Shown here one piece after another: positions 1 through 52,948 of a stretch of 52,948 bases of DNA. Under the pieces are notes generated by a model, which ran no database searches, was not told the origin of the DNA, and saw nothing but the letters and a program-made list of their open reading frames with translations. The position numbers and the translations under genes were made by a program. Origin of the DNA: a virus; IMG/VR virus record IMGVR_UViG_3300030451_004849, positions 1 to 52,948 of that record; one strand, written 5' to 3'. The first letter of the stretch is position 1; each line of letters begins with the position of its first letter.

Positions 1-21
1 CACTAAAAGTGGCAGGGACCA
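1..21. repeat. Left copy of 21-base terminal overlap
   Basis: Bases 1-21 equal 52928-52948 except base 18 (a here, g at 52945). Since one coding frame passes through the overlap in phase, this most likely marks closure of a circular or circularly permuted assembly and not a biological terminal repeat. Confidence 0.8.
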
Positions 22-3000
22 ACCGCAACCCTGGCGGAGTAACCATTTGGAGCGGAGCTAAAGCGGTTGGCCACTGACCAAAAAAGGCCCTATCTCGTTC
101 TTTTTCATCACCAAAGATCCAGTCGGCTGTGTCCTGGAACCAGTTCCATGGGGCAGGCATTGCACTTTCAAATAATGAGTATGCGAACACATTCCCAAGT
201 CCGAAAACGAACATGTCGGTAAGATATTGCCTTTTAAATTTTTCAAATTCAGGAGTACCTCTCCTAAATCCTAACATTTTTGCTTGTCTATAAGCATCAT
301 TTCTAAATCTAACAGAGTTCCAAGCCCAAGTTTGGAATCTTGTCATAACTTTACCTAATGCTGTAGTAGAAAAAGCTGGTCTATATGGAGCAGAATATAA
401 GAATTGTGTAGCTTGAACACCCTTTTTAGCCATTTCTATTAACAATGGATGATCTAACGGCATATTTGAATGTCCATATAGTTCTCTAGCTTGTAAATAA
501 TGAGCTGCAAAAGAATCTCTTCTTAACATTCTTTCAGGCTCTCTCATAAACCATGCTGCTTTTTGGAAAGCAGACTCTGTAATCTTATGTTTTTTAGCTA
601 TACTAATTAACGTTTCGTCTTTTACATTAGGATCTTTCTCTAAAACTTTTTTAGCATCATTTAAAAAATGCTTCCATTTAGCAGATTTAAAACTTGGATT
701 TAAGCCTGCTTCATACAATATGAAATCTGGAACTACGCCATGCCCGATGACCCATTTATCAATATCTTCCTTCGACTTCCACTTACCAGCATCGCCACCG
801 ACATGAGTCCTAAAGTACTCAACACTTCGTCCATTACGCCAATTACGCCAACCTGATGATTGAATTGTATGAAGAGTACCACCAAAAATGTTTGCTGCAG
901 CGGACTTAGGGTGAGCAAGAAGAGTAGCCATTTCATATTTAGCTTCGAGATTAGACCAGTGTCGTATATCCATTTCATCTAAACCTCTCAATTCTTCAGG
1001 TAATCTTAAATCCTCTTTAAAACCTAAAGACTTTCTTATTTTATTTAATCTATTTTTAACATGATTATCAGCATACCAAGAATAAGGAGTGCCTTTTACT
1101 TTCATTAAATCTGCCTCTGGCCCGTCCATCCAATTTTCTGGAAGTTTAGAAGGGAACCCTAATGCTCTAGATATATAATCTTGAATATAATTTTTCCAAG
1201 CATGTACTTGACCTGGGTCTTTCCATTCTACAGAAACCTTTTCACTAAAATCTTGCAACATTTTTTTAGACATTATTTGTCCTATTTGTCTAAAGTATGT
1301 ATCAATCAAATTCTTTTGGTATATATCCCATGAACCAATATCTCTAGACCAGCCAGGTAGATCACTAGAACGCGACATCATATTAGGGGCTATAGGATTT
1401 TTTTCTAAATGAGAAAGATGCTCTCCTTTTCTTTTATCAGCAATCTCTCTTAAAGCTCCCATTTCTATAGTATCTTGTGTTATATCAGATATAATCCAAT
1501 CTCCAGTCATAGACTTGTATTGACCCATAAGCTTTTTAATTTCATTCTTCTGCCAATCAGGACCTTTACCTGTTTGACTTTTAATTTTATCTATAGCTTT
1601 TTCAATAGCAGCCTTAGCGACAGCTTTATTGTGAATAAATTGAGGGTGATAATCATTAGGTTTATAATAATTAGTTAAGTCTAACTTTTGATTTTGAAGA
1701 CTCAATATCATGCTATCATACAACTCTATTGATGCTTTATCAGTAACAAGACTTCTTTCGCTCATTAACCTATCCAACATAATAGATCGAGATATTTTTC
1801 TTAAATTATCAAGACCTAAATTCATCTTCATAGGTTCACCACTTTTTAATATATTCATTAAATATCTGGTAAATTTAGGAGCGTCTATTTTAGGTATTGA
1901 AGTATTGTTAGCCCAATACTGATTTTTACCCTTTTTGTCTTTTAATATAAATTGCTCAATAGGATCTTCAACTTTACTGTTTCTAATATAAGTTTGACTT
2001 TTAGTATCAAACATATAATGGCTGCCTCTAATCCACTTAAAAGTTTCTATAGCCCTATTTGTTAGTACATTGTTAATATCATTTGCAATTTCTCTACCTG
2101 TTTTCTTGAATGAACCGCCTGGTCTACTAACATTAAAAACTTTCTTTTCATTTTCAGCCCAATTTGCTAATTCTTTCGCTTCTTTAAGAGATGCTTCATA
2201 CTCTGCTTTCTTTGTATGATATTCTGCACTACTCATTGAACGTCTTTTACCTTTAAAAGCCCTTAAAGCACGCTCTGCAGACACTATTTCTGCAAAATGA
2301 TACCCAAGTCCATCTTCAACAGATTCATAGCCTGTTTTATCCCTTAATTCAGTTTCAAGTTTTATTTTTTCATCTTGATCCATTTTAACAGCTAAAGCCT
2401 CTGTTCTACCTAACACATATTGAATGTTTTCTATAGTATGAGTAGGAACACCTTGAGTTCCTCCAACCCATTCACCTTTAAAGTTTTGGAATCTACCTTG
2501 TTGTTCAAATATAGTAAAATCTTTAACCATCATCTCTTTAGATACTGCTCTAGGGAATAACATCCAATGTCTTTGAGACAATTTAACTATTCCATCTGCA
2601 GTCAACTTACCTGGTTTTACAAAAATACTACCTGTACGCATTTCTCTAAAGAAATTATTCATAACTCTGAAATCATCAACTGTAAATGCATCAAAGTTTT
2701 TCTGTCTTAAACCTCTAGCAATAAGGTTTAAATTATCTATAGAGCCTACGCTATTATGATAATGTTTAATGTGCCCTATTAATTCATCAACCATTTTACG
2801 TTCAGCGTCAGTTAATTTAAATGGACCTGCTTTTTTAGCTCTTTCTCTAATATCCATTACGCCCTGTAAATCATTTTCCATAGGGTCTTGAGGAGCAATT
2901 TCTTTTAATTCTCCTTTAGTTTCCATATCTGCAGTAGTTTTTGATTCTTTTAAAGGTTCTGATACATAATTAAACTCTTCTGCATATTGTTTAAAGAAAT

Positions 3001-6000
3001 CTCTAATAGCACCATCATTAACATACTTACTTGAAAGACCCGTTTTATTAAAATATGTACCTGATCCGCCCAACTGAATTTCTTTAATTAAAGGTGCAAC
3101 TAATTGTCTAACATCATTATTAAGTTTTTTATAAGCTGCTAGTTTTGTTAAATCTGGACCTTTATAATATGAAGAAAGCATCATAGTATCAAATAGGTAG
3201 GACTCTTCTTTTGTTAAAACACCTTCTCCGCCTTGTTTCTTTTTCCAAGCATTATTTAATTTAAACCCTCTAATTCTTGTATCTATTTTCTCTTGTAAGG
3301 CAAAAGTTTTTAACTCAGGATCTACCTCAAATAGTGTTTTGAGATAGTATTTACCTTTATCATCAAGCATAACAACTTCTTCCTGGTCTACAATAGAACG
3401 TTCAGCAGCTTTTAATTTTTGAGCTCTTTCTATTTGTTTAGTATGATTAACAAAATTAGCCATATTATTTATAAACTCATCAGAAACACCCTTTTCTCTA
3501 GCATCTTTAATTGCTCTTAATAATTGTATTGCAGAGGTTCTGTCCATTGCATCATTTTGAGCAAATTCAGTTCCTTGTCTATATAGTCTATCAATAGCTC
3601 TAAATCTATAAGATTCTGAGTCTGAAATAGCTTGTGCTAAATCTTCTACACTTTTATATTTATTAGCATGTTCCCATGGAAATGATTTTTCTAAAAACTT
3701 TTTATCTTTCCATTGACCAGGTAAGTCTTCAAACAATTCTTTGTATAAATTAGGATTTTTAGCAAGTTCTGCTCTTACCTTAGGTAAGTATAGCTGTTTA
3801 CCAATAACTCTGTAAATGATAGGATTATCGACCGATTTAAAGCTTTCTCTACCTAATAGTCCTCCTGGCTTATTATATCCATCATTAATACCCTTTAATT
3901 CTAATGCTAGGTTGCTATTAAAATCTTCATACCTAGCTTCTAAAGTTTCAGGGTTAACTCTTCTTATTATATCATCAGTATAATCTAAAGGTTCTAATAT
4001 TTCAACCATTTTAGGCAACATAGTACCTCTTTGTGCCTCATTTAATTTATGTATACCTTGAGACATGTCATATACTTCATGAGCATAAAACCTTCTACCT
4101 TGGTCCCAATTTCTACTAAAGTATGCCTTATTAAAATCTGCAAATATTTTATAAGTTCCTTTTCTTGCATGAAAATGAGGAACAAATTTTGCTTGAACAT
4201 CTTTAGGAGCATTGTTCCAATCTATTTTGAATAATGAATGCCATCCTGTATTAAAATAATGATCAGCACCAGTTAATCCAACTTCATCTAATGGGTCAGA
4301 ACCGAAACCTATTTGAGCTCTTGATAATTCTCTAGAATAAGCAAGTTCAGCCTCAGTAACTCTAGGCTCTATATAAATAGTGTAAGCTTTTTTCTCACCT
4401 CTTGGAGAAAAATTAATAGCTTCTCTGTAGTCAGCTTTCCAACCTTTTCTTTTAGACTCTGGTAAAGCTTCATAGTCTTCAGTGGTTATTATATTACCTT
4501 TTTTATTAACAAATCTTTGAATACTATTTTTTAATAATGCATCATAAGTAGAATTTAATACTTGCTTTTGAACAACTGCTGGACCTAATTGATCTCTACC
4601 TGTAGAAGCATCTGCAGCTATATCCATTCTAGATTGAGGTGTATATTTACCAACAATAGATTTTTTTAATTCTAATGCTTTAGCATCACCATCATTTGTA
4701 GTCGTTAATAAATCTTGATAAGTTACCTTACCTTGCTTTATTTTAGCTAAAACAGCAGCATCATGAGCATTATTTGGATCTAAAGTAGACTTTAATACTT
4801 TTAAACCTTCTTTTGATATTTCAGCCGTTTTATTATCTTTGATAATTTTTGATTTAGGGTCTCTATACTCATACTTATTATCATGATACATTTTCCTATG
4901 AGCCTTATCAAGCCCAAATAAAACAAAAGCTTTATCTCCATCTAAATCTGCTCCACCTAATGCTCTCATTGTCCTAGGGTGAAATACTGCACCGTGTCCT
5001 TTAATACCTGTAAAACCTGCAAAAGTAAGTTCATGTGCCCCAGATATAGAGTCCATTGGAACCCTTAATGAGATTGTTTTAAAAAATTCTTTAACTTTAG
5101 GTTGATGCCCATACTTACTCCAAAGCTCTCCCAAAGTCATTCTTTGTTTACTTGATGTTATTATATTACTTACATCCCAGGAGACGTCTTTATAGTAATC
5201 ATCAAGGAAAAATAATTGGTCTGGATTTTCAACACCATATCTTTCTTTTAATATTTTTCTGTTAGCAGGGGCTCCTTTTCCAGAGGTGTTAAAATTTAGT
5301 TCAGGAAACTTTTTAACTAACCACGGATCATAACCTCTCATTCTAACTGATATAGAAGTGTCCCATTTCGGTCTAACGACTTTATTTACCACAAAGTTTC
5401 TCATTGAAGATTGTAAATAATTACGAACATCTTTATGTAGAAAAATAGCTAAATCAGGATAAATTTCCATAAGTCTATTTATATTAGAGGTAAATGTTTT
5501 AGCCTCTGCTACGGCATCTAAATATTCTGCTCTTGATATTTCACCAGAAGAATAATCTTGAGTTAATCTATCTACATTAGACCTTAATATTTTTTGATAT
5601 ATTCTAGCTACAAACTGAGGGTGATTTTCACTTTTAATAGCATCTATAGTCTCTGATAAACCTAATTTATCGATGTTATCTAAAATCTCATCTTGTTCAA
5701 ATCTTGTAAGTTCTTTTTGTTTCAATGCTTGATTTAATCTTGCATTCCAAGACTCTTCTCCAATATATCTATCACCAATAATCTCATTAAAGAACTTATT
5801 AATTTGTTCTTGAGGAATAGACTTAAAGGCATGTTCATGTAAGTTAGCCATTAACTGTTTAGGTATTAATTGAGGTTTAAGCATATGATCTGATTGCTTT
5901 TCAGATAATGAACCCCTAATATCAGATAGATTCATTTTATATGTTTCTCCCCCTGTATAATCAACAGAAAGGTCATCATTTACTTTTAATTCACCTATCT

Positions 6001-9000
6001 TCCTAGAACCATATTCCTTAGCAGCAGATTCAGGCATTAAAAATTGAATACCTTCTTTTCTCATATATTCAGATGCTTCTGGAGTTGCTTTATGAAACAT
6101 AAACTTACCTAACATAGCACCATGAGTTGGGTCACTACCAACAATAAAAGACTTATTTTGTCCAGACTCAGGCATTCCAAATGTTTTATTTAAAGCATCA
6201 ACAAACGTAGCCTCTGCAAGTATTGAACCATCTGTAGATTCAGTATATAGCACAGCTTTATCATCAGATGTTAAATTCTTATTATCAGCCTCTTTAAATA
6301 GTCTAAAACTAACCTGACCATTTGCCATAGACTTATCACCACCCATTTCCTGATATATTTTATTAAAGTATTTTGCATCAGCCTGAAAGCCGTCAGTCAT
6401 CCATATTTGATTACGCTTATTAAAACCTTTAGCATCTTTTATAGAAGAATTATCTCTAATCCAATGAATAAAATTTCTATCTGAACCATCTTTATTCTTA
6501 CCATAACTAGATTTCTTTAACCCATAAAGTTCTTTATCCCACATTAAATTAGAAAGAAAAGATCTATCAAAATATTCACTAGCCTCTTTTCTATTAAAAG
6601 CAGCCTTATTTCTATTTATAAATTTATTCTTTAGTTTATTGTAATGTTTTACTGCGTCTGGGGTAGTCTCTTTAAACACCTTTAATACACCATCAACCTC
6701 TGGCTTTAATTTTTTTACATTAACAACATCAGGGTGATACTTAAAGAAATACATTTTACCCGAATCGCCCTTACCACCATTATAGTAGTATCCTAATTCA
6801 TGAGCTTGCTTTAAAGATTGGGCTAGTAACTTATTAGCTGCACTCTGTGCTCTTTTAGCGCTCTTTCCACCCCAACCAGTAAAGTTCCCTTTTTTATTTA
6901 AATCTTTTAAAGGTATTTCTACTAACTTATTTCCTCTTTGAGTAACAGCATGATCAAGAACCATATATGCTCTATCTGGAGCGTCCTTACCTGTAGCTTT
7001 TCTATATATATTTTCATAAGCAAACTCAATTGCTTTAACAGAATCACCAGTCGACTTTAAGTTCCCAGCTAAATTCTCAGCTTGAGCACCTTCTAACACC
7101 ATTAATGATGTTCTGTTATCAACATTAGGGAAAAATTGAAGAGAAAAATGAGGAGTAGGTCTTTGCTCTACTTTTCTAATTAACATTTGTCTTAATTCAC
7201 CCTCTGCTATATTATCAAAGGCTGGTTGTTCTGGAAATGCTTTTTGTATGTCACCCAAAAATTTATCAAACTTGTCTAAAGACTTATGTTTTTCTAATAT
7301 ATCATAAATCTTTTTCTCTGCTTCAACTTTTTTAACACCCATTGCTTCAGAATCTAAACCATCTAAAACTTTAGGTAAATATTTGCTAACAAAAAATCTT
7401 GCTTTTTTCCTTATAATAACATCTGGAGCATCTCCAATATCAAAGTCTTCAACTTTATCTAATTCTTTTTGAGAGTCTATACGTCCATCTTTTTCTAATT
7501 GTTCCCTAGCTTTTTCTCTACCAGTTATAACATCACCGATTCTTTTCTGTAAATAATTAAGAGTATCGGGTGCATTATTTTTAAGCGCATTAAATATAGT
7601 CTCTGGAATAACTACCTTTTTACCTTCTGGTATTTGGTCTAAAGCCTCTTTAATTCTTTTTCTGTTTAAAGGAAGAGTTTCATCAGTCATTCCCTTTAAC
7701 GGCAACTCTATAACATTTTTATTAATTTCTTTTACATTGCCTTCTTTATTCAACTCTCCTGATGTAAGGAACACTTTTTCTTGATTTGCTTCAATATATT
7801 CAGGTGTAACTTGTTTTTCTACTTCAACTTTAGTCTCATATTTTTTAGCAGCCTCATTTATTTTAGCTTCTCTTACTGAATTACTAACCATTTCAGAAGT
7901 TATATCTACATCTATAGCATCCTTAATACCATCTATAGTTTCTCCTGCCATAACTGCTTGAGAACCAAATGTACCATGTCTCATAGCTATATTACTTATA
8001 ACTGATTCTTGTATATCTTTTGGTAGATCATCAAACCCTTTAACAAGTCTAGGGTCATAAACTTGCATATCCCATTGGAAAGGATTACCATTTTCATCTA
8101 ATCTTTTTAACTCTTTAGCAGTTGTTTTAGCTTGTTGTTCAACTTTTTCAGTGAACCTCATCGCTCTCATTTGACCTGCAGTGGTTTCATGAGCACCAAA
8201 ATATGCACCTAATAGGTACGAGTAGATTTGTTCTGGAGTTGTTTCTCCTCGCATTGACGATTGGAGCCCCTCATATAACGAAGACGCTGCTGCACGTATG
8301 AGCCTATCTTCGTTCTGAGTAGCTGTGTAAACCATTTTCCCTGTTTCCTGATCAAGCTTTGGTATACCTCCTTTATTAACTAGATTTGCTATACCTCTAA
8401 AGGCACCACCAGTAAGACCACCATGTAAACCAGCTTTAAGCATTTCATTAACACCTAATTGCCATGCAGATATACTACTTGCAACACCTAAATTAAAAGC
8501 ACCTTCTGCGACGTGTTTCGCATTATCTGTTGTTAAAAACTTTGCAACATCAGAATAAGCACTATTTTTTACTTCAGCAGCTTTAGTTAATGTTTTAGAT
8601 ACAATAGGAGCAACTTTTTCTGTTGCCTTATTAGATAGCCATAGTGGAACAGAATTACCTTTTAGAGCCCTGGCAGCCTCTGCTAATCCTTTCATTCCTA
8701 ATACTTTAAAAGGAGCTGATGGTATATAGCCTACAAAACCACCTAATTGACCAATAGAACGCATTATACGTTCATATTCATTTTGAGAGGGTTCGCCTAC
8801 ATTAAACGTAGAAAAGCCTGAAAGAAAACCTTCTCCCATGCCTTTAATACCTCTTAATAAATCAAACTCTGAATCTCTGGGACTTCCTTTTGGAGGTTCA
8901 GGTATATCCATTTTATAATGAACGGCATGATTTTTTAATTGAGATACTAACTCAGGTTTAAAAACCCAAGGTTTCTGTTTGTAAGCATCTAATAATCGAG

Positions 9001-9067
9001 CAGTAGTTTGCTGATTATAGAATGGCTTGAAATCGACCAGCCTGTCGAGTTCAGCATATTCCGACAT
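1..9067 (-). CDS. Giant virion protein with RNA-polymerase-type DPBB motif (N-terminal 3022 residues; continues at 52928)
   Basis: The frame is open from ATG at 9067 to the window edge and continues in phase into 52928-52731, giving about 3087 residues. Likely role: virion-packaged, single-chain RNA polymerase. What is seen: a TDG motif at residues 891-893; SAAK at 1014-1017, a candidate for the beta-type catalytic lysine; RVPMDS from 1335; then GGADLDGDK, whose aspartates D1374, D1376 and D1378 fit the metal-binding loop of the beta-prime-type double-psi barrel (compare NADFDGD in cellular enzymes and GGDLDGD in eukaryotic RdRp). The C-terminal ~500 residues resemble large polyvalent-protein domains, with a hydrophobic stretch near 2950-2965 that could insert in a membrane. 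It follows the Ala/Gly-rich ejection-type protein gene (11-base gap). Lengths of 2000-3500 residues are usual for such phage polymerases. Family placement rests on motif reading, not on an alignment. Confidence 0.8.
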   Translation of the reverse strand, partial: MSEYAELDRLVDFKPFYNQQTTARLLDAYKQKPWVFKPELVSQLKNHAVHYKMDIPEPPKGSPRDSEFDLLRGIKGMGEGFLSGFSTFNVGEPSQNEYERIMRSIGQLGGFVGYIPSAPFKVLGMKGLAEAARALKGNSVPLWLSNKATEKVAPIVSKTLTKAAEVKNSAYSDVAKFLTTDNAKHVAEGAFNLGVASSISAWQLGVNEMLKAGLHGGLTGGAFRGIANLVNKGGIPKLDQETGKMVYTATQNEDRLIRAAASSLYEGLQSSMRGETTPEQIYSYLLGAYFGAHETTAGQMRAMRFTEKVEQQAKTTAKELKRLDENGNPFQWDMQVYDPRLVKGFDDLPKDIQESVISNIAMRHGTFGSQAVMAGETIDGIKDAIDVDITSEMVSNSVREAKINEAAKKYETKVEVEKQVTPEYIEANQEKVFLTSGELNKEGNVKEINKNVIELPLKGMTDETLPLNRKRIKEALDQIPEGKKVVIPETIFNALKNNAPDTLNYLQKRIGDVITGREKAREQLEKDGRIDSQKELDKVEDFDIGDAPDVIIRKKARFFVSKYLPKVLDGLDSEAMGVKKVEAEKKIYDILEKHKSLDKFDKFLGDIQKAFPEQPAFDNIAEGELRQMLIRKVEQRPTPHFSLQFFPNVDNRTSLMVLEGAQAENLAGNLKSTGDSVKAIEFAYENIYRKATGKDAPDRAYMVLDHAVTQRGNKLVEIPLKDLNKKGNFTGWGGKSAKRAQSAANKLLAQSLKQAHELGYYYNGGKGDSGKMYFFKYHPDVVNVKKLKPEVDGVLKVFKETTPDAVKHYNKLKNKFINRNKAAFNRKEASEYFDRSFLSNLMWDKELYGLKKSSYGKNKDGSDRNFIHWIRDNSSIKDAKGFNKRNQIWMTDGFQADAKYFNKIYQEMGGDKSMANGQVSFRLFKEADNKNLTSDDKAVLYTESTDGSILAEATFVDALNKTFGMPESGQNKSFIVGSDPTHGAMLGKFMFHKATPEASEYMRKEGIQFLMPESAAKEYGSRKIGELKVNDDLSVDYTGGETYKMNLSDIRGSLSEKQSDHMLKPQLIPKQLMANLHEHAFKSIPQEQINKFFNEIIGDRYIGEESWNARLNQALKQKELTRFEQDEILDNIDKLGLSETIDAIKSENHPQFVARIYQKILRSNVDRLTQDYSSGEISRAEYLDAVAEAKTFTSNINRLMEIYPDLAIFLHKDVRNYLQSSMRNFVVNKVVRPKWDTSISVRMRGYDPWLVKKFPELNFNTSGKGAPANRKILKERYGVENPDQLFFLDDYYKDVSWDVSNIITSSKQRMTLGELWSKYGHQPKVKEFFKTISLRVPMDSISGAHELTFAGFTGIKGHGAVFHPRTMRALGGADLDGDKAFVLFGLDKAHRKMYHDNKYEYRDPKSKIIKDNKTAEISKEGLKVLKSTLDPNNAHDAAVLAKIKQGKVTYQDLLTTTNDGDAKALELKKSIVGKYTPQSRMDIAADASTGRDQLGPAVVQKQVLNSTYDALLKNSIQRFVNKKGNIITTEDYEALPESKRKGWKADYREAINFSPRGEKKAYTIYIEPRVTEAELAYSRELSRAQIGFGSDPLDEVGLTGADHYFNTGWHSLFKIDWNNAPKDVQAKFVPHFHARKGTYKIFADFNKAYFSRNWDQGRRFYAHEVYDMSQGIHKLNEAQRGTMLPKMVEILEPLDYTDDIIRRVNPETLEARYEDFNSNLALELKGINDGYNKPGGLLGRESFKSVDNPIIYRVIGKQLYLPKVRAELAKNPNLYKELFEDLPGQWKDKKFLEKSFPWEHANKYKSVEDLAQAISDSESYRFRAIDRLYRQGTEFAQNDAMDRTSAIQLLRAIKDAREKGVSDEFINNMANFVNHTKQIERAQKLKAAERSIVDQEEVVMLDDKGKYYLKTLFEVDPELKTFALQEKIDTRIRGFKLNNAWKKKQGGEGVLTKEESYLFDTMMLSSYYKGPDLTKLAAYKKLNNDVRQLVAPLIKEIQLGGSGTYFNKTGLSSKYVNDGAIRDFFKQYAEEFNYVSEPLKESKTTADMETKGELKEIAPQDPMENDLQGVMDIRERAKKAGPFKLTDAERKMVDELIGHIKHYHNSVGSIDNLNLIARGLRQKNFDAFTVDDFRVMNNFFREMRTGSIFVKPGKLTADGIVKLSQRHWMLFPRAVSKEMMVKDFTIFEQQGRFQNFKGEWVGGTQGVPTHTIENIQYVLGRTEALAVKMDQDEKIKLETELRDKTGYESVEDGLGYHFAEIVSAERALRAFKGKRRSMSSAEYHTKKAEYEASLKEAKELANWAENEKKVFNVSRPGGSFKKTGREIANDINNVLTNRAIETFKWIRGSHYMFDTKSQTYIRNSKVEDPIEQFILKDKKGKNQYWANNTSIPKIDAPKFTRYLMNILKSGEPMKMNLGLDNLRKISRSIMLDRLMSERSLVTDKASIELYDSMILSLQNQKLDLTNYYKPNDYHPQFIHNKAVAKAAIEKAIDKIKSQTGKGPDWQKNEIKKLMGQYKSMTGDWIISDITQDTIEMGALREIADKRKGEHLSHLEKNPIAPNMMSRSSDLPGWSRDIGSWDIYQKNLIDTYFRQIGQIMSKKMLQDFSEKVSVEWKDPGQVHAWKNYIQDYISRALGFPSKLPENWMDGPEADLMKVKGTPYSWYADNHVKNRLNKIRKSLGFKEDLRLPEELRGLDEMDIRHWSNLEAKYEMATLLAHPKSAAANIFGGTLHTIQSSGWRNWRNGRSVEYFRTHVGGDAGKWKSKEDIDKWVIGHGVVPDFILYEAGLNPSFKSAKWKHFLNDAKKVLEKDPNVKDETLISIAKKHKITESAFQKAAWFMREPERMLRRDSFAAHYLQARELYGHSNMPLDHPLLIEMAKKGVQATQFLYSAPYRPAFSTTALGKVMTRFQTWAWNSVRFRNDAYRQAKMLGFRRGTPEFEKFKRQYLTDMFVFGLGNVFAYSLFESAMPAPWNWFQDTADWIFGDEKERDRAFFGQWPTALAPLQMVTPPGLRLVPATFS

Positions 9068-9078
9068 TTATTACTCCA

Positions 9079-10353
9079 TTATACGTTAAAAGGATCTAAG
9101 GCAGCATCTTCTAATTCTTGTCTGCTTGGTTCCCTTTTATTAAGCATAGACAATGCACCAAGACCCATACCACCAGACATTGCTGCTTGCCATTTATCTA
9201 TATCACCCAAAGTTGCAGGAGTAGGTAATTCAGTTGACCCTTTTCTTTGAGCTAATTTTACAATCTGTTTAACAGCTTCACTATCTAATTTAGTTACATT
9301 TTTAGATTTTAAATATTCTTCTATAACCTGTACTTGAGGTTTAGTAGGATTCTTAACTCCAGCCTTAATTAAAGCATCTTTAATATTTTTAGAATTTACT
9401 AGTTTTCTAGCATCTAATCCATTAGCCATTTTAATAATTTGGTCTGGTTTTAATCCATTTAAATTAACAGGACCAGACATATTAGCCGTATTTAATTGAG
9501 ATATATATTCTTTAGCAATCTTGCTATTTTTTCCATATGTTCTGTTAATCATATTAGTTAAAGATTTAACCTGACCAGAAGTTAAGTTTGCTCCAGAAAC
9601 AACTTCTTCTAAATTGCCAGTGTTAGCTATTGCTTGTCTACTTCTAACTAATGTATCTGCTTGAGCTTTTCTACCAGCTGCAGTTTGAGCATTTTTAGCC
9701 CATTGCCATCCAGCATTTGCACCATAAGGTGTTAAAGCTTGTTTGCCTGACTGAATTGCACTAGTAGTCATTCTTCCTACAGGAAGTTTTGATATTGCAG
9801 TTGCCCCTAAACCTCCTAAAGATTTAGCAGTTCCACCTAATCCTCTGGCAGCTGCACTAATTTTACCTAATCCTTGAGCTCCCCTTACTCCTGAAGCTAG
9901 AGCCGCACCTGCTTTACCTACATTACCTAATGCCGCACCAACTGTAGGAGCCGCCATTCCACCTGATGCTATAGTCGCTGCTACTGCTGCAGCTATTTGA
10001 GCCGCTGCACCGCCTATTTTACCAGCGTTTTTAGCAACTCTAGTACTTTCATCTGAATACCATTTATCTGGCATTAAATCAAATACTACAGAGTCTGCTA
10101 AACCACCTCCAAATGCTAAGGCATTCGCCCCAAAACTAGCAGTTTTTTCTTGTCTTTGAAATGGGATCTGATATTGCATAGCCATACGCTCTATCTGAGC
10201 AATCATAGTATTGTTGAAATTATTAGGATTACGCTCATACTGCCTAATATAAGCCAACACTCTTTTTCTTTCGTTCTTTAACTGTCTTTCTTCAGCTGTA
10301 ATTGGAGCCTGCATTTGGCCACCAGTTAAGCTCATTTGTCCCATTATTGGCAT
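9079..10353 (-). CDS. Ala/Gly-rich ejection-type internal virion protein
   Basis: 424 residues, not recognised by family. Residues ~1-70 are charged and helical. Residues ~75-215 are extremely rich in Ala and Gly with repeated small-residue hydrophobic runs (for example IAAAVAATIASGGMAAP) that could insert into or cross a membrane. The C-terminal half is again Lys/Asn-rich and helical. Such composition is typical of podovirus DNA-ejection proteins. It sits 11 bases upstream of the giant polymerase-like gene, so a role as pore or carrier for that protein's entry is a reasonable inference. An Ile/Ala-rich structural filler cannot be excluded. Confidence 0.65.
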   Translation of the reverse strand: MPIMGQMSLTGGQMQAPITAEERQLKNERKRVLAYIRQYERNPNNFNNTMIAQIERMAMQYQIPFQRQEKTASFGANALAFGGGLADSVVFDLMPDKWYSDESTRVAKNAGKIGGAAAQIAAAVAATIASGGMAAPTVGAALGNVGKAGAALASGVRGAQGLGKISAAARGLGGTAKSLGGLGATAISKLPVGRMTTSAIQSGKQALTPYGANAGWQWAKNAQTAAGRKAQADTLVRSRQAIANTGNLEEVVSGANLTSGQVKSLTNMINRTYGKNSKIAKEYISQLNTANMSGPVNLNGLKPDQIIKMANGLDARKLVNSKNIKDALIKAGVKNPTKPQVQVIEEYLKSKNVTKLDSEAVKQIVKLAQRKGSTELPTPATLGDIDKWQAAMSGGMGLGALSMLNKREPSRQELEDAALDPFNV

Positions 10354-10363
10354 TATATTCTCC

Positions 10364-11350
10364 TTACCATATGTTTGCTGAACTTCCTGACATGTCTTGC
10401 CACTTACCGTCTACCTTAACTTGAGCTTTGCCTTCATGAACCCTTACTTCATAGTAATCGTTAGGACTCCAAGCATCGTTTTCACCTAACATAAACTTAC
10501 CATCACCTTGTGCCTCTAGCCACATATCATCTAATTGAGTCCACTTACCTTGACCTACTTCCCAATTACGCATATCTTCTATAGCTTGAAGTAATATACC
10601 TTTTTCTCTTACATCGTCTTTTGTTGGATTTAAAGTGTTTGACTTAAAGTATGTACCACCACCCCAATCTGAGGTATCTCCGTGGATCGTCATATAACCA
10701 TCATAATCTTCGCCTGGAGTAAAGTATTTAGATGCCTCTATTTCACTAGCTAAAGAACTAGATGCATTATCTTTATTAAATACATCATAAAAATCTTCAT
10801 CAGGAGACTTTTCTTGACCTAATTCCATCAAGTAACCTTCTACTGCATTTGCAAACCCTGGATTATCTTTAAACAATTGATTAAACTCAGTCTCATTTAA
10901 GTGAGAGAGACTTTTCTTTAGACCAAGTAACTTTGTTTTTGCATAATCGGTTGAGGCTTGATTAATATATTGCATATCAGCATAAGTTAAATCCTCTCCA
11001 GACCAACCATCTCCAGCTTGATTTATATAATCTGAATAACTGTGTTGATTAGTCCATGTATCTAATATATCTTGATAGTTTTCTGCAACTACAGGCTTAC
11101 CATCTGCACCTACTTGTATAATAGGAGAGTCCGAAACATCTCTAAACATATTTTGTAATATACCTTCTCTAGCAGTCTGAGCTTTATTTTCTTTTTCTTG
11201 AGCAGCATAAGATGCTATAGCCCTTTTACGAGCTATTTCATTATTCTTTTGCTGTTCTTTAAACTCAAAAGCCTGCTTAACACTGTTAACAGCATTATCC
11301 ATAGCATTGCTAAGAATGTTATGTCCTTGATATGTTCCGAAATCTGGCAT
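10364..11350 (-). CDS. Putative internal virion protein, function unknown
   Basis: 328 residues; no family recognised. The N-terminal ~70 residues form a long charged helix (KEQQKNNEIARKRAIASYAAQEKENK) likely to be a coiled coil. The remainder is acidic and rich in Asp, Gly and aromatic residues, including GDTSDWGGGTYF near 225-236. It ends within a base of the next gene's start region (11350 shared), so it is translated as part of the ejection/virion block between the PG-binding proteins and the Ala/Gly-rich protein. Placement suggests a virion component; nothing shows an enzyme. Confidence 0.6.
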   Translation of the reverse strand: MPDFGTYQGHNILSNAMDNAVNSVKQAFEFKEQQKNNEIARKRAIASYAAQEKENKAQTAREGILQNMFRDVSDSPIIQVGADGKPVVAENYQDILDTWTNQHSYSDYINQAGDGWSGEDLTYADMQYINQASTDYAKTKLLGLKKSLSHLNETEFNQLFKDNPGFANAVEGYLMELGQEKSPDEDFYDVFNKDNASSSLASEIEASKYFTPGEDYDGYMTIHGDTSDWGGGTYFKSNTLNPTKDDVREKGILLQAIEDMRNWEVGQGKWTQLDDMWLEAQGDGKFMLGENDAWSPNDYYEVRVHEGKAQVKVDGKWQDMSGSSANIW

Positions 11351-11997
11351 TACTTAGGAGCCTGTCCTGGTCTATTCTTATATTGTTCTGCAGTCATAAT
11401 GTTATCATTACTATATCCACCTGGAAGTATTCCTCCAAGACCTTTATCTGCATTATACCAAGCATTTTTAAGCCAACCACCTAATTTAGTGTTAGCGTTT
11501 GCTTTTCTTTCTGCAGCCATTTTATCATTATAATCATATTTTAAAGGATCATTTCCTGCAAGAGCTTCTTCTTGAGCAACTCTTTCTCTATATGCAGCTT
11601 CAGTTTTAGGACCAAACATACCGTCTTCTTTAACTCCTAAAGCTCTTTGAACCTTTTTTACTGATTCAGGGTCATTCATATCAAATTCTCTGATAGATGT
11701 TTGTTTTGCAAACCCACCAGTTCCTGGATCATCATTATAACCTAATCCACCATCATAAGCGTAATCAAATGCTGCAGCTGCAGGAAGAAAAGGTGCTGTT
11801 GCAGTGTAATAAGCTGCATTGCCTAATGCATTTTTAGCCTTTTCTTTTGTACCTATGATAGCCGTATCGTCTGCAAACCAACCCTCATTTGGGCCTGCGC
11901 CTGTAAAATCTTTTACTGTTTGTGTAGTGGACTTACCATCCCAATCAGGGAGTATTCCCTCATTGCCTGCCCACCAATTTGACCAATTAAAAGCCAT
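11350..11997 (-). CDS. Virion protein with peptidoglycan-binding repeat
   Basis: 215 residues. A motif near residues 112-135 (SVKKVQRALGVKEDGMFGPK, then TEAAY) matches the PG_binding_1 repeat (VQxxLGxxxDGxxGPxT), a three-helix module that binds peptidoglycan. The rest is Gly/Asn/Asp-rich without a visible catalytic domain. The adjacent gene (12019-12444) carries the same repeat, so two cell-wall-binding proteins lie in tandem in the virion block. They may anchor ejection proteins to the wall during infection. There is no signal peptide, which fits delivery from the virion and not secretion. Confidence 0.7.
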   Translation of the reverse strand: MAFNWSNWWAGNEGILPDWDGKSTTQTVKDFTGAGPNEGWFADDTAIIGTKEKAKNALGNAAYYTATAPFLPAAAAFDYAYDGGLGYNDDPGTGGFAKQTSIREFDMNDPESVKKVQRALGVKEDGMFGPKTEAAYRERVAQEEALAGNDPLKYDYNDKMAAERKANANTKLGGWLKNAWYNADKGLGGILPGGYSNDNIMTAEQYKNRPGQAPK

Positions 11998-12018
11998 TTG
12001 TCTCTCTCCTCTTTGTTA

Positions 12019-12444
12019 TTATTTATAACTTTGGTAGTGTCCAAAGTCCATGTTGTTAAAAGCATCTTGTAAAGGATTACCTTTACTTTCTTTTTTAGCT
12101 TCATTCATTGCTTGTTGAGCAGCATTATCTGCGCTCTGAGCTGTATCTTGAGATGGTTGTCCAGATACCCACTTATCATAAGCACCTTGTGTTTCTGGTC
12201 CTACTATACCATCTACTGTTACACCTAATTCTGATTGAACTTTTTTAATTTGGTCAGGAGACATTTGGCTAAAATCTAGCCCAGTACCTAAAGCACCACC
12301 GCCACCTCCTGCAGAGTTTCCACCAGATAAAAACCCTCCAGCTTTATCCATAAAACCGCCAAATTTATCCATTCCTAATCCACTAGCAACACTTCCTATT
12401 CCTGATGCTGCTTGTCCTAATAACCCTGTTAATCCTGCAAACAT
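12019..12444 (-). CDS. Small Gly-rich virion protein with peptidoglycan-binding repeat
   Basis: 141 residues. The N-terminal ~50 are Gly/Ala/Ser-rich and hydrophobic (possible membrane-active segment) and run into a glycine tract. Residues ~62-90 carry QIKKVQSELGVTVDGIVGPE followed by TQGAY, the PG_binding_1 signature. The C-terminal tail is Gln/Ala/Asp-rich. The gene starts one base after the stop of the S74-ended protein gene. Together with 11350-11997 it suggests tandem duplication of a wall-binding module. No catalytic residues are visible, so it is a binding and not a lytic protein on present evidence. Confidence 0.7.
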   Translation of the reverse strand: MFAGLTGLLGQAASGIGSVASGLGMDKFGGFMDKAGGFLSGGNSAGGGGGALGTGLDFSQMSPDQIKKVQSELGVTVDGIVGPETQGAYDKWVSGQPSQDTAQSADNAAQQAMNEAKKESKGNPLQDAFNNMDFGHYQSYK

Positions 12445-13140
12445 TTAAAATACCTCATCTGGTTTAATATACATGATTCCATTTTTACCTTTGTGTACAG
12501 CCTTAGGATTATTTTTCATTAAATCTTGAGCAACTACTCCTATGCGTTCAGTACCTTTTTTGCTATTTTTATATGTGAATCTATATAAGTTAGTAGTTTT
12601 ACCGTTTTTCATTTTAGCCTTACCAACTTTACCTAATATATTTTTCATTCTAGCATCACACATCATTAAAGCAGCTCCACCAAGTTTCATAACGTTACCT
12701 GCCATTGCAGAATTATAGTTATTTTGATTGGTTATATTTTGCCCATAAGCAGAAGCCATGGCATCTCTTGCCTGCATATCTGCACTTTGAGCCGTTCCTA
12801 ATAATTGATTAGATGCACCTAAATTAGAACTTAACATGTTTTGAAAAGCGGTACCTAAATTGCCTGCAGTTTTAGATGCAGCATCAGCTGCCATTTGATT
12901 TGCAATACCACTTTGACCACTCATACCTGTAGCGGCCATATTCATTCTATTCATTCTATTTTGAGTGTATAATGTATCTTGTCCTTGTTGTTGCATAGCA
13001 TTAAATTGTGCTTGCATTAAAGGACTATTGGGGTCTATCATTTGTTCAGCTCGTTCACCCATTGTCTTGGTGTAGTCTGACTGCATCATCCCATAAATCT
13101 TATTAGGATCTATTTTTTTCGGAGCTGAAAACCAACCCAT
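12445..13140 (-). CDS. Virion protein ending in an S74-type chaperone domain
   Basis: 231 residues. Residues ~1-155 are Gln/Met/Asn/Ala-rich helices (MQQQGQDTLYTQNRMNRMNM). From ~158 the sequence reads CDARMKNILGKVG, then NLYRFTYKNS, RIGVVAQDLM and PKAVHKGKNGIMYIKPDEVF, the hallmarks of the intramolecular chaperone/peptidase S74 domain (S-D-x-R-x-K-xN, IGVxAQEV). That domain usually trimerises fibres and cleaves itself off before a Ser; here the Ser-Asp start is Cys-Asp. A GGGGGT ribosome binding tract lies ~9 bases before the ATG. It is unusual to find this domain on a helical protein and not on a beta fibre. Confidence 0.7.
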   Translation of the reverse strand: MGWFSAPKKIDPNKIYGMMQSDYTKTMGERAEQMIDPNSPLMQAQFNAMQQQGQDTLYTQNRMNRMNMAATGMSGQSGIANQMAADAASKTAGNLGTAFQNMLSSNLGASNQLLGTAQSADMQARDAMASAYGQNITNQNNYNSAMAGNVMKLGGAALMMCDARMKNILGKVGKAKMKNGKTTNLYRFTYKNSKKGTERIGVVAQDLMKNNPKAVHKGKNGIMYIKPDEVF

Positions 13141-13221
13141 TTATGAATACCCCCTAGTATACGTATATAAAAGCTTACATTAAGCCATTATAATATATTA
13201 AAGCCTTATGTAAGAAAACAA
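13141..13221 (-). promoter_or_regulatory. Intergenic gap with imperfect hairpin and promoter-like -10
   Basis: The gap holds an inverted repeat, cttacat/atgtaag with extra aag/ctt pairing after a bulge, enclosing ~25 AT-rich bases. On the minus strand the loop reads TATTATAAT, with TTACAT 15 bases before TATAAT. Either an internal late promoter or an attenuator/processing hairpin is possible. The promoter match is weak at -35. Confidence 0.35.
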
Positions 13222-13380
13222 CTACTTTTTATCTTTTTTAGCAGTTTTTTCCTTCAATAGGTCTTTAGTTTGTTTTAAAGCTTCTATAGCACCCTGTATT
13301 TTAATATACATTGTCTTAGAATTTTCTAATTGCTCTTCTAAACTTGCTATTTGCTCGTCTATTACTTTACTATCCGCCAT
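13222..13380 (-). CDS. Small coiled-coil protein, unknown
   Basis: 52 residues from ATG at 13380 to TAG at 13222. The sequence is a heptad-like amphipathic helix (IDEQIASLEEQLENSKTMYI) with a Lys-rich end. It has no family match that I recognise. It lies 9 bases downstream of the preceding gene and is followed by the largest gap of the late block. It is probably a small structural or assembly protein. Confidence 0.6.
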   Translation of the reverse strand: MADSKVIDEQIASLEEQLENSKTMYIKIQGAIEALKQTKDLLKEKTAKKDKK

Positions 13381-13389
13381 TTTTACTCC

Positions 13390-13872
13390 TTATTGATGTT
13401 CTTCTGAGTTTGTCATCCATGGACTCAGACTATTATTATATTGCTGGGTCACTGTATTATTAGCTCCTCCAGTATAAACTTCAGAACCAGTGCTCCAATT
13501 AAAAGATGTCATTGTATTATCAAAGTCTGACTCTGTATCAAATACAAATGCTTTTTGATCATACACCATAATATACTTATTATCTACCGTATTTTTAAAG
13601 TTAAAAACTGTGTTTGCTGATTTTATTTTTGCTATAATGTTAGCCTCTTTGATTGCATCTATACCTAAATCGGTATTGCTAACTGAAGATATATCATCAT
13701 AGTATGTATAGTTTCCTGATATATTTATATCTCCTTCATCGTGAGCACTAATCATAGAATCTTGCAAAGTTTGTGCTGCGGCCTGAATATCAGCTGGATT
13801 AATTATAATTAAGCTTTCACTTGTGTAATTAGAAACCAAATCATAAACTCTTTGTGAAATTGTGCCTGCCAT
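13390..13872 (-). CDS. Putative tail-associated protein, unknown
   Basis: 160 residues with mixed beta content and many Asn, Thr and Asp. It is reminiscent of small fibre-associated or assembly proteins. It follows the 220-residue gene by 3 bases. No signal peptide, transmembrane segment or catalytic motif is visible. The C-terminus (QQYNNSLSPWMTNSEEHQ) is polar. Function is inferred only from its position just after the long fibre gene. Confidence 0.55.
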   Translation of the reverse strand: MAGTISQRVYDLVSNYTSESLIIINPADIQAAAQTLQDSMISAHDEGDINISGNYTYYDDISSVSNTDLGIDAIKEANIIAKIKSANTVFNFKNTVDNKYIMVYDQKAFVFDTESDFDNTMTSFNWSTGSEVYTGGANNTVTQQYNNSLSPWMTNSEEHQ

Positions 13873-13875
13873 ATA

Positions 13876-14538
13876 TTATAATCCAGATGGGTGAGTAATT
13901 GCTTTTAAATCAGAGTAACTAGTTTGAGTATCCTTTCCTCCGTGAAGAGCATACTCTGTTCTAAGTCCCGCAGCTTCTTCAGTACTTAATTGTATAAGTC
14001 CATTGCTATATTTTTCTAATAATATTCCAAGAACTTTATTCTTATCTTTAGTGCTTGCATGGACAATTTTAGGACTAACGTTTAAATGGTCATAAGCATA
14101 TAAGTTTTCTAGTTTTAAATAGTTTCCAAAGAAAGCAGAATCATAGATTAAGGCAATTATATATTTTCCTAAAGTTGAAGAGTAAACACATGTAGGTGGA
14201 ATAAGATAATTAGAGCCCGCTCCTTTTAACCATTCAAAATAATCAGTATTAAACCTATCACTTTCCATAATATGATCTGTTTCTCCGTAAACAACAATAT
14301 CGTCAAAATCAACAGACACTCCAGATTCACCTCTATTTGGATTATCATACCATAAATCATGGAAACTCTCAGTTGATGGTAAAGATCTAGTTAATTCAAT
14401 AAAAGTATCATACTCAGCCTCTGTTGCAGAAGCTAAGTTGTTTGGATTTTCCCAATCAGCATCGTTAGTCCTATGTACGTATTGATAAGATAATCCATTT
14501 GCTTTAGTTTTAGTTTCTTTAAAATAATAATAAGCCAT
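13876..14538 (-). CDS. Putative fibre assembly or tip protein, unknown
   Basis: 220 residues, not recognised. It is rich in Tyr, Asp and Asn (MAYYYFKETKTKANGLSYQY), acidic, with predicted alternating beta strands and helices. It begins one base after the 1263-residue fibre gene stop, the usual place for a fibre chaperone, adhesin tip or receptor-binding adaptor. Nothing in the sequence separates these options. Confidence 0.55.
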   Translation of the reverse strand: MAYYYFKETKTKANGLSYQYVHRTNDADWENPNNLASATEAEYDTFIELTRSLPSTESFHDLWYDNPNRGESGVSVDFDDIVVYGETDHIMESDRFNTDYFEWLKGAGSNYLIPPTCVYSSTLGKYIIALIYDSAFFGNYLKLENLYAYDHLNVSPKIVHASTKDKNKVLGILLEKYSNGLIQLSTEEAAGLRTEYALHGGKDTQTSYSDLKAITHPSGL

Positions 14539-14539
14539 A

Positions 14540-17500
14540 TTAGTTAGTCCCCGTATTAGATACTTGCCACGTCAAATATACTCTAAATATATCATCTCTA
14601 TCAGATTTTGCTGTAATTTGTATTCTACCCTTATTGTTACCATAATGGTAAGGTCGAGCGCCTGTCGTTGTTCCTGAGGTCATTACAGGGACTCTTTGAT
14701 AAATAGAGTGATTGTGCAAGCTATTTGTAGATGTAGTCGCATTACCCCAATCAATACCTATAGAATCTCCAAATGAATACCAACTACTCCAAGTATCACC
14801 AGTACCATAGCGATAATATAATCTTATATAGTCTTCTGCACCTCTTACAGCATCTGGTTGAAAATAAGCAACACAGTTTAATGTGTTATAATACCCAGCA
14901 TTATATATAGTATCATAAAAATTATTATCATAAGATTCTTGAGGAGTTGACCCTATAATGTCTCTAGTATATTTATAATAAGAGCCAAAAATGTGGTGTG
15001 GTACATAATAATATTGATTTGTTTCGGTATTAGGCTTTAAACTTCTTATTATAGGTTTGTCGTTAAAAGATACTCTTGCGTCAAAAACAGGAGCCTTGAT
15101 AAGCCCTTTAAATTCCATCTGCCCTGTAGATGAATCAAATAAAATCTTAGGCTGAACACCAGTTCCTGGTATAGTCACCCCACTTCCAGCTCTGACACTA
15201 AATTTTTGAGAGCTATTTACAGTTCCTAAGAAAAAACTATTATTAGTATCATATCCTCCTCCATTATTCATGATATGAGCATTATCACCGACTCGCAAAC
15301 TTCCTTGCATGCTAATATCCCCAGTATCGCCGCTTATAATTACACTAGGGGAACCTTGTGAAAGCGAACCAAACATTAAACTGTTACCATTCCAATTAAG
15401 TTGATTTACACCGTCATCATCTTTTAATTGAAATACAGAATTACCAGAATTTAAACCAAAGTATGTTCTCCAATTGTCTCCATCATATATTCCAAATATA
15501 TCACTACCTGCATAAAATCCTGCTCCTGCTGGCGGTGCTGCAGGTAAAGCTAAACTTGAATCAATATACATTTGCACTTGGTCAAAATATACATGCTCAA
15601 CACCTGGAGATTCTTGACTACTATGTTCATCTACAAATATCCAAGGAACTACCCACCCAATAGGCTCTGTTGAACCTGAAAAATTCCAAGTAGCAGGAAT
15701 AACCCATGTACCTTGAAATTGATTCCATGAATTTGCAGTTTGGTCTGTTTTTGCTATACTATACCAAGTCCAACTAGTCTTGTCTGCATTATACATTTTT
15801 ACACCGACTCTACCTAGTTCATTTTTAATTGCTTGCTGCCATTGTCCAGATTTAATATATCCCATAAATGAAACCGAAATCTTCATTCCAGGAACAACAG
15901 GGTATACTGTTTCTGCTCCTGTTAAATCAGTTTGATAGGCGTCTGAATTAGCATTTGTACCACTTACTATTGATGCTCCTTTTAAAGAATAATCTCCAGA
16001 AGAAGGGTTAACATCTCCTGAGTCCGCTTTAGAAAATAAAGATGAATTACTACCATCTCCTCCTTTCCACATTTGCATATTATCATAATTAGAGCCAGGG
16101 TCAGGGTTAAATTCCATATTCCAATCAACAATCATGTTTCCACCAATTTGTTGACTGATCCATTCTGCTGCCTGATAATTTGAAAGAGCATCAAAGTTAG
16201 GTAAATTATTTAAATCAGTTCCTAAATCATCTATACTATCTGATAAATTGTCTAATTCTTGCTGTAACCCTCCACCAGTAACATTAATATCTCCTGATAT
16301 AACTAAATTAGAGCCGTCCCAAGATAAACCGACACCTTCACCAGATTGATCAGTTTGCCAAGTGTCACTAGTATCCCCTGTATTAACTAACGCAGAACCT
16401 AACCTAAACGTTCCATCTACATTAAGTTCTACTTTTTTACTTCCATTGTTATATATATTTAAAGGAGTATTAAAAAGCCTTAAGCCCTTATTGTTATCTA
16501 TAGTAGCACCTTTTAAATAAGATGTGCTTAATGTTGCATCATCGGCGATTATCATACCAAAATCAACATCTTCATTTTCGCTATAATCTGCCATATTACG
16601 CAAGTTACCCAACACAACTACCTTTTTAGCAGCATCCCATGCTGTATCAGTAGTTTTTGCGGCATTTAAGCTTATTCTAGGGCCATAACTATTTAATGTA
16701 GAGCCAGTAGACGTTAATTCAATATATCCTTTATTTCCAGCTCCTCCTAATTTGTATAAACAAACTACAGCTTCACCTGGGTTCCAAGTATTTTGAACAC
16801 CATCGTTATTTACATCTCTATTGGTTATTTGTATTCTATATTCTGGATTTGCAGAAGTGCCATAATTCGTATCATCATCAACTGCACTTGTTTTTATTAC
16901 CTCAGTTTTAGGAGCACCATCATCTTTTATTCCTTGTAATATAACATAGGCATTTTTTAGATTATCATCATTATGCTCTACTGCCATATAACCTGTTTCT
17001 GTATTAGACAAGGTCTGAACTAATTTTGTTGTAGGTGCTATTAATAACTGTCCTCCAATAGTACTCATAACATGCATAGCAACTAGATTTTGAACAACTA
17101 ATTCTCCAGCATGAATACTATTAAATTGCCTATCTAAATCACCTAAATTGGTTTGAAGTGTCCCTTCTGGTAAAACTGCCTTACCAGCGGGTAATAAGTT
17201 TATATTACCTATAGTTTCAAGATTTAAATTACCACCTGTATCTACTTTAAAATCAAAGTATTTATTAGAGTCATATTCAATTCTTAATTGACCTACAGAC
17301 CTTGTGTCTCTTATAATAACACCAGGTTTATTTTGGTCATCTGTTAAATAATGATAATCTTGCCCAAAGTTTGAGTGGCTAGCAACATCTATAAGCACAC
17401 CACCATCTATTCTAGTAGGTCCATATATTCTAGTTTTATTAGACATAGAATCGATAACATTAATATTTAAGTTACCTTTATTAAGATCTACATTTCCACC

Positions 17501-18331
17501 TAGCTCAGTATCATTGTTTTGTAATTGAGCGTAAGAAACTACTAAGTCTCCATCTATCCTAACATCTCCGTACACATCTAATGCCCAATCAGTTCCAGAT
17601 GTTGGACCATTTATAGTAAGTTTTTTACCAGTTGTTCCAGGCGTTGTTCCACCAAAGGTATTAGCTCCTTCCCATACATAATCTGGAGCAGGGTCAATTT
17701 TATGCTTATGATCCCATCTAGCTGCAACATTTTGACTACCTGTATCGGCATTAGTATTATCAACTAAACTATCTGCTATATTAGGTGGAGATAAAGGGAA
17801 GTGTATAACGTTTAGATGATTGTTTTCATCATTATATGTGATATTACCACCAGTATAAGATAGGTCTAAAAGAATAGGGTTATTAAGAGTCCAGTGTTCA
17901 TGAGTGTGATTACCTACTGCTACTTGATCTGCTTGAGTCCCAACATCAGAGTTTCCTGCTAAATTTTCAAAGGTAACGCCATATTTAGTTATATAAGGCT
18001 CTATTCCTTGTCCAGGCATAGTATATGTAGCTATATCTGAATTATCGGGATTTTTCTCCTCTAAAGTAAGATTTACTGTTGCCCAACCATCATCAAACCT
18101 ACCTTGTAAAAAATAACCACTAGATCCGTCTAACCCCGAACCTTTATAAAGGCGCATGTCTCCTGGTTTACCAATAATTCCTTGTACGCTTGAAGTTCCA
18201 CTTGGAAAGTTTACAGCATCAGCGACACTATTTAAATCTTTATATATAGTATCTACTATTCTCTGTACTTTTGGGTCAGAGATTTTAGGAGCACTTTTCC
18301 TTAATTTTCCTAAAGCACCTCTTATTCCCAT
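14540..18331 (-). CDS. Long tail fibre protein
   Basis: 1263 residues. A basic N-terminus (MGIRGALGKLRKSAPKI) is followed by beta-rich sequence with many Asn, Gly, Thr and Asp. This includes repeated DGDLVV / DGTFRLG / GDINVTGG type turns typical of beta-helical fibres, a short heptad helix near 690-715 (ELDNLSDSIDDLGTDLNNL), a jelly-roll-like carbohydrate-binding region near 720-900, and a C-terminal adhesin-like part with repeated aromatic residues (YYNTLNCVAYFQPDAVRG). It would form the trimeric receptor-binding fibre. Its start overlaps the stop of the hub gene. Exact domain limits need structure prediction. Confidence 0.75.
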   Translation of the reverse strand: MGIRGALGKLRKSAPKISDPKVQRIVDTIYKDLNSVADAVNFPSGTSSVQGIIGKPGDMRLYKGSGLDGSSGYFLQGRFDDGWATVNLTLEEKNPDNSDIATYTMPGQGIEPYITKYGVTFENLAGNSDVGTQADQVAVGNHTHEHWTLNNPILLDLSYTGGNITYNDENNHLNVIHFPLSPPNIADSLVDNTNADTGSQNVAARWDHKHKIDPAPDYVWEGANTFGGTTPGTTGKKLTINGPTSGTDWALDVYGDVRIDGDLVVSYAQLQNNDTELGGNVDLNKGNLNINVIDSMSNKTRIYGPTRIDGGVLIDVASHSNFGQDYHYLTDDQNKPGVIIRDTRSVGQLRIEYDSNKYFDFKVDTGGNLNLETIGNINLLPAGKAVLPEGTLQTNLGDLDRQFNSIHAGELVVQNLVAMHVMSTIGGQLLIAPTTKLVQTLSNTETGYMAVEHNDDNLKNAYVILQGIKDDGAPKTEVIKTSAVDDDTNYGTSANPEYRIQITNRDVNNDGVQNTWNPGEAVVCLYKLGGAGNKGYIELTSTGSTLNSYGPRISLNAAKTTDTAWDAAKKVVVLGNLRNMADYSENEDVDFGMIIADDATLSTSYLKGATIDNNKGLRLFNTPLNIYNNGSKKVELNVDGTFRLGSALVNTGDTSDTWQTDQSGEGVGLSWDGSNLVISGDINVTGGGLQQELDNLSDSIDDLGTDLNNLPNFDALSNYQAAEWISQQIGGNMIVDWNMEFNPDPGSNYDNMQMWKGGDGSNSSLFSKADSGDVNPSSGDYSLKGASIVSGTNANSDAYQTDLTGAETVYPVVPGMKISVSFMGYIKSGQWQQAIKNELGRVGVKMYNADKTSWTWYSIAKTDQTANSWNQFQGTWVIPATWNFSGSTEPIGWVVPWIFVDEHSSQESPGVEHVYFDQVQMYIDSSLALPAAPPAGAGFYAGSDIFGIYDGDNWRTYFGLNSGNSVFQLKDDDGVNQLNWNGNSLMFGSLSQGSPSVIISGDTGDISMQGSLRVGDNAHIMNNGGGYDTNNSFFLGTVNSSQKFSVRAGSGVTIPGTGVQPKILFDSSTGQMEFKGLIKAPVFDARVSFNDKPIIRSLKPNTETNQYYYVPHHIFGSYYKYTRDIIGSTPQESYDNNFYDTIYNAGYYNTLNCVAYFQPDAVRGAEDYIRLYYRYGTGDTWSSWYSFGDSIGIDWGNATTSTNSLHNHSIYQRVPVMTSGTTTGARPYHYGNNKGRIQITAKSDRDDIFRVYLTWQVSNTGTN

Positions 18332-21300
18332 TAATCTACCTTACGCTGTATGTATGTTATTGCAATTGAGTCAATTTCAACGTTAGAGTTTATAATTTCT
18401 AACCTTAATTTTTTAGTTTTATTTTTTGGCATTCTATATTCTCTCTCATGTTCTTCGTCTTTAAATTTCTTTGCTGAAGAAGTATGAGATGAGTCGTCAT
18501 GATTACACTCATATAATAAAACATCGTCAGAATAAACCTTTAGATGATATTCTGCATTAGCAACATCTGTAGTGTTATTCATGATAAACTTAATTTTTTT
18601 AATCTTTTTATCTACTGTAGCAAACCCAAAATCTATACTAGGGGTATAATGAGTAAATTTACTTCTAGAAGAATCTTCATTTAACTGATACAAGTATGTT
18701 CCATCAGAAAGGAATCTTTCTCCAAATTTACCTTGAGCAAACGATAATGGTCTTGGTATATCAATTAAATCCCATCTATTTCTAGGTATATTATAATTCC
18801 AAGAACCTTTGTCTCCATTAGTGTCTTCCCACATAAACATTACAGTTTGGTTAAAAGCATCATAAGCTACATAAGGGTCGTATGCGTGATTTATGTTATG
18901 CCAATTAGACTTTATTGTATTGGTTTCATCAAATTTAGCATTTTTTAGTATATCTGTTCCTATTGCTTGAACTTGAGAGCCGTTATGCATATACATATTA
19001 TTTGCATCACAGAAGAAAAATCCAAAATCGGTAATTATATAAGATTGCTCACCAAAACAACCCACACCTTTGTGTTCATCTTCTATTATTAAAGAGTTTA
19101 CGTCAATTTTATACATGTTAGATCTATCAAAAGCAAACAATCTTCCTGCAAAATAAGCAAGAGCAGTAGGTTCATTTGGCAATATTAAATAATCTCTAGC
19201 CCAATTAAATATAGAATAATTTCCAGGTTGACTTCTATATATAAAGTTTTGACCATTCTTTATCTCTGGGTGAAAGCAGTTTCCTGCTATTAAATATCCT
19301 CCTGCAGTAGTTGATAATTTATAATTTATACCTGTACCTCTCATTGATTCGGGCATACCAGTAATAGACTCATAAGTTCCACTTAAGTTACCATCGTCCA
19401 CTTCAACCTTAAAGAACATGTCACCTGATTTTCCCCAACCTGTTGATAGGTCTAACTCAGATACCATTCTATAAAAGTCTTCTACATTATTTTTTCTATA
19501 TATCATTACATGAGTCGCTCTTGGGGGAGGACTCTCTAGTTTGACTGTCATGATAACTGTATTGCAATTTGCTGTAGGGGAATATACAAAGTAGAATGTA
19601 GTTAATGGACTCTCTTGGAACCCATCATACAAAACAGACATTTTGTAATAATAGTTGGTACCAGCATTAAAGTTTCCTGGTTCCGCTGAACCATCTACAA
19701 CATCTGTTGCGTCTCCATCTTGTAATGCTATACCATAAGGTAATTCACTATGTTCATGATAATGTGCATACGTGTCTAGATATAAATCGCTGCCTTCATT
19801 GCTGCTTAAATCAGTTGGAGCAATCCACCCAGTACTAGGGTTATAATTAGCCTCTGCATTAATATATTGGCCCATCCTAGGACTTAAAAAGAATCTTTCA
19901 TTTCCACTTGCATAATCATGAGCAAATGTCGAACTTCCTAAGTCTTCAAAAATCATAGGCACAAAGTCAGTTCCATTTACAGGACCTACAGGGATTGTTG
20001 AATCTATAGGCTCTGTTCCAGTTCTGTCTGGATAAGAATAGGTGTATCTTTGTAGGACTGTAGAGTTTGTTTTTTCTCCTTTTACAGAAAACCAAAAATT
20101 AGTAGTTGAACTTTGAGCCATTATTTTATTAGTACTAATTATATTAGCTATATTATCTGGAAGTCTATTTATATCATTCCAACCAGGATAACCTGTAGCT
20201 ATAGTTGCAGAAGCAAACCTTCTAGCCATCATATTTATTTTATCACTACTACTATCTAGTTTATAATTTGATTGTCTAATTGCATATGTATCTGAATCAC
20301 TATCCCAAGACGTAGCATATCCAGTAGATGGATCTAACCCTCGAGATACTCTCCTATGTCTAACACCTTTATGTTCTGGGTCAATAAAAAATAACATAGT
20401 TTCATCTAAATCTATTGTAGATGAATTTCTAACGGGATAAGCATAATACCATCTTTTAGGCCACTTACTTCTTCTAGCTGTATCCATTTCTCCCATATCA
20501 GTAACATATTTACCTTTTAAATGAGCCAACATACCTATTCTATGACCATGACCTAAATCAATTAGTCCTTTTGGATGAGGATTTATTTCATAATCAACAC
20601 TTTTATCAAAACCTCCATCATAACCCATATCCCAGTTTGCTATACCATTTCTATGCCAATGTCTTCCATTTAAAGAGCTCCAATCGTTATCTCCTGGATC
20701 TCCTAATTCGTCTACACCTCTATATTTTAATTTATTTTGCCTAGCACTATAACCAGCACCTTCAGTACATACATAAGGAAGACTTCCAAAATTTATATTT
20801 TGACTAACTTCATCACAATATACTGAATAACCGCTGTTAGCGCCTAAATTCCACGCATTGCATTTTTTCATTTTTAATGCAGGAGGAGTATGTTCGTGTA
20901 AAGTTACACTATTGCCAGACCAATTAATGTCACTAACATCAAAACTATAAACAAATTCTTCATCCCAAGTAAATGGTCCAAAATCTTTTTTAGTAAATAA
21001 CACCCAAACTCTGTAAGTACTACCATCATAAGTTTCAATTATGTCTTGAACTTTTGTTCCTGCCCCTGGAGGTCTTGTGAAATTGAATTGTATTGCACTT
21101 CCACTTAAACCAGTTGTAACATCTAAAGTGTTTGCTGATGTGTCAAATTTAGAATAAAAAAGCTGTATCCCTTCTTTATATTTATTTGAAGCCCACCAAT
21201 ATGTAGTGTTTGCATCATGTGTATGACTACTATATATTGTAGTGTTGTCAGCTGCAGTCCAATCACTTTCTGTCGTTCTATTATAATTATTAGCCCACTG

Positions 21301-22794
21301 ATATTTAGAAGGTGTGATTACTGTTGGCGTAAAAGGAAGTTTAGTAGTAGATTGTACTTGAACACCTAGATCAGTATTGCTTGTCGAATTACTACTAGTA
21401 TCTATAGCAAATAAATCCATCATTCCATCTGCTATACCATATACTTTGAGAGAATCTATAGCTTCTCCTAATGTTGATCCATGCCTATTGTAAGACAACC
21501 AAGAAAGATTAAATACTGTTTGACCATCATCTATAGGATAAACTTCTGCATCTTCTAATCTATAATCACCTACAGACTCGTCAAATTGTTTATGATCTAA
21601 TTTTCCAAACCATTTAGTTTTAGCTCCTTCAGTATTTCCACAACCTATATATATGTGAGCATTATTTTTAGTTAAAGACACATCTTCTGGCTCATTAGGT
21701 ATATCAAAATGGACAGTTTCATCATTTATAGTAGTATTAGCAAGAATTTCTTTTTCGCCGTATATATCTGATAAAATTTTCATTCTATAGGTTGTTCCAG
21801 CACCTGTATCAGTTTCTGGATCATAACCTGGAAATGTTACATCATTTTCAGTTACAGAATAAAAAGCTATATTGTCTTTATTTTCAGAATTAAATAGTTC
21901 CATTTCCGTAGCATTAACTTCTAAATACGACGTAACATCTTCAACAACCTTATACGGACCTGTAGAACCTCCAATATTTTCATTTAAAGTATTAGGCCTT
22001 GTTTCATCTTCAGTAAAAGTTCCATAAGAACCGTGAGTTTTTAAACTTACATTCATATGCTTTACTTCAAACTCAGTACCATTATTAGTATATTTTGCAT
22101 CAAATAACAACTCTAAAGACCTGTAAGGCGGAAGAAGTCTTAATGGCACAGGATCTCCACTGCTATAAGATGCTCCATTATCTGCGTCATGAGTAGATGT
22201 GTGACTTGTTATAAATTCTTCTCTGTCATTAGCTACATTAAATTCAGTTACGTTCTCCAATGGATATGGATACTCTGTTCCTTTTTCACCTCTAGCAAGC
22301 TGAACTGTTAAACTTGGTGCAGATAATGCATCTAAATATGTTTTTATGTCAACATAATGCTGGTCATTTTGCATTTTATATATTTGAGCATCAGTAATAT
22401 TAGCTATACCGCTATTATCTACTGGAGACCAATTTATAGTATGAGTAATAGGTGTAGTTCCTAAGCCTCCATGATTAAAGGTTATAGTATAAGGCCATCC
22501 TCCTAGTAAAGAGTTTCCTGTCGCATCACGATAAGCATATGTGCTTTCATCTGCATAATCAAACCAACTGCCGCTACCTCCACTAATTACATCTGGGTGA
22601 GTTAACTTAAAAATTATAAGTTCTTCATTAGGCAATACTTTTATATGCTCTTTAACGCCTTTTAATTTGCCTTCCTCTGATATAGGGTCTATATTCTTAC
22701 TATATATTGCCGACTCTTCTTGTACATCAGTATCTGCAGCAGCACTTTTAGTTCCTGCCTGAAATCTTCTCAATTCTTTTAATTGCTTTGGCAT
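18331..22794 (-). CDS. Large tail hub / stabilisation protein, beta-propeller-like
   Basis: 1487 residues. The N-terminus (LRRFQAGTKSAAADTDVQEE, then IYSKNIDPISEEGKLKG) resembles podovirus tail stabilisation or nozzle proteins that start by thinning the chain against neighbouring subunits. The last ~350 residues hold repeated short beta blades (ALAYFAGRLFAFDRSNMYKI, GFFFCDANNMYMHNG, WNYNIPRNRWDLIDIP), as in a beta-propeller. The middle part is beta sandwich-like with aromatic and Asn/Gly-rich loops. It lies between the small membrane protein and the long fibre, as expected for a tail hub that holds the fibre. No enzymatic motif is evident. Confidence 0.65.
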   Translation of the reverse strand: MPKQLKELRRFQAGTKSAAADTDVQEESAIYSKNIDPISEEGKLKGVKEHIKVLPNEELIIFKLTHPDVISGGSGSWFDYADESTYAYRDATGNSLLGGWPYTITFNHGGLGTTPITHTINWSPVDNSGIANITDAQIYKMQNDQHYVDIKTYLDALSAPSLTVQLARGEKGTEYPYPLENVTEFNVANDREEFITSHTSTHDADNGASYSSGDPVPLRLLPPYRSLELLFDAKYTNNGTEFEVKHMNVSLKTHGSYGTFTEDETRPNTLNENIGGSTGPYKVVEDVTSYLEVNATEMELFNSENKDNIAFYSVTENDVTFPGYDPETDTGAGTTYRMKILSDIYGEKEILANTTINDETVHFDIPNEPEDVSLTKNNAHIYIGCGNTEGAKTKWFGKLDHKQFDESVGDYRLEDAEVYPIDDGQTVFNLSWLSYNRHGSTLGEAIDSLKVYGIADGMMDLFAIDTSSNSTSNTDLGVQVQSTTKLPFTPTVITPSKYQWANNYNRTTESDWTAADNTTIYSSHTHDANTTYWWASNKYKEGIQLFYSKFDTSANTLDVTTGLSGSAIQFNFTRPPGAGTKVQDIIETYDGSTYRVWVLFTKKDFGPFTWDEEFVYSFDVSDINWSGNSVTLHEHTPPALKMKKCNAWNLGANSGYSVYCDEVSQNINFGSLPYVCTEGAGYSARQNKLKYRGVDELGDPGDNDWSSLNGRHWHRNGIANWDMGYDGGFDKSVDYEINPHPKGLIDLGHGHRIGMLAHLKGKYVTDMGEMDTARRSKWPKRWYYAYPVRNSSTIDLDETMLFFIDPEHKGVRHRRVSRGLDPSTGYATSWDSDSDTYAIRQSNYKLDSSSDKINMMARRFASATIATGYPGWNDINRLPDNIANIISTNKIMAQSSTTNFWFSVKGEKTNSTVLQRYTYSYPDRTGTEPIDSTIPVGPVNGTDFVPMIFEDLGSSTFAHDYASGNERFFLSPRMGQYINAEANYNPSTGWIAPTDLSSNEGSDLYLDTYAHYHEHSELPYGIALQDGDATDVVDGSAEPGNFNAGTNYYYKMSVLYDGFQESPLTTFYFVYSPTANCNTVIMTVKLESPPPRATHVMIYRKNNVEDFYRMVSELDLSTGWGKSGDMFFKVEVDDGNLSGTYESITGMPESMRGTGINYKLSTTAGGYLIAGNCFHPEIKNGQNFIYRSQPGNYSIFNWARDYLILPNEPTALAYFAGRLFAFDRSNMYKIDVNSLIIEDEHKGVGCFGEQSYIITDFGFFFCDANNMYMHNGSQVQAIGTDILKNAKFDETNTIKSNWHNINHAYDPYVAYDAFNQTVMFMWEDTNGDKGSWNYNIPRNRWDLIDIPRPLSFAQGKFGERFLSDGTYLYQLNEDSSRSKFTHYTPSIDFGFATVDKKIKKIKFIMNNTTDVANAEYHLKVYSDDVLLYECNHDDSSHTSSAKKFKDEEHEREYRMPKNKTKKLRLEIINSNVEIDSIAITYIQRKVD

Positions 22795-23058
22795 TTATCT
22801 CTTCTTTAATAAGTTTGTTACTATTTTAACAAGTGCGTCATAAGATGCACTCATTTTTTTCACTTCAAGTTGTAATTTCTTTTGCTGGTCAATTAACTTT
22901 ACTATTATAGCTTCTAATCTAGTAAATTGTTGACTTAAATCTTTAGCTAAATCATCTTGTATATATTTGTTTTGCTTCCATATGAAGTAACCGAACGCTA
23001 CAGCTACTGCAACTGGAACACCAAATTGCTCGAGCAAAGTTATTGGATCCATTATCAC
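22795..23058 (-). CDS. Single-span membrane protein with coiled coil; BhlA-like holin candidate
   Basis: 87 residues. Residues ~9-27 (FGVPVAVAVAFGYFIW) form one transmembrane helix. Residues 30-75 are a charged coiled coil (LSQQFTRLEAIIVKLIDQQK) and the end is basic (LLKKR). This topology matches BhlA/UviB-type holins. The ATG overlaps the stop of the phosphoesterase gene by 4 bases. Other small membrane proteins (24485-24643 and 36786-36893) compete for the holin role, so the assignment is tentative. Confidence 0.55.
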   Translation of the reverse strand: MIMDPITLLEQFGVPVAVAVAFGYFIWKQNKYIQDDLAKDLSQQFTRLEAIIVKLIDQQKKLQLEVKKMSASYDALVKIVTNLLKKR

Positions 23059-23807
23059 CCCTCAATTAACACTCCGCCCAGAATTGTTTTTCCATTTTTA
23101 ATTTCAATTACTTCAACAAAACTCTTTTGTCCATGAAAAGTTACTATTGCAAAAGCTTGAGCCCAATTAATAGGTCTCCCCCCTATAAATTCGTTAGCTT
23201 CCCTTTTCATATCCTTTAAGCAGCCTATACTATAAGCTGCTATTTTTCCTTCAGCCGACCTATCTGAATATACTTGAATATCATGATGATGTCCATACAT
23301 TATATTTCTTTTATACTGCTTACAATGTGCTGCAGCATGATGCATTCCACCATAATTATGACCATGATAAAAGGTCATATCCCCTATAGTTAACAAGTCG
23401 CCTGCCCTATGGAATTTATAATCTCTTTCCTCTAGTTTTAAAGCTGTTTTACAAGAATACTGAGGAAGGTATGGATAAGTATCTACAAAATAGTCTAGCC
23501 ATAATTCATGATTTCCTTGTATAAAATGTTTTTCTTTTACGTTTGCTTTATCTAGACTTTCATCTATTATATCCATTCCCTTGTTAACTTCATTTACGTC
23601 TGTGATAACTTCTGGTAAGTACCATTCTAGATTTGGTTTTGCTTTGTTTTTCCACTTCCATCTAGAAACACTTGACCATTCACCTGTATCACCTAGGTCA
23701 ATATATCCATCAGGCTTGATTGCCTCGATAGCTTTGCAGACTACATTAATGCTCTTCTTGTCATGAAGAGGAAAATGCTTGTCTGGCGTTACAATGTATT
23801 TCTTCAT
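23055..23807 (-). CDS. Calcineurin-like metallophosphoesterase
   Basis: 250 residues from the ATG at 23807, which overlaps the upstream TAA (TAATG). An in-frame start 30 bases upstream would overlap the previous gene further. Motifs in order: PDKH (9-11), GDTGEW (39-44), GNHE (98-101), YHGHNYGGMH and GHHHD, the metal-ligand set of calcineurin-like phosphoesterases. The fold hydrolyses phosphomono- or diesters with a two-metal centre; the substrate cannot be told. It lies among lysis-type and tail genes in the late operon, where similar enzymes occur in many phages. All metal ligands look intact, so activity is likely. Confidence 0.85.
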   Translation of the reverse strand: MKKYIVTPDKHFPLHDKKSINVVCKAIEAIKPDGYIDLGDTGEWSSVSRWKWKNKAKPNLEWYLPEVITDVNEVNKGMDIIDESLDKANVKEKHFIQGNHELWLDYFVDTYPYLPQYSCKTALKLEERDYKFHRAGDLLTIGDMTFYHGHNYGGMHHAAAHCKQYKRNIMYGHHHDIQVYSDRSAEGKIAAYSIGCLKDMKREANEFIGGRPINWAQAFAIVTFHGQKSFVEVIEIKNGKTILGGVLIEG

Positions 23808-24175
23808 TAGTTTACATTCTCCGTTGTATCTAACCAATCATTAGGATTGGTCCATAGTTTGCTGCCTTCTTCAAGCATTTTTTCTGTATAGCTTCCTGTA
23901 TATTTTAGGTGTAAGTGCTCACAATCATCGCAAATCCAAAATAGATTGTCTTTATTGCAAGCACCTAATATTTCTAAAGCTACTATTCTTTTACTCTTAC
24001 ACTTATTACAACATTCAGGTTTTTTCTTATAGACTTTATCGTCTTTTTTAACTCCAACTTGTCCAAGTCTTGTCGAAGAATTATTATTTATAACTATATC
24101 TGAATAAACAGTTATTTCTGTGTAGTCTAACAATTCTACTTTTTTCCTAACAGTTGCGATTTTACTTTTGCCCAT
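23807..24175 (-). CDS. Zinc-ribbon protein, unknown
   Basis: 122 residues. Central CNKCKSKRIVALEILGAC and ICDDCEHLHL give two CxxC knuckles ~25 residues apart, a zinc ribbon. The N-terminal ~50 residues are basic and mixed beta. The start region overlaps the end of the 24136-24315 gene by 40 bases. Zinc ribbons of this kind bind nucleic acid or protein; a specific role is not visible. Confidence 0.7.
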   Translation of the reverse strand: MGKSKIATVRKKVELLDYTEITVYSDIVINNNSSTRLGQVGVKKDDKVYKKKPECCNKCKSKRIVALEILGACNKDNLFWICDDCEHLHLKYTGSYTEKMLEEGSKLWTNPNDWLDTTENVN

Positions 24176-24315
24176 ACTTTATCGTCCAATTTGTTTTTAG
24201 AACTTTTAACAAGTAGATCTCCTAAGCTGGTCACGATTTTTATTTTTATTTTTTCACCTATAAGTCCTTTTGCTGCAGCTTTTAGAATTTTACCTGCGAT
24301 AATCTTGCCTACCAC
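24136..24315 (-). CDS. Small basic protein, GTG start
   Basis: 59 residues, GTG at 24315 sharing one base with the preceding TAG (TAGTG), stop at 24136. The sequence is Lys/Ile/Leu-rich (KIIAGKILKAAAKGLIGEKI), amphipathic and helical, ending LLGKK. Similar tiny Lys-rich proteins accompany holin genes in phages, but I cannot name a family. The 40-base overlap with the next gene suggests translational coupling. Confidence 0.55.
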   Translation of the reverse strand: MVGKIIAGKILKAAAKGLIGEKIKIKIVTSLGDLLVKSSKNKLDDKVWAKVKSQLLGKK

Positions 24316-24488
24316 TATTCTAAGATTTTAGCTTTAATTACATCTTCTACAGAGTCGTATATAGCTGTAAGTATTTTTTCCTCTGTTTTTTCAGATATAA
24401 TAGGTACATCGATATTCTCATTTAAAGCTTTAATGATTTTTTCTTTCATCTCATCATTAAATAAGTAATCTGCTATTAGTTGCTTCAT
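24315..24488 (-). CDS. Small helical protein in membrane/lysis cluster
   Basis: 57 residues. The ATG at 24488 overlaps the previous stop (ATGA) and is preceded by GGAGG. It is charged and helical (MKEKIIKALNENIDVPIISE). There is no membrane segment. It belongs to a chain of four overlapping tiny genes and is possibly an accessory to the neighbouring membrane protein. Confidence 0.6.
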   Translation of the reverse strand: MKQLIADYLFNDEMKEKIIKALNENIDVPIISEKTEEKILTAIYDSVEDVIKAKILE

Positions 24489-24643
24489 TTTACCTCCTTG
24501 TATATTTTAATTAACATAAATATTAAAGTTGCTAGTGCCGCTAATGCACTAAAAAGCGGTGGAACCCATTCGGTCCAATATAAAGTATGAGATGTTGCAG
24601 ATCCAACTACTCCTACTGCTGAAGTTTTTAATGTGTCTATCAT
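24485..24643 (-). CDS. Small membrane protein, holin candidate
   Basis: 52 residues; ATG at 24643 overlaps the preceding TGA and its own TGA overlaps the next ATG. Residues ~27-47 (VPPLFSALAALATLIFMLI) form a transmembrane helix with a basic tail (KIYKEVK). A weaker hydrophobic stretch lies at 9-16. Size and topology fit small phage holins often encoded among fibre and lysis genes. The endolysin is 12 kb away at the operon start, so the lysis genes are not in one cassette. Confidence 0.6.
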   Translation of the reverse strand: MIDTLKTSAVGVVGSATSHTLYWTEWVPPLFSALAALATLIFMLIKIYKEVK

Positions 24644-25122
24644 TTTTTATTTGTTACCTTTGTAAGTGTCTCCGACATTGTATATCTAGTACCATTTGAT
24701 AAAAGTACAGTAGTATCTAATGTTGCAGCACCAGTTTTTGCATTAACGTTTACCATTTTTGTAATTTGTGCAGTTACCTTACTGATGTTTGTTCCTACAC
24801 CACTTGCTCTTCCAGCATTTAAATTTGATAATTGCTGTGCTTGAGTAGTAGTTATGCCCGTTTTAGCAGTATTGTCTACAATTGCACTTGCTTGTGCACT
24901 TGTTATACCAGTTTTAGCAGTATTTAAAGCAATATCAGACTTCATATTTGAAACATCTGTAATATGCTCGTTTGTTTTATCGATGCTTATGTTAAGCTTA
25001 TCAAATAATTGTTTAGCATATTCAGGAATTTGGTCGTAATCTACTACAGACTCATCCCCTGATTCAAGTTTAGCCTGATCTGACTCACTATGATTTTTCC
25101 ATTCGTCTTTAGATATTGCCAT
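24640..25122 (-). CDS. Fibre-like coiled-coil protein with NTAKTGIT repeats
   Basis: 160 residues from the ATG at 25122, which overlaps the upstream TAA (TAATG); a start 36 bases earlier lacks this coupling. The middle holds two near-identical NTAKTGIT(S/T)xQA repeats plus heptad-like sequence, typical of trimeric coiled-coil fibre stalks. The C-terminus is Thr-rich beta (AATLDTTVLLSNGTRYTMSE). It is likely a short fibre or fibre accessory. Confidence 0.65.
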   Translation of the reverse strand: MAISKDEWKNHSESDQAKLESGDESVVDYDQIPEYAKQLFDKLNISIDKTNEHITDVSNMKSDIALNTAKTGITSAQASAIVDNTAKTGITTTQAQQLSNLNAGRASGVGTNISKVTAQITKMVNVNAKTGAATLDTTVLLSNGTRYTMSETLTKVTNKK

Positions 25123-25694
25123 TAATATTTTATCCTTATTCCCGTTGTTAGGTACCAATATGTACTATCTATACCTGTATTTCCTGGTTTTGCAGTAGCC
25201 ATTACATGCAATGAATCTCCTTTGTTTAAAGAGCATGCAGCGCTACTTACTATGGTCCCATCTCTATATTCATGAAGAGAACTTGTATCTGCTGCTGCAT
25301 CATAATCAATAAACCCTATATTATCTAAAGTAGTATCGCCATCTGCACTAGCCGAATTACTTGTTACGGGAGTATGTTTCCATATTACCAGTCTCACATC
25401 CATATTTGTACCAGCTTGTTCTCCAAATCCTCCAAAACCATCAACTGTACAATCTTGCATTGCTATAAACACTGGACTTCTATATATTGGCCACCCATAA
25501 GAGCTAGTATCACTGTATGAACCAGGCATACCTCCAGTTGGTATATTTGTAGATAAACCATAAACTCTAGATGAAGCAGTTGAGTTGTCTGTATATCCAG
25601 TTACAAAAATAGAAGAACTAAAGCCGCTATATCTTTTTTGCACTGTTACAGTTTCGTAGGTTCCCCCAGTTACTACTTTTTCCCACTTAGCCAT
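25122..25694 (-). CDS. Tail fibre/adhesin-like protein with MAxWxKVVT leader
   Basis: 190 residues. It begins MAKWEKVVTGG, nearly the same as MANWKKVVTES at the start of the 460-residue fibre (25886-27268), so both probably use this segment to attach to the same tail site. The rest is beta-rich with Ser, Thr, Gly and aromatic residues, like a receptor-binding head. The stop overlaps the next start, and the ATG overlaps the stop of the small 59-residue gene. Confidence 0.65.
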   Translation of the reverse strand: MAKWEKVVTGGTYETVTVQKRYSGFSSSIFVTGYTDNSTASSRVYGLSTNIPTGGMPGSYSDTSSYGWPIYRSPVFIAMQDCTVDGFGGFGEQAGTNMDVRLVIWKHTPVTSNSASADGDTTLDNIGFIDYDAAADTSSLHEYRDGTIVSSAACSLNKGDSLHVMATAKPGNTGIDSTYWYLTTGIRIKY

Positions 25695-25873
25695 TAAACT
25701 TGCGCCTTATAGCTCATTAAGCTAGTATGTATTTTTATTACTTTTTCCATTAGTTTTGAGGCTAATGCAACCTGAGAGCCTTTGAAATCGGTATCATTTA
25801 GTATCCTAAGTAACAAATCTGTTTCTTCTATATTAAACGATACCTTTTCACTTTTATTAACTAATCCGCTCAT
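25694..25873 (-). CDS. Small helical protein, unknown
   Basis: 59 residues from ATG at 25873 to TAA at 25694, too short for most gene finders. It is amphipathic and helical (FNIEETDLLLRILNDTDFKG, then ALASKLMEKVIKIHTSL). A pattern of this sort recurs in small proteins of tail-fibre regions in several phages, but I know of no function. The stop overlaps the next ATG. Confidence 0.65.
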   Translation of the reverse strand: MSGLVNKSEKVSFNIEETDLLLRILNDTDFKGSQVALASKLMEKVIKIHTSLMSYKAQV

Positions 25874-25885
25874 TATACTCCTTTA

Positions 25886-27268
25886 TTAATCTTCAACTCT
25901 TAGATATAAAACGCCATTATCGTATTGCATATGTCCAACAGGAACTTCTGTTGAGCTAGCGTCGTAACCGCCATCAATCCTTACTTGCATAATATCAGCT
26001 GAGTAACCACCTATTTCAGCAGTTCCATCATCGGTACTACCTACTACCCATCTTCCAGTAGTATCATCTGCCCCTGCTGTAACATCATACCAAAGATTAG
26101 CATTATTACCAGAAGAACTTCCAAGTTGAACTACAAACCCTGCATCTACTGCTGTTCCAGTTAAATCAGAGTTTAATACTAATGTATTATCAGCTATTTC
26201 TAATGTCTCTGTAGAAGTTGTAATGGTTGTACCTGATACTGTTAAATCTCCAGCCATAGTAACATTACCATTATTATCTACTGAGAATTTTTCCTGATTA
26301 ATACTATTTTTTACTTTTAACGTGCCTCCAACTGCTTGCACATTTGCACCTGTAATAGTGTTAGGCCCTGCAGATATATTTCCACCTGCTGTAATGCTAC
26401 CAGTAGATGTAACTTCACCAGCTTCAGTTACTTTAAATTCAATATTGCCATCATGGTCTTGAATTTCAAATTGAGCTGTATGTGCACTAGTATCTTCATC
26501 AGAATCTAATTTTATAATGCAATCTTGTACCGCATTAATAGTAAAATCAATATCTGTTTCTATATTGTTACACTTAATTCCATTATTACTTACGTCAAGA
26601 CCATCGCCGTCTAAAGTAGCCATTATTGAGCTAGTTCCGCTGTTTACCCACCTTCTGAAAGTAAGTTTGCTCTCACTATGGTCTGCATAAATATCGAATC
26701 TACTAGCAGAAGTTGCATTATTATTAGCAGCTAATCTTAATATTGCGTCTTCTGTTCCACTTGAAGGTCCATATATTTGCAGCTGAGTACCTACTTGAAC
26801 ACTTCCTGTAAATGTACATAAATCATCAGCTTGGTTTCCAATTGTAAATCCACCCCCTGCGTCTGCATTTAAATCACTAGGAAAGTTAAATCCTGCATCT
26901 GCTCCCCAAGATATATCTGTACCATCTGATCTTAAAATTTGTCCATTTGAGCCAACATCTAATAATGCTGGGTTTCCATTTGTATCACCATATATTATTT
27001 TACCTCTAGCAATTCCTGCTAATTTTGCCATTGTAATTGCGTTATCTGATACTGTAGTTGCTGTAGTTGCAGTGGCTGCGTTTCCACTTGTGTCTTGCGT
27101 TCCAGACTGATTAACACCAGGCAGGTTAATATTTGCGGTACCATCAAATGATACCCCACCAATATTTCTTGCTGTTTCTAAAGCTGTTGCTGTTGCGGCG
27201 TTACCAGAAGTCGCTTGAGATATAGTATTCGCAGACGACTCAGTAACGACCTTTTTCCAGTTTGCCAT
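25886..27268 (-). CDS. Tail fibre protein with GNAATATALETAR repeats
   Basis: 460 residues. After the MANWKKVVTES leader it holds T4-like fibre repeats (SGNAATATALETARNIGGVS then FDGTANINLPG, and a second SGNAATATTATT). Long beta-helical stretches follow with GSITAGGNISAG / GNVTMAGDLTVSG turns. Such repeats form the shaft of trimeric fibres. It sits between adaptor and small fibre genes. A dedicated C-terminal chaperone domain is not seen. Confidence 0.75.
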   Translation of the reverse strand: MANWKKVVTESSANTISQATSGNAATATALETARNIGGVSFDGTANINLPGVNQSGTQDTSGNAATATTATTVSDNAITMAKLAGIARGKIIYGDTNGNPALLDVGSNGQILRSDGTDISWGADAGFNFPSDLNADAGGGFTIGNQADDLCTFTGSVQVGTQLQIYGPSSGTEDAILRLAANNNATSASRFDIYADHSESKLTFRRWVNSGTSSIMATLDGDGLDVSNNGIKCNNIETDIDFTINAVQDCIIKLDSDEDTSAHTAQFEIQDHDGNIEFKVTEAGEVTSTGSITAGGNISAGPNTITGANVQAVGGTLKVKNSINQEKFSVDNNGNVTMAGDLTVSGTTITTSTETLEIADNTLVLNSDLTGTAVDAGFVVQLGSSSGNNANLWYDVTAGADDTTGRWVVGSTDDGTAEIGGYSADIMQVRIDGGYDASSTEVPVGHMQYDNGVLYLRVED

Positions 27269-27281
27269 TATGTTTACCCTC

Positions 27282-27596
27282 CTATAGGTATATTTTTAGT
27301 TCGCCGTTAATCTGAGCCATCATTCCTACAACAGGCGTGCTTGGCTCACTCGTTTGATTAACAAAAGTTAAATTTGTTGCACCTTGAGCAGTAAGAGTTA
27401 AAACAGAACTTACACCTTTTTTAAAAGTTAAATTCTCTTTAGACGCTGTAGTACTCCATTCTTGTCCTAAATTCCATGTATTAGTAGTTCCTGTAGTATT
27501 TTGCCATAATTGAAAAGTAGGCGATGTTACAGGAGTTACATCAGTTCCTGTTTGGAAAGTAGAAGTTGAGTTTATTTGCCTTCTTTGAAATGCCAT
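27282..27596 (-). CDS. Small fibre-associated structural protein
   Basis: 104 residues, Thr/Ser/Gln/Asn-rich, beta. It contains FQLWQNTTGTTNTWNLGQEW and ends VGMMAQINGELKIYL, a typical end of small fibre or baseplate-like proteins where an edge strand closes a beta sheet. It lies 13 bases from the fibre gene. Confidence 0.55.
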   Translation of the reverse strand: MAFQRRQINSTSTFQTGTDVTPVTSPTFQLWQNTTGTTNTWNLGQEWSTTASKENLTFKKGVSSVLTLTAQGATNLTFVNQTSEPSTPVVGMMAQINGELKIYL

Positions 27597-27597
27597 A

Positions 27598-27996
27598 TTA
27601 ATATGTATGAGGCTTTATAACCCCACTCCTCATGTGATTTCTTTTAGCGTATTTCTTACCTTCTCTAACTTGCTCAGCATATAATTGATCATAATACTGA
27701 GACAATTGTAAATTCATAGATTCTCCAGGAAGTCTATATAAATCTGCTATAACTTTAAAAGCTATTGCTTCATGAAATTGAGCAGGAACATCTGTAGGAG
27801 TATCTTCTAAGTTTGTAGTAAAAGGTGTTGCAAGTGCAATATAATGAACAGTTAATATAGATCCTGCTGTTTGAGGAGAGACATATTTGCCTTCCATACT
27901 TTCATCTAAAGAATCAATATTATTCTCTACTATTGCAATTCGTTCACCATCAATAAACCATCTCCATTTACCTTGTATATCTGCTATATTTGCCAT
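27598..27996 (-). CDS. Head-tail adaptor-like protein, C-terminal part
   Basis: 132 residues. KWRWFIDGERIAIVE followed by a beta segment and VHYIALATPF, then helical AFKVIADLYRLPGESMNLQL and Tyr-rich AEQVREGKKY. This reads like the second half of ~210-residue head-completion/adaptor proteins that begin with a helical domain such as that of 27996-28259. The ATG overlaps the stop of that gene (TAATG), so the two may be a natural split pair. Confidence 0.6.
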   Translation of the reverse strand: MANIADIQGKWRWFIDGERIAIVENNIDSLDESMEGKYVSPQTAGSILTVHYIALATPFTTNLEDTPTDVPAQFHEAIAFKVIADLYRLPGESMNLQLSQYYDQLYAEQVREGKKYAKRNHMRSGVIKPHTY

Positions 27997-28259
27997 TAAT
28001 CTAAATCTCCTTTAACTGGAGGAGTAACTAATCTAGGTATCTGAACACTATCTATTTCAACCCTTTTAATTGTTAACATTCCTGGGTCTAAATCATACAT
28101 TCTTTTATCTTTTACTATTGTATCTGTAGCAACTGCATCAGTTATAGATGTTTTTGCAGTAAAATCATTTAAAGCTCTATTTAAAGAACTTCTTATTATA
28201 GACTCGCCTTGGTCTGGAAAATGCTGCTGTATAATTTCTATTAGCTCTTTTTGAGTCAT
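27996..28259 (-). CDS. Head-tail adaptor-like protein, N-terminal part
   Basis: 87 residues: an N-terminal helical part (ELIEIIQQHFPDQGESIIRS) followed by YDLDPGMLTIKRVEID, like the N-terminal half of phage adaptor/head-closure proteins. The stop is in TAATG with the next gene. The start overlaps the previous stop. The function is inferred from position after the major capsid and connector genes. Confidence 0.6.
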   Translation of the reverse strand: MTQKELIEIIQQHFPDQGESIIRSSLNRALNDFTAKTSITDAVATDTIVKDKRMYDLDPGMLTIKRVEIDSVQIPRLVTPPVKGDLD

Positions 28260-29068
28260 TAGTTAGTTTCCCATTCTTGTTGTAGTTTTAATAATCCATC
28301 TTTTATTTCTTGTGTTAAACTTGCAACAACACCTTGAAGTAATTGGTATAATTCTGTATCTTCTTCTTGAGTAGCCATAGTTGCTAGTTTTCTTTCTGCA
28401 ATCTTTAATGCTATTCTTTTTATAAATATATCTTCTGATTCCTCTGGAACATTAGCAATGCTAGTAAATACGTTCCATCCTGAGGTAGTCGTATCTGTGT
28501 CAGCTATTGTTTGTCTAGTGTATAAATATACTTGTATAGTAGAACTTCCGTTTGCTAGTACTGCTGCGTTGTTTCCAGGCCACCCTGTTGTTGCTGGTGC
28601 TGTTTGTAAACTATTAGTAGTATCTGATATTGATTCTATCCAATATACTGGAGAACTATCAGTTGCAAAATATATACTACTAGCATCTAGCGATTTAAAT
28701 GAATCTTCATACGCTATCTCTTTACATGGTTTTTGTATATATCTCTCTGTTGATATACTTGCACCGTCCATAATATGATTCGCTGCTGTTCTTATAACCA
28801 TTAATATTAATTTATCATCTACAGTGTAAGGAGTTCCTTTTCCAGTTGACCATTGTTGTGTTTGAGTGTTATATAAACTAGCACCATTTGGATCAACCTC
28901 TGCTTCTCTCATTAACATCCTTTTGGGTAAAGATGTTGCTATATCCCAAATAGCATCTTCAAACAATTGGTCTAATCCAACCATATCGTCTAGATAGTCA
29001 GTATTTTCCTCGCCTAAAACAGCGATTACTTTTTCTGCAATTGTTCCTGATGTTATTGTATAAGCCAT
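28259..29068 (-). CDS. Head-tail connector/adaptor protein
   Basis: 269 residues. N-terminal and C-terminal helices (ALKIAERKLATMATQEEDTE, LTQEIKDGLLKLQQ) flank a beta-rich middle (SIYFATDSSPVYWIES). It is the first gene after the major capsid protein, the normal place of the gp4/gp11-like connector that binds the portal. Family name not certain. Confidence 0.55.
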   Translation of the reverse strand: MAYTITSGTIAEKVIAVLGEENTDYLDDMVGLDQLFEDAIWDIATSLPKRMLMREAEVDPNGASLYNTQTQQWSTGKGTPYTVDDKLILMVIRTAANHIMDGASISTERYIQKPCKEIAYEDSFKSLDASSIYFATDSSPVYWIESISDTTNSLQTAPATTGWPGNNAAVLANGSSTIQVYLYTRQTIADTDTTTSGWNVFTSIANVPEESEDIFIKRIALKIAERKLATMATQEEDTELYQLLQGVVASLTQEIKDGLLKLQQEWETN

Positions 29069-29088
29069 TTATTTCCTTTATAAGGTTA

Positions 29089-29108
29089 GGGGTGAAATTA
29101 ATCACCCC
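29089..29108. terminator. Hairpin after the major capsid gene
   Basis: Perfect 7-base inverted repeat ggggtga/tcacccc with a 6-base loop aattaa in the 68-base gap between the capsid gene and the connector gene. There is no long U tract on the minus strand, so partial termination or mRNA protection after the most abundant structural message is more likely than a full stop. Confidence 0.6.
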
Positions 29109-29136
29109 GTCCCTTGATTGTGTTAACTATTGTTGA

Positions 29137-30669
29137 CTAAACAAAGTCAATAACAGCGTGAGTTTCTGGTAACATAATTTCCAGACCTGCTTCTGTTATG
29201 ATCATGTCTTTTCTGCCATCAATATCGTTCTCTTGAACATTAGTTTCAATGAATGTATCTCTCGATATTCCATTTCCTGCTAATGGTCTTAAAGTAACGT
29301 TGTTAAGATCTACACATACTGCTGTATCTTCCATATCACCTCTAAATAATGGATGTGCTACGAAATTCATAGAACCCCATGATGTTGAGATTGATGTGAT
29401 GTCGATAGGCATAAAGCTAGAAGTCTTAATATCCATACCAGCTCTAAATACACCTGAAGCTTCTGAAGCAGTACCTTCTGGTTTTAAAGAGTTTGATAAG
29501 AAGTTTCCAGCACCTACTTTATGTAGAGAGTTGATAACTTTTCTAGAAGTTAAACATAGTTTTTGACCACTATTTCCACCTTCCCAATTCATAAAGTTAT
29601 CCATAATGTCTACAATACCATCGTAGTGGAATCCAGTATTAACATCATAGCCTGAACCGTTACTAGCAGTTCCGCTATATGCTACTTCATACTTTTTACC
29701 ACCTTTGTTTCTAATAAAAGGCTCTACACCCCATGAGAAACGTTCATCAGCTGAATGATAAGCACCATGTCCGAATAAGAATGCATTTTCTAGATCCATT
29801 TTATGTGCTTTTAAGTGTTCTGTATAAATACGTTTCCACTCATTAGCATATCCTCTGTATCTAGTAGCTTGCATAGAGCCAGACATTAAAGGTACTGATG
29901 TTTTAAATATCTGTGTAAAGAACTCAACAGAACTTAGTTCATCTCTGAACCCATCAGGAGCACCAGTTGCCTCACCCCATTGTGACCCCATTACTTGACC
30001 TTTTTTATTCCAAGCTGCTTCTTCACCAGTGATAGCGCTGTTACCAGCATCTGCTATCTTTTCTAGTCCGTTTAAAGCTACTACTGCGAAACCTTTTTCA
30101 GTTCCTGCTTTTGCTTTAGTTGATACTGCCGCTGTATTAGTTGCAGTATATTTATAATAATATGGCTCACTTACTAATTTATAAGCTTCACCATCTATTC
30201 TAACTACTTGGTTTTTTGTCAAGAAAATAGGAGCAAATCCAGTGTAAGCATCACCTGCTACATCTAAATCGCCACCACTTGCTGTTATTTTACCATATTT
30301 ATCGTAATCTACGTGAAAAACAACGTGATCAGCAGCTGTTCCACTAGCACCATCTGCGATACCTGTGATAGCACCATCGGTACCATCACCTAGTGTAGTA
30401 ACTGTTAATTTATATTGTTCTACCGTAAAATTACGTCTTTGCCATTGATTTCTATATTCCAATGGTCTCCATACTGTTTCGTCAGTTGATTTCTTACCTA
30501 ATTTTGATAAATATGAGAAGAAAATTGATGTCTCTGGAGCTAATTCCGCAACTTTGTCACCAATACCAAACGTTCTTCTTATATTATCTACAGCAGGGCT
30601 GTTAGTCCCAATGCTGAATGAATTACTAGGAGCTGAAGAAATCAATTGATTATTTGCATAATCACCCAT
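29137..30669 (-). CDS. Major capsid protein
   Basis: 510 residues directly downstream of the scaffold-like gene and followed by a hairpin, the usual place and setting. N-terminal segment ~1-35 (NNQLISSAPSNSFSIGTNSP) is Ser/Asn-rich. Then come helical SIFFSYLSKLGKK and WRPLEYRNQWQRRNFTVEQY, and an A-domain-like beta region to the end (IMLPETHAVIDFV). Length is larger than the ~350 of small HK97-fold proteins, so extra domains are likely (Ala/Gly-rich 100-135). Capsid fold is inferred from context and general pattern. Confidence 0.8.
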   Translation of the reverse strand: MGDYANNQLISSAPSNSFSIGTNSPAVDNIRRTFGIGDKVAELAPETSIFFSYLSKLGKKSTDETVWRPLEYRNQWQRRNFTVEQYKLTVTTLGDGTDGAITGIADGASGTAADHVVFHVDYDKYGKITASGGDLDVAGDAYTGFAPIFLTKNQVVRIDGEAYKLVSEPYYYKYTATNTAAVSTKAKAGTEKGFAVVALNGLEKIADAGNSAITGEEAAWNKKGQVMGSQWGEATGAPDGFRDELSSVEFFTQIFKTSVPLMSGSMQATRYRGYANEWKRIYTEHLKAHKMDLENAFLFGHGAYHSADERFSWGVEPFIRNKGGKKYEVAYSGTASNGSGYDVNTGFHYDGIVDIMDNFMNWEGGNSGQKLCLTSRKVINSLHKVGAGNFLSNSLKPEGTASEASGVFRAGMDIKTSSFMPIDITSISTSWGSMNFVAHPLFRGDMEDTAVCVDLNNVTLRPLAGNGISRDTFIETNVQENDIDGRKDMIITEAGLEIMLPETHAVIDFV

Positions 30670-30683
30670 TTTTTATTCCCTCC

Positions 30684-31706
30684 TTAGAGAAATGATTTGT
30701 TATTGTTGTCTTTAATTAAAGAACTCATGAAATCATTATCATTGGAAGAGGTCTGTGGATTCTGAGCTGGCTGAACCCCCATAGGCCTTGGAACACTTTG
30801 GGCTCTTTGAGTTTGCCTAAAGTTATTACTTGCCTGTCTTGGCGGTTGTTGCACAGGTCGACTTTGTTGAGCGGTTAAACCATTTTTATATTGATAATAA
30901 CCTACCAAATCGTCCATATTAATTGACTTTGGGTCATTCATTGTATTAATGAAATCGTCCAATTTGTCCCCCAGATTATACCTTTGTCCTACATAAGATC
31001 TGATACGACCCATTTCCTCTATTTCAGCGGCTTTGGCATTTCGTATCTTTTCTTGTTCTTCTAATGCATTAACTTTTTCATCATAGTTCTCGCGCATTTT
31101 AGCTATTTCATATTGAGAAGCAAGTTGATTATATGTTTGCATATCATCTCTCCACTTTTCAACATTATCTAAATAAACTGCGCTTTCAGATGAAGGATCA
31201 CTCATTGCCTCTTCTCGAGAAAATCCACGAGGTTGCTCAGGCTTTTCAGGTGGAGGAGGAAACTCCTCTGGTTCCTGACTTGGTGGTTGCTGACCTGCAG
31301 GAGCTTTTCCATTAGGTGTTAAATTAGCAACGGCCTCGGGATTCGTTCTTAAATAATCTACCATAGGCATATATTCTTTAACGGCATCCAATTGATTCTT
31401 CATTTGGGCAGCTTGCGACTGCCAGTATTCATAGCGGACTTTGTCATTATCGTTATTAGGAGCTACTTCATTTTGGGAAAAATTTGGAGCAGGTGCAGCA
31501 GGTTCTGCTGGTTGCTCATTTCCTAACACTGCATTACTACCTGGTTGAGGTGGTTGCGGTGCCCCATCTGATGGAATAGGTAATCCTAAATCCTGTTCAA
31601 ATCTAAAGTCCTGGTCATCTCTTTCAATACGGGTATCAATAGCTTCCTGCTCCATTGCTGGAATTTCAGGTTGCTCTTGAGCCGCATTTTCTTGATTAGC
31701 GTCCAT
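30684..31706 (-). CDS. Scaffolding protein
   Basis: 340 residues; acidic, Pro/Gln/Glu-rich N-terminal half (PAPAPNFSQNEVAPNNDNDK, PPPPEKPEQPRGFSREE), then a long charged helix (ASQYEIAKMRENYDEKVNAL) and a Gln/Asn/Pro-rich tail ending FMSSLIKDNNNKSFL. This composition and place between portal and capsid genes are typical of internal scaffolds of P22-like phages. No protease motif is seen, so the scaffold probably leaves intact. Confidence 0.75.
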   Translation of the reverse strand: MDANQENAAQEQPEIPAMEQEAIDTRIERDDQDFRFEQDLGLPIPSDGAPQPPQPGSNAVLGNEQPAEPAAPAPNFSQNEVAPNNDNDKVRYEYWQSQAAQMKNQLDAVKEYMPMVDYLRTNPEAVANLTPNGKAPAGQQPPSQEPEEFPPPPEKPEQPRGFSREEAMSDPSSESAVYLDNVEKWRDDMQTYNQLASQYEIAKMRENYDEKVNALEEQEKIRNAKAAEIEEMGRIRSYVGQRYNLGDKLDDFINTMNDPKSINMDDLVGYYQYKNGLTAQQSRPVQQPPRQASNNFRQTQRAQSVPRPMGVQPAQNPQTSSNDNDFMSSLIKDNNNKSFL

Positions 31707-31708
31707 TT

Positions 31709-34096
31709 CTATTTCCTCTTACTTTTTGACGGCTTCTTAGATGCGGAAGAAGGTGCGTCGGGTTTCTTTGCTGCATCTTGAGCGTCTTTCCTTAACATTG
31801 ACAAGTTATCATCTAATCTCTTCTCAAAAAGTGTTCCAGCTAATTTAGCTTTCTGACTTGTTGTATCGAGTTCAGTTTTAAACTTCTCGACTTCAACCTT
31901 CTGCTTAAGGTGAACATTTTCTCGCTCTAACGTTTGCATATCACCGCCTAATTTCTTAAGCTGCTTTGTTAGACCTTCGACTTGTTGCGTAAGCTGGTTG
32001 ATAGTATCTGTTCTTTGAAGTACGCCCTCCATATCGAAAACTTCTGTTTTCTTAAGCACTTCTGCTTTATCGATAAGACCTTTAGAGTAAGCATCCATAT
32101 AAAATTCGAGTTCCGCATATCTATTGCTTGGAAGTGTCGAACCTGATACATATACTACATCATATTTTCCTACCGTAATATCATTAAAAATCTTTATTTC
32201 ATTAGTTTTGTCGTCCCACATTTTTTTATTAATTGCATATTCACTTAAAGAGTTATTTGCTTGGACAACTCTAAATACTTTTTCTTCTTGATATAATTCT
32301 TGCATTAATTGTACAGCCACTTTTCCTACTCTTTGTAAAGCTCCCTCTATATCAGCTAATTTAGATCTAATTTTTCTTTGACCAAACTCATCTAAAGATA
32401 TAGTTGCCTTATAAGTTTGTGGGGCAGCTTGGGAATTTCCCATCATCATCTCGTACAGTCCTAATTGATGGTCTATGTCGTTTTTAGCGGTCTGTTCGTT
32501 ATTGTAGAGCTCATTCGGAAGAGGAGCTGGACTTGCGACAACAGGCTGCCCCATATCAAAGTCAACCTCTATACCAACACCAGGTTGTGCCCACTTTTCT
32601 TCAAACTCCGCCATATCTACACTACCAGAAGGCACTAGCACTTTCATATTTGTAGATGTAGTTGCGTGAGCAATAATCAAAGACCTAGTTTTATTGATAT
32701 AGTCTTGTAATCCTTTAACCATACGAACATCAGAGATAGGATAAGGTGTTCTTGTATGTAAATTACAAATTGGGACAATAGGATAGCTACTTGTTGGTAG
32801 AATCCTGGAATAAATATAGGTATCGCCGATAATTACGCATTGTTTCACTTTTGTGATAGATATAGGAACAGATTCGACTGCTCCCTCCTGAATAAGATGA
32901 GCCATTGTTTTCATCTCTACACCAGGTATTTCCGTAGCATTACCAGCGTCTATCATAGCCTGTTCTCGCGTCTGAGTAACTTGTTTGTCAATATTTTCCC
33001 TTAAATTAGATAGTTCTAGCTCCATTCTATCTGGAATCATATTGCCTAAAGCTACTTGTTCCTCCAATTGCTTTTCTGTTTCTTGATATTGAACTTCAAG
33101 CTCTTCTGATAATCTATATACATCATCTTCAATGATTTTAAGATTTTTATCCATTATATCTTGCTTTTGCTTAGATACTGTTTCTTGAGCTTTTTCAATT
33201 TCAGAGCCCATTAATATATTACCATTTAATACTCCTATTCTCTGGTTAATATATGCTTGAAACTCTTCTTCGTTAAAACGATATTCTGTTCCAGAGAATT
33301 TTTCAAATACTCTGTAAGCAAGTTCTTCAACTTTATAATATCTTTCATATCCTCTAACGTAATGACCATCTTCTAATGTGTCTATATCTCCAGGGAAAGT
33401 GATTCCAGTGTTATCTGTATTTCCTGTTATGATTTCATCACTATCATACATTCCATGTGCAGCGTCAATTGCTTGTTTATATTGGGGATATAAAGCTTTA
33501 GCTTGTGCTTTTGTGAAATTCCTTGATACAATAATGTTTTCAGCATCATCAAAGAACTGGTCTCTGGAATTTGGATCTACATAAACATCCATTGGGTCAA
33601 CATCTTTAAATACAACTTCTCCCTTACCATCGTCTGCTTGTGGGTTTTGATATACCATAAAATAACCAAGTCCAGTTACATAGTAATCGTCTACCGCATT
33701 TCTAACAATAGAACGTCCATCTGATATATCATACATGTAAGAAAGTAATGCATTTAAAACATTAGCAACTTTAGTGTCACTATCTTCTCTTGGGGATACT
33801 TTAAATGAGGGTCTATTTGCAGTAAGCATTGCTTTTGCTGTTTCTACTGCTGGGTGTATTCTATTAACGACAATAGGAGCTTGACCCCTTGATTTAAGAG
33901 TCTTTTCTTGTTCTATCGTCCATTGTCGTCCTAAACGATATTCCTGGTCTTCCCTTGCCTGATGTTCCCAAATGTCTCTTTTTCGCTTATATAAGTCAAA
34001 AATTTCTTTGGTTTCTTCTACAATCTTTGTATAATCTTCAGTGGGTTGTTCAGGATTCTGATAATTTTCATCTGCCAATGCTTTTAATACCCCCAT
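31709..34096 (-). CDS. Portal protein, P22-like
   Basis: 795 residues from ATG (MGVLKALADENY) at 34096; a TTG at 34117 could add seven residues (MPQCRHN) but has no ribosome binding site. Features: EHQAREDQEYRLGRQWT near residue 45 and ILPTSSYPIVPICNLHTRTP near 435, both seen in P22-type portals. There is also a long C-terminal coiled coil (INQLTQQVEGLTKQLKKLGG, then LERENVHLKQKVEVEKF) fitting the barrel region of the P22 portal, and a Lys/Ser-rich tail. Twelve copies would form the ring through which DNA is packaged and ejected. It lies between terminase and scaffold genes. Confidence 0.85.
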   Translation of the reverse strand: MGVLKALADENYQNPEQPTEDYTKIVEETKEIFDLYKRKRDIWEHQAREDQEYRLGRQWTIEQEKTLKSRGQAPIVVNRIHPAVETAKAMLTANRPSFKVSPREDSDTKVANVLNALLSYMYDISDGRSIVRNAVDDYYVTGLGYFMVYQNPQADDGKGEVVFKDVDPMDVYVDPNSRDQFFDDAENIIVSRNFTKAQAKALYPQYKQAIDAAHGMYDSDEIITGNTDNTGITFPGDIDTLEDGHYVRGYERYYKVEELAYRVFEKFSGTEYRFNEEEFQAYINQRIGVLNGNILMGSEIEKAQETVSKQKQDIMDKNLKIIEDDVYRLSEELEVQYQETEKQLEEQVALGNMIPDRMELELSNLRENIDKQVTQTREQAMIDAGNATEIPGVEMKTMAHLIQEGAVESVPISITKVKQCVIIGDTYIYSRILPTSSYPIVPICNLHTRTPYPISDVRMVKGLQDYINKTRSLIIAHATTSTNMKVLVPSGSVDMAEFEEKWAQPGVGIEVDFDMGQPVVASPAPLPNELYNNEQTAKNDIDHQLGLYEMMMGNSQAAPQTYKATISLDEFGQRKIRSKLADIEGALQRVGKVAVQLMQELYQEEKVFRVVQANNSLSEYAINKKMWDDKTNEIKIFNDITVGKYDVVYVSGSTLPSNRYAELEFYMDAYSKGLIDKAEVLKKTEVFDMEGVLQRTDTINQLTQQVEGLTKQLKKLGGDMQTLERENVHLKQKVEVEKFKTELDTTSQKAKLAGTLFEKRLDDNLSMLRKDAQDAAKKPDAPSSASKKPSKSKRK

Positions 34097-34130
34097 ATTA
34101 TGCCTACACTGAGGCAATATAATATATTAA

Positions 34131-35624
34131 TTATAATGTCATCCAATCAAGGACTTTTTTAAATTTATTTTCTTTAGCTTCTGGATCTAAGGACTTTATT
34201 CTACAAGGCCTTGACCCTTCTAATGAAGTCCATACCGCATCCATTATATCATCATGCTTACCTTTTGGATAGGATAAAAACTCTGCTTGTGCTTCTGTGT
34301 CTTGGCTTCTAAAATAAAACTCACCCTTAGCAAACATAGGAACTAAAGACAATAAACGTTCTGATTTTCTTGTTCTAGGCTTAACACCCTTTTCTAATCC
34401 AGGTATATATAGATTCTCTTCTAACATACGTTTTTTAACTGCTGCTCTTAATGCTTCCTGGTAAGCAACTGTCTCTATTTTCATTTTTTTATGTCTATAT
34501 TTTTTAAACTTTTCTATTATTATATCAGGCTGCTCTGCTGGAGAAACGTGTTTTCTATATAAATCTATTATATACTTATTACCCTCATGGTCTATACCTA
34601 AAGTTATTAAAACAAAGAAGTCTGCTCTTGCAGACAAAGATGATGCAGGATCTACACCGCCATATACTTCTATTGGAATAACTTTTTCACCATCACCAGT
34701 TTCTTTAACTAAGCATGGTTGACCACCAACCCTTTTATATTCATATTGATGTAATTTAATCCATTCAGGTTTAAAGGGAGCTTCATCTGGCGATTGAGCA
34801 ATATTCATATACTCCTGGTAAAAACCATTTATATTACCAACAGATGCATATTCTTCTTTTATTTGGTCAATTCTTTCTTTAGGAAATCTTTCGGGCCATA
34901 TAGGAGTTCCATCCTCATTTATTATACTATACCACAACACATTCCATGCTGAAGAATCTTTAGCCCAATATAAAAAACAATCTTCTGATATAACTGTACC
35001 AATCATAACTATCCTACCTTCATCTGATAATGATGGTATAACAGCTTCTGTCATCCACTTTCTATTTTTAGCCCTTGCTTCTAATGTAAAAGCATTTAAT
35101 TCTGATTCAAAGTCATCTACAATAATTAATGTTGGTCTTGTATCACCCTCAATAAAACCCCTAACTCTTTGTCCAGTACCAACCGCTACTATCCTAACGC
35201 CATTTGCAGTTACTATATCAGTTGCAGTCCATCTTCTAGCAGTAGTAGGTCCCATATCTCCAAATAATTGCTTAAACCTATCACTATGAGTTAAATGATA
35301 TTTAATACGAGATAAGAAGTTAATAGACTGCGCCTGTGATTCGGAGATGATTACAATGAACTCTTCTTCATTGTCCGCCTTGAATGCGATGCGGTGCATA
35401 GGTAGGAGTAGTGAGGTAACTGTAGATTTTGCCGTTCCACGAGGCGCTGCTATTAAAACTCTTTTTTTATCTCTATTTCTTAAATCTCTATATATTTCAT
35501 GGTGAAATGGAGGAGTAGCTTTTCTTAGGGCTGTTGGAAAACATGTCCTACCAAATAAAGCAATATTACTTCTTAATTTCTTTAGTGCTTGCTTTTTTTG
35601 ATATAAAGCCTCATAATCTTCCAT
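34131..35624 (-). CDS. terL: Terminase large subunit
   Basis: 497 residues. ATPase part: Walker A APRGTAKST at 60-68, Walker B LIIVDD at 166-171 with catalytic Glu/Asp in DDFES, coupling motif MIGTVIS. Nuclease part: GVDPAS near 322 (first metal-binding Asp), LITLGID, and HDDIMDAVW near 468-476. It packages DNA into the prohead through the portal. It begins at the stop of the small-subunit gene. Both the ATPase and RNase H-like nuclease motifs are complete. Confidence 0.95.
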   Translation of the reverse strand: MEDYEALYQKKQALKKLRSNIALFGRTCFPTALRKATPPFHHEIYRDLRNRDKKRVLIAAPRGTAKSTVTSLLLPMHRIAFKADNEEEFIVIISESQAQSINFLSRIKYHLTHSDRFKQLFGDMGPTTARRWTATDIVTANGVRIVAVGTGQRVRGFIEGDTRPTLIIVDDFESELNAFTLEARAKNRKWMTEAVIPSLSDEGRIVMIGTVISEDCFLYWAKDSSAWNVLWYSIINEDGTPIWPERFPKERIDQIKEEYASVGNINGFYQEYMNIAQSPDEAPFKPEWIKLHQYEYKRVGGQPCLVKETGDGEKVIPIEVYGGVDPASSLSARADFFVLITLGIDHEGNKYIIDLYRKHVSPAEQPDIIIEKFKKYRHKKMKIETVAYQEALRAAVKKRMLEENLYIPGLEKGVKPRTRKSERLLSLVPMFAKGEFYFRSQDTEAQAEFLSYPKGKHDDIMDAVWTSLEGSRPCRIKSLDPEAKENKFKKVLDWMTL

Positions 35625-36394
35625 TACTTATCTGTAGATGTCTTTTCTTCTATTTGAGTCTGAGTACCTTTTAAATGTTGCTCTTCTTCAGCTATTTCAT
35701 CTAAAAGCTTTCTAGTAGAGGTTGCTTCTAATTGAGTAGTTGTTTGAGTTACAGTCTTATCCTTCATACCTAACATATCTTGTATATTCTCTACAACTCT
35801 TAAGAAATTGGTAACATCATTCTTTACCTTAGCCATTTCAAGGCCTTCAGTTAATAAGTCAATTGCTTTTGACCTATTATATCCTTTTTCACTTAAAACT
35901 TCTTTTAATTCATCTTTTACCATACTTTTAAACTCCTGTGTTCTCATCCATCTTTTAACTGTTCTTCTTTTAGATGGAGTTGGGTTTTCAAATACCTGAT
36001 CTATCGCTAAATCCATATCAAAACATACGGCATATACCATAGCAAGGTCTCTCCACTCCTTAGATCCTTTTCTTACTTCAAGCTGCGGTTTTCCCGATAA
36101 CGTGTGATTAGATAATCTACCATCTGCTTTAAGTTTTTGATTAGGATAACGAGGAGAATGAAAGGCATAACCAAAAGGCATCCTAACATAATAAGACTCA
36201 ACACCATTAGCTGATTCATACTTCTTCTTCTGGATGACCTTTCCAACATAGTTATCATCAGTGAGCGCATATTCTCCTTTTTCTGCTTCTTTCCAATAGG
36301 TATAACTTAAATTATCGCTATCGGCTTCATCTTTTGTAAACACTTTATAAGATACACGACCCTTATCTTTATGTTTAATAGTTATTTCGTACAT
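35624..36394 (-). CDS. Terminase small subunit-like protein
   Basis: 256 residues immediately before the large subunit (overlapping end/start). N-terminal ~100 residues are beta-rich and of unknown role (NGVESYYVRMPFGYAFHSPR). Residues ~110-175 are helical (MVYAVCFDMDLAIDQVFENP then KRRTVKRWMRTQEF), resembling the DNA-binding helix-turn-helix of small terminases. A following helical oligomerisation part runs to ~215, and the tail is Thr/Gln/Glu-rich. Identity is inferred from place and the helical pattern. Confidence 0.7.
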   Translation of the reverse strand: MYEITIKHKDKGRVSYKVFTKDEADSDNLSYTYWKEAEKGEYALTDDNYVGKVIQKKKYESANGVESYYVRMPFGYAFHSPRYPNQKLKADGRLSNHTLSGKPQLEVRKGSKEWRDLAMVYAVCFDMDLAIDQVFENPTPSKRRTVKRWMRTQEFKSMVKDELKEVLSEKGYNRSKAIDLLTEGLEMAKVKNDVTNFLRVVENIQDMLGMKDKTVTQTTTQLEATSTRKLLDEIAEEEQHLKGTQTQIEEKTSTDK

Positions 36395-36777
36395 AATTCG
36401 AAGTGTGGAAAGTCATCGAACTTATTGTCATCTACTTCAAAGTTCATATTCCAGTCTCCTCCCCAACGAAGAGTAATACCCATCCCACGAGCCACCCCAA
36501 GGACATACCCAGCAAAAAGGTGGAAACGCTCTCTGTCTTCCCAGTCAATAGGGTAAGGAACGACATCAGCAGCGTTACTAGGGATAGCGTTATGCCTACC
36601 ATTTGGGTAACGTACTTTAGTTTTTCCTTCGTCATAGAGTTTATTCTGTCTTTCTTTACTTCGATTACCCTCAATAACTGAGCAATCTACATGTTTAATT
36701 ACTTCGTTAAATACTTTTTGCAGGTCTTCATGACAACTTGCAAGGTTCGCTCTTGATCTTTTTCCAAATCTAGGCAT
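36382..36777 (-). CDS. Endolysin-type M15 peptidase (L-Ala-D-Glu/D-Ala-D-Ala peptidase)
   Basis: 131 residues. GNRSKERQNKLYDEGKTK (residues 38-54), GRHN (H62), NAADVVPYPIDW (D71) and DFPHFEL (D122, H125) give the full HxxxxxxxxD...H zinc set of T5-type endolysin/VanY-like peptidases. It cleaves the peptide part of peptidoglycan. It is unusual in heading the late operon, ahead of terminase, and overlaps the small terminase gene by 13 bases. No signal peptide, so a holin is needed; the candidate just upstream (36786-36893) is coupled to it through TTAGGAGG. Confidence 0.9.
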   Translation of the reverse strand: MPRFGKRSRANLASCHEDLQKVFNEVIKHVDCSVIEGNRSKERQNKLYDEGKTKVRYPNGRHNAIPSNAADVVPYPIDWEDRERFHLFAGYVLGVARGMGITLRWGGDWNMNFEVDDNKFDDFPHFELCTK

Positions 36778-36785
36778 AGTTCCTC

Positions 36786-36893
36786 CTAATCAAATATTAG
36801 TATTATTCCTATCATTATAAGTTTGTCTATTATCCATAGTATAATAAGGATGTCTAGTTTACTTAGTGCCTTCTCTGTGTTTGTTGGAAGCAC
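36786..36893 (-). CDS. Tiny membrane protein upstream of endolysin, holin/pinholin candidate
   Basis: 35 residues, GTG at 36893, TAG at 36786. After LPTNTEKALSKL, residues 14-34 are almost wholly hydrophobic (ILIILWIIDKLIMIGIIL), one membrane span. Its stop codon forms part of the endolysin ribosome binding site (TAGGAGG), so the two are coupled. It overlaps the 44-residue gene by 35 bases. Very short proteins are uncertain, but the context favours a lysis function. Confidence 0.5.
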   Translation of the reverse strand: MLPTNTEKALSKLDILIILWIIDKLIMIGIILIFD

Positions 36894-36993
36894 GGTTACT
36901 CCTTGGGTATCTTCTTATATTATCTATAGGGATAGTAGTAGACCACCTAACCTTAGGTTCATCAGTCTTTATTGTAGTGTATTTACTAGACAT
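36859..36993 (-). CDS. Small basic protein, first gene of the late operon
   Basis: 44 residues, ATG at 36993 with AGGAG 6 bases upstream, TAA at 36859. Basic, with Arg/Ser-rich DNIRRYPRSNRASNKHREGTK. No family recognised. It is the first gene after the control region, so it should be well expressed. Could bind nucleic acid. Confidence 0.5.
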   Translation of the reverse strand: MSSKYTTIKTDEPKVRWSTTIPIDNIRRYPRSNRASNKHREGTK

Positions 36994-37445
36994 TACTACT
37001 CCTGTAGTATATTTAAATAAAGTTCAATATAGTTTGTCTATAGTCTGTCTATAGAACATTAAAGTACAGGAACGCCGTAATCTATAGTATAGGTAATATA
37101 GTATACTTATATAGTATTATCCAATAAAATCTTTAAAATATTATATTTGCCCAAAATAAACTAAAAAATATTTCAGGGTACCTTAACCTACCTTTTACCT
37201 AGATCTAGCCTAGAAAGCCCTATTTTACGTTGAAAAAGGCATTTGTAAAAATTTCCCCAAGAATTGGTGTACGTGATATACATTGACCCGACCCCGTCGG
37301 ATTCTACGGCATGGGGTGCCTTGCCAGGTTGAATCCAGGACGGTTCAGTTCAACTTGAGCCAAGTGTGGCTCTTCCCCTATCCTGCTTGGGCAGGTTGCC
37401 CACAATTAATCTTAATAATAAATAATAAAATAAGGAATATTAATT
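36994..37445. promoter_or_regulatory. Divergent control region between late and early operons
   Basis: 452 bases without a gene. The late side holds two direct tgtctatag repeats (37035-37043 and 37046-37054), 11 bases apart, with a related gtttgtctat at 36821. On the minus strand each gives TAGACA (-35-like), and TTTAAA follows the inner one at 17 bases. 37080-37200 is very AT-rich (many tatagt, tataat-like runs). The early side (37285-37405) is GC-richer and holds tandem hairpins. No clear sigma-70 promoter is found for the early side, so a phage-specific start is possible. Confidence 0.6.
37285..37405 (+). promoter_or_regulatory. Tandem hairpin leader of the first early gene
   Basis: Successive stems: acccc/ggggt around tcggattc; gttgaa/ttcaac; gagcca/tggctc with 4-base loop agtg; and gggca/tgccc with loop ggt, the last alternative to cctgc/gcagg. 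This compact cluster in otherwise AT-rich DNA ends ~40 bases before ATG 37446. It may be a processed leader RNA, a hairpin promoter or a translation control element. Confidence 0.5.
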
Positions 37446-37883
37446 ATGAGCAAAGTTAAATTATCAGTTGAATCTTACAAGAATACTATAACACCTGATA
37501 CATCTAAGGCTAAAGTCGTGGTTTTAGATGATAATGGTAAACCTAAAGTTAGTCCTACTACTAATACCATTATAACTAAATATCCAGACTTATTAGATGC
37601 AAATAATCAAAAAGTGTATTCTAATAATATTCAAGTGATATTTATACCTAATGAAGGTGCAGTAGTTCCAAAACTCTTGAGTAAAGCCAATATTCAATCT
37701 ATGGTTCAAGAGTTTAGCAACAACTATAATAAGGATTTGAAACATAAACCAAATTCTACTTACACATTGAAGAAATCAAACATCTTTGAGTATGTCGACA
37801 AAGAAACAGGCGAGGTAACTCAAAGGATTTCTGCAATATTCACACCTACTTTCACACCTATCAAATCCTCATTATCCTTCTAA
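37446..37883 (+). CDS. First early protein, unknown
   Basis: 145 residues; GGAAT ribosome binding site. Beta-rich, Lys/Thr/Asn-rich (SYKNTITPDTSKAKVVVLDD; YTLKKSNIFEYVDKETGEVT), ending FTPTFTPIKSSLSF. There is no membrane segment and no domain that I recognise. It is isolated from the following genes by a strong terminator, so it is its own transcription unit, most likely an abundant first-transcribed early product such as a host take-over factor. Confidence 0.6.
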   Translation: MSKVKLSVESYKNTITPDTSKAKVVVLDDNGKPKVSPTTNTIITKYPDLLDANNQKVYSNNIQVIFIPNEGAVVPKLLSKANIQSMVQEFSNNYNKDLKHKPNSTYTLKKSNIFEYVDKETGEVTQRISAIFTPTFTPIKSSLSF

Positions 37884-37905
37884 AGGCTTCACAAAGCCGA
37901 TTATT

Positions 37906-37934
37906 AAGGGGTATACATTCGTATATCCCTTTTT
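37906..37934 (+). terminator. Rho-independent terminator after first early gene
   Basis: Stem aaggggtatac/gtatatccctt (11 pairs, one G-U) with loop attc, then ttt. It lies 23 bases after the stop codon of the 145-residue gene. Confidence 0.85.
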
Positions 37935-38008
37935 AAGTTCGTCCACAATAGAGCGAGCTATGAGTATTATAGTATACATAAAATAAGCATAATAAGGAGC
38001 AAACAGTT

Positions 38009-38170
38009 ATGAATGATGGTCAAGTAAGCATAAATGATAAACCTTCGTATTTTCACTATTATAACCCTTTAAATGGGTCAATTATAAGTGTGGAAAGAAC
38101 TGACGAAGTTAACACAATATCTTTAGGGCTAAGCAAAGCTCAAAAGATGATAAATGAAGGAGGTAAGTAA
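38009..38170 (+). CDS. Small early protein, unknown
   Basis: 53 residues; ATG at 38009 with aaGGAG upstream. Polar, with aromatic SYFHYYNPLNGS and a helical C-terminus ending NEGGK. Stop and next ATG share bases (TAATG). No known family. Confidence 0.6.
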   Translation: MNDGQVSINDKPSYFHYYNPLNGSIISVERTDEVNTISLGLSKAQKMINEGGK

Positions 38171-38406
38171 TGTTTAGATATAAACACTTATTTAAACCTT
38201 TGCAGTTCATTGTAATCTATGGTTCAGCCATTGCATTCTGGTATACATTTTTACCTGAACATTGGTTAAGCTTTTTAGCAAGATTATCTATTACTATGGT
38301 AGTAATTATGATAATGTTTGTAATAGCCTCTAATATCGTAGGATTAGTAGTAAGATTACTAAGAAAACGATATAAATGGGCGAGGAAAGTATTTATGAAA
38401 CCATAG
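38170..38406 (+). CDS. Small membrane protein, two spans
   Basis: 78 residues. Two hydrophobic helices, ~12-28 (FIVIYGSAIAFWYTFLP) and ~36-60 (LSITMVVIMIMFVIASNIVG), then a strongly basic tail (RLLRKRYKWARKVFMKP). The topology suggests an inner-membrane protein with both ends inside. In early phage operons such proteins often alter host envelope or superinfection; no specific family seen. The start overlaps the preceding stop. Confidence 0.6.
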   Translation: MFRYKHLFKPLQFIVIYGSAIAFWYTFLPEHWLSFLARLSITMVVIMIMFVIASNIVGLVVRLLRKRYKWARKVFMKP

Positions 38407-38715
38407 AGCATAAATGAACAACTCAAGCTCGTAGCACGAATAATTACGAGTCTAAATAAAGGATTATTCACAATTAGTAATTAAGTCTGGCAGTTACTTA
38501 ATGAACATTGGGCGATCAACGTAGCCGATAACACAGGGGTTTAATACTGTGTAAACTGCCAAAAATTTAAAAAACAGTCATGAAGTTAACAGAACTGTTA
38601 GTGGTAATGGCGACAGACCACTATAATCAAAGATGCTATGGAAACGATGAAAATTCTAGACAAGTAATCGGGCCTTTGTCGCATACATTTTAAATAAACT
38701 ACACAAGGAGGTGTA
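38407..38715 (+). ncRNA. 309-base gap with a chain of hairpins ahead of the deformylase gene
   Basis: Stems read on the plus strand: ctcgta/tacgag (38428-33/38445-50); a larger unit closed by tggcagtt/aactgcca (38488-95/38554-61) with inner acacag/ctgtgt; aacag/ctgtt (38573-77/38595-99); tagtggt/accacta (38599-605/38617-23); and gacaa/ttgtc (38659-63/38676-80). Five stems in ~300 bases is well above the surrounding coding DNA. A stable RNA, an RNA-processing region or a regulator of the deformylase gene are all possible. A 37-codon frame also lies inside. Confidence 0.5.
38580..38693 (+). CDS. Possible tiny protein in the structured gap
   Basis: 37 residues from ATG 38580 to TAA 38691-38693 (MKLTELLVVMATDHYNQRCY, then GNDENSRQVIG). 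It has no ribosome binding site (upstream is A-rich) and overlaps two hairpins, so it is only weakly supported. Confidence 0.2.
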   Translation: MKLTELLVVMATDHYNQRCYGNDENSRQVIGPLSHTF

Positions 38716-39123
38716 ATGAGAGTTCAAACAGACAAAACTAAACTGCACACTAAATGTGTAGAGTATGAAGATAATAGTAAATGCATTACAAAAATAAGAC
38801 AATATTTAATCATAAATAAAGGTAAAGCAGTAGGAATAGCTGCAAATCAACTATTTATGAACAATAGAGTCTTTGGTATATGGTATAACAATAAAATAAT
38901 GATTTTTGAAAATCCAGAGATAATAGCATACAGCGGTGATGACTTACAAGACAGCACTGAAGGATGTATGTCTATTAAAAATGGAAAGAAACCATACCAT
39001 TTAAAAAGACCAAGACAAGTAGTGATAAAGAATGGTAAAGAAGAATACACATTCAATGATTACTACGCAACAGTAATATGTCATGAAATGGATCATTTAA
39101 ATGGTAAACTTATAAGCGATTAG
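38716..39123 (+). CDS. def: Peptide deformylase
   Basis: 135 residues; AGGAGG upstream. All three family motifs are present: GIAANQ (40-45), EGCMS (82-86, metal ligand C84) and HEMDH (123-127, ligands H123 and H127, catalytic E124). It removes the formyl group from nascent proteins. Shorter than bacterial enzymes (~170) because it lacks a C-terminal helix, as in other phage deformylases such as those of marine phages. It is the first enzyme gene of the early operon. Confidence 0.92.
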   Translation: MRVQTDKTKLHTKCVEYEDNSKCITKIRQYLIINKGKAVGIAANQLFMNNRVFGIWYNNKIMIFENPEIIAYSGDDLQDSTEGCMSIKNGKKPYHLKRPRQVVIKNGKEEYTFNDYYATVICHEMDHLNGKLISD

Positions 39124-39131
39124 GAGGAAGT

Positions 39132-39419
39132 ATGGGAAGAGTAAAAGAAATGCTGATGGATCAACAAGAGTATTATGATGACTATGATGCAGCACTGTTT
39201 GAGTATCAGCAAATAATGTATGAGGAAGAGCAAATAAGGCTAGGTAAATCAGCCTATCAACTAGAACCAGGAATCGAGGAAGATTCTTATAATCTTTACA
39301 TGGAGGGCAAATTATGTGGAGAACAAACAAATACTGTCCATTTAGGTATAAGTACGAACTCGTCAACTGGGCAGCAAACAAATATCCGTCTGAGAACAAA
39401 GCGAAATTCCAACGGATGA
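39132..39419 (+). CDS. Small acidic early protein, unknown
   Basis: 95 residues; AGGAGG at 39122-39127. The N-terminal half is acidic and Tyr/Glu-rich (YYDDYDAALFEYQQIMYEEE). The end (TNSSTGQQTNIRLRTKRNSN) lies in the region shared with the next frame (39314). Overlap of 106 bases with a second good start suggests that one of the two ends is not selected for coding. Confidence 0.55.
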   Translation: MGRVKEMLMDQQEYYDDYDAALFEYQQIMYEEEQIRLGKSAYQLEPGIEEDSYNLYMEGKLCGEQTNTVHLGISTNSSTGQQTNIRLRTKRNSNG

Positions 39420-39457
39420 AGAAAAAACAACTGTATGCAATATTTTACAATGCGTGA
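39314..39457 (+). CDS. Small basic early protein overlapping the previous gene
   Basis: 47 residues, ATG at 39314 with GGAGGG 7 bases upstream, TGA at 39455-39457. Basic, helical (YKYELVNWAANKYPSENKAK, FQRMKKKQLYAIFYNA). A run of Lys/Arg and aromatic residues suggests nucleic-acid binding. Its last codons form the 5-prime arm of the following RNA element. Confidence 0.55.
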   Translation: MWRTNKYCPFRYKYELVNWAANKYPSENKAKFQRMKKKQLYAIFYNA

Positions 39458-39567
39458 AGTGCACCAGGTATATACGGCCCGACAAGAGCATGGTCCTATT
39501 TAGGATAATTGCCAGTTCCTATCCGTTGACCCCTGAGAAATCCTATTAGCGCATTGTAATTGCATAC
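39433..39567 (+). promoter_or_regulatory. Intercistronic RNA element A (18-bp closing stem)
   Basis: gtatgcaat + tacaatgcg (39433-41, 39446-54) pair perfectly with cgcattgta + attgcatac (39550-58, 39559-67), with a 4-base bulge (attt) on the left. It encloses ~95 bases with further small stems. The right arm ends 17 bases before the ATG at 39585 and just before GGAGG. The left arm includes the stop region of the upstream gene. Confidence 0.8.
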
Positions 39568-39584
39568 ATCAACACGGAGGTGAT

Positions 39585-39749
39585 ATGTATCTAAATAAAA
39601 ACGAAACAACACACCTAAAGAAAATAGTAAACTATCTAGATACAAGTGAAAGTAAGCACTATGAAGAAAGTAATAAACCAAAAGACCATATTTATAACAG
39701 CGTAATAGTAGTAAAGAAGAAATTTAATCATAAAGTAATAAAATACTAG
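39585..39749 (+). CDS. Small basic early protein, unknown
   Basis: 54 residues; GGAGG upstream. Lys/His/Asn-rich (LKKIVNYLDTSESKHYEE; VIVVKKKFNHKVIKY). No family recognised. It lies between RNA elements A and B. Confidence 0.6.
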   Translation: MYLNKNETTHLKKIVNYLDTSESKHYEESNKPKDHIYNSVIVVKKKFNHKVIKY

Positions 39750-39753
39750 AAAA

Positions 39754-39839
39754 AATCGCCCTTACAAGGTAAACCAATCAAGGTTTGCCGACCAATCGGG
39801 ATACCCCCAGTATACCGCGGGGTTACAGCTTTGGCGATT
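39754..39839 (+). promoter_or_regulatory. Intercistronic RNA element B
   Basis: Closing stem aatcgcc/ggcgatt (39754-60/39833-39). Inside is an 8-pair hairpin ggtaaacc/ggtttgcc (39768-75/39782-89, one G-U) and a ccccc/gggg stem near 39803-39822. It starts 5 bases after the upstream TAG. Multi-branched in shape. Confidence 0.7.
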
Positions 39840-39897
39840 AGTTGTAGCCCCAAATATTTCACTATATACTATAAATATAATAATAGAGGAGAAAACA

Positions 39898-39996
39898 ATG
39901 GATTTTTTATCAAATTTACCTAATTGGGTTATATATGTTTCTATGTTCTTTATAGGAGCAGTTATTTGGTATTACATAGTTAAATATCTATTTTAG
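39898..39996 (+). CDS. Tiny early membrane protein
   Basis: 32 residues, ATG at 39898 with GAGGAG upstream. Residues 9-31 (NWVIYVSMFFIGAVIWYYIV) form one membrane span. No function known. Confidence 0.55.
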   Translation: MDFLSNLPNWVIYVSMFFIGAVIWYYIVKYLF

Positions 39997-40012
39997 TAGT
40001 ACAAGACCTGGC

Positions 40013-40070
40013 TGGCATACCCTGGGCAGAAGACTTAAAAGCTATAGCGGTCATTATGCAATGTATGCCA
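40013..40070 (+). promoter_or_regulatory. Intercistronic RNA element C
   Basis: Perfect closing stem tggcatac/gtatgcca (40013-20/40063-70), interior 42 bases with gac/gtc and the palindrome gctatagc. The right arm ends ~10 bases before GAAGGAGG of the next gene. Confidence 0.7.
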
Positions 40071-40093
40071 ACAATTTAAAAGAAGGAGGACAT

Positions 40094-40237
40094 ATGTCTG
40101 ATTGTTGTAAAGAAGAAAACTTACATTATTTTGAGGCTGATGATGTATGGCCTTATGAAATATGGCAATGTAATGATTGTAATAAATATTACAGTGTTGA
40201 ACTAATAAGGGACTTTAAAAATAAGGAGGAAGTATAA
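40094..40237 (+). CDS. Small zinc-knuckle protein
   Basis: 47 residues; AAGGAGG upstream. Cys pairs at CC (4-5) and CNDC (CxxC, ~33-36) suggest a single zinc site. Aromatic and acidic between. The stop overlaps the next ATG (TAATG). Family not known. Confidence 0.55.
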   Translation: MSDCCKEENLHYFEADDVWPYEIWQCNDCNKYYSVELIRDFKNKEEV

Positions 40238-40440
40238 TGGCTCAAGGAGACAGTATATTCTATAGAATGAAGAATGTTAAGCTAATACCTGACAATTATG
40301 GACTTACTATAGAAATTAAAATGTTAAGTGCTCATAAAGGTGATGGAACTTTTGTGAAAAACTTAAAACTAGATGAAGATGCTCTAAAAATAATAAAAGA
40401 GGGTATTATAGTCTACAATGAAAGGAGTGATCATGCCTAA
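40237..40440 (+). CDS. Small early protein, unknown
   Basis: 67 residues, mixed beta/helix (IFYRMKNVKLIPDNYGLTIE; LDEDALKIIKEGIIVYNE). It overlaps the next gene start by 8 bases. No family seen. Confidence 0.55.
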   Translation: MAQGDSIFYRMKNVKLIPDNYGLTIEIKMLSAHKGDGTFVKNLKLDEDALKIIKEGIIVYNERSDHA

Positions 40441-41140
40441 TTGGTGTTATAACGATTTAGAAGTATGGAGTGACGGTAGCACAGAATCTCAAAAAGAAAT
40501 GAGAGATTTTAAAAAGTCATCCATAATAGAGGAAAAAGTAGTAGAAGAAGATGGCAATATTAGAAATAGAACTAAATTTACGTTTGAAGGTGCTGAACCA
40601 ATGCCATCAACTTTAAGAATTACATCTGGTGGCACAGTAGATGAAGCAATAACCTATTTAAAAGCTAAAGATAAAGATTACAAGCAATTAGATGAATACT
40701 TTGATTATAAATGGGTTAAAGAAGATATTATTAACGAAAAGGATAGTGTTAAACAAAAAAGAGCAAAATTAATGGCTTATTTTGAAAACAAACTTGAAGT
40801 AAATGATGTCGAAGAAGGAAGATTAGCGATAGAGAACCTTGAAAAGTATGGTTCTAAAGATTGGTACGACTGGTCAATTCGTACCTGGGGAACTAAGTGG
40901 GACGCTGGATACACAACACATGAAGATGATGACGAAGATATGTGTAGGTATTCATTTGAAACAGCTTGGTCACCTCCAATGGGATGGTTGCAATCAGCGA
41001 CTACCAAATGGCCAAATCTCTTATTTAAAATGAGAGTAAGTGAAGAATCGGAAGCCTTTATGGGCATGCCAGTAGCACAGGGTGGTGAAGTGGTAGACAA
41101 TATTGTAGATATAAGATACCCTGAACCAATGAACAGTTAA
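40433..41140 (+). CDS. Api92-like ferredoxin-fold protein
   Basis: 235 residues from ATG 40433 (AAGGAG upstream). Begins MPNWCYNDLEVW, holds a central acidic helical part, then GTKWDAG, FETAWSPPMGWLQ and LFKMRVSEESEAFMGMPVAQ. This is the pattern of the Api92-like/DUF1281 family (MPNWCxNxL...NWGTKWD...TAWSPP...YxExGxxFxG), found in phages and mobile elements with unknown function. It lies directly before the ubiquitin-like gene, so a link to that cassette is possible. The insertion of ~70 acidic residues is longer than usual. Confidence 0.75.
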   Translation: MPNWCYNDLEVWSDGSTESQKEMRDFKKSSIIEEKVVEEDGNIRNRTKFTFEGAEPMPSTLRITSGGTVDEAITYLKAKDKDYKQLDEYFDYKWVKEDIINEKDSVKQKRAKLMAYFENKLEVNDVEEGRLAIENLEKYGSKDWYDWSIRTWGTKWDAGYTTHEDDDEDMCRYSFETAWSPPMGWLQSATTKWPNLLFKMRVSEESEAFMGMPVAQGGEVVDNIVDIRYPEPMNS

Positions 41141-41162
41141 CTAAATAAGTAAAGGAGGCATT

Positions 41163-41402
41163 ATGCCAGCTAATAACACAGTAAACGTAGAAGTATCATC
41201 TTACACAAGAGGCGGTACATTTGAATCAGGTTCATTTTCAACATTAGGCGATCTATTAAGAGAGTACAATGTAGAAATGTCTGACGCAGTAGTAGAAGTA
41301 ACAGGTGAAGACGGCGAAGAAAGAAGAGTAACAGCCGCTGGAAGGTTACAAGAAGGCGATACTATTGTAATCATGAAAGCTAAGAATAAATCAGGTAAGT
41401 AA
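41163..41402 (+). CDS. Ubiquitin-like beta-grasp protein
   Basis: 79 residues; AAAGGAGG upstream. Predicted strand order fits a beta-grasp: NTVNVEVSSY, then STLGDLLREYN helix, DAVVEVTGED, RRVTAAGRLQEGDTIVIMKA. The LxEGDTIVIM strand is the signature end of ThiS/MoaD/ubiquitin-like proteins. The C-terminus is NKSGK, so Gly78 would become terminal if one Lys were removed, for instance by the JAMM peptidase encoded two genes on. Followed by RNA element D and then E2-like, JAMM and E1-like genes, which form a complete conjugation set. Sequence alone does not prove conjugation. Confidence 0.75.
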   Translation: MPANNTVNVEVSSYTRGGTFESGSFSTLGDLLREYNVEMSDAVVEVTGEDGEERRVTAAGRLQEGDTIVIMKAKNKSGK

Positions 41403-41426
41403 TTTGATTTAGGTCGGCTTTAATTA

Positions 41427-41529
41427 ATATTGTGAGAGAGTTACGGCTAAAACCACCATCCGTTAGATATAAGCCTTACCAAACTAGTCATACGTGGCGG
41501 ACTAGCAAGCGTGGTCTCTCTCATAATAT
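41427..41529 (+). promoter_or_regulatory. Intercistronic RNA element D
   Basis: 14-pair closing stem atattgtgagagag/ctctctcataatat (41427-40/41516-29, one G-U). Inside are acgg/ccgt (41443-46/41460-63) and a perfect ctagtc/gactag hairpin (41484-89/41500-505). accac (41452-56) could pair with gtggt (41511-15) beside the stem, as a possible pseudoknot. The right arm ends 5 bases before AAGGAGG of the E2-like gene. Confidence 0.8.
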
Positions 41530-41545
41530 AAAACAAGGAGGTATT

Positions 41546-42976
41546 ATGCAATTAATGAAAGAAATGCTCGAATTTTGGCTAGAATCAACAGCCAATTTAG
41601 AAGAGTTACCAATACCTTTAGAGCAACAAGCCAAAAAGATAAGCATAAAATATGAAGTAAAGAAAGTAGAGCTAGAAATGCCAAAGTTCAATCCACAAAC
41701 AGAAGAAACTAATATGGAATTGACAGATTGCTATCTAGTAAACTTTAAAGATATTATATGCAAATATCGTCCTCATTTACATTTAGGGGATTATTGGTTA
41801 AATGTTCAATTCGCAAATGGTCAACCGCAATATATGTTTTATTATCCATTAACAATAGATGGTGTAGTAAAATGGCAACATGCAGACCATCCTCATTTAA
41901 GTGGAGGTAAGCCGTGTTTTGGTAGTCATCAAGGAGATATTGCAGATGCTATAACATCAGGTAATTATATGAGATTCTTTTCTCAAATAAAAGCATACTT
42001 GAGTAGTTATTATGGTAGAAGCACATATATAAGAGGAACAGCATACAAAAAAAGAAAAATATGTTATAGTCTTTATTCAAGACAAGAAATATTTGATATG
42101 TTTGCTCCCGAAGTTGATGAACCAGGTGATATGGATATACAAGGTTTAGCAAAAGATCCAATGCGTTGGAACTGGCCTAAAGATATTCCAGCTTGGGGTA
42201 CTATCGAAGTACAAGGTCAAGAACTAAGACAATTTTATAGAATGCTAAAAGTATCAGCAGACTATAGATTGAGCGGTCTTGACATAGAGTTTCCATTTAT
42301 AAGCGAACAAAGCACTTGGGAAGATAATTTAATGACATATGCTTATAATGATAGAAATCCATTGGCAGAGGCCATGAATAAAATATTGGGATATATCTAT
42401 CTAGCTAAAATATATGGCGAAATGAGTCTTCTAGAGGCAACTGAATTTGTTAGAATATTTTTAATTAAACTATATCTTGATTACACAGGAGCATTAGATA
42501 GTGAAATGATGAAAAGTTTAAAAGAAATGTCTGATAAATTAAACGCTTGCGAATATCAGAACAAATGGAATCTAAATAGAAGGTATACAGTAGTATTAGA
42601 CTCTAAACGAAGAGAAGATACTAGCAAACTAAGAAAGGATCTACGTAAGATAATAGGTGACGGAGGAACATCAGCTAAATTTATTAAAGAGCTGAAGTTT
42701 GCTGGACACAAATTATCTAATTTTATGATTCTACTTAGAAAAGGTAAACCAGAAAATGCAACTGCAACAGGATATTTGTGGAATGCAAACTCTGAAGATA
42801 TAGACTTTATAAATTATCGTAAAAGATATAGAGCTATAGAGAGATTTGTATATACACAAGCAATGCAGCAGTTAGAAAAAGACAAAAGGAGGTTCGTAAA
42901 TGAGCTCAACAAGTCCGACATTATACATCTCGAAACAGATGATGGACAAGCTACATTATTTTCTCAAGACCTTTAA
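41546..42976 (+). CDS. E2-like ubiquitin-conjugating protein with C-terminal extension
   Basis: 476 residues from ATG 41546 (AAGGAGG upstream; the earlier ATG at 41432 lies inside RNA element D and has no site). Residues ~60-160 show the UBC pattern: YYPLTIDGVVKW, then HPHLSGGKPCFG with H115/H117 and candidate catalytic C124, then a helix to LSSYY. This resembles prokaryotic E2 families with HPHxxxxGxxCxG. Residues ~160-476 are a helical extension of unknown role, ending QATLFSQDL; QATLF fits a sliding-clamp binding motif. The JAMM gene starts within its last 77 bases. Would accept the activated ubiquitin-like protein from the E1-like enzyme. Confidence 0.75.
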   Translation: MQLMKEMLEFWLESTANLEELPIPLEQQAKKISIKYEVKKVELEMPKFNPQTEETNMELTDCYLVNFKDIICKYRPHLHLGDYWLNVQFANGQPQYMFYYPLTIDGVVKWQHADHPHLSGGKPCFGSHQGDIADAITSGNYMRFFSQIKAYLSSYYGRSTYIRGTAYKKRKICYSLYSRQEIFDMFAPEVDEPGDMDIQGLAKDPMRWNWPKDIPAWGTIEVQGQELRQFYRMLKVSADYRLSGLDIEFPFISEQSTWEDNLMTYAYNDRNPLAEAMNKILGYIYLAKIYGEMSLLEATEFVRIFLIKLYLDYTGALDSEMMKSLKEMSDKLNACEYQNKWNLNRRYTVVLDSKRREDTSKLRKDLRKIIGDGGTSAKFIKELKFAGHKLSNFMILLRKGKPENATATGYLWNANSEDIDFINYRKRYRAIERFVYTQAMQQLEKDKRRFVNELNKSDIIHLETDDGQATLFSQDL

Positions 42977-43739
42977 GAATCTTGAATGGTCTGGCCCTGC
43001 TTGGTATTCTCATGAAAAAGATGAGAACGGGTTTCCAGAGAAAATAAGACTTGAGTACTGGTATCCTCTTGATTTAGGTACTAGTGGTAATACAGATTGG
43101 GATGGCAAAGACCTAATCAAATTGTATCCAAAATTAAGAAAAGAGTTTCCAGAAATAGGAAAATCTTGGGTACAAGGTAATGTTCATTCACATCATAGTA
43201 TGGGTGCATTCTTTTCAGGTACTGATGAACAACAATTAATAGATGGAGCAAATGAAAATTTTTATTATTCATTAGTTGTATCTACTAAACCTGGAAAAGA
43301 ATTGTTCTTTGGTGTTAGTTATCCTGATCAATTTGGACAAATACATATTGTTGAAATAGATAATATTGAAACAGAAAGTGTTGCAGAAGTATTGCCTGAA
43401 TGGAAAAAGGAAGCTAAATGGATAAAGAAAAACAAAAAGCCAGAAACGACTACTCTTTTCAAATATAATAATAGAGGGACTAATCATCAGGCTACTTTAT
43501 TCGGAGACATCAAGGGCGAAGCCCAAAAACACGACGAAGCCATAGACATCAACGACAGGTATGATGAATATCTTGACTTTAATTCTTACAACGCAATAGG
43601 ATCAGAAATGGACTTTGACGTATTCCAAGAATATGACAAGATAATGCTTGACTTTGACAGAGGCAGAATAAACAAGAAAAAGCTTAATCAAAAGCTTAAA
43701 AAACTAGGAGTAGACGAATATGGCAGACAGGTATCTTAG
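42900..43739 (+). CDS. JAMM (MPN+) metallopeptidase
   Basis: 279 residues; AGGAGG lies inside the E2-like gene and ends 7 bases before ATG 42900. Zinc set HSHHSMGAFFSGTD: H96, H98, S106 and D109 match H-x-H-x7-S-x2-D, with E29 (NLEWSG) as the catalytic Glu. JAMM enzymes remove ubiquitin-like proteins from targets or trim their tails. Residues 185-279 are a flexible, acidic/charged extension carrying QATLF at 197-201. This extension is absent from single-domain JAMM proteins. Its end overlaps the E1-like gene by 20 bases, so stoichiometric co-translation is likely. Confidence 0.88.
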   Translation: MSSTSPTLYISKQMMDKLHYFLKTFKNLEWSGPAWYSHEKDENGFPEKIRLEYWYPLDLGTSGNTDWDGKDLIKLYPKLRKEFPEIGKSWVQGNVHSHHSMGAFFSGTDEQQLIDGANENFYYSLVVSTKPGKELFFGVSYPDQFGQIHIVEIDNIETESVAEVLPEWKKEAKWIKKNKKPETTTLFKYNNRGTNHQATLFGDIKGEAQKHDEAIDINDRYDEYLDFNSYNAIGSEMDFDVFQEYDKIMLDFDRGRINKKKLNQKLKKLGVDEYGRQVS

Positions 43740-44382
43740 AAACAAAGACCTTATCGACCAATCTAAATTGGACAAGATAACGGTTATAGGTGCTGGCGGA
43801 ATAGGTTCGGCATTACTTCAAAACGCTGCAATAATGGGATTTAAGGAAATAACAATTTGGGACCCTGACAGGTTAGAGGAACACAATCTATCCACAACCT
43901 CATGGCCAGAGTGTTACTTAAATTGCACTAAACTTCAAGCAGCAGAAGAAACATTACATCAGTTAAATAAAAGTTGTAATGTTAAAGCAAGACCTCATTT
44001 TTGGGAAAGTGGAATGCCATTGGAAAACAAAGTATTTCTAACACCAGACAATATGGAAGTTAGACTTGCAGTATATGAACAATGGAAAGAAAACCCAAAT
44101 AGAGAGTTCTTAATAGATATGAGGATGGGAGCATTGGGTTATGAAATAATAACTGTTACCCGTGAGTACGATTATTTCATGGACTCATATGTTCCTAGCT
44201 CAGAAATAGCTGACGATCCATGTACAGCTAAACATACAATCTTTTGTGGTTCATTAGCAGCATCATTTGGACTATCACAAGCATTTAATGTCTTGCAAAA
44301 TAGATTGTATTATGCGTACATTTGGGGGTCGTTAGGTCCTGTTAGTTTAAGACGAGAACACCTCGTTAAACCTCAACAGTAA
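43720..44382 (+). CDS. E1/ThiF-like adenylating enzyme
   Basis: 220 residues. VIGAGGIGS (22-30) is the nucleotide-binding loop, DPDRLEEHNLS (48-58) gives the Asp and Asn that follow, K71 the lysine, LIDMRMG with D133 the metal site. Cys residues at 65, 69, 168 and 176 are candidates for the thioester Cys. The Arg of the usual NLxRQ is Ser/Thr here (NLSTTS), which differs from ThiF/MoeB. Shorter than ThiF (~250) and lacking the CxxC zinc pairs. It would activate the 79-residue ubiquitin-like protein. Last gene of the cassette, followed by RNA element E. Confidence 0.82.
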   Translation: MADRYLRNKDLIDQSKLDKITVIGAGGIGSALLQNAAIMGFKEITIWDPDRLEEHNLSTTSWPECYLNCTKLQAAEETLHQLNKSCNVKARPHFWESGMPLENKVFLTPDNMEVRLAVYEQWKENPNREFLIDMRMGALGYEIITVTREYDYFMDSYVPSSEIADDPCTAKHTIFCGSLAASFGLSQAFNVLQNRLYYAYIWGSLGPVSLRREHLVKPQQ

Positions 44383-44383
44383 A

Positions 44384-44466
44384 TTAATATTTAGGCAATA
44401 GGGATAGGGGACTGTCCAGTGGATGGTGCATAGTCATAAAATCAAACCACACTATTGCCTAATTAA
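44384..44466 (+). promoter_or_regulatory. Intercistronic RNA element E
   Basis: Closing stem ttaat + taggcaatag (44384-88, 44392-401) with ctattgccta + attaa (44452-61, 44462-66): 15 pairs with a 3-base bulge on the left arm, the same layout as element A. It begins 2 bases after the E1 stop. The interior 50 bases include actg/cagt and gtgg/ccac. Confidence 0.8.
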
Positions 44467-44485
44467 CCCTAAAAAAAGGAGTAAC

Positions 44486-45349
44486 ATGTTACAAGTTAAC
44501 AAAGTAGAAACCAACTGGAAAGATGAATTACCTGGTGGAATTACTTGGTATTTCATTGGCCAACCAAAAAGTGGCAAAACTACACAAGCTTCTAAATGGA
44601 GTAAAGGTGGATCTGATTCGTGTCTAGTAATAGATACAGATTTAGGTGCAGACTTCGTTGACAAAGCAAATGTAGTGACCTGTTGTTCATTAAATCCTCC
44701 GATTAGAGTTAAAGAAAAAGACGGCGTAAAGGTTGTTAAAAATGGACAAGAAGTTGTAGAAGTAATACCTCCTGAAGAGAGAGGTTTTTATTATAGAGCT
44801 GGTTCAAATAGAGGCAAACCAATGGCCGCCTATTCTTTAGCAGAAATCATACAAGATTTAATGAAGAATTGGCATGATTATCCGTATGATACGGTAGTAA
44901 TCGACACCATAGACCAAGTTAATATCTGGATAGAAGACGTTGTTAAAAACGACTTAGGTATCGAGAATATGGGCGACGGTTCATGGGGTAGTGATTGGGC
45001 AGCTGCAAAGAAAAAGAATGCTGATATAGTTAAAAAGTTACAAGACTTTATGAAAAAAGTTGGTGGCAATTTAGTTATATGTAGTCATTCGAAATCTACT
45101 GCAGTAACTGATGATAAAGTTCAGTTAGCTCCTAATCTACCAAGTGGTTTAGGCAGAATATTATGTGCTAAAGCTGATGTTATAGGATATACAACTATTA
45201 ACAAAGACGATGGCTCATACTGCATAAGCTTCGAAGGTTACGACGAAAGAATGGTAGGCTCAAGGCTTAAACCATTAGCACAAAAGCTATTACCATTTGA
45301 CTATAACGAAATACTAAACGAAATCAATTCCTATAAGGAGGATAAATAA
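44486..45349 (+). CDS. Sak4-like RecA-fold ATPase (AAA_24)
   Basis: 287 residues from ATG 44486 (AAGGAG upstream; a longer frame from 44423 runs back into RNA element E). Walker A GQPKSGKT (25-32), Walker B TVVIDTIDQV, then LVICSHSKS (sensor-like) and VQLAPNLPSGLGR. The pattern matches phage Sak4/AAA_24 proteins, single-strand annealing recombinases that act with an SSB-like partner, here the next gene (4-base start overlap). Ends in a basic/acidic helix. Likely role: recombination-dependent replication and repair. Confidence 0.82.
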   Translation: MLQVNKVETNWKDELPGGITWYFIGQPKSGKTTQASKWSKGGSDSCLVIDTDLGADFVDKANVVTCCSLNPPIRVKEKDGVKVVKNGQEVVEVIPPEERGFYYRAGSNRGKPMAAYSLAEIIQDLMKNWHDYPYDTVVIDTIDQVNIWIEDVVKNDLGIENMGDGSWGSDWAAAKKKNADIVKKLQDFMKKVGGNLVICSHSKSTAVTDDKVQLAPNLPSGLGRILCAKADVIGYTTINKDDGSYCISFEGYDERMVGSRLKPLAQKLLPFDYNEILNEINSYKEDK

Positions 45350-45951
45350 TGGCAATAATGAGGTCAGAAGTAAAGTCAGGCGGCGGAGACTGGCTTGGTA
45401 TCAAGACAGGTTCTTTAACAAAAGTAACTGATGAATCGCACAAATATGATTGGGCGGACGTATATTTGTTAGTTGAGTTTATGGTTGAAGGATCTGAATA
45501 TCCGAGAGTTATGAAAGTTACAGGGTCATGGGAAAAGAATCCAGATGGAACTATCCAGGATTGTCCATTACTTAAAAGAGTAACTTTCTTATTTGATGCA
45601 TTAGGTGACATGGGTGGTGTAAACCAACATGGCGAATGGTGTGATTCAAATGAGCAAAAGATCGATGACATATGTGATTATCTGATGGCTAATTACAAAG
45701 ACAGCAGATGCACTATATATGTTTATAGAGAACTTGCTAAGAATGGAAATGCTTATACCAGAGTTCACAATAAAATTCTTAAGGCTGGAAACGGCAGTGA
45801 GAAAGAGCTTGAAAGCTATATCAATTTTATGAAAACTAAAGGTTACTTGAAAGAGGCACCTGCAGATCATCAAAATGGTACTGCTGCTACACAAACAAAT
45901 GTAGGTTCTCAAGCGATGAACACGGACGGTATAGACATTGCAAACCTATAA
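45349..45951 (+). CDS. SSB-like protein, partner of the Sak4-like ATPase
   Basis: 200 residues. Beta-rich N-terminal ~110 residues (VYLLVEFMVEGSEYPRVMKV) fit an OB-type fold; C-terminal part is helical then disordered (HQNGTAATQTNVGSQA), ending acidic DGIDIANL, like SSB tails that recruit other proteins. The place next to Sak4 is the usual place of phage SSB-like genes. Fold is inferred, since no typical SSB motif is certain. TGA/ATG-type coupling at the start. Confidence 0.6.
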   Translation: MAIMRSEVKSGGGDWLGIKTGSLTKVTDESHKYDWADVYLLVEFMVEGSEYPRVMKVTGSWEKNPDGTIQDCPLLKRVTFLFDALGDMGGVNQHGEWCDSNEQKIDDICDYLMANYKDSRCTIYVYRELAKNGNAYTRVHNKILKAGNGSEKELESYINFMKTKGYLKEAPADHQNGTAATQTNVGSQAMNTDGIDIANL

Positions 45952-47722
45952 TTATATAGAGATTGCAAAAGAGACCCCTCGGAAACGGGGGGTTCTCATT
46001 CCTAAAGATGAGCTCAAAGGACACTTCAGCAATAATACTGCTTTGTATCGTTCTATGTATCTTTATAGCTTTGACGCCGTTGATTTCGCAGATTCTAATA
46101 ATAATAGCTTACGTAATTATTATGGTGTGCGAGATATTGACAACATTCTTATAGATATAGACAAAGAACAGAATACCGATGAATATACTTTAAGAAAATG
46201 TCAAGGAATATTATATGCATTAACAGAAGAACTCGATTTACAAACAAGTAATTTTAGAGTTTATTTCTCTGGTAGCGGTTATCATATAATCATACCAAAT
46301 ACTGTATTTAATTTTCCAGCTAGCGATTCATTACCTTTTCATGTAAAAGAAACAATGACAAAGTTATTACCCGATATAGACCCTATGGTTTATATAAGGA
46401 CTGGACTGTATAGAGTAGCCCATACAATAAATCCAAAGACGAATTTATATAAAATTCCTCTAACATATAACGAGGCTATGACTCTATCAACAGAAGAGAT
46501 ACATAAACTAGCAAAAACACCACGGTTCGAGTTTCCATATGAAGTATTAATTGGGGACGGAGAACTTGAGGAACATATTATTACAAAGGTTGAAATGACA
46601 AGACCTATGGGGAAAGTAATGGAACCAAAAAAAGTCGCTACATGTGTACAAACAATGTATAATGTAGGACCACAAGAAGGGTCACGACACAAAACCTTAT
46701 TAAGAATAGTTTCTCACTTTAGGAGACATGGACTTCCATCAACTGCAGCGAAAGCAGCACTAAAAGAATGGAACAATGGAAGTCTTAACGAACTAGAAGT
46801 CGCAGATCAGGTCGAATATGCTTATAATAAAGGGTATAAGTTTGGATGCAATGATGAGCTAATGAGCGCAAATTGTAGTCCTAAATGTATTTATTATAAA
46901 AGAAAAGACTATCTAGTAGATGTTATGGGACCTAAAGAAATGCAAGACGACTTAGCTGCAAGATTAACCACGGATTTTACTGGTAGATCTTATAATCTAG
47001 GTGCTTCATTAGGAGTAGACAGAGATTGTCAATTTTATCCTGGCGATTTAGTGACTATATTTGGACCAACTGGTAGTAGTAAAACTACACTTGCTCATAA
47101 TATAGCATTAGGTTACGATTTTGCCAATGATGCGATAAATCCACAATTTCAAATCCCAACATTATATCTATCTTTAGAGCTAGCTGCATGGTATATGCAT
47201 AGAAGAAGTTTACAAATAGTAAGCGGACTAGATAAAGATAGAGTGACTAACGATTATGCTAATATATATAATCAAAATTCAGATAAACTTGCACATATTA
47301 ACGTACAAACTGTTTCACCTACACTGGAACAAATACAGGCAAAAATAACTGAATTACAGCCATCTATGGTTATTGTAGATTATATCGACTTAGTTACTAC
47401 GCCTCCACATATAAGAGGAGAGTATGAACAAGTTAAATATATATCACACGGGCTATCAAATATGGCTGTAAATAATGATATTATAATAGTACAAGTTAGT
47501 CAAGTTAGTAGGGATTATAGTAGGAATGAAGTATTAGACCTATATGCAGGTAAGGGTAGTGGTGCAATAGAAAATGCATCAAGAAAGGTTATCGGTCTTA
47601 ACGGACAAGCCAATTCTGGCTTAAAAGATGTTAAGTTATTTAAAAATACTGATGGAGAACTATTTGAAACACAACTTGAATGGAGTCCATCATTTAGACT
47701 ACGGAGGACAAATGGCTACTAA
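45938..47722 (+). CDS. AEP primase / DnaB-type helicase fusion
   Basis: 594 residues, TTG start at 45938 (the next in-frame Met is residue 40, inside the primase region). N-terminal AEP-type primase: ILIDIDKE with D73 and D75, FSGSGYHIIIP (S113, H116) and YRVAHTINPKT. Middle: CNDELMSANCSPKC, a possible Cys metal site. C-terminal RecA-fold helicase: Walker A GPTGSSKT (376-383), LSLELAAWYMHRR, Walker B MVIVDYIDLV, VQVSQVSRD (motif like DnaB H3/H4). It primes and unwinds at the fork. An AEP primase joined to DnaB helicase instead of the TOPRIM type of T7 gp4 is notable. Overlaps neighbours at both ends. Confidence 0.88.
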   Translation: MQTYNYIEIAKETPRKRGVLIPKDELKGHFSNNTALYRSMYLYSFDAVDFADSNNNSLRNYYGVRDIDNILIDIDKEQNTDEYTLRKCQGILYALTEELDLQTSNFRVYFSGSGYHIIIPNTVFNFPASDSLPFHVKETMTKLLPDIDPMVYIRTGLYRVAHTINPKTNLYKIPLTYNEAMTLSTEEIHKLAKTPRFEFPYEVLIGDGELEEHIITKVEMTRPMGKVMEPKKVATCVQTMYNVGPQEGSRHKTLLRIVSHFRRHGLPSTAAKAALKEWNNGSLNELEVADQVEYAYNKGYKFGCNDELMSANCSPKCIYYKRKDYLVDVMGPKEMQDDLAARLTTDFTGRSYNLGASLGVDRDCQFYPGDLVTIFGPTGSSKTTLAHNIALGYDFANDAINPQFQIPTLYLSLELAAWYMHRRSLQIVSGLDKDRVTNDYANIYNQNSDKLAHINVQTVSPTLEQIQAKITELQPSMVIVDYIDLVTTPPHIRGEYEQVKYISHGLSNMAVNNDIIIVQVSQVSRDYSRNEVLDLYAGKGSGAIENASRKVIGLNGQANSGLKDVKLFKNTDGELFETQLEWSPSFRLRRTNGY

Positions 47723-48278
47723 CAAGCTAACAACTCGTGATTTAATAGGTAACCTCATAGAACTAACTAATGATAGAGAGTTCCTAGAAATGACTCAGGG
47801 TGATGATCCTGGGTTTGCAGATGAGGTTGCACCTATTGATGCAGCGATAATTAAAGTAAAAAAAGAGATAGCACAGAAGACATCTGGAATAGATTATATG
47901 ATAGTTGAAATGAATAGGAAAAAAGACATACTACAAGCAGAAATAACATCATATATGGACGAAGTAAAACGATTAAGAAATAGACAAAAAGCTATAGCGA
48001 AAGTAGAAGACTACTTCAATAAGGATCTGCTGCCTATGATAATAGAAACAGCAGGTAATGATGGAGTATTTGAAACAGATAGTACTCGCTATAAAATGTA
48101 CACAACATGGGGACCTGTTCAAATTACCGATGAAGACGCTATTAGTGACAATTTTAAGCGTTATAAGGTCGAAATCGATAAGAAAGGTGCCCGTAAATCA
48201 ATTATTGAAGCTGCAGAACAAGGTATGGGTATTGCTGGCTTTAAAATTGAAAAAGTTAAACGTGTAAGGAGGTCATAA
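47712..48278 (+). CDS. Siphovirus Gp157-like protein
   Basis: 188 residues from ATG 47712 with CGGAGG upstream (a start at 47628 lies inside the helicase gene). Coiled-coil core (KTSGIDYMIVEMNRKKDIL, VKRLRNRQKAIAKVEDYF) then GDDGVF-type loop and VEIDKKGARKSIIEAAEQG, GIAGFKIEKVKRVR. This is the family pattern of phage Gp157 proteins, often found beside recombinase/SSB genes and of unknown exact role. C-terminus is basic. Partner of the Sak4/SSB module by context. Confidence 0.78.
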   Translation: MATNKLTTRDLIGNLIELTNDREFLEMTQGDDPGFADEVAPIDAAIIKVKKEIAQKTSGIDYMIVEMNRKKDILQAEITSYMDEVKRLRNRQKAIAKVEDYFNKDLLPMIIETAGNDGVFETDSTRYKMYTTWGPVQITDEDAISDNFKRYKVEIDKKGARKSIIEAAEQGMGIAGFKIEKVKRVRRS

Positions 48279-48442
48279 TGGGTAAATTAATTAATATCCG
48301 TTTTAATGAAGGTGGTTTTATGCTTACCTTATTCTCTTTAATAGGGTTTGGCATTACTTTAGAGACAGACAAAGAAAAATCTATAACATTTACTTTTAAG
48401 TTATGGAAACTACATGTCTTTAATAGTATTGCCATCATGTAA
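48278..48442 (+). CDS. Small early protein, unknown
   Basis: 54 residues; ATG shares a base with the previous TAA and AAGGAGG lies inside the preceding gene. Partly hydrophobic (GGFMLTLFSLIGFGITLE), then Lys/Phe-rich. Stop at 48442. Confidence 0.55.
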   Translation: MGKLINIRFNEGGFMLTLFSLIGFGITLETDKEKSITFTFKLWKLHVFNSIAIM

Positions 48443-48452
48443 AGGAGATTAA

Positions 48453-48932
48453 ATGGCCTACAAACCTACAATGAAAAGAAGAGGTCGTGTAGCTGTTTGG
48501 GAAGAAAAGTTCGATAAAGTGCTCAAGAAACATCATGGGCACTTTTCGAAAAAAGTCTTTCATAGACTAATGAAAAAATCAGCAACATTAAAATCTTCTT
48601 TAAAGAAAAGGAGTAAAGAGTATGAAGTCATATTTGAAATCACTTTGGATCAAATTAGAGGATTATTTCTTAGGTATTATGGACGTACGTGTCGTTACTG
48701 CAGTGATGTATTGTTGGTATCTAATATTGTATGTGACCATAAGTATCCTCTTTCTTTGGGCGGTGACTCAACTCCTAATAATCTCACAATAATATGCAAA
48801 AGATGTAATACTAGAAAAGGTCACTTAACTGATAAAGAATACATGTCTTTATTAAGATTCTTAGGCAAGAAGAGTGATAATATGAAAAATTACGTCTTAC
48901 GCAAACTAGCAAAAGGAGATATGTTCGAATGA
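48453..48932 (+). CDS. HNH endonuclease
   Basis: 159 residues. A basic helical N-terminal ~70 is followed by the HNH core: C80-x2-C83, DH (95-96), SLGGDSTPNN with N110, and C115-x2-C118-N119, so the zinc knuckles and the H-N-N triad are all present. It cuts DNA with a single metal. It may be a homing endonuclease, a nicking enzyme for replication or a host DNA-degrading enzyme; no intron is visible nearby. ATG overlaps the next gene by 4 bases. Confidence 0.88.
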   Translation: MAYKPTMKRRGRVAVWEEKFDKVLKKHHGHFSKKVFHRLMKKSATLKSSLKKRSKEYEVIFEITLDQIRGLFLRYYGRTCRYCSDVLLVSNIVCDHKYPLSLGGDSTPNNLTIICKRCNTRKGHLTDKEYMSLLRFLGKKSDNMKNYVLRKLAKGDMFE

Positions 48933-49282
48933 GAGTGAATATGGTAAACGTGGTAAAGGGGTTTTTAACTGCTAAACCTGAATTAAGAGATAGTGATGTA
49001 GATTTAATTTGGGCTATATGGGCATGGCAACTAAGTCAAGCTAAACCAGCAATAAAAATCGAAAAACTGTCTGCTAGAGACTTAATGAAACACTGGAAGA
49101 ATAAAGACGTATCCTCTCCTTTTAACATAAGCCGTTCAAGACGAAAGTGTCAAGAACATTATATTGAAACAAGAGGAGAAAAGCATGTCAAAAAGCAAGA
49201 GCACCAGAGAGTCATTAAGGAAGATGTCAAAAGAGCAACTAATCAGGCAAATAGATTTCTATCAAAAGGATCTACAAGTTAA
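48929..49282 (+). CDS. Replication-region protein, unknown
   Basis: 117 residues; ATG 48929, AGGAG upstream. N-terminal part is helical (RDSDVDLIWAIWAWQLSQ), then FNISRSRRKCQEHYIETRGEK, basic and possibly DNA-binding, ending in charged helices. Patterns like FxISRxRRxCQxxxP occur in phage replication-region proteins of unknown role. Overlaps the next gene by 98 bases. Confidence 0.6.
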   Translation: MRVNMVNVVKGFLTAKPELRDSDVDLIWAIWAWQLSQAKPAIKIEKLSARDLMKHWKNKDVSSPFNISRSRRKCQEHYIETRGEKHVKKQEHQRVIKEDVKRATNQANRFLSKGSTS

Positions 49283-49400
49283 AGATGGTAATGCTTTGAG
49301 ATATTACCAGGCATATAATCTCTTAATGGAGTATTGGGATAATATACCTGATGAGGACAAAAAGAAGGTCTCAGACAAATTACATCAAATGGGACTTTAG
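49185..49400 (+). CDS. Small charged protein, unknown
   Basis: 71 residues from ATG 49185 with GAGGAG upstream; an earlier ATG at 49164 is less well placed. Lys/Glu/Gln-rich helix (LRKMSKEQLIRQIDFYQKDL), then a short aromatic helix. The stop lies directly before RNA element F. Confidence 0.6.
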   Translation: MSKSKSTRESLRKMSKEQLIRQIDFYQKDLQVKDGNALRYYQAYNLLMEYWDNIPDEDKKKVSDKLHQMGL

Positions 49401-49500
49401 TAAAATTAAAGGGCGGAGTACAAAGGTAATAGAATAACTAAGGTTAGGATATTGAAGCTTTCTCGTCGGAAAAGAAGTGATATTCTGCCCTTTAAATTTA
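49401..49500 (+). promoter_or_regulatory. Intercistronic RNA element F (20-bp closing stem)
   Basis: 49401-20 pairs with 49481-500: taaa.ttaaagggc plus ggagta against tattct plus gccctttaa.ttta, 20 positions with one mismatch and two G-U pairs. It starts at the base after the upstream stop codon and ends at the base before AGGAGG of the next gene. Interior ~60 bases with tttc/gaaa. Confidence 0.8.
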
Positions 49501-49512
49501 AGGAGGTAACTA

Positions 49513-49611
49513 ATGAGTTACAAAATGACGCAGTGCACAGCATGCGGGAGCTACATTTCAGCTATGGCTTGCAATTTTGGATGTCCACATTGTGGATATA
49601 CAGACGGCTGA
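49513..49611 (+). CDS. Tiny zinc-ribbon protein
   Basis: 32 residues; AGGAGG 6 bases upstream. CTAC (C8, C11) and CPHC (C24, C27) form two knuckles around a short loop, a rubredoxin-like zinc ribbon. It may be an adapter or nucleic-acid binding peptide. Directly follows RNA element F. Confidence 0.6.
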   Translation: MSYKMTQCTACGSYISAMACNFGCPHCGYTDG

Positions 49612-49654
49612 GATGCAACAATTCCTCCAGTGGAGGAGATTAAAGGAGTCGGCA

Positions 49655-49828
49655 ATGGCAATGACAAGGAAAGATTACGAAACGATTGCAGCTGTATTAA
49701 AGAGCTTCAATCATCTTCACAAGAAGATAGTAAAAAGTGTAACAGATGCTCTAGTAGAGCAACTAGAAAAAGAGAATCCAGCATTCGACAGGAAGAGGTT
49801 TCTTGAAGCGTGTGGATTCATAAAATAA
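49655..49828 (+). CDS. Small conserved-type protein (RKDYETIA...RFLEACG)
   Basis: 57 residues from ATG 49655 with GGAGT upstream. TRKDYETIAAVLKSF and FDRKRFLEACGFIK recur in small phage proteins and in some bacteria. Function unknown. Helical throughout. Confidence 0.65.
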   Translation: MAMTRKDYETIAAVLKSFNHLHKKIVKSVTDALVEQLEKENPAFDRKRFLEACGFIK

Positions 49829-49840
49829 GGAGGGCATAAA

Positions 49841-50083
49841 ATGCCATATACTAAGTTAGGTAACGTAACAATGTACGTTAATAAAGACGCAACAGAAGAG
49901 AATAGACAACCACATTTCAAAGGTAATATTGAAATAACAAAGACTATTCCAGCTGGTGCAAAAATAGGCGTAGCGGGCTGGTTAAACGAGAAAGGATCTG
50001 ATAAAAGTCTTTTCTTTAGTGTGTCTGCTCATGATGATGAACTAAAAAATGATAAGGAGGAAGACCTGTTCCCACCACAGTAG
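49841..50083 (+). CDS. Small beta-rich protein, unknown
   Basis: 80 residues; AAGGAGGG upstream. GNVTMYVNKDATEENRQPHF, then a strand-rich part (KIGVAGWLNEKG, SLFFSVSAHDDE) and an acidic/Pro tail. The compact beta pattern could be an OB-like binder, but nothing decides. Confidence 0.55.
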   Translation: MPYTKLGNVTMYVNKDATEENRQPHFKGNIEITKTIPAGAKIGVAGWLNEKGSDKSLFFSVSAHDDELKNDKEEDLFPPQ

Positions 50084-50085
50084 TT

Positions 50086-50184
50086 ATGGATTGGGATGAA
50101 ATAAAAGAGGTCTTTCGCCTTAGAGACGAAGGTATTGCTGACCCTGCGAAAGCAATACAGATAGTTCTAAATCAAAGGGGGTAG
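50086..50184 (+). CDS. Tiny protein, weak support
   Basis: 32 residues (MDWDEIKEVFRLRDEGIADP then AKAIQIVLNQRG), ATG 50086, TAG 50184. The nearest GGAGG is 30 bases upstream, inside the previous gene. It fills the gap to the next gene exactly. Confidence 0.4.
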   Translation: MDWDEIKEVFRLRDEGIADPAKAIQIVLNQRG

Positions 50185-50186
50185 AT

Positions 50187-50411
50187 ATGAGTAAAGTTAC
50201 GTTGGTAAACCTAAGTGGAGCAGGAATGGACAATAGGCGTCCAGACCAAGATAAAACCAAAATCAGAAGCACCAATGTATTACCAGAATACCAGGGATTA
50301 GATGTGATTACTAGAGCAAAAAAAGCAGCTAATGCCGTATCTGATAATGGTCGATGTTGGTGGATTTATGATTATGTTTACAGAGAGTTAACATGGAGGG
50401 ATAAAAGATGA
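50187..50411 (+). CDS. Small early protein, unknown
   Basis: 74 residues; AAAGGGGG upstream. Contains GAGMDNRRPDQDKTK and VSDNGRCWWIYDYVYRELTW. Ends in overlap with the next ATG (ATGA). No known family. Confidence 0.6.
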   Translation: MSKVTLVNLSGAGMDNRRPDQDKTKIRSTNVLPEYQGLDVITRAKKAANAVSDNGRCWWIYDYVYRELTWRDKR

Positions 50412-50827
50412 AACTTTCTCAACATAATGAACTTATGGACAAGATCTGGAGTGAAATCATTTCAACTAGAAATGAAGGACAAAAAGAGTATGCCCAAGAC
50501 AAAGATAATGTCTTTGCTAATTTTGAAAGAATTAGTGAACAATTAAAAATTGACAGACAGCATGTTTTGTGGGTATATTTAGCTAAACACATTGATGGAA
50601 TAGCATCCTTCATTAATGGTCATCATTCTCAAAGAGAAGATGTAAGAGGTAGAATAACTGACGTTATTGTATATTTATGTCTTTTGTGGGGAATGATAGA
50701 TGAAGACGAGTTCGGAATTGAAAAAGGTATTGACTTAGAAGTTAGTGCTGAGCATCAAATTGCTAAAAAATTCAAAGGCGAATGGAAACCAGAACCTAAA
50801 CGAAAGTTCGAGGAGAATGATGAGTAA
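50408..50827 (+). CDS. MazG/Nmad1-like helical protein
   Basis: 139 residues. GQKEYAQDKDNVFANF, then VLWVYLAKHIDGIASFINGH and RGRITDVIVYLCLLWGMID look like the DUF1599/nucleotide modification-associated domain 1 pattern (KEY...DN...R...DxxxY.LL), a MazG-like all-alpha fold. The family acts on or near nucleotides. Assignment is by pattern, so moderately sure. No base-modification enzyme is seen in this genome. Confidence 0.55.
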   Translation: MKLSQHNELMDKIWSEIISTRNEGQKEYAQDKDNVFANFERISEQLKIDRQHVLWVYLAKHIDGIASFINGHHSQREDVRGRITDVIVYLCLLWGMIDEDEFGIEKGIDLEVSAEHQIAKKFKGEWKPEPKRKFEENDE

Positions 50828-51110
50828 AACACCTACAGAAGAAGCTACTAACTATATCGAAGATAGAGTTAAAGGCTTTCAAGACGTAAGCGAAATTGCT
50901 TGGAGATTTCTTATAGGTAATCGTATATTAGAGAAGTGTCAGGATATGAATATTGACATTTCCAAAGGAACAGACATGAAAGATGTAGTCATCAATCAAG
51001 ATGAAGTACATATGAAGTTCGGTTCAGTTATGGTTATTATTAAGAATGCTCAGGCAACCAAGCCTAATAGTGGGGGTAATAGCCCTGAAAGTCAGCTGAA
51101 CTCAGAATAA
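50820..51110 (+). CDS. Last early gene, unknown
   Basis: 96 residues from ATG 50820, overlapping the previous gene. TEEATNYIEDRVKGFQDVSE, then VINQDEVHMKFGSVMVIIKN, and a polar tail GGNSPESQLNSE. A frame from 50745 would run within the previous gene. Followed by the convergent terminator. Confidence 0.6.
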   Translation: MSKTPTEEATNYIEDRVKGFQDVSEIAWRFLIGNRILEKCQDMNIDISKGTDMKDVVINQDEVHMKFGSVMVIIKNAQATKPNSGGNSPESQLNSE

Positions 51111-51125
51111 GTAGAGACCTGAGCT

Positions 51126-51175
51126 ATTAGTATGTATATAAAGGGGGGATTTAGTTATCTCCCCTATATACTAAT
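51126..51175. terminator. Bidirectional terminator between converging operons
   Basis: attagtat.tatat...gggg.gat pairs with atc.cccc.tatatactaat (51126-51150/51157-51175), followed by AT-rich DNA on both sides (aataataaaaatta to the right). It ends both the early plus-strand and the late minus-strand operons. Confidence 0.8.
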
Positions 51176-51183
51176 AATAAAAA

Positions 51184-51387
51184 TTAAATGTCGTCTGACT
51201 TAGACTGACGCTGTAATTCTTGTAAAGGCTTAATAAGTTCTTTTTCGATAATTTCATACTTATCATACAACTCTTGGATTGCTTTTTCAATTGCTTCAAT
51301 TCTTGATTCCTCCATTATCGGTGGGTGAGCCATCAATTCTAATGCTTTTAATCTAGCTCTAAACCCTGGTTTTTTCATATTACTCAT
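51184..51387 (-). CDS. Small coiled-coil protein at the end of the late operon
   Basis: 67 residues from ATG 51387 with AGGAG 6 bases upstream (a start 6 bases earlier lacks spacing). MSNMKKPGFRARLKALELMA, then IEAIEKAIQELYDKYEIIEK, a heptad-rich helix. The start overlaps the stop of the preceding gene. Confidence 0.6.
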   Translation of the reverse strand: MSNMKKPGFRARLKALELMAHPPIMEESRIEAIEKAIQELYDKYEIIEKELIKPLQELQRQSKSDDI

Positions 51388-52744
51388 CGTCATCTCCTAA
51401 TAACGTTGCTCCTGTTGCAAAAAGACCTCCACCTGTAGCAGTCCCCCATTTAGCAACTCTGCTAGCAGTGATCGGTGTATTATCCAATACATCAACAATT
51501 TCTTTATTACCTTCTAATTGCTTTTTCGTTAACTGAGTATTCCTATAGACAAGTTCATTGTCAGTAGGAGCTTTAGTGTTTTTATATTTTTTTTTCATAG
51601 TCTTAATAGACTCTGTTTGTTTTTTATACTTTTTAGCGTCACGCTTAGTTTTAGCAGCTATTTTTTTATTTATTTCAACAAAATTCTTATTCCAGTTATT
51701 TGGGTCTGGTATATCTATTTTTTTCATGCCCATAATATTTAAGTTTTGATTCTTAAACCCTAAACCTTTAGAAATTAATTTATCAAAACCTCTGCCATAT
51801 ATATCATAAACATCATTAGGTATTAAATAAGCCTTACCTGGCTCAGAAGGTTTAAGTAGTACTCTTGCGTTTATTCCTCCTGTGTAAAAGTTAGATTTAA
51901 ATTGAGGACTATAATTAACCATAACATAGTTACCTACTTTTTTAACCTGACCTGGATTAAAGCCGTTACTTACAAGATAGCCCATTAATTCATCTTTATT
52001 TTTAAACTTTCTATTAAAAGTTATACCAGCCATCTGTCTAAATTGTTTAGAAAATTGAACATCTCTATGTAGGTTATTTAAAGCACCTTTATTTAACTCC
52101 ATAATCTTTAATGTTTTTGGGTCTAATCCTTCAAACCTTATTATATCGTCTAATACGGCTTTATTTCCAGTAAGTTTAGCAGCAGATGTTTTACTAATGT
52201 TTTTACCATAGATTTTATTAAATATATCACTTACAATCGTATTCTTAGGAGTTACTCCAGTTCTATTTATATTTGCTTGTGCAAAATAAGGTGTAGCATG
52301 TAAGTCTTTAACTAATGGAGTTACAGCAGATTGAGCTTCATCAGTTAACTTAACTTTTCTAGGCTTTGTCCATCTACCATTTTTTAATTGTCTAGAAGGA
52401 ATCGTATAAGATTGTCCAACGACACCAGAACGCCAATTTTTAGGGTCTTTTAATATTTTAGCAATTAGATCAGGATTATTTCTTAATACTTGTTGTTGAT
52501 TCAATGCTAAGCCTGTATTTTTAAACGCCTCTGCACTTCTCATAGAAAAAGGATTAAACGTTTGATTTGCTAGCGTTTTAAATGCTTTTGCAGCACCGAT
52601 TAAAAATGTTTCTACTTGAGGCATTCCCGTCGCAGGATTATACAAAGAAGGTAAATAAGAAGGTGTAGATGCACCTGCTTTTAAGCCTTGACGACCTAAA
52701 AACTTTGCTGCTGCCTGTGCAATACTTAAGCTACTCTTCAGCAT
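51380..52744 (-). CDS. Putative virion protein encoded after the giant protein
   Basis: 454 residues. The N-terminus (LSIAQAAAKFLGRQGLKAGA) is Ala-rich and amphipathic, followed by helical Asn/Lys/Gln-rich sequence, a Lys-rich coiled coil near 365-395 (KKIAAKTKRDAKKYKKQTES), and a C-terminal hydrophobic run (GTATGGGLFATGATLLG) ending DDDE, possibly a membrane anchor. Starts within the end of the giant gene (overlap 14 bases), so likely co-translated and packaged with it as an ejection partner. No enzyme motif seen. Confidence 0.55.
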   Translation of the reverse strand: MLKSSLSIAQAAAKFLGRQGLKAGASTPSYLPSLYNPATGMPQVETFLIGAAKAFKTLANQTFNPFSMRSAEAFKNTGLALNQQQVLRNNPDLIAKILKDPKNWRSGVVGQSYTIPSRQLKNGRWTKPRKVKLTDEAQSAVTPLVKDLHATPYFAQANINRTGVTPKNTIVSDIFNKIYGKNISKTSAAKLTGNKAVLDDIIRFEGLDPKTLKIMELNKGALNNLHRDVQFSKQFRQMAGITFNRKFKNKDELMGYLVSNGFNPGQVKKVGNYVMVNYSPQFKSNFYTGGINARVLLKPSEPGKAYLIPNDVYDIYGRGFDKLISKGLGFKNQNLNIMGMKKIDIPDPNNWNKNFVEINKKIAAKTKRDAKKYKKQTESIKTMKKKYKNTKAPTDNELVYRNTQLTKKQLEGNKEIVDVLDNTPITASRVAKWGTATGGGLFATGATLLGDDDE

Positions 52745-52928
52745 CGTCTTTTACCCTATATTTAGTAATTTCTCTAGCCATTTGTTGATAAGGAATACCA
52801 GTTGTTTTTTCTATAGTTCTCATAGGATTTTCTAAAATACCTTTAGTATCTCTAGCCATACGGCCAAAGGGGAACATTGTCCACATATAATATTCAGAAA
52901 TCCTGCTAAAATCATTGTTCACCAGACC
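52731..52928 (-). CDS. C-terminal 65 residues of the giant virion protein, across the circular junction
   Basis: The minus-strand frame entering at the right edge reads APATFSGLVNNDF, while the left-edge frame ends VPATFS. The two overlap in phase over the 21-base terminal repeat. Joined, the protein ends at the TAA/TGA-type stop at 52731. A GTG at 52922 could formally start a 63-residue protein, but it has no convincing ribosome binding site and the frame is open upstream, so a continuation is the better reading. The next gene starts inside its end (ATG at 52744), which is the same tight packing seen in the rest of the late operon. Confidence 0.8.
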   Translation of the reverse strand, partial: GLVNNDFSRISEYYMWTMFPFGRMARDTKGILENPMRTIEKTTGIPYQQMAREITKYRVKDDAEE

Positions 52929-52948
52929 ACTAAAAGTGGCAGGGGCCA
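52928..52948. repeat. Right copy of 21-base terminal overlap
   Basis: Partner of 1-21, with 20 of 21 bases identical. The single difference may be population variation or an assembly edge error. In codon terms the difference changes Val (gtc) to Ala (gcc) next to the shared PATFS. Confidence 0.8.

Follow-up and report, generated by a model that had tools for sequence, protein, structure and literature searches.

A predicted ubiquitin-like conjugation cassette beside the replication genes of a marine phage and of crAss-like phages

A four-gene locus on the plus strand

The record IMGVR_UViG_3300030451_004849 represents a marine virus of bacteria, and the window analysed here spans its positions 1 to 52,948 (52,948 nucleotides). 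Positions 41163-44382 of the plus strand encode a ubiquitin-like protein (Ubl), an E2-like protein, a JAMM peptidase and an E1-like enzyme (Table 1), within a strand block opposite to the structural genes. The initial annotation had seen here, in what it took for a phage early operon, all parts of a Ubl conjugation set (Ubl, E2, JAMM and E1), with three overlapping enzyme genes on one strand. Its coordinates were confirmed, all four ORFs lying on the plus strand, and the ORF coordinates place the overlaps at 77 nt (E2/JAMM) and 20 nt (JAMM/E1). The completeness of the set is well supported. The catalytic residues are intact and gene order is conserved; across 43-66 relatives for each protein, these residues are invariant.

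Table 1 Features of the cassette and its downstream flank (positions in the window).
Feature	Position	Strand	Evidence or remarks
Ubl, predicted beta-grasp modifier precursor, 79 aa, ending ...NKSG-K	41163..41402	+	AF2, Foldseek, profile search
Invariant Ser77-Gly78, predicted mature C-terminus, followed by Lys79 alone	41391..41396	+	Family conservation
Imperfect long hairpin, Ubl-E2 gap	41427..41532	+	RNA fold -35.6 kcal/mol, z about -2.2
E2-like putative conjugating enzyme, 476 aa, HPH115-117 and Cys124	41546..42976	+	Invariant motif, AF2 model, profile alignment
JAMM metallopeptidase, 279 aa, E29/H96/H98/S106/D109	42900..43739	+	Prok-JAB E = 7.5e-4 (under curated cut-off); invariant ligands
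QATLF, E2 residues 468-472, sliding-clamp-binding-like	42947..42961	+	C-terminal tail, disordered, pLDDT < 50
QATLF, JAMM residues 197-201, clamp-binding-like	43488..43502	+	Variable linker
E1-like activating enzyme, 220 aa, ATP site and C168 (PCTAKHT)	43720..44382	+	ThiF Pfam E = 9.8e-17
Sak4-like ATPase (replication/recombination)	44423..45349	+	PHROG_124 E = 5e-25; 53/65 loci
SSB-like protein (putative function)	45349..45951	+	63/65 loci; no Pfam match
Primase-helicase	45938..47722	+	DnaB_C E = 4e-14, PHROG_19 2e-32; 63/65 loci

The AF2 model of the Ubl (pLDDT 76.8) shows the element order beta-beta-alpha-beta-beta, and SUMO and ubiquitin-like domains predominate among its Foldseek matches (E about 1e-3 to 1e-2), which bears out the beta-grasp fold initially assigned to this 79-residue protein. 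A profile of the Ubl searched against PDB gave SAMP2, a MoaD-like protein and ThiS as top matches (E 0.006-0.011), while the single sequence returned only a weak match to ThiS (E = 0.015). Ser-Gly occurs near the C-terminus in 60/60 family members, followed by a variable tail of usually 0-4 residues, and Ubls of a sister lineage carry Lys-x-Gly-Gly (KxGG) in 24/24. Such endings are the signature of a processed and conjugated ubiquitin-like protein, and the phage protein has the form of the modifier in a generic pathway, namely a beta-grasp fold with a C-terminal Gly that is either exposed or shielded by a short extension.

The E1-like enzyme contains the motifs VIGAGGIGS and DPDRLEEHN reported earlier, and its ThiF match and conserved ATP site (G24-S30, D48, D50, K71, D110, R115) agree with that assignment. 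These residues and C168 are invariant or nearly so among 20 diverse members, including crAss-like ones. C168 is the predicted catalytic Cys, which would complete the ATP-binding residues and catalytic Cys of a generic pathway E1; it lies in a PCTxK motif that resembles the one holding the catalytic cysteine in eukaryotic E1s. Sequence searches of PDB with this protein returned UBA5, NEDD8-E1, SUMO-E1 and ThiF, as well as Cap2 (E about 1e-7) and BubCD (3e-7). In the JAMM peptidase, the four residues named initially (H96, H98, S106, D109) are joined by E29 in the pattern E..HxHx7SxxD, all five being invariant in relatives, and the protein is predicted to serve in both Ubl processing and deconjugation.

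The E2-like ORF opens with GTG at 41432, and its best start is the ATG at 41546, preceded by AAGGAGGT, giving the 476-residue product. H115, P116, H117 and C124 are invariant across relatives, the AF2 model (pLDDT 82.5) runs from a beta-meander through HPH..C to helices in an order that fits E2, and in a profile alignment with E2s HPH..C falls on HPN..C. Against eukaryotic E2s the profile scores weakly (prob 19%), just ahead of the highest-scoring of 150 permuted controls. No meaningful match was obtained in Pfam (against which 27 members of the E2-like family were also searched for the UBC fold), NCBIfam, PADLOC or PHROGs; Foldseek found no match for the model in PDB, and a BFVD search returned a single close relative only. 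The protein is a candidate E2, as proposed initially, its identity being supported by the HPx...C motif with the invariant C124, the profile comparison and context, with no support from Foldseek.

The gap between the Ubl and E2 genes holds a hairpin that is possibly a regulator of the Ubl:enzyme ratio. Relatives have hairpins in the same gap, with mostly weak z. Rfam gave no match for this hairpin, and Rfam and tRNA scans found nothing. An altered genetic code, considered for the seemingly gene-poor positions 1-9000, was rejected; a single open minus-strand frame there exits the left end.

A fixed set beside replication genes in several phage lineages

The Sak4-like, SSB-like, primase-helicase and endonuclease VII genes are fixed neighbours of the cassette. 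In all 47 marine contigs with enough flank, the four genes occur in identical order upstream of the recombinase, SSB-like and primase-helicase genes, with E1, E2 and JAMM as separate ORFs (47/47 loci), and JAMM and E1 are both present in 29/29 loci of a helicase-selected sample. With order and neighbours fixed across relatives, the cassette is not a stray acquisition. Relatives of the E1 were found in at least 301 IMG/VR contigs; none was confirmed by a pattern scan across 84,980 prokaryote genomes, and E1 matches on plasmids were discarded as relatives, since they look like ordinary ThiF/MoeB-like proteins. The tree obtained is phage-only and deep, with three lineages, and the cassette adjoins replication genes in every lineage examined. 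Searches with the terminase and the primase-helicase gave distant matches only.

We found the same set, unrecognised in annotation, in Crassvirales (Steigviridae) and in Flavobacterium phage FpV4, in the order Ubl(+tail)-E2-JAMM-E1 next to primase and uracil-DNA glycosylase genes. Key residues are kept, and the differences from the marine cassette are a long Ubl C-terminal tail, HSH..C in place of HPH..C, and an E1 identity of about 21-27%. The crAss-like Ubls have SG in 9/9, usually joined to the long tail; in the crAss-like genome L199, the tail is encoded by its own gene and the Ubl ends two residues past SG, the arrangement to be expected if tails are removed at that point. The full set had been called unusual for a lytic genome, a view that calls for revision: outside phages it was not found, but it is core and widespread among these marine phages and their crAss-like counterparts. 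In the literature, of which our coverage was partial so that an earlier description is possible, we found no phage Ubl cassette and no ubiquitin or ThiF in crAss-like phages.

Clamp-binding-like peptides and the proposed function

We also noticed QATLF peptides in the E2 C-terminus and the JAMM linker, which are absent from the initial annotation. The beta-binding consensus is QLxLF, usually C-terminal (PMC4549789); QATLF, placed in an exposed tail or linker, is a loose match whose position 2 is not Leu. The pattern Q..[LMI]F occurs within the last 25 residues of E2 in 20/54 representatives (0.57 in shuffles), Q..[LMIF][FW] beyond JAMM residue 140 in 45/70 (4.6 in shuffles), and QxxLxF in 5/9 crAss JAMM proteins (0.2 in shuffles). 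As a control, Q..[LM]F was present in 3/443 other ORFs, with 0 inside the last 25 residues. Neither the GG-clade E2 nor the E2 of several members of the SG clade has the motif, and a short QxxLF-type motif could bind another partner instead of the clamp. The sequence QKLLPF in the Sak4-like neighbour, a third QxxLxF peptide, was discounted, as relatives have N for Q and the stretch is conserved. No DNA polymerase A, B or III-alpha and no beta clamp was detected in the record, which may be incomplete, and a polymerase could lie outside it.

Taken together, we propose, with a probability of roughly 0.6, that the locus is a phage-owned, reversible Ubl conjugation pathway that works in the replication module and docks on the host clamp. 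That the cassette is a conjugation pathway is very probable, and its action in replication is favoured, although a position in the replication module is by itself no proof of a replication target. That writer and eraser dock on the host's beta clamp is offered tentatively. It is slightly more tentative still that tailed phages of several lineages, among them crAss-like ones from the human gut, run their own cycle of Ubl conjugation and deconjugation at the host clamp as a core part of replication, in the manner of PCNA ubiquitylation. We infer how conjugation proceeds chemically, that the clamp is bound, what the targets are and how the phage gains. In the proposed cycle, JAMM would trim the Ubl precursor to expose Gly78, E1 with ATP would adenylate Gly78 and form a thioester on C168, and C124 of E2 would take over the Ubl and pass it to target lysines, from which JAMM could also strip it. 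The QxxLF-type peptides of the E2 C-terminus and the JAMM linker would tether writer and eraser to the host beta clamp; given such docking, the most likely targets would be the clamp or proteins bound there, such as host polymerase III, repair factors, or the phage SSB-like, Sak4-like and helicase proteins.

Defence, the replisome and virion parts had all been guessed as targets, and genomic context and clamp-binding-like peptides favour the replisome over the others. An early operon position would also suit a pathway that tags host defence or regulatory proteins soon after infection, its replication neighbours reflecting mere early expression, and a counter-use of this kind is plausible given that Ubl conjugation serves the bacterial anti-phage systems Bil and CBASS (PMC13373217; PMC10097602). 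Against this stand the fixed association with replication genes (47/47 and 29/29 loci) across deep divergence and the clamp-like peptides on both writer and eraser. Counter-defence genes are usually accessory and patchy, and we regard this explanation as unlikely. Tagging of capsid or tail precursors to steer assembly, a mirror of tail modification by Bil, has a precedent in lambdoid tail-assembly clusters that already hold a Ubl and a JAB protein (PMC1779556), but it appears quite improbable for a cassette in the strand block opposite the structural genes that, in all lineages looked at, adjoins replication genes.

The nearness of the Ubl profile to SAMP2, MoaD-like protein and ThiS, together with a small ThiF-like E1, could instead point to a sulfur carrier, whose E1 would make a thiocarboxylate so that sulfur could be passed on to a cofactor, a tRNA or a nucleotide. 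The surroundings of the locus showed neither a sulfurtransferase nor a cofactor enzyme, however; the set always includes a JAMM and an E2-like protein whose HPx..C is invariant, and the PCTxK motif of E1 resembles that of eukaryotic E1s, which leaves a sulfur carrier highly improbable. The idea of a bacterial defence operon recently captured as phage cargo draws on the local similarity of E1 to PADLOC E1-E2 models, yet it is largely refuted by the scan of prokaryote genomes without confirmed relatives, the deep phage-only tree of three lineages, and the fixed synteny.

Prokaryotic Ubl conjugation has so far been known mainly from defence operons (Bil, CBASS, Bub) and from plasmid PRTRC cassettes of unknown function. 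Retention of the set by hundreds of relatives and by crAss-like phages suggests tagging in the phages' own life cycle, beyond bacterial defence. If the proposed pathway is real, hundreds of marine phages, and cultured gut crAss-like phages as well, would have a complete one fixed in their replication core, making protein tagging also a viral tool, and crAss-like genes annotated 'thiamine biosynthesis' and 'metalloprotease' would be accounted for. The clamp peptides supply a specific target hypothesis, and FpV4, DAC15 and Kehishuvirus, isolates that come with hosts, make the cassette directly testable.

Comparison with known conjugation systems

The phage cassette shares with PRTRC and with the type 6d systems of Iyer 2006 four separate Ubl, E2, JAB and E1 genes, a conserved Ubl C-terminal glycine and a mobile-element setting. 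Those systems are bacterial, PRTRC being largely on plasmids, whereas the phage cassette adjoins phage replication genes. Membership in PRTRC, which the initial annotation had named as one place where such four-part sets occur, was rejected: scores fall under the NCBIfam curated cut-offs (PRTRC_A 14.9 vs 101.8 bits; PRTRC_ThiF 16 vs 144.75 bits), and neither Ubl nor E2 matched a PRTRC model. The E2 of type 6d lacks an upstream His and has a conserved downstream His (PMC1779556), whereas the phage E2-like protein has the invariant HPH upstream of Cys.

Bil likewise combines Ubl, E1, E2 and a JAMM/DUB for Ubl conjugation, but it is a bacterial anti-phage defence, whereas this cassette is phage-encoded among replication core genes, with no Bil-type defence locus around it. 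PADLOC gave no Bil-named match, only generic E1-E2 models for the E1. Type II CBASS (Cap2/Cap3) and Bub (BubCD) share a related E1 adenylation domain and a peptidase partner; their enzymes are fused and multidomain (E1-E2 or E1-JAB), while the phage E1 and E2 are separate and accompanied by a dedicated small Ubl. The lambdoid TAPI/TAPK pair is also a phage-encoded Ubl and JAB peptidase, with no E1 or E2 and in a structural-gene context (PMC1779556). With eukaryotic PCNA ubiquitylation and SUMOylation we claim no homology, and clamp docking by the phage proteins is predicted from short motifs; the likeness we propose is one of function, with a Ubl mark being written and erased at a sliding clamp.

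Genes of the cassette and their predicted folds

The initial annotation proposed a complete ubiquitin-like conjugation cassette in a phage early operon, and its positions for the four open reading frames were confirmed by the ORF listing of the window. Its numbering of the E2-like protein (HPH115-117, C124) is reproduced when residues are counted from the ATG at 41546, which is preceded by AAGGAGGT; the listing opens this frame at GTG 41432. The E1-like protein carries GAGGIGS, D48, D50, K71 and C168 and matches ThiF (E = 9.8e-17), and the JAMM protein holds E29, H96, H98, S106 and D109 (HxH-x7-S-x2-D) and matches Prok-JAB at E = 7.5e-4, below the curated cut-off. Single-sequence family searches also matched the ubiquitin-like protein (Ubl) to ThiS (E = 0.015) and returned no meaningful match for the E2-like protein. 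The sequences support active-looking E1 and JAMM enzymes, a Ubl with a putatively processed glycine terminus, and an E2-like Cys enzyme.

Structure prediction of the Ubl, proposed as a check at the outset, gave a model with the beta-grasp order (AF2, pLDDT 77). Its best PDB matches by Foldseek are ubiquitin-like domains and SUMO, none with E < 0.001, and a profile search ranked SAMP2, a MoaD-like protein and ThiS at the top. The E2-like model (pLDDT 82.5) runs through helices, a four-strand meander, HPH..C and further helices; towards the C-terminus come a helical domain and then a disordered tail. Foldseek found no E2 for it in the PDB. When its profile was compared with four E2 sequences, HPHLSGGKPC aligned on HPNINSNGSIC with a score of 24.9, against 24.2 and 17.5 for the two best of 150 column permutations. 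That the protein is an E2 enzyme is likely, not proven; most of the case comes from its HPx motif, its invariant Cys and the fact that Ubl, E1 and JAMM always accompany it.

Coordinates of features in the window and in relative loci
Stretch	Positions	Strand	Feature
Window	1-9000	-	Single open frame of ~9 kb continuing past the record's left end; a giant gene
Window	38716-39123		Phage peptide deformylase (Pfam E = 3.3e-18); very few related loci carry one
Window	40418-41140		Api92/DUF1281-like protein; its gene immediately precedes Ubl
Window	41163-44382	+	Cassette: Ubl (79 aa), E2-like (476 aa), JAMM (279 aa), E1-like (220 aa)
Window	41403-41545		Ubl-E2 gap
L045	3371-3820		Marine Ubl extended far past SG, as in crAss-type precursors
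L051	3111-3416		Marine Ubl extended far past SG, as in crAss-type precursors
L199 (Mahstovirus)	1417-2620		HNH endonuclease gene between Ubl and the separate tail that relatives fuse to Ubl

Conservation across phage lineages

A single E1 query recovered 66 IMG/VR loci, and a profile query confirmed 301 E1 relatives. Among 84,980 prokaryotic species (one genome each), 45 pattern matches included no relative, a pattern-limited search that distant relatives could escape. The order Ubl-E2-JAMM-E1 was found in 47 of 49 loci with >3.3 kb upstream of E1, the two exceptions being crAss-type records for which the profile is too narrow. A second sample was fetched by primase-helicase to avoid selecting for E1; JAMM and E1 were present in 29/29 loci with enough flank, and E1 in 52/54 with >2.5 kb upstream. 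The neighbours are equally fixed (n = 65): SSB-like and primase-helicase genes each in 63, endonuclease VII in 58 and Sak4-like in 53. The Api92/DUF1281-like gene lies outside the conserved cassette, since only four loci have it.

In the window's marine lineage (SG clade), Ser77-Gly78 of the Ubl is invariant (36/36), and otherwise only the start and two near-invariant positions stand out. SG recurs in 60/60 of a larger set, where one row flagged as lacking it is a fragment ending in KSGN; most commonly one variable residue follows, and in other members the chain stops at SG or goes on for two to four residues or a long extension. Ubls of a sister clade, the GG clade, end in KVGG, KTGG, KRGG or KGG (24/24), and this clade's ORF in the E2 position shows HP[YF] or FPY, then C[LFW][GSD], with the Cys invariant (25/25). 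Profile comparison links the two clades' E2 families (probability 96%, E 1e-9) and Ubl families (90%, E 1e-6), aligning HPx..C and the terminal glycine regions, respectively. Many GG-clade E2-like proteins (L127-L189) have in their C-terminal half a Cys-rich stretch resembling a metal-binding knuckle, which might act as an integral E3-like element or bind nucleic acid.

E2, JAMM and E1 also follow the primase gene in unchanged order in crAss-type genomes: Flavobacterium phage FpV4, Dulem virus 41 and members of several Steigviridae genera (Kehishuvirus, Kolpuevirus, Wulfhauvirus DAC15, Mahlunavirus, Kahnovirus, Mahstovirus). There the Ubl gene preceding E2 opens with a beta-grasp-like segment whose last residues are SG (9/9), usually followed by a long tail; in Mahstovirus, a stop falls two residues past SG and the tail is a separate gene. 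The E2 motif is HSH..C.G and that of E1 CSYKQT or CTMKQT. The E1 tree sets the crAss-type, GG-type and window's clades apart from one another, its deep branching order being unsure because branches are long; six rows labelled GG within the SG clade are contigs without a detected E2, for which the label is uninformative.

In most of the SG-clade loci that were folded, the gap between Ubl and E2 is occupied by long hairpins. In several of the relative loci L005-L009 and L032, including the divergent L032, the hairpin contains an identical 21-nt core, CTACTAAGACATCTAGCGCAC, between differing arms; this core is absent from the window, and a 16-nt part of it matches 29 viral stretches, some of which were examined.

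Clamp-binding-like peptides and the proposed pathway

The window's E2-like protein ends in QATLFSQDL, and the linker of the window's JAMM protein contains HQATLFGD. Q..[LMI]F occurs within the last 25 residues of 20/54 clustered E2 representatives (500 shuffles: mean 0.57, maximum 4), and Q..[LMIF][FW] past residue 140 in 45/70 clustered JAMM representatives (shuffles: mean 4.6, maximum 11). Of the 443 further ORFs in these loci that reach 100 aa, three contain Q..[LM]F, and none has it within the last 25 residues. QxxLW or QxxIW is frequent in GG-clade JAMMs, and QxxLxF, the six-residue form of the bacterial clamp-binding motif, occurs in 5/9 crAss-type JAMMs (shuffled mean 0.2). In the window's record, which is classed as linear and may be incomplete, no family of polymerase A, B or III-alpha or of the beta clamp was found, consistent with a phage that relies on the host replisome. 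The bacterial clamp-binding consensus is QLxLF, mostly C-terminal (PMC4549789).

The proposed pathway would comprise a thioester relay among the cassette enzymes, isopeptide formation, docking on the clamp and tagging of targets. A sulfur-carrier role for the Ubl is unlikely because the E2 is constantly present, and capture of a defence system is likewise unlikely given the fixed synteny and the phage-only distribution seen in the pattern-limited genome scan. A counter-defence role for the cassette is possible.

Relation to known systems

In the comparison with PRTRC suggested by the initial annotation, the family cut-offs were not reached. One survey of crAss-like phages makes no mention of ubiquitin, ThiF or JAB. 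Bacterial operon types 6a-6e and lambdoid Ubl+JAB tail genes have been described (Iyer et al. 2006, PMC1779556), and no complete phage set was encountered in the portions of that work consulted. The cassette's kind of machine is already known; within the literature searched, a conserved, replication-linked viral pathway appears to be a new setting for it.
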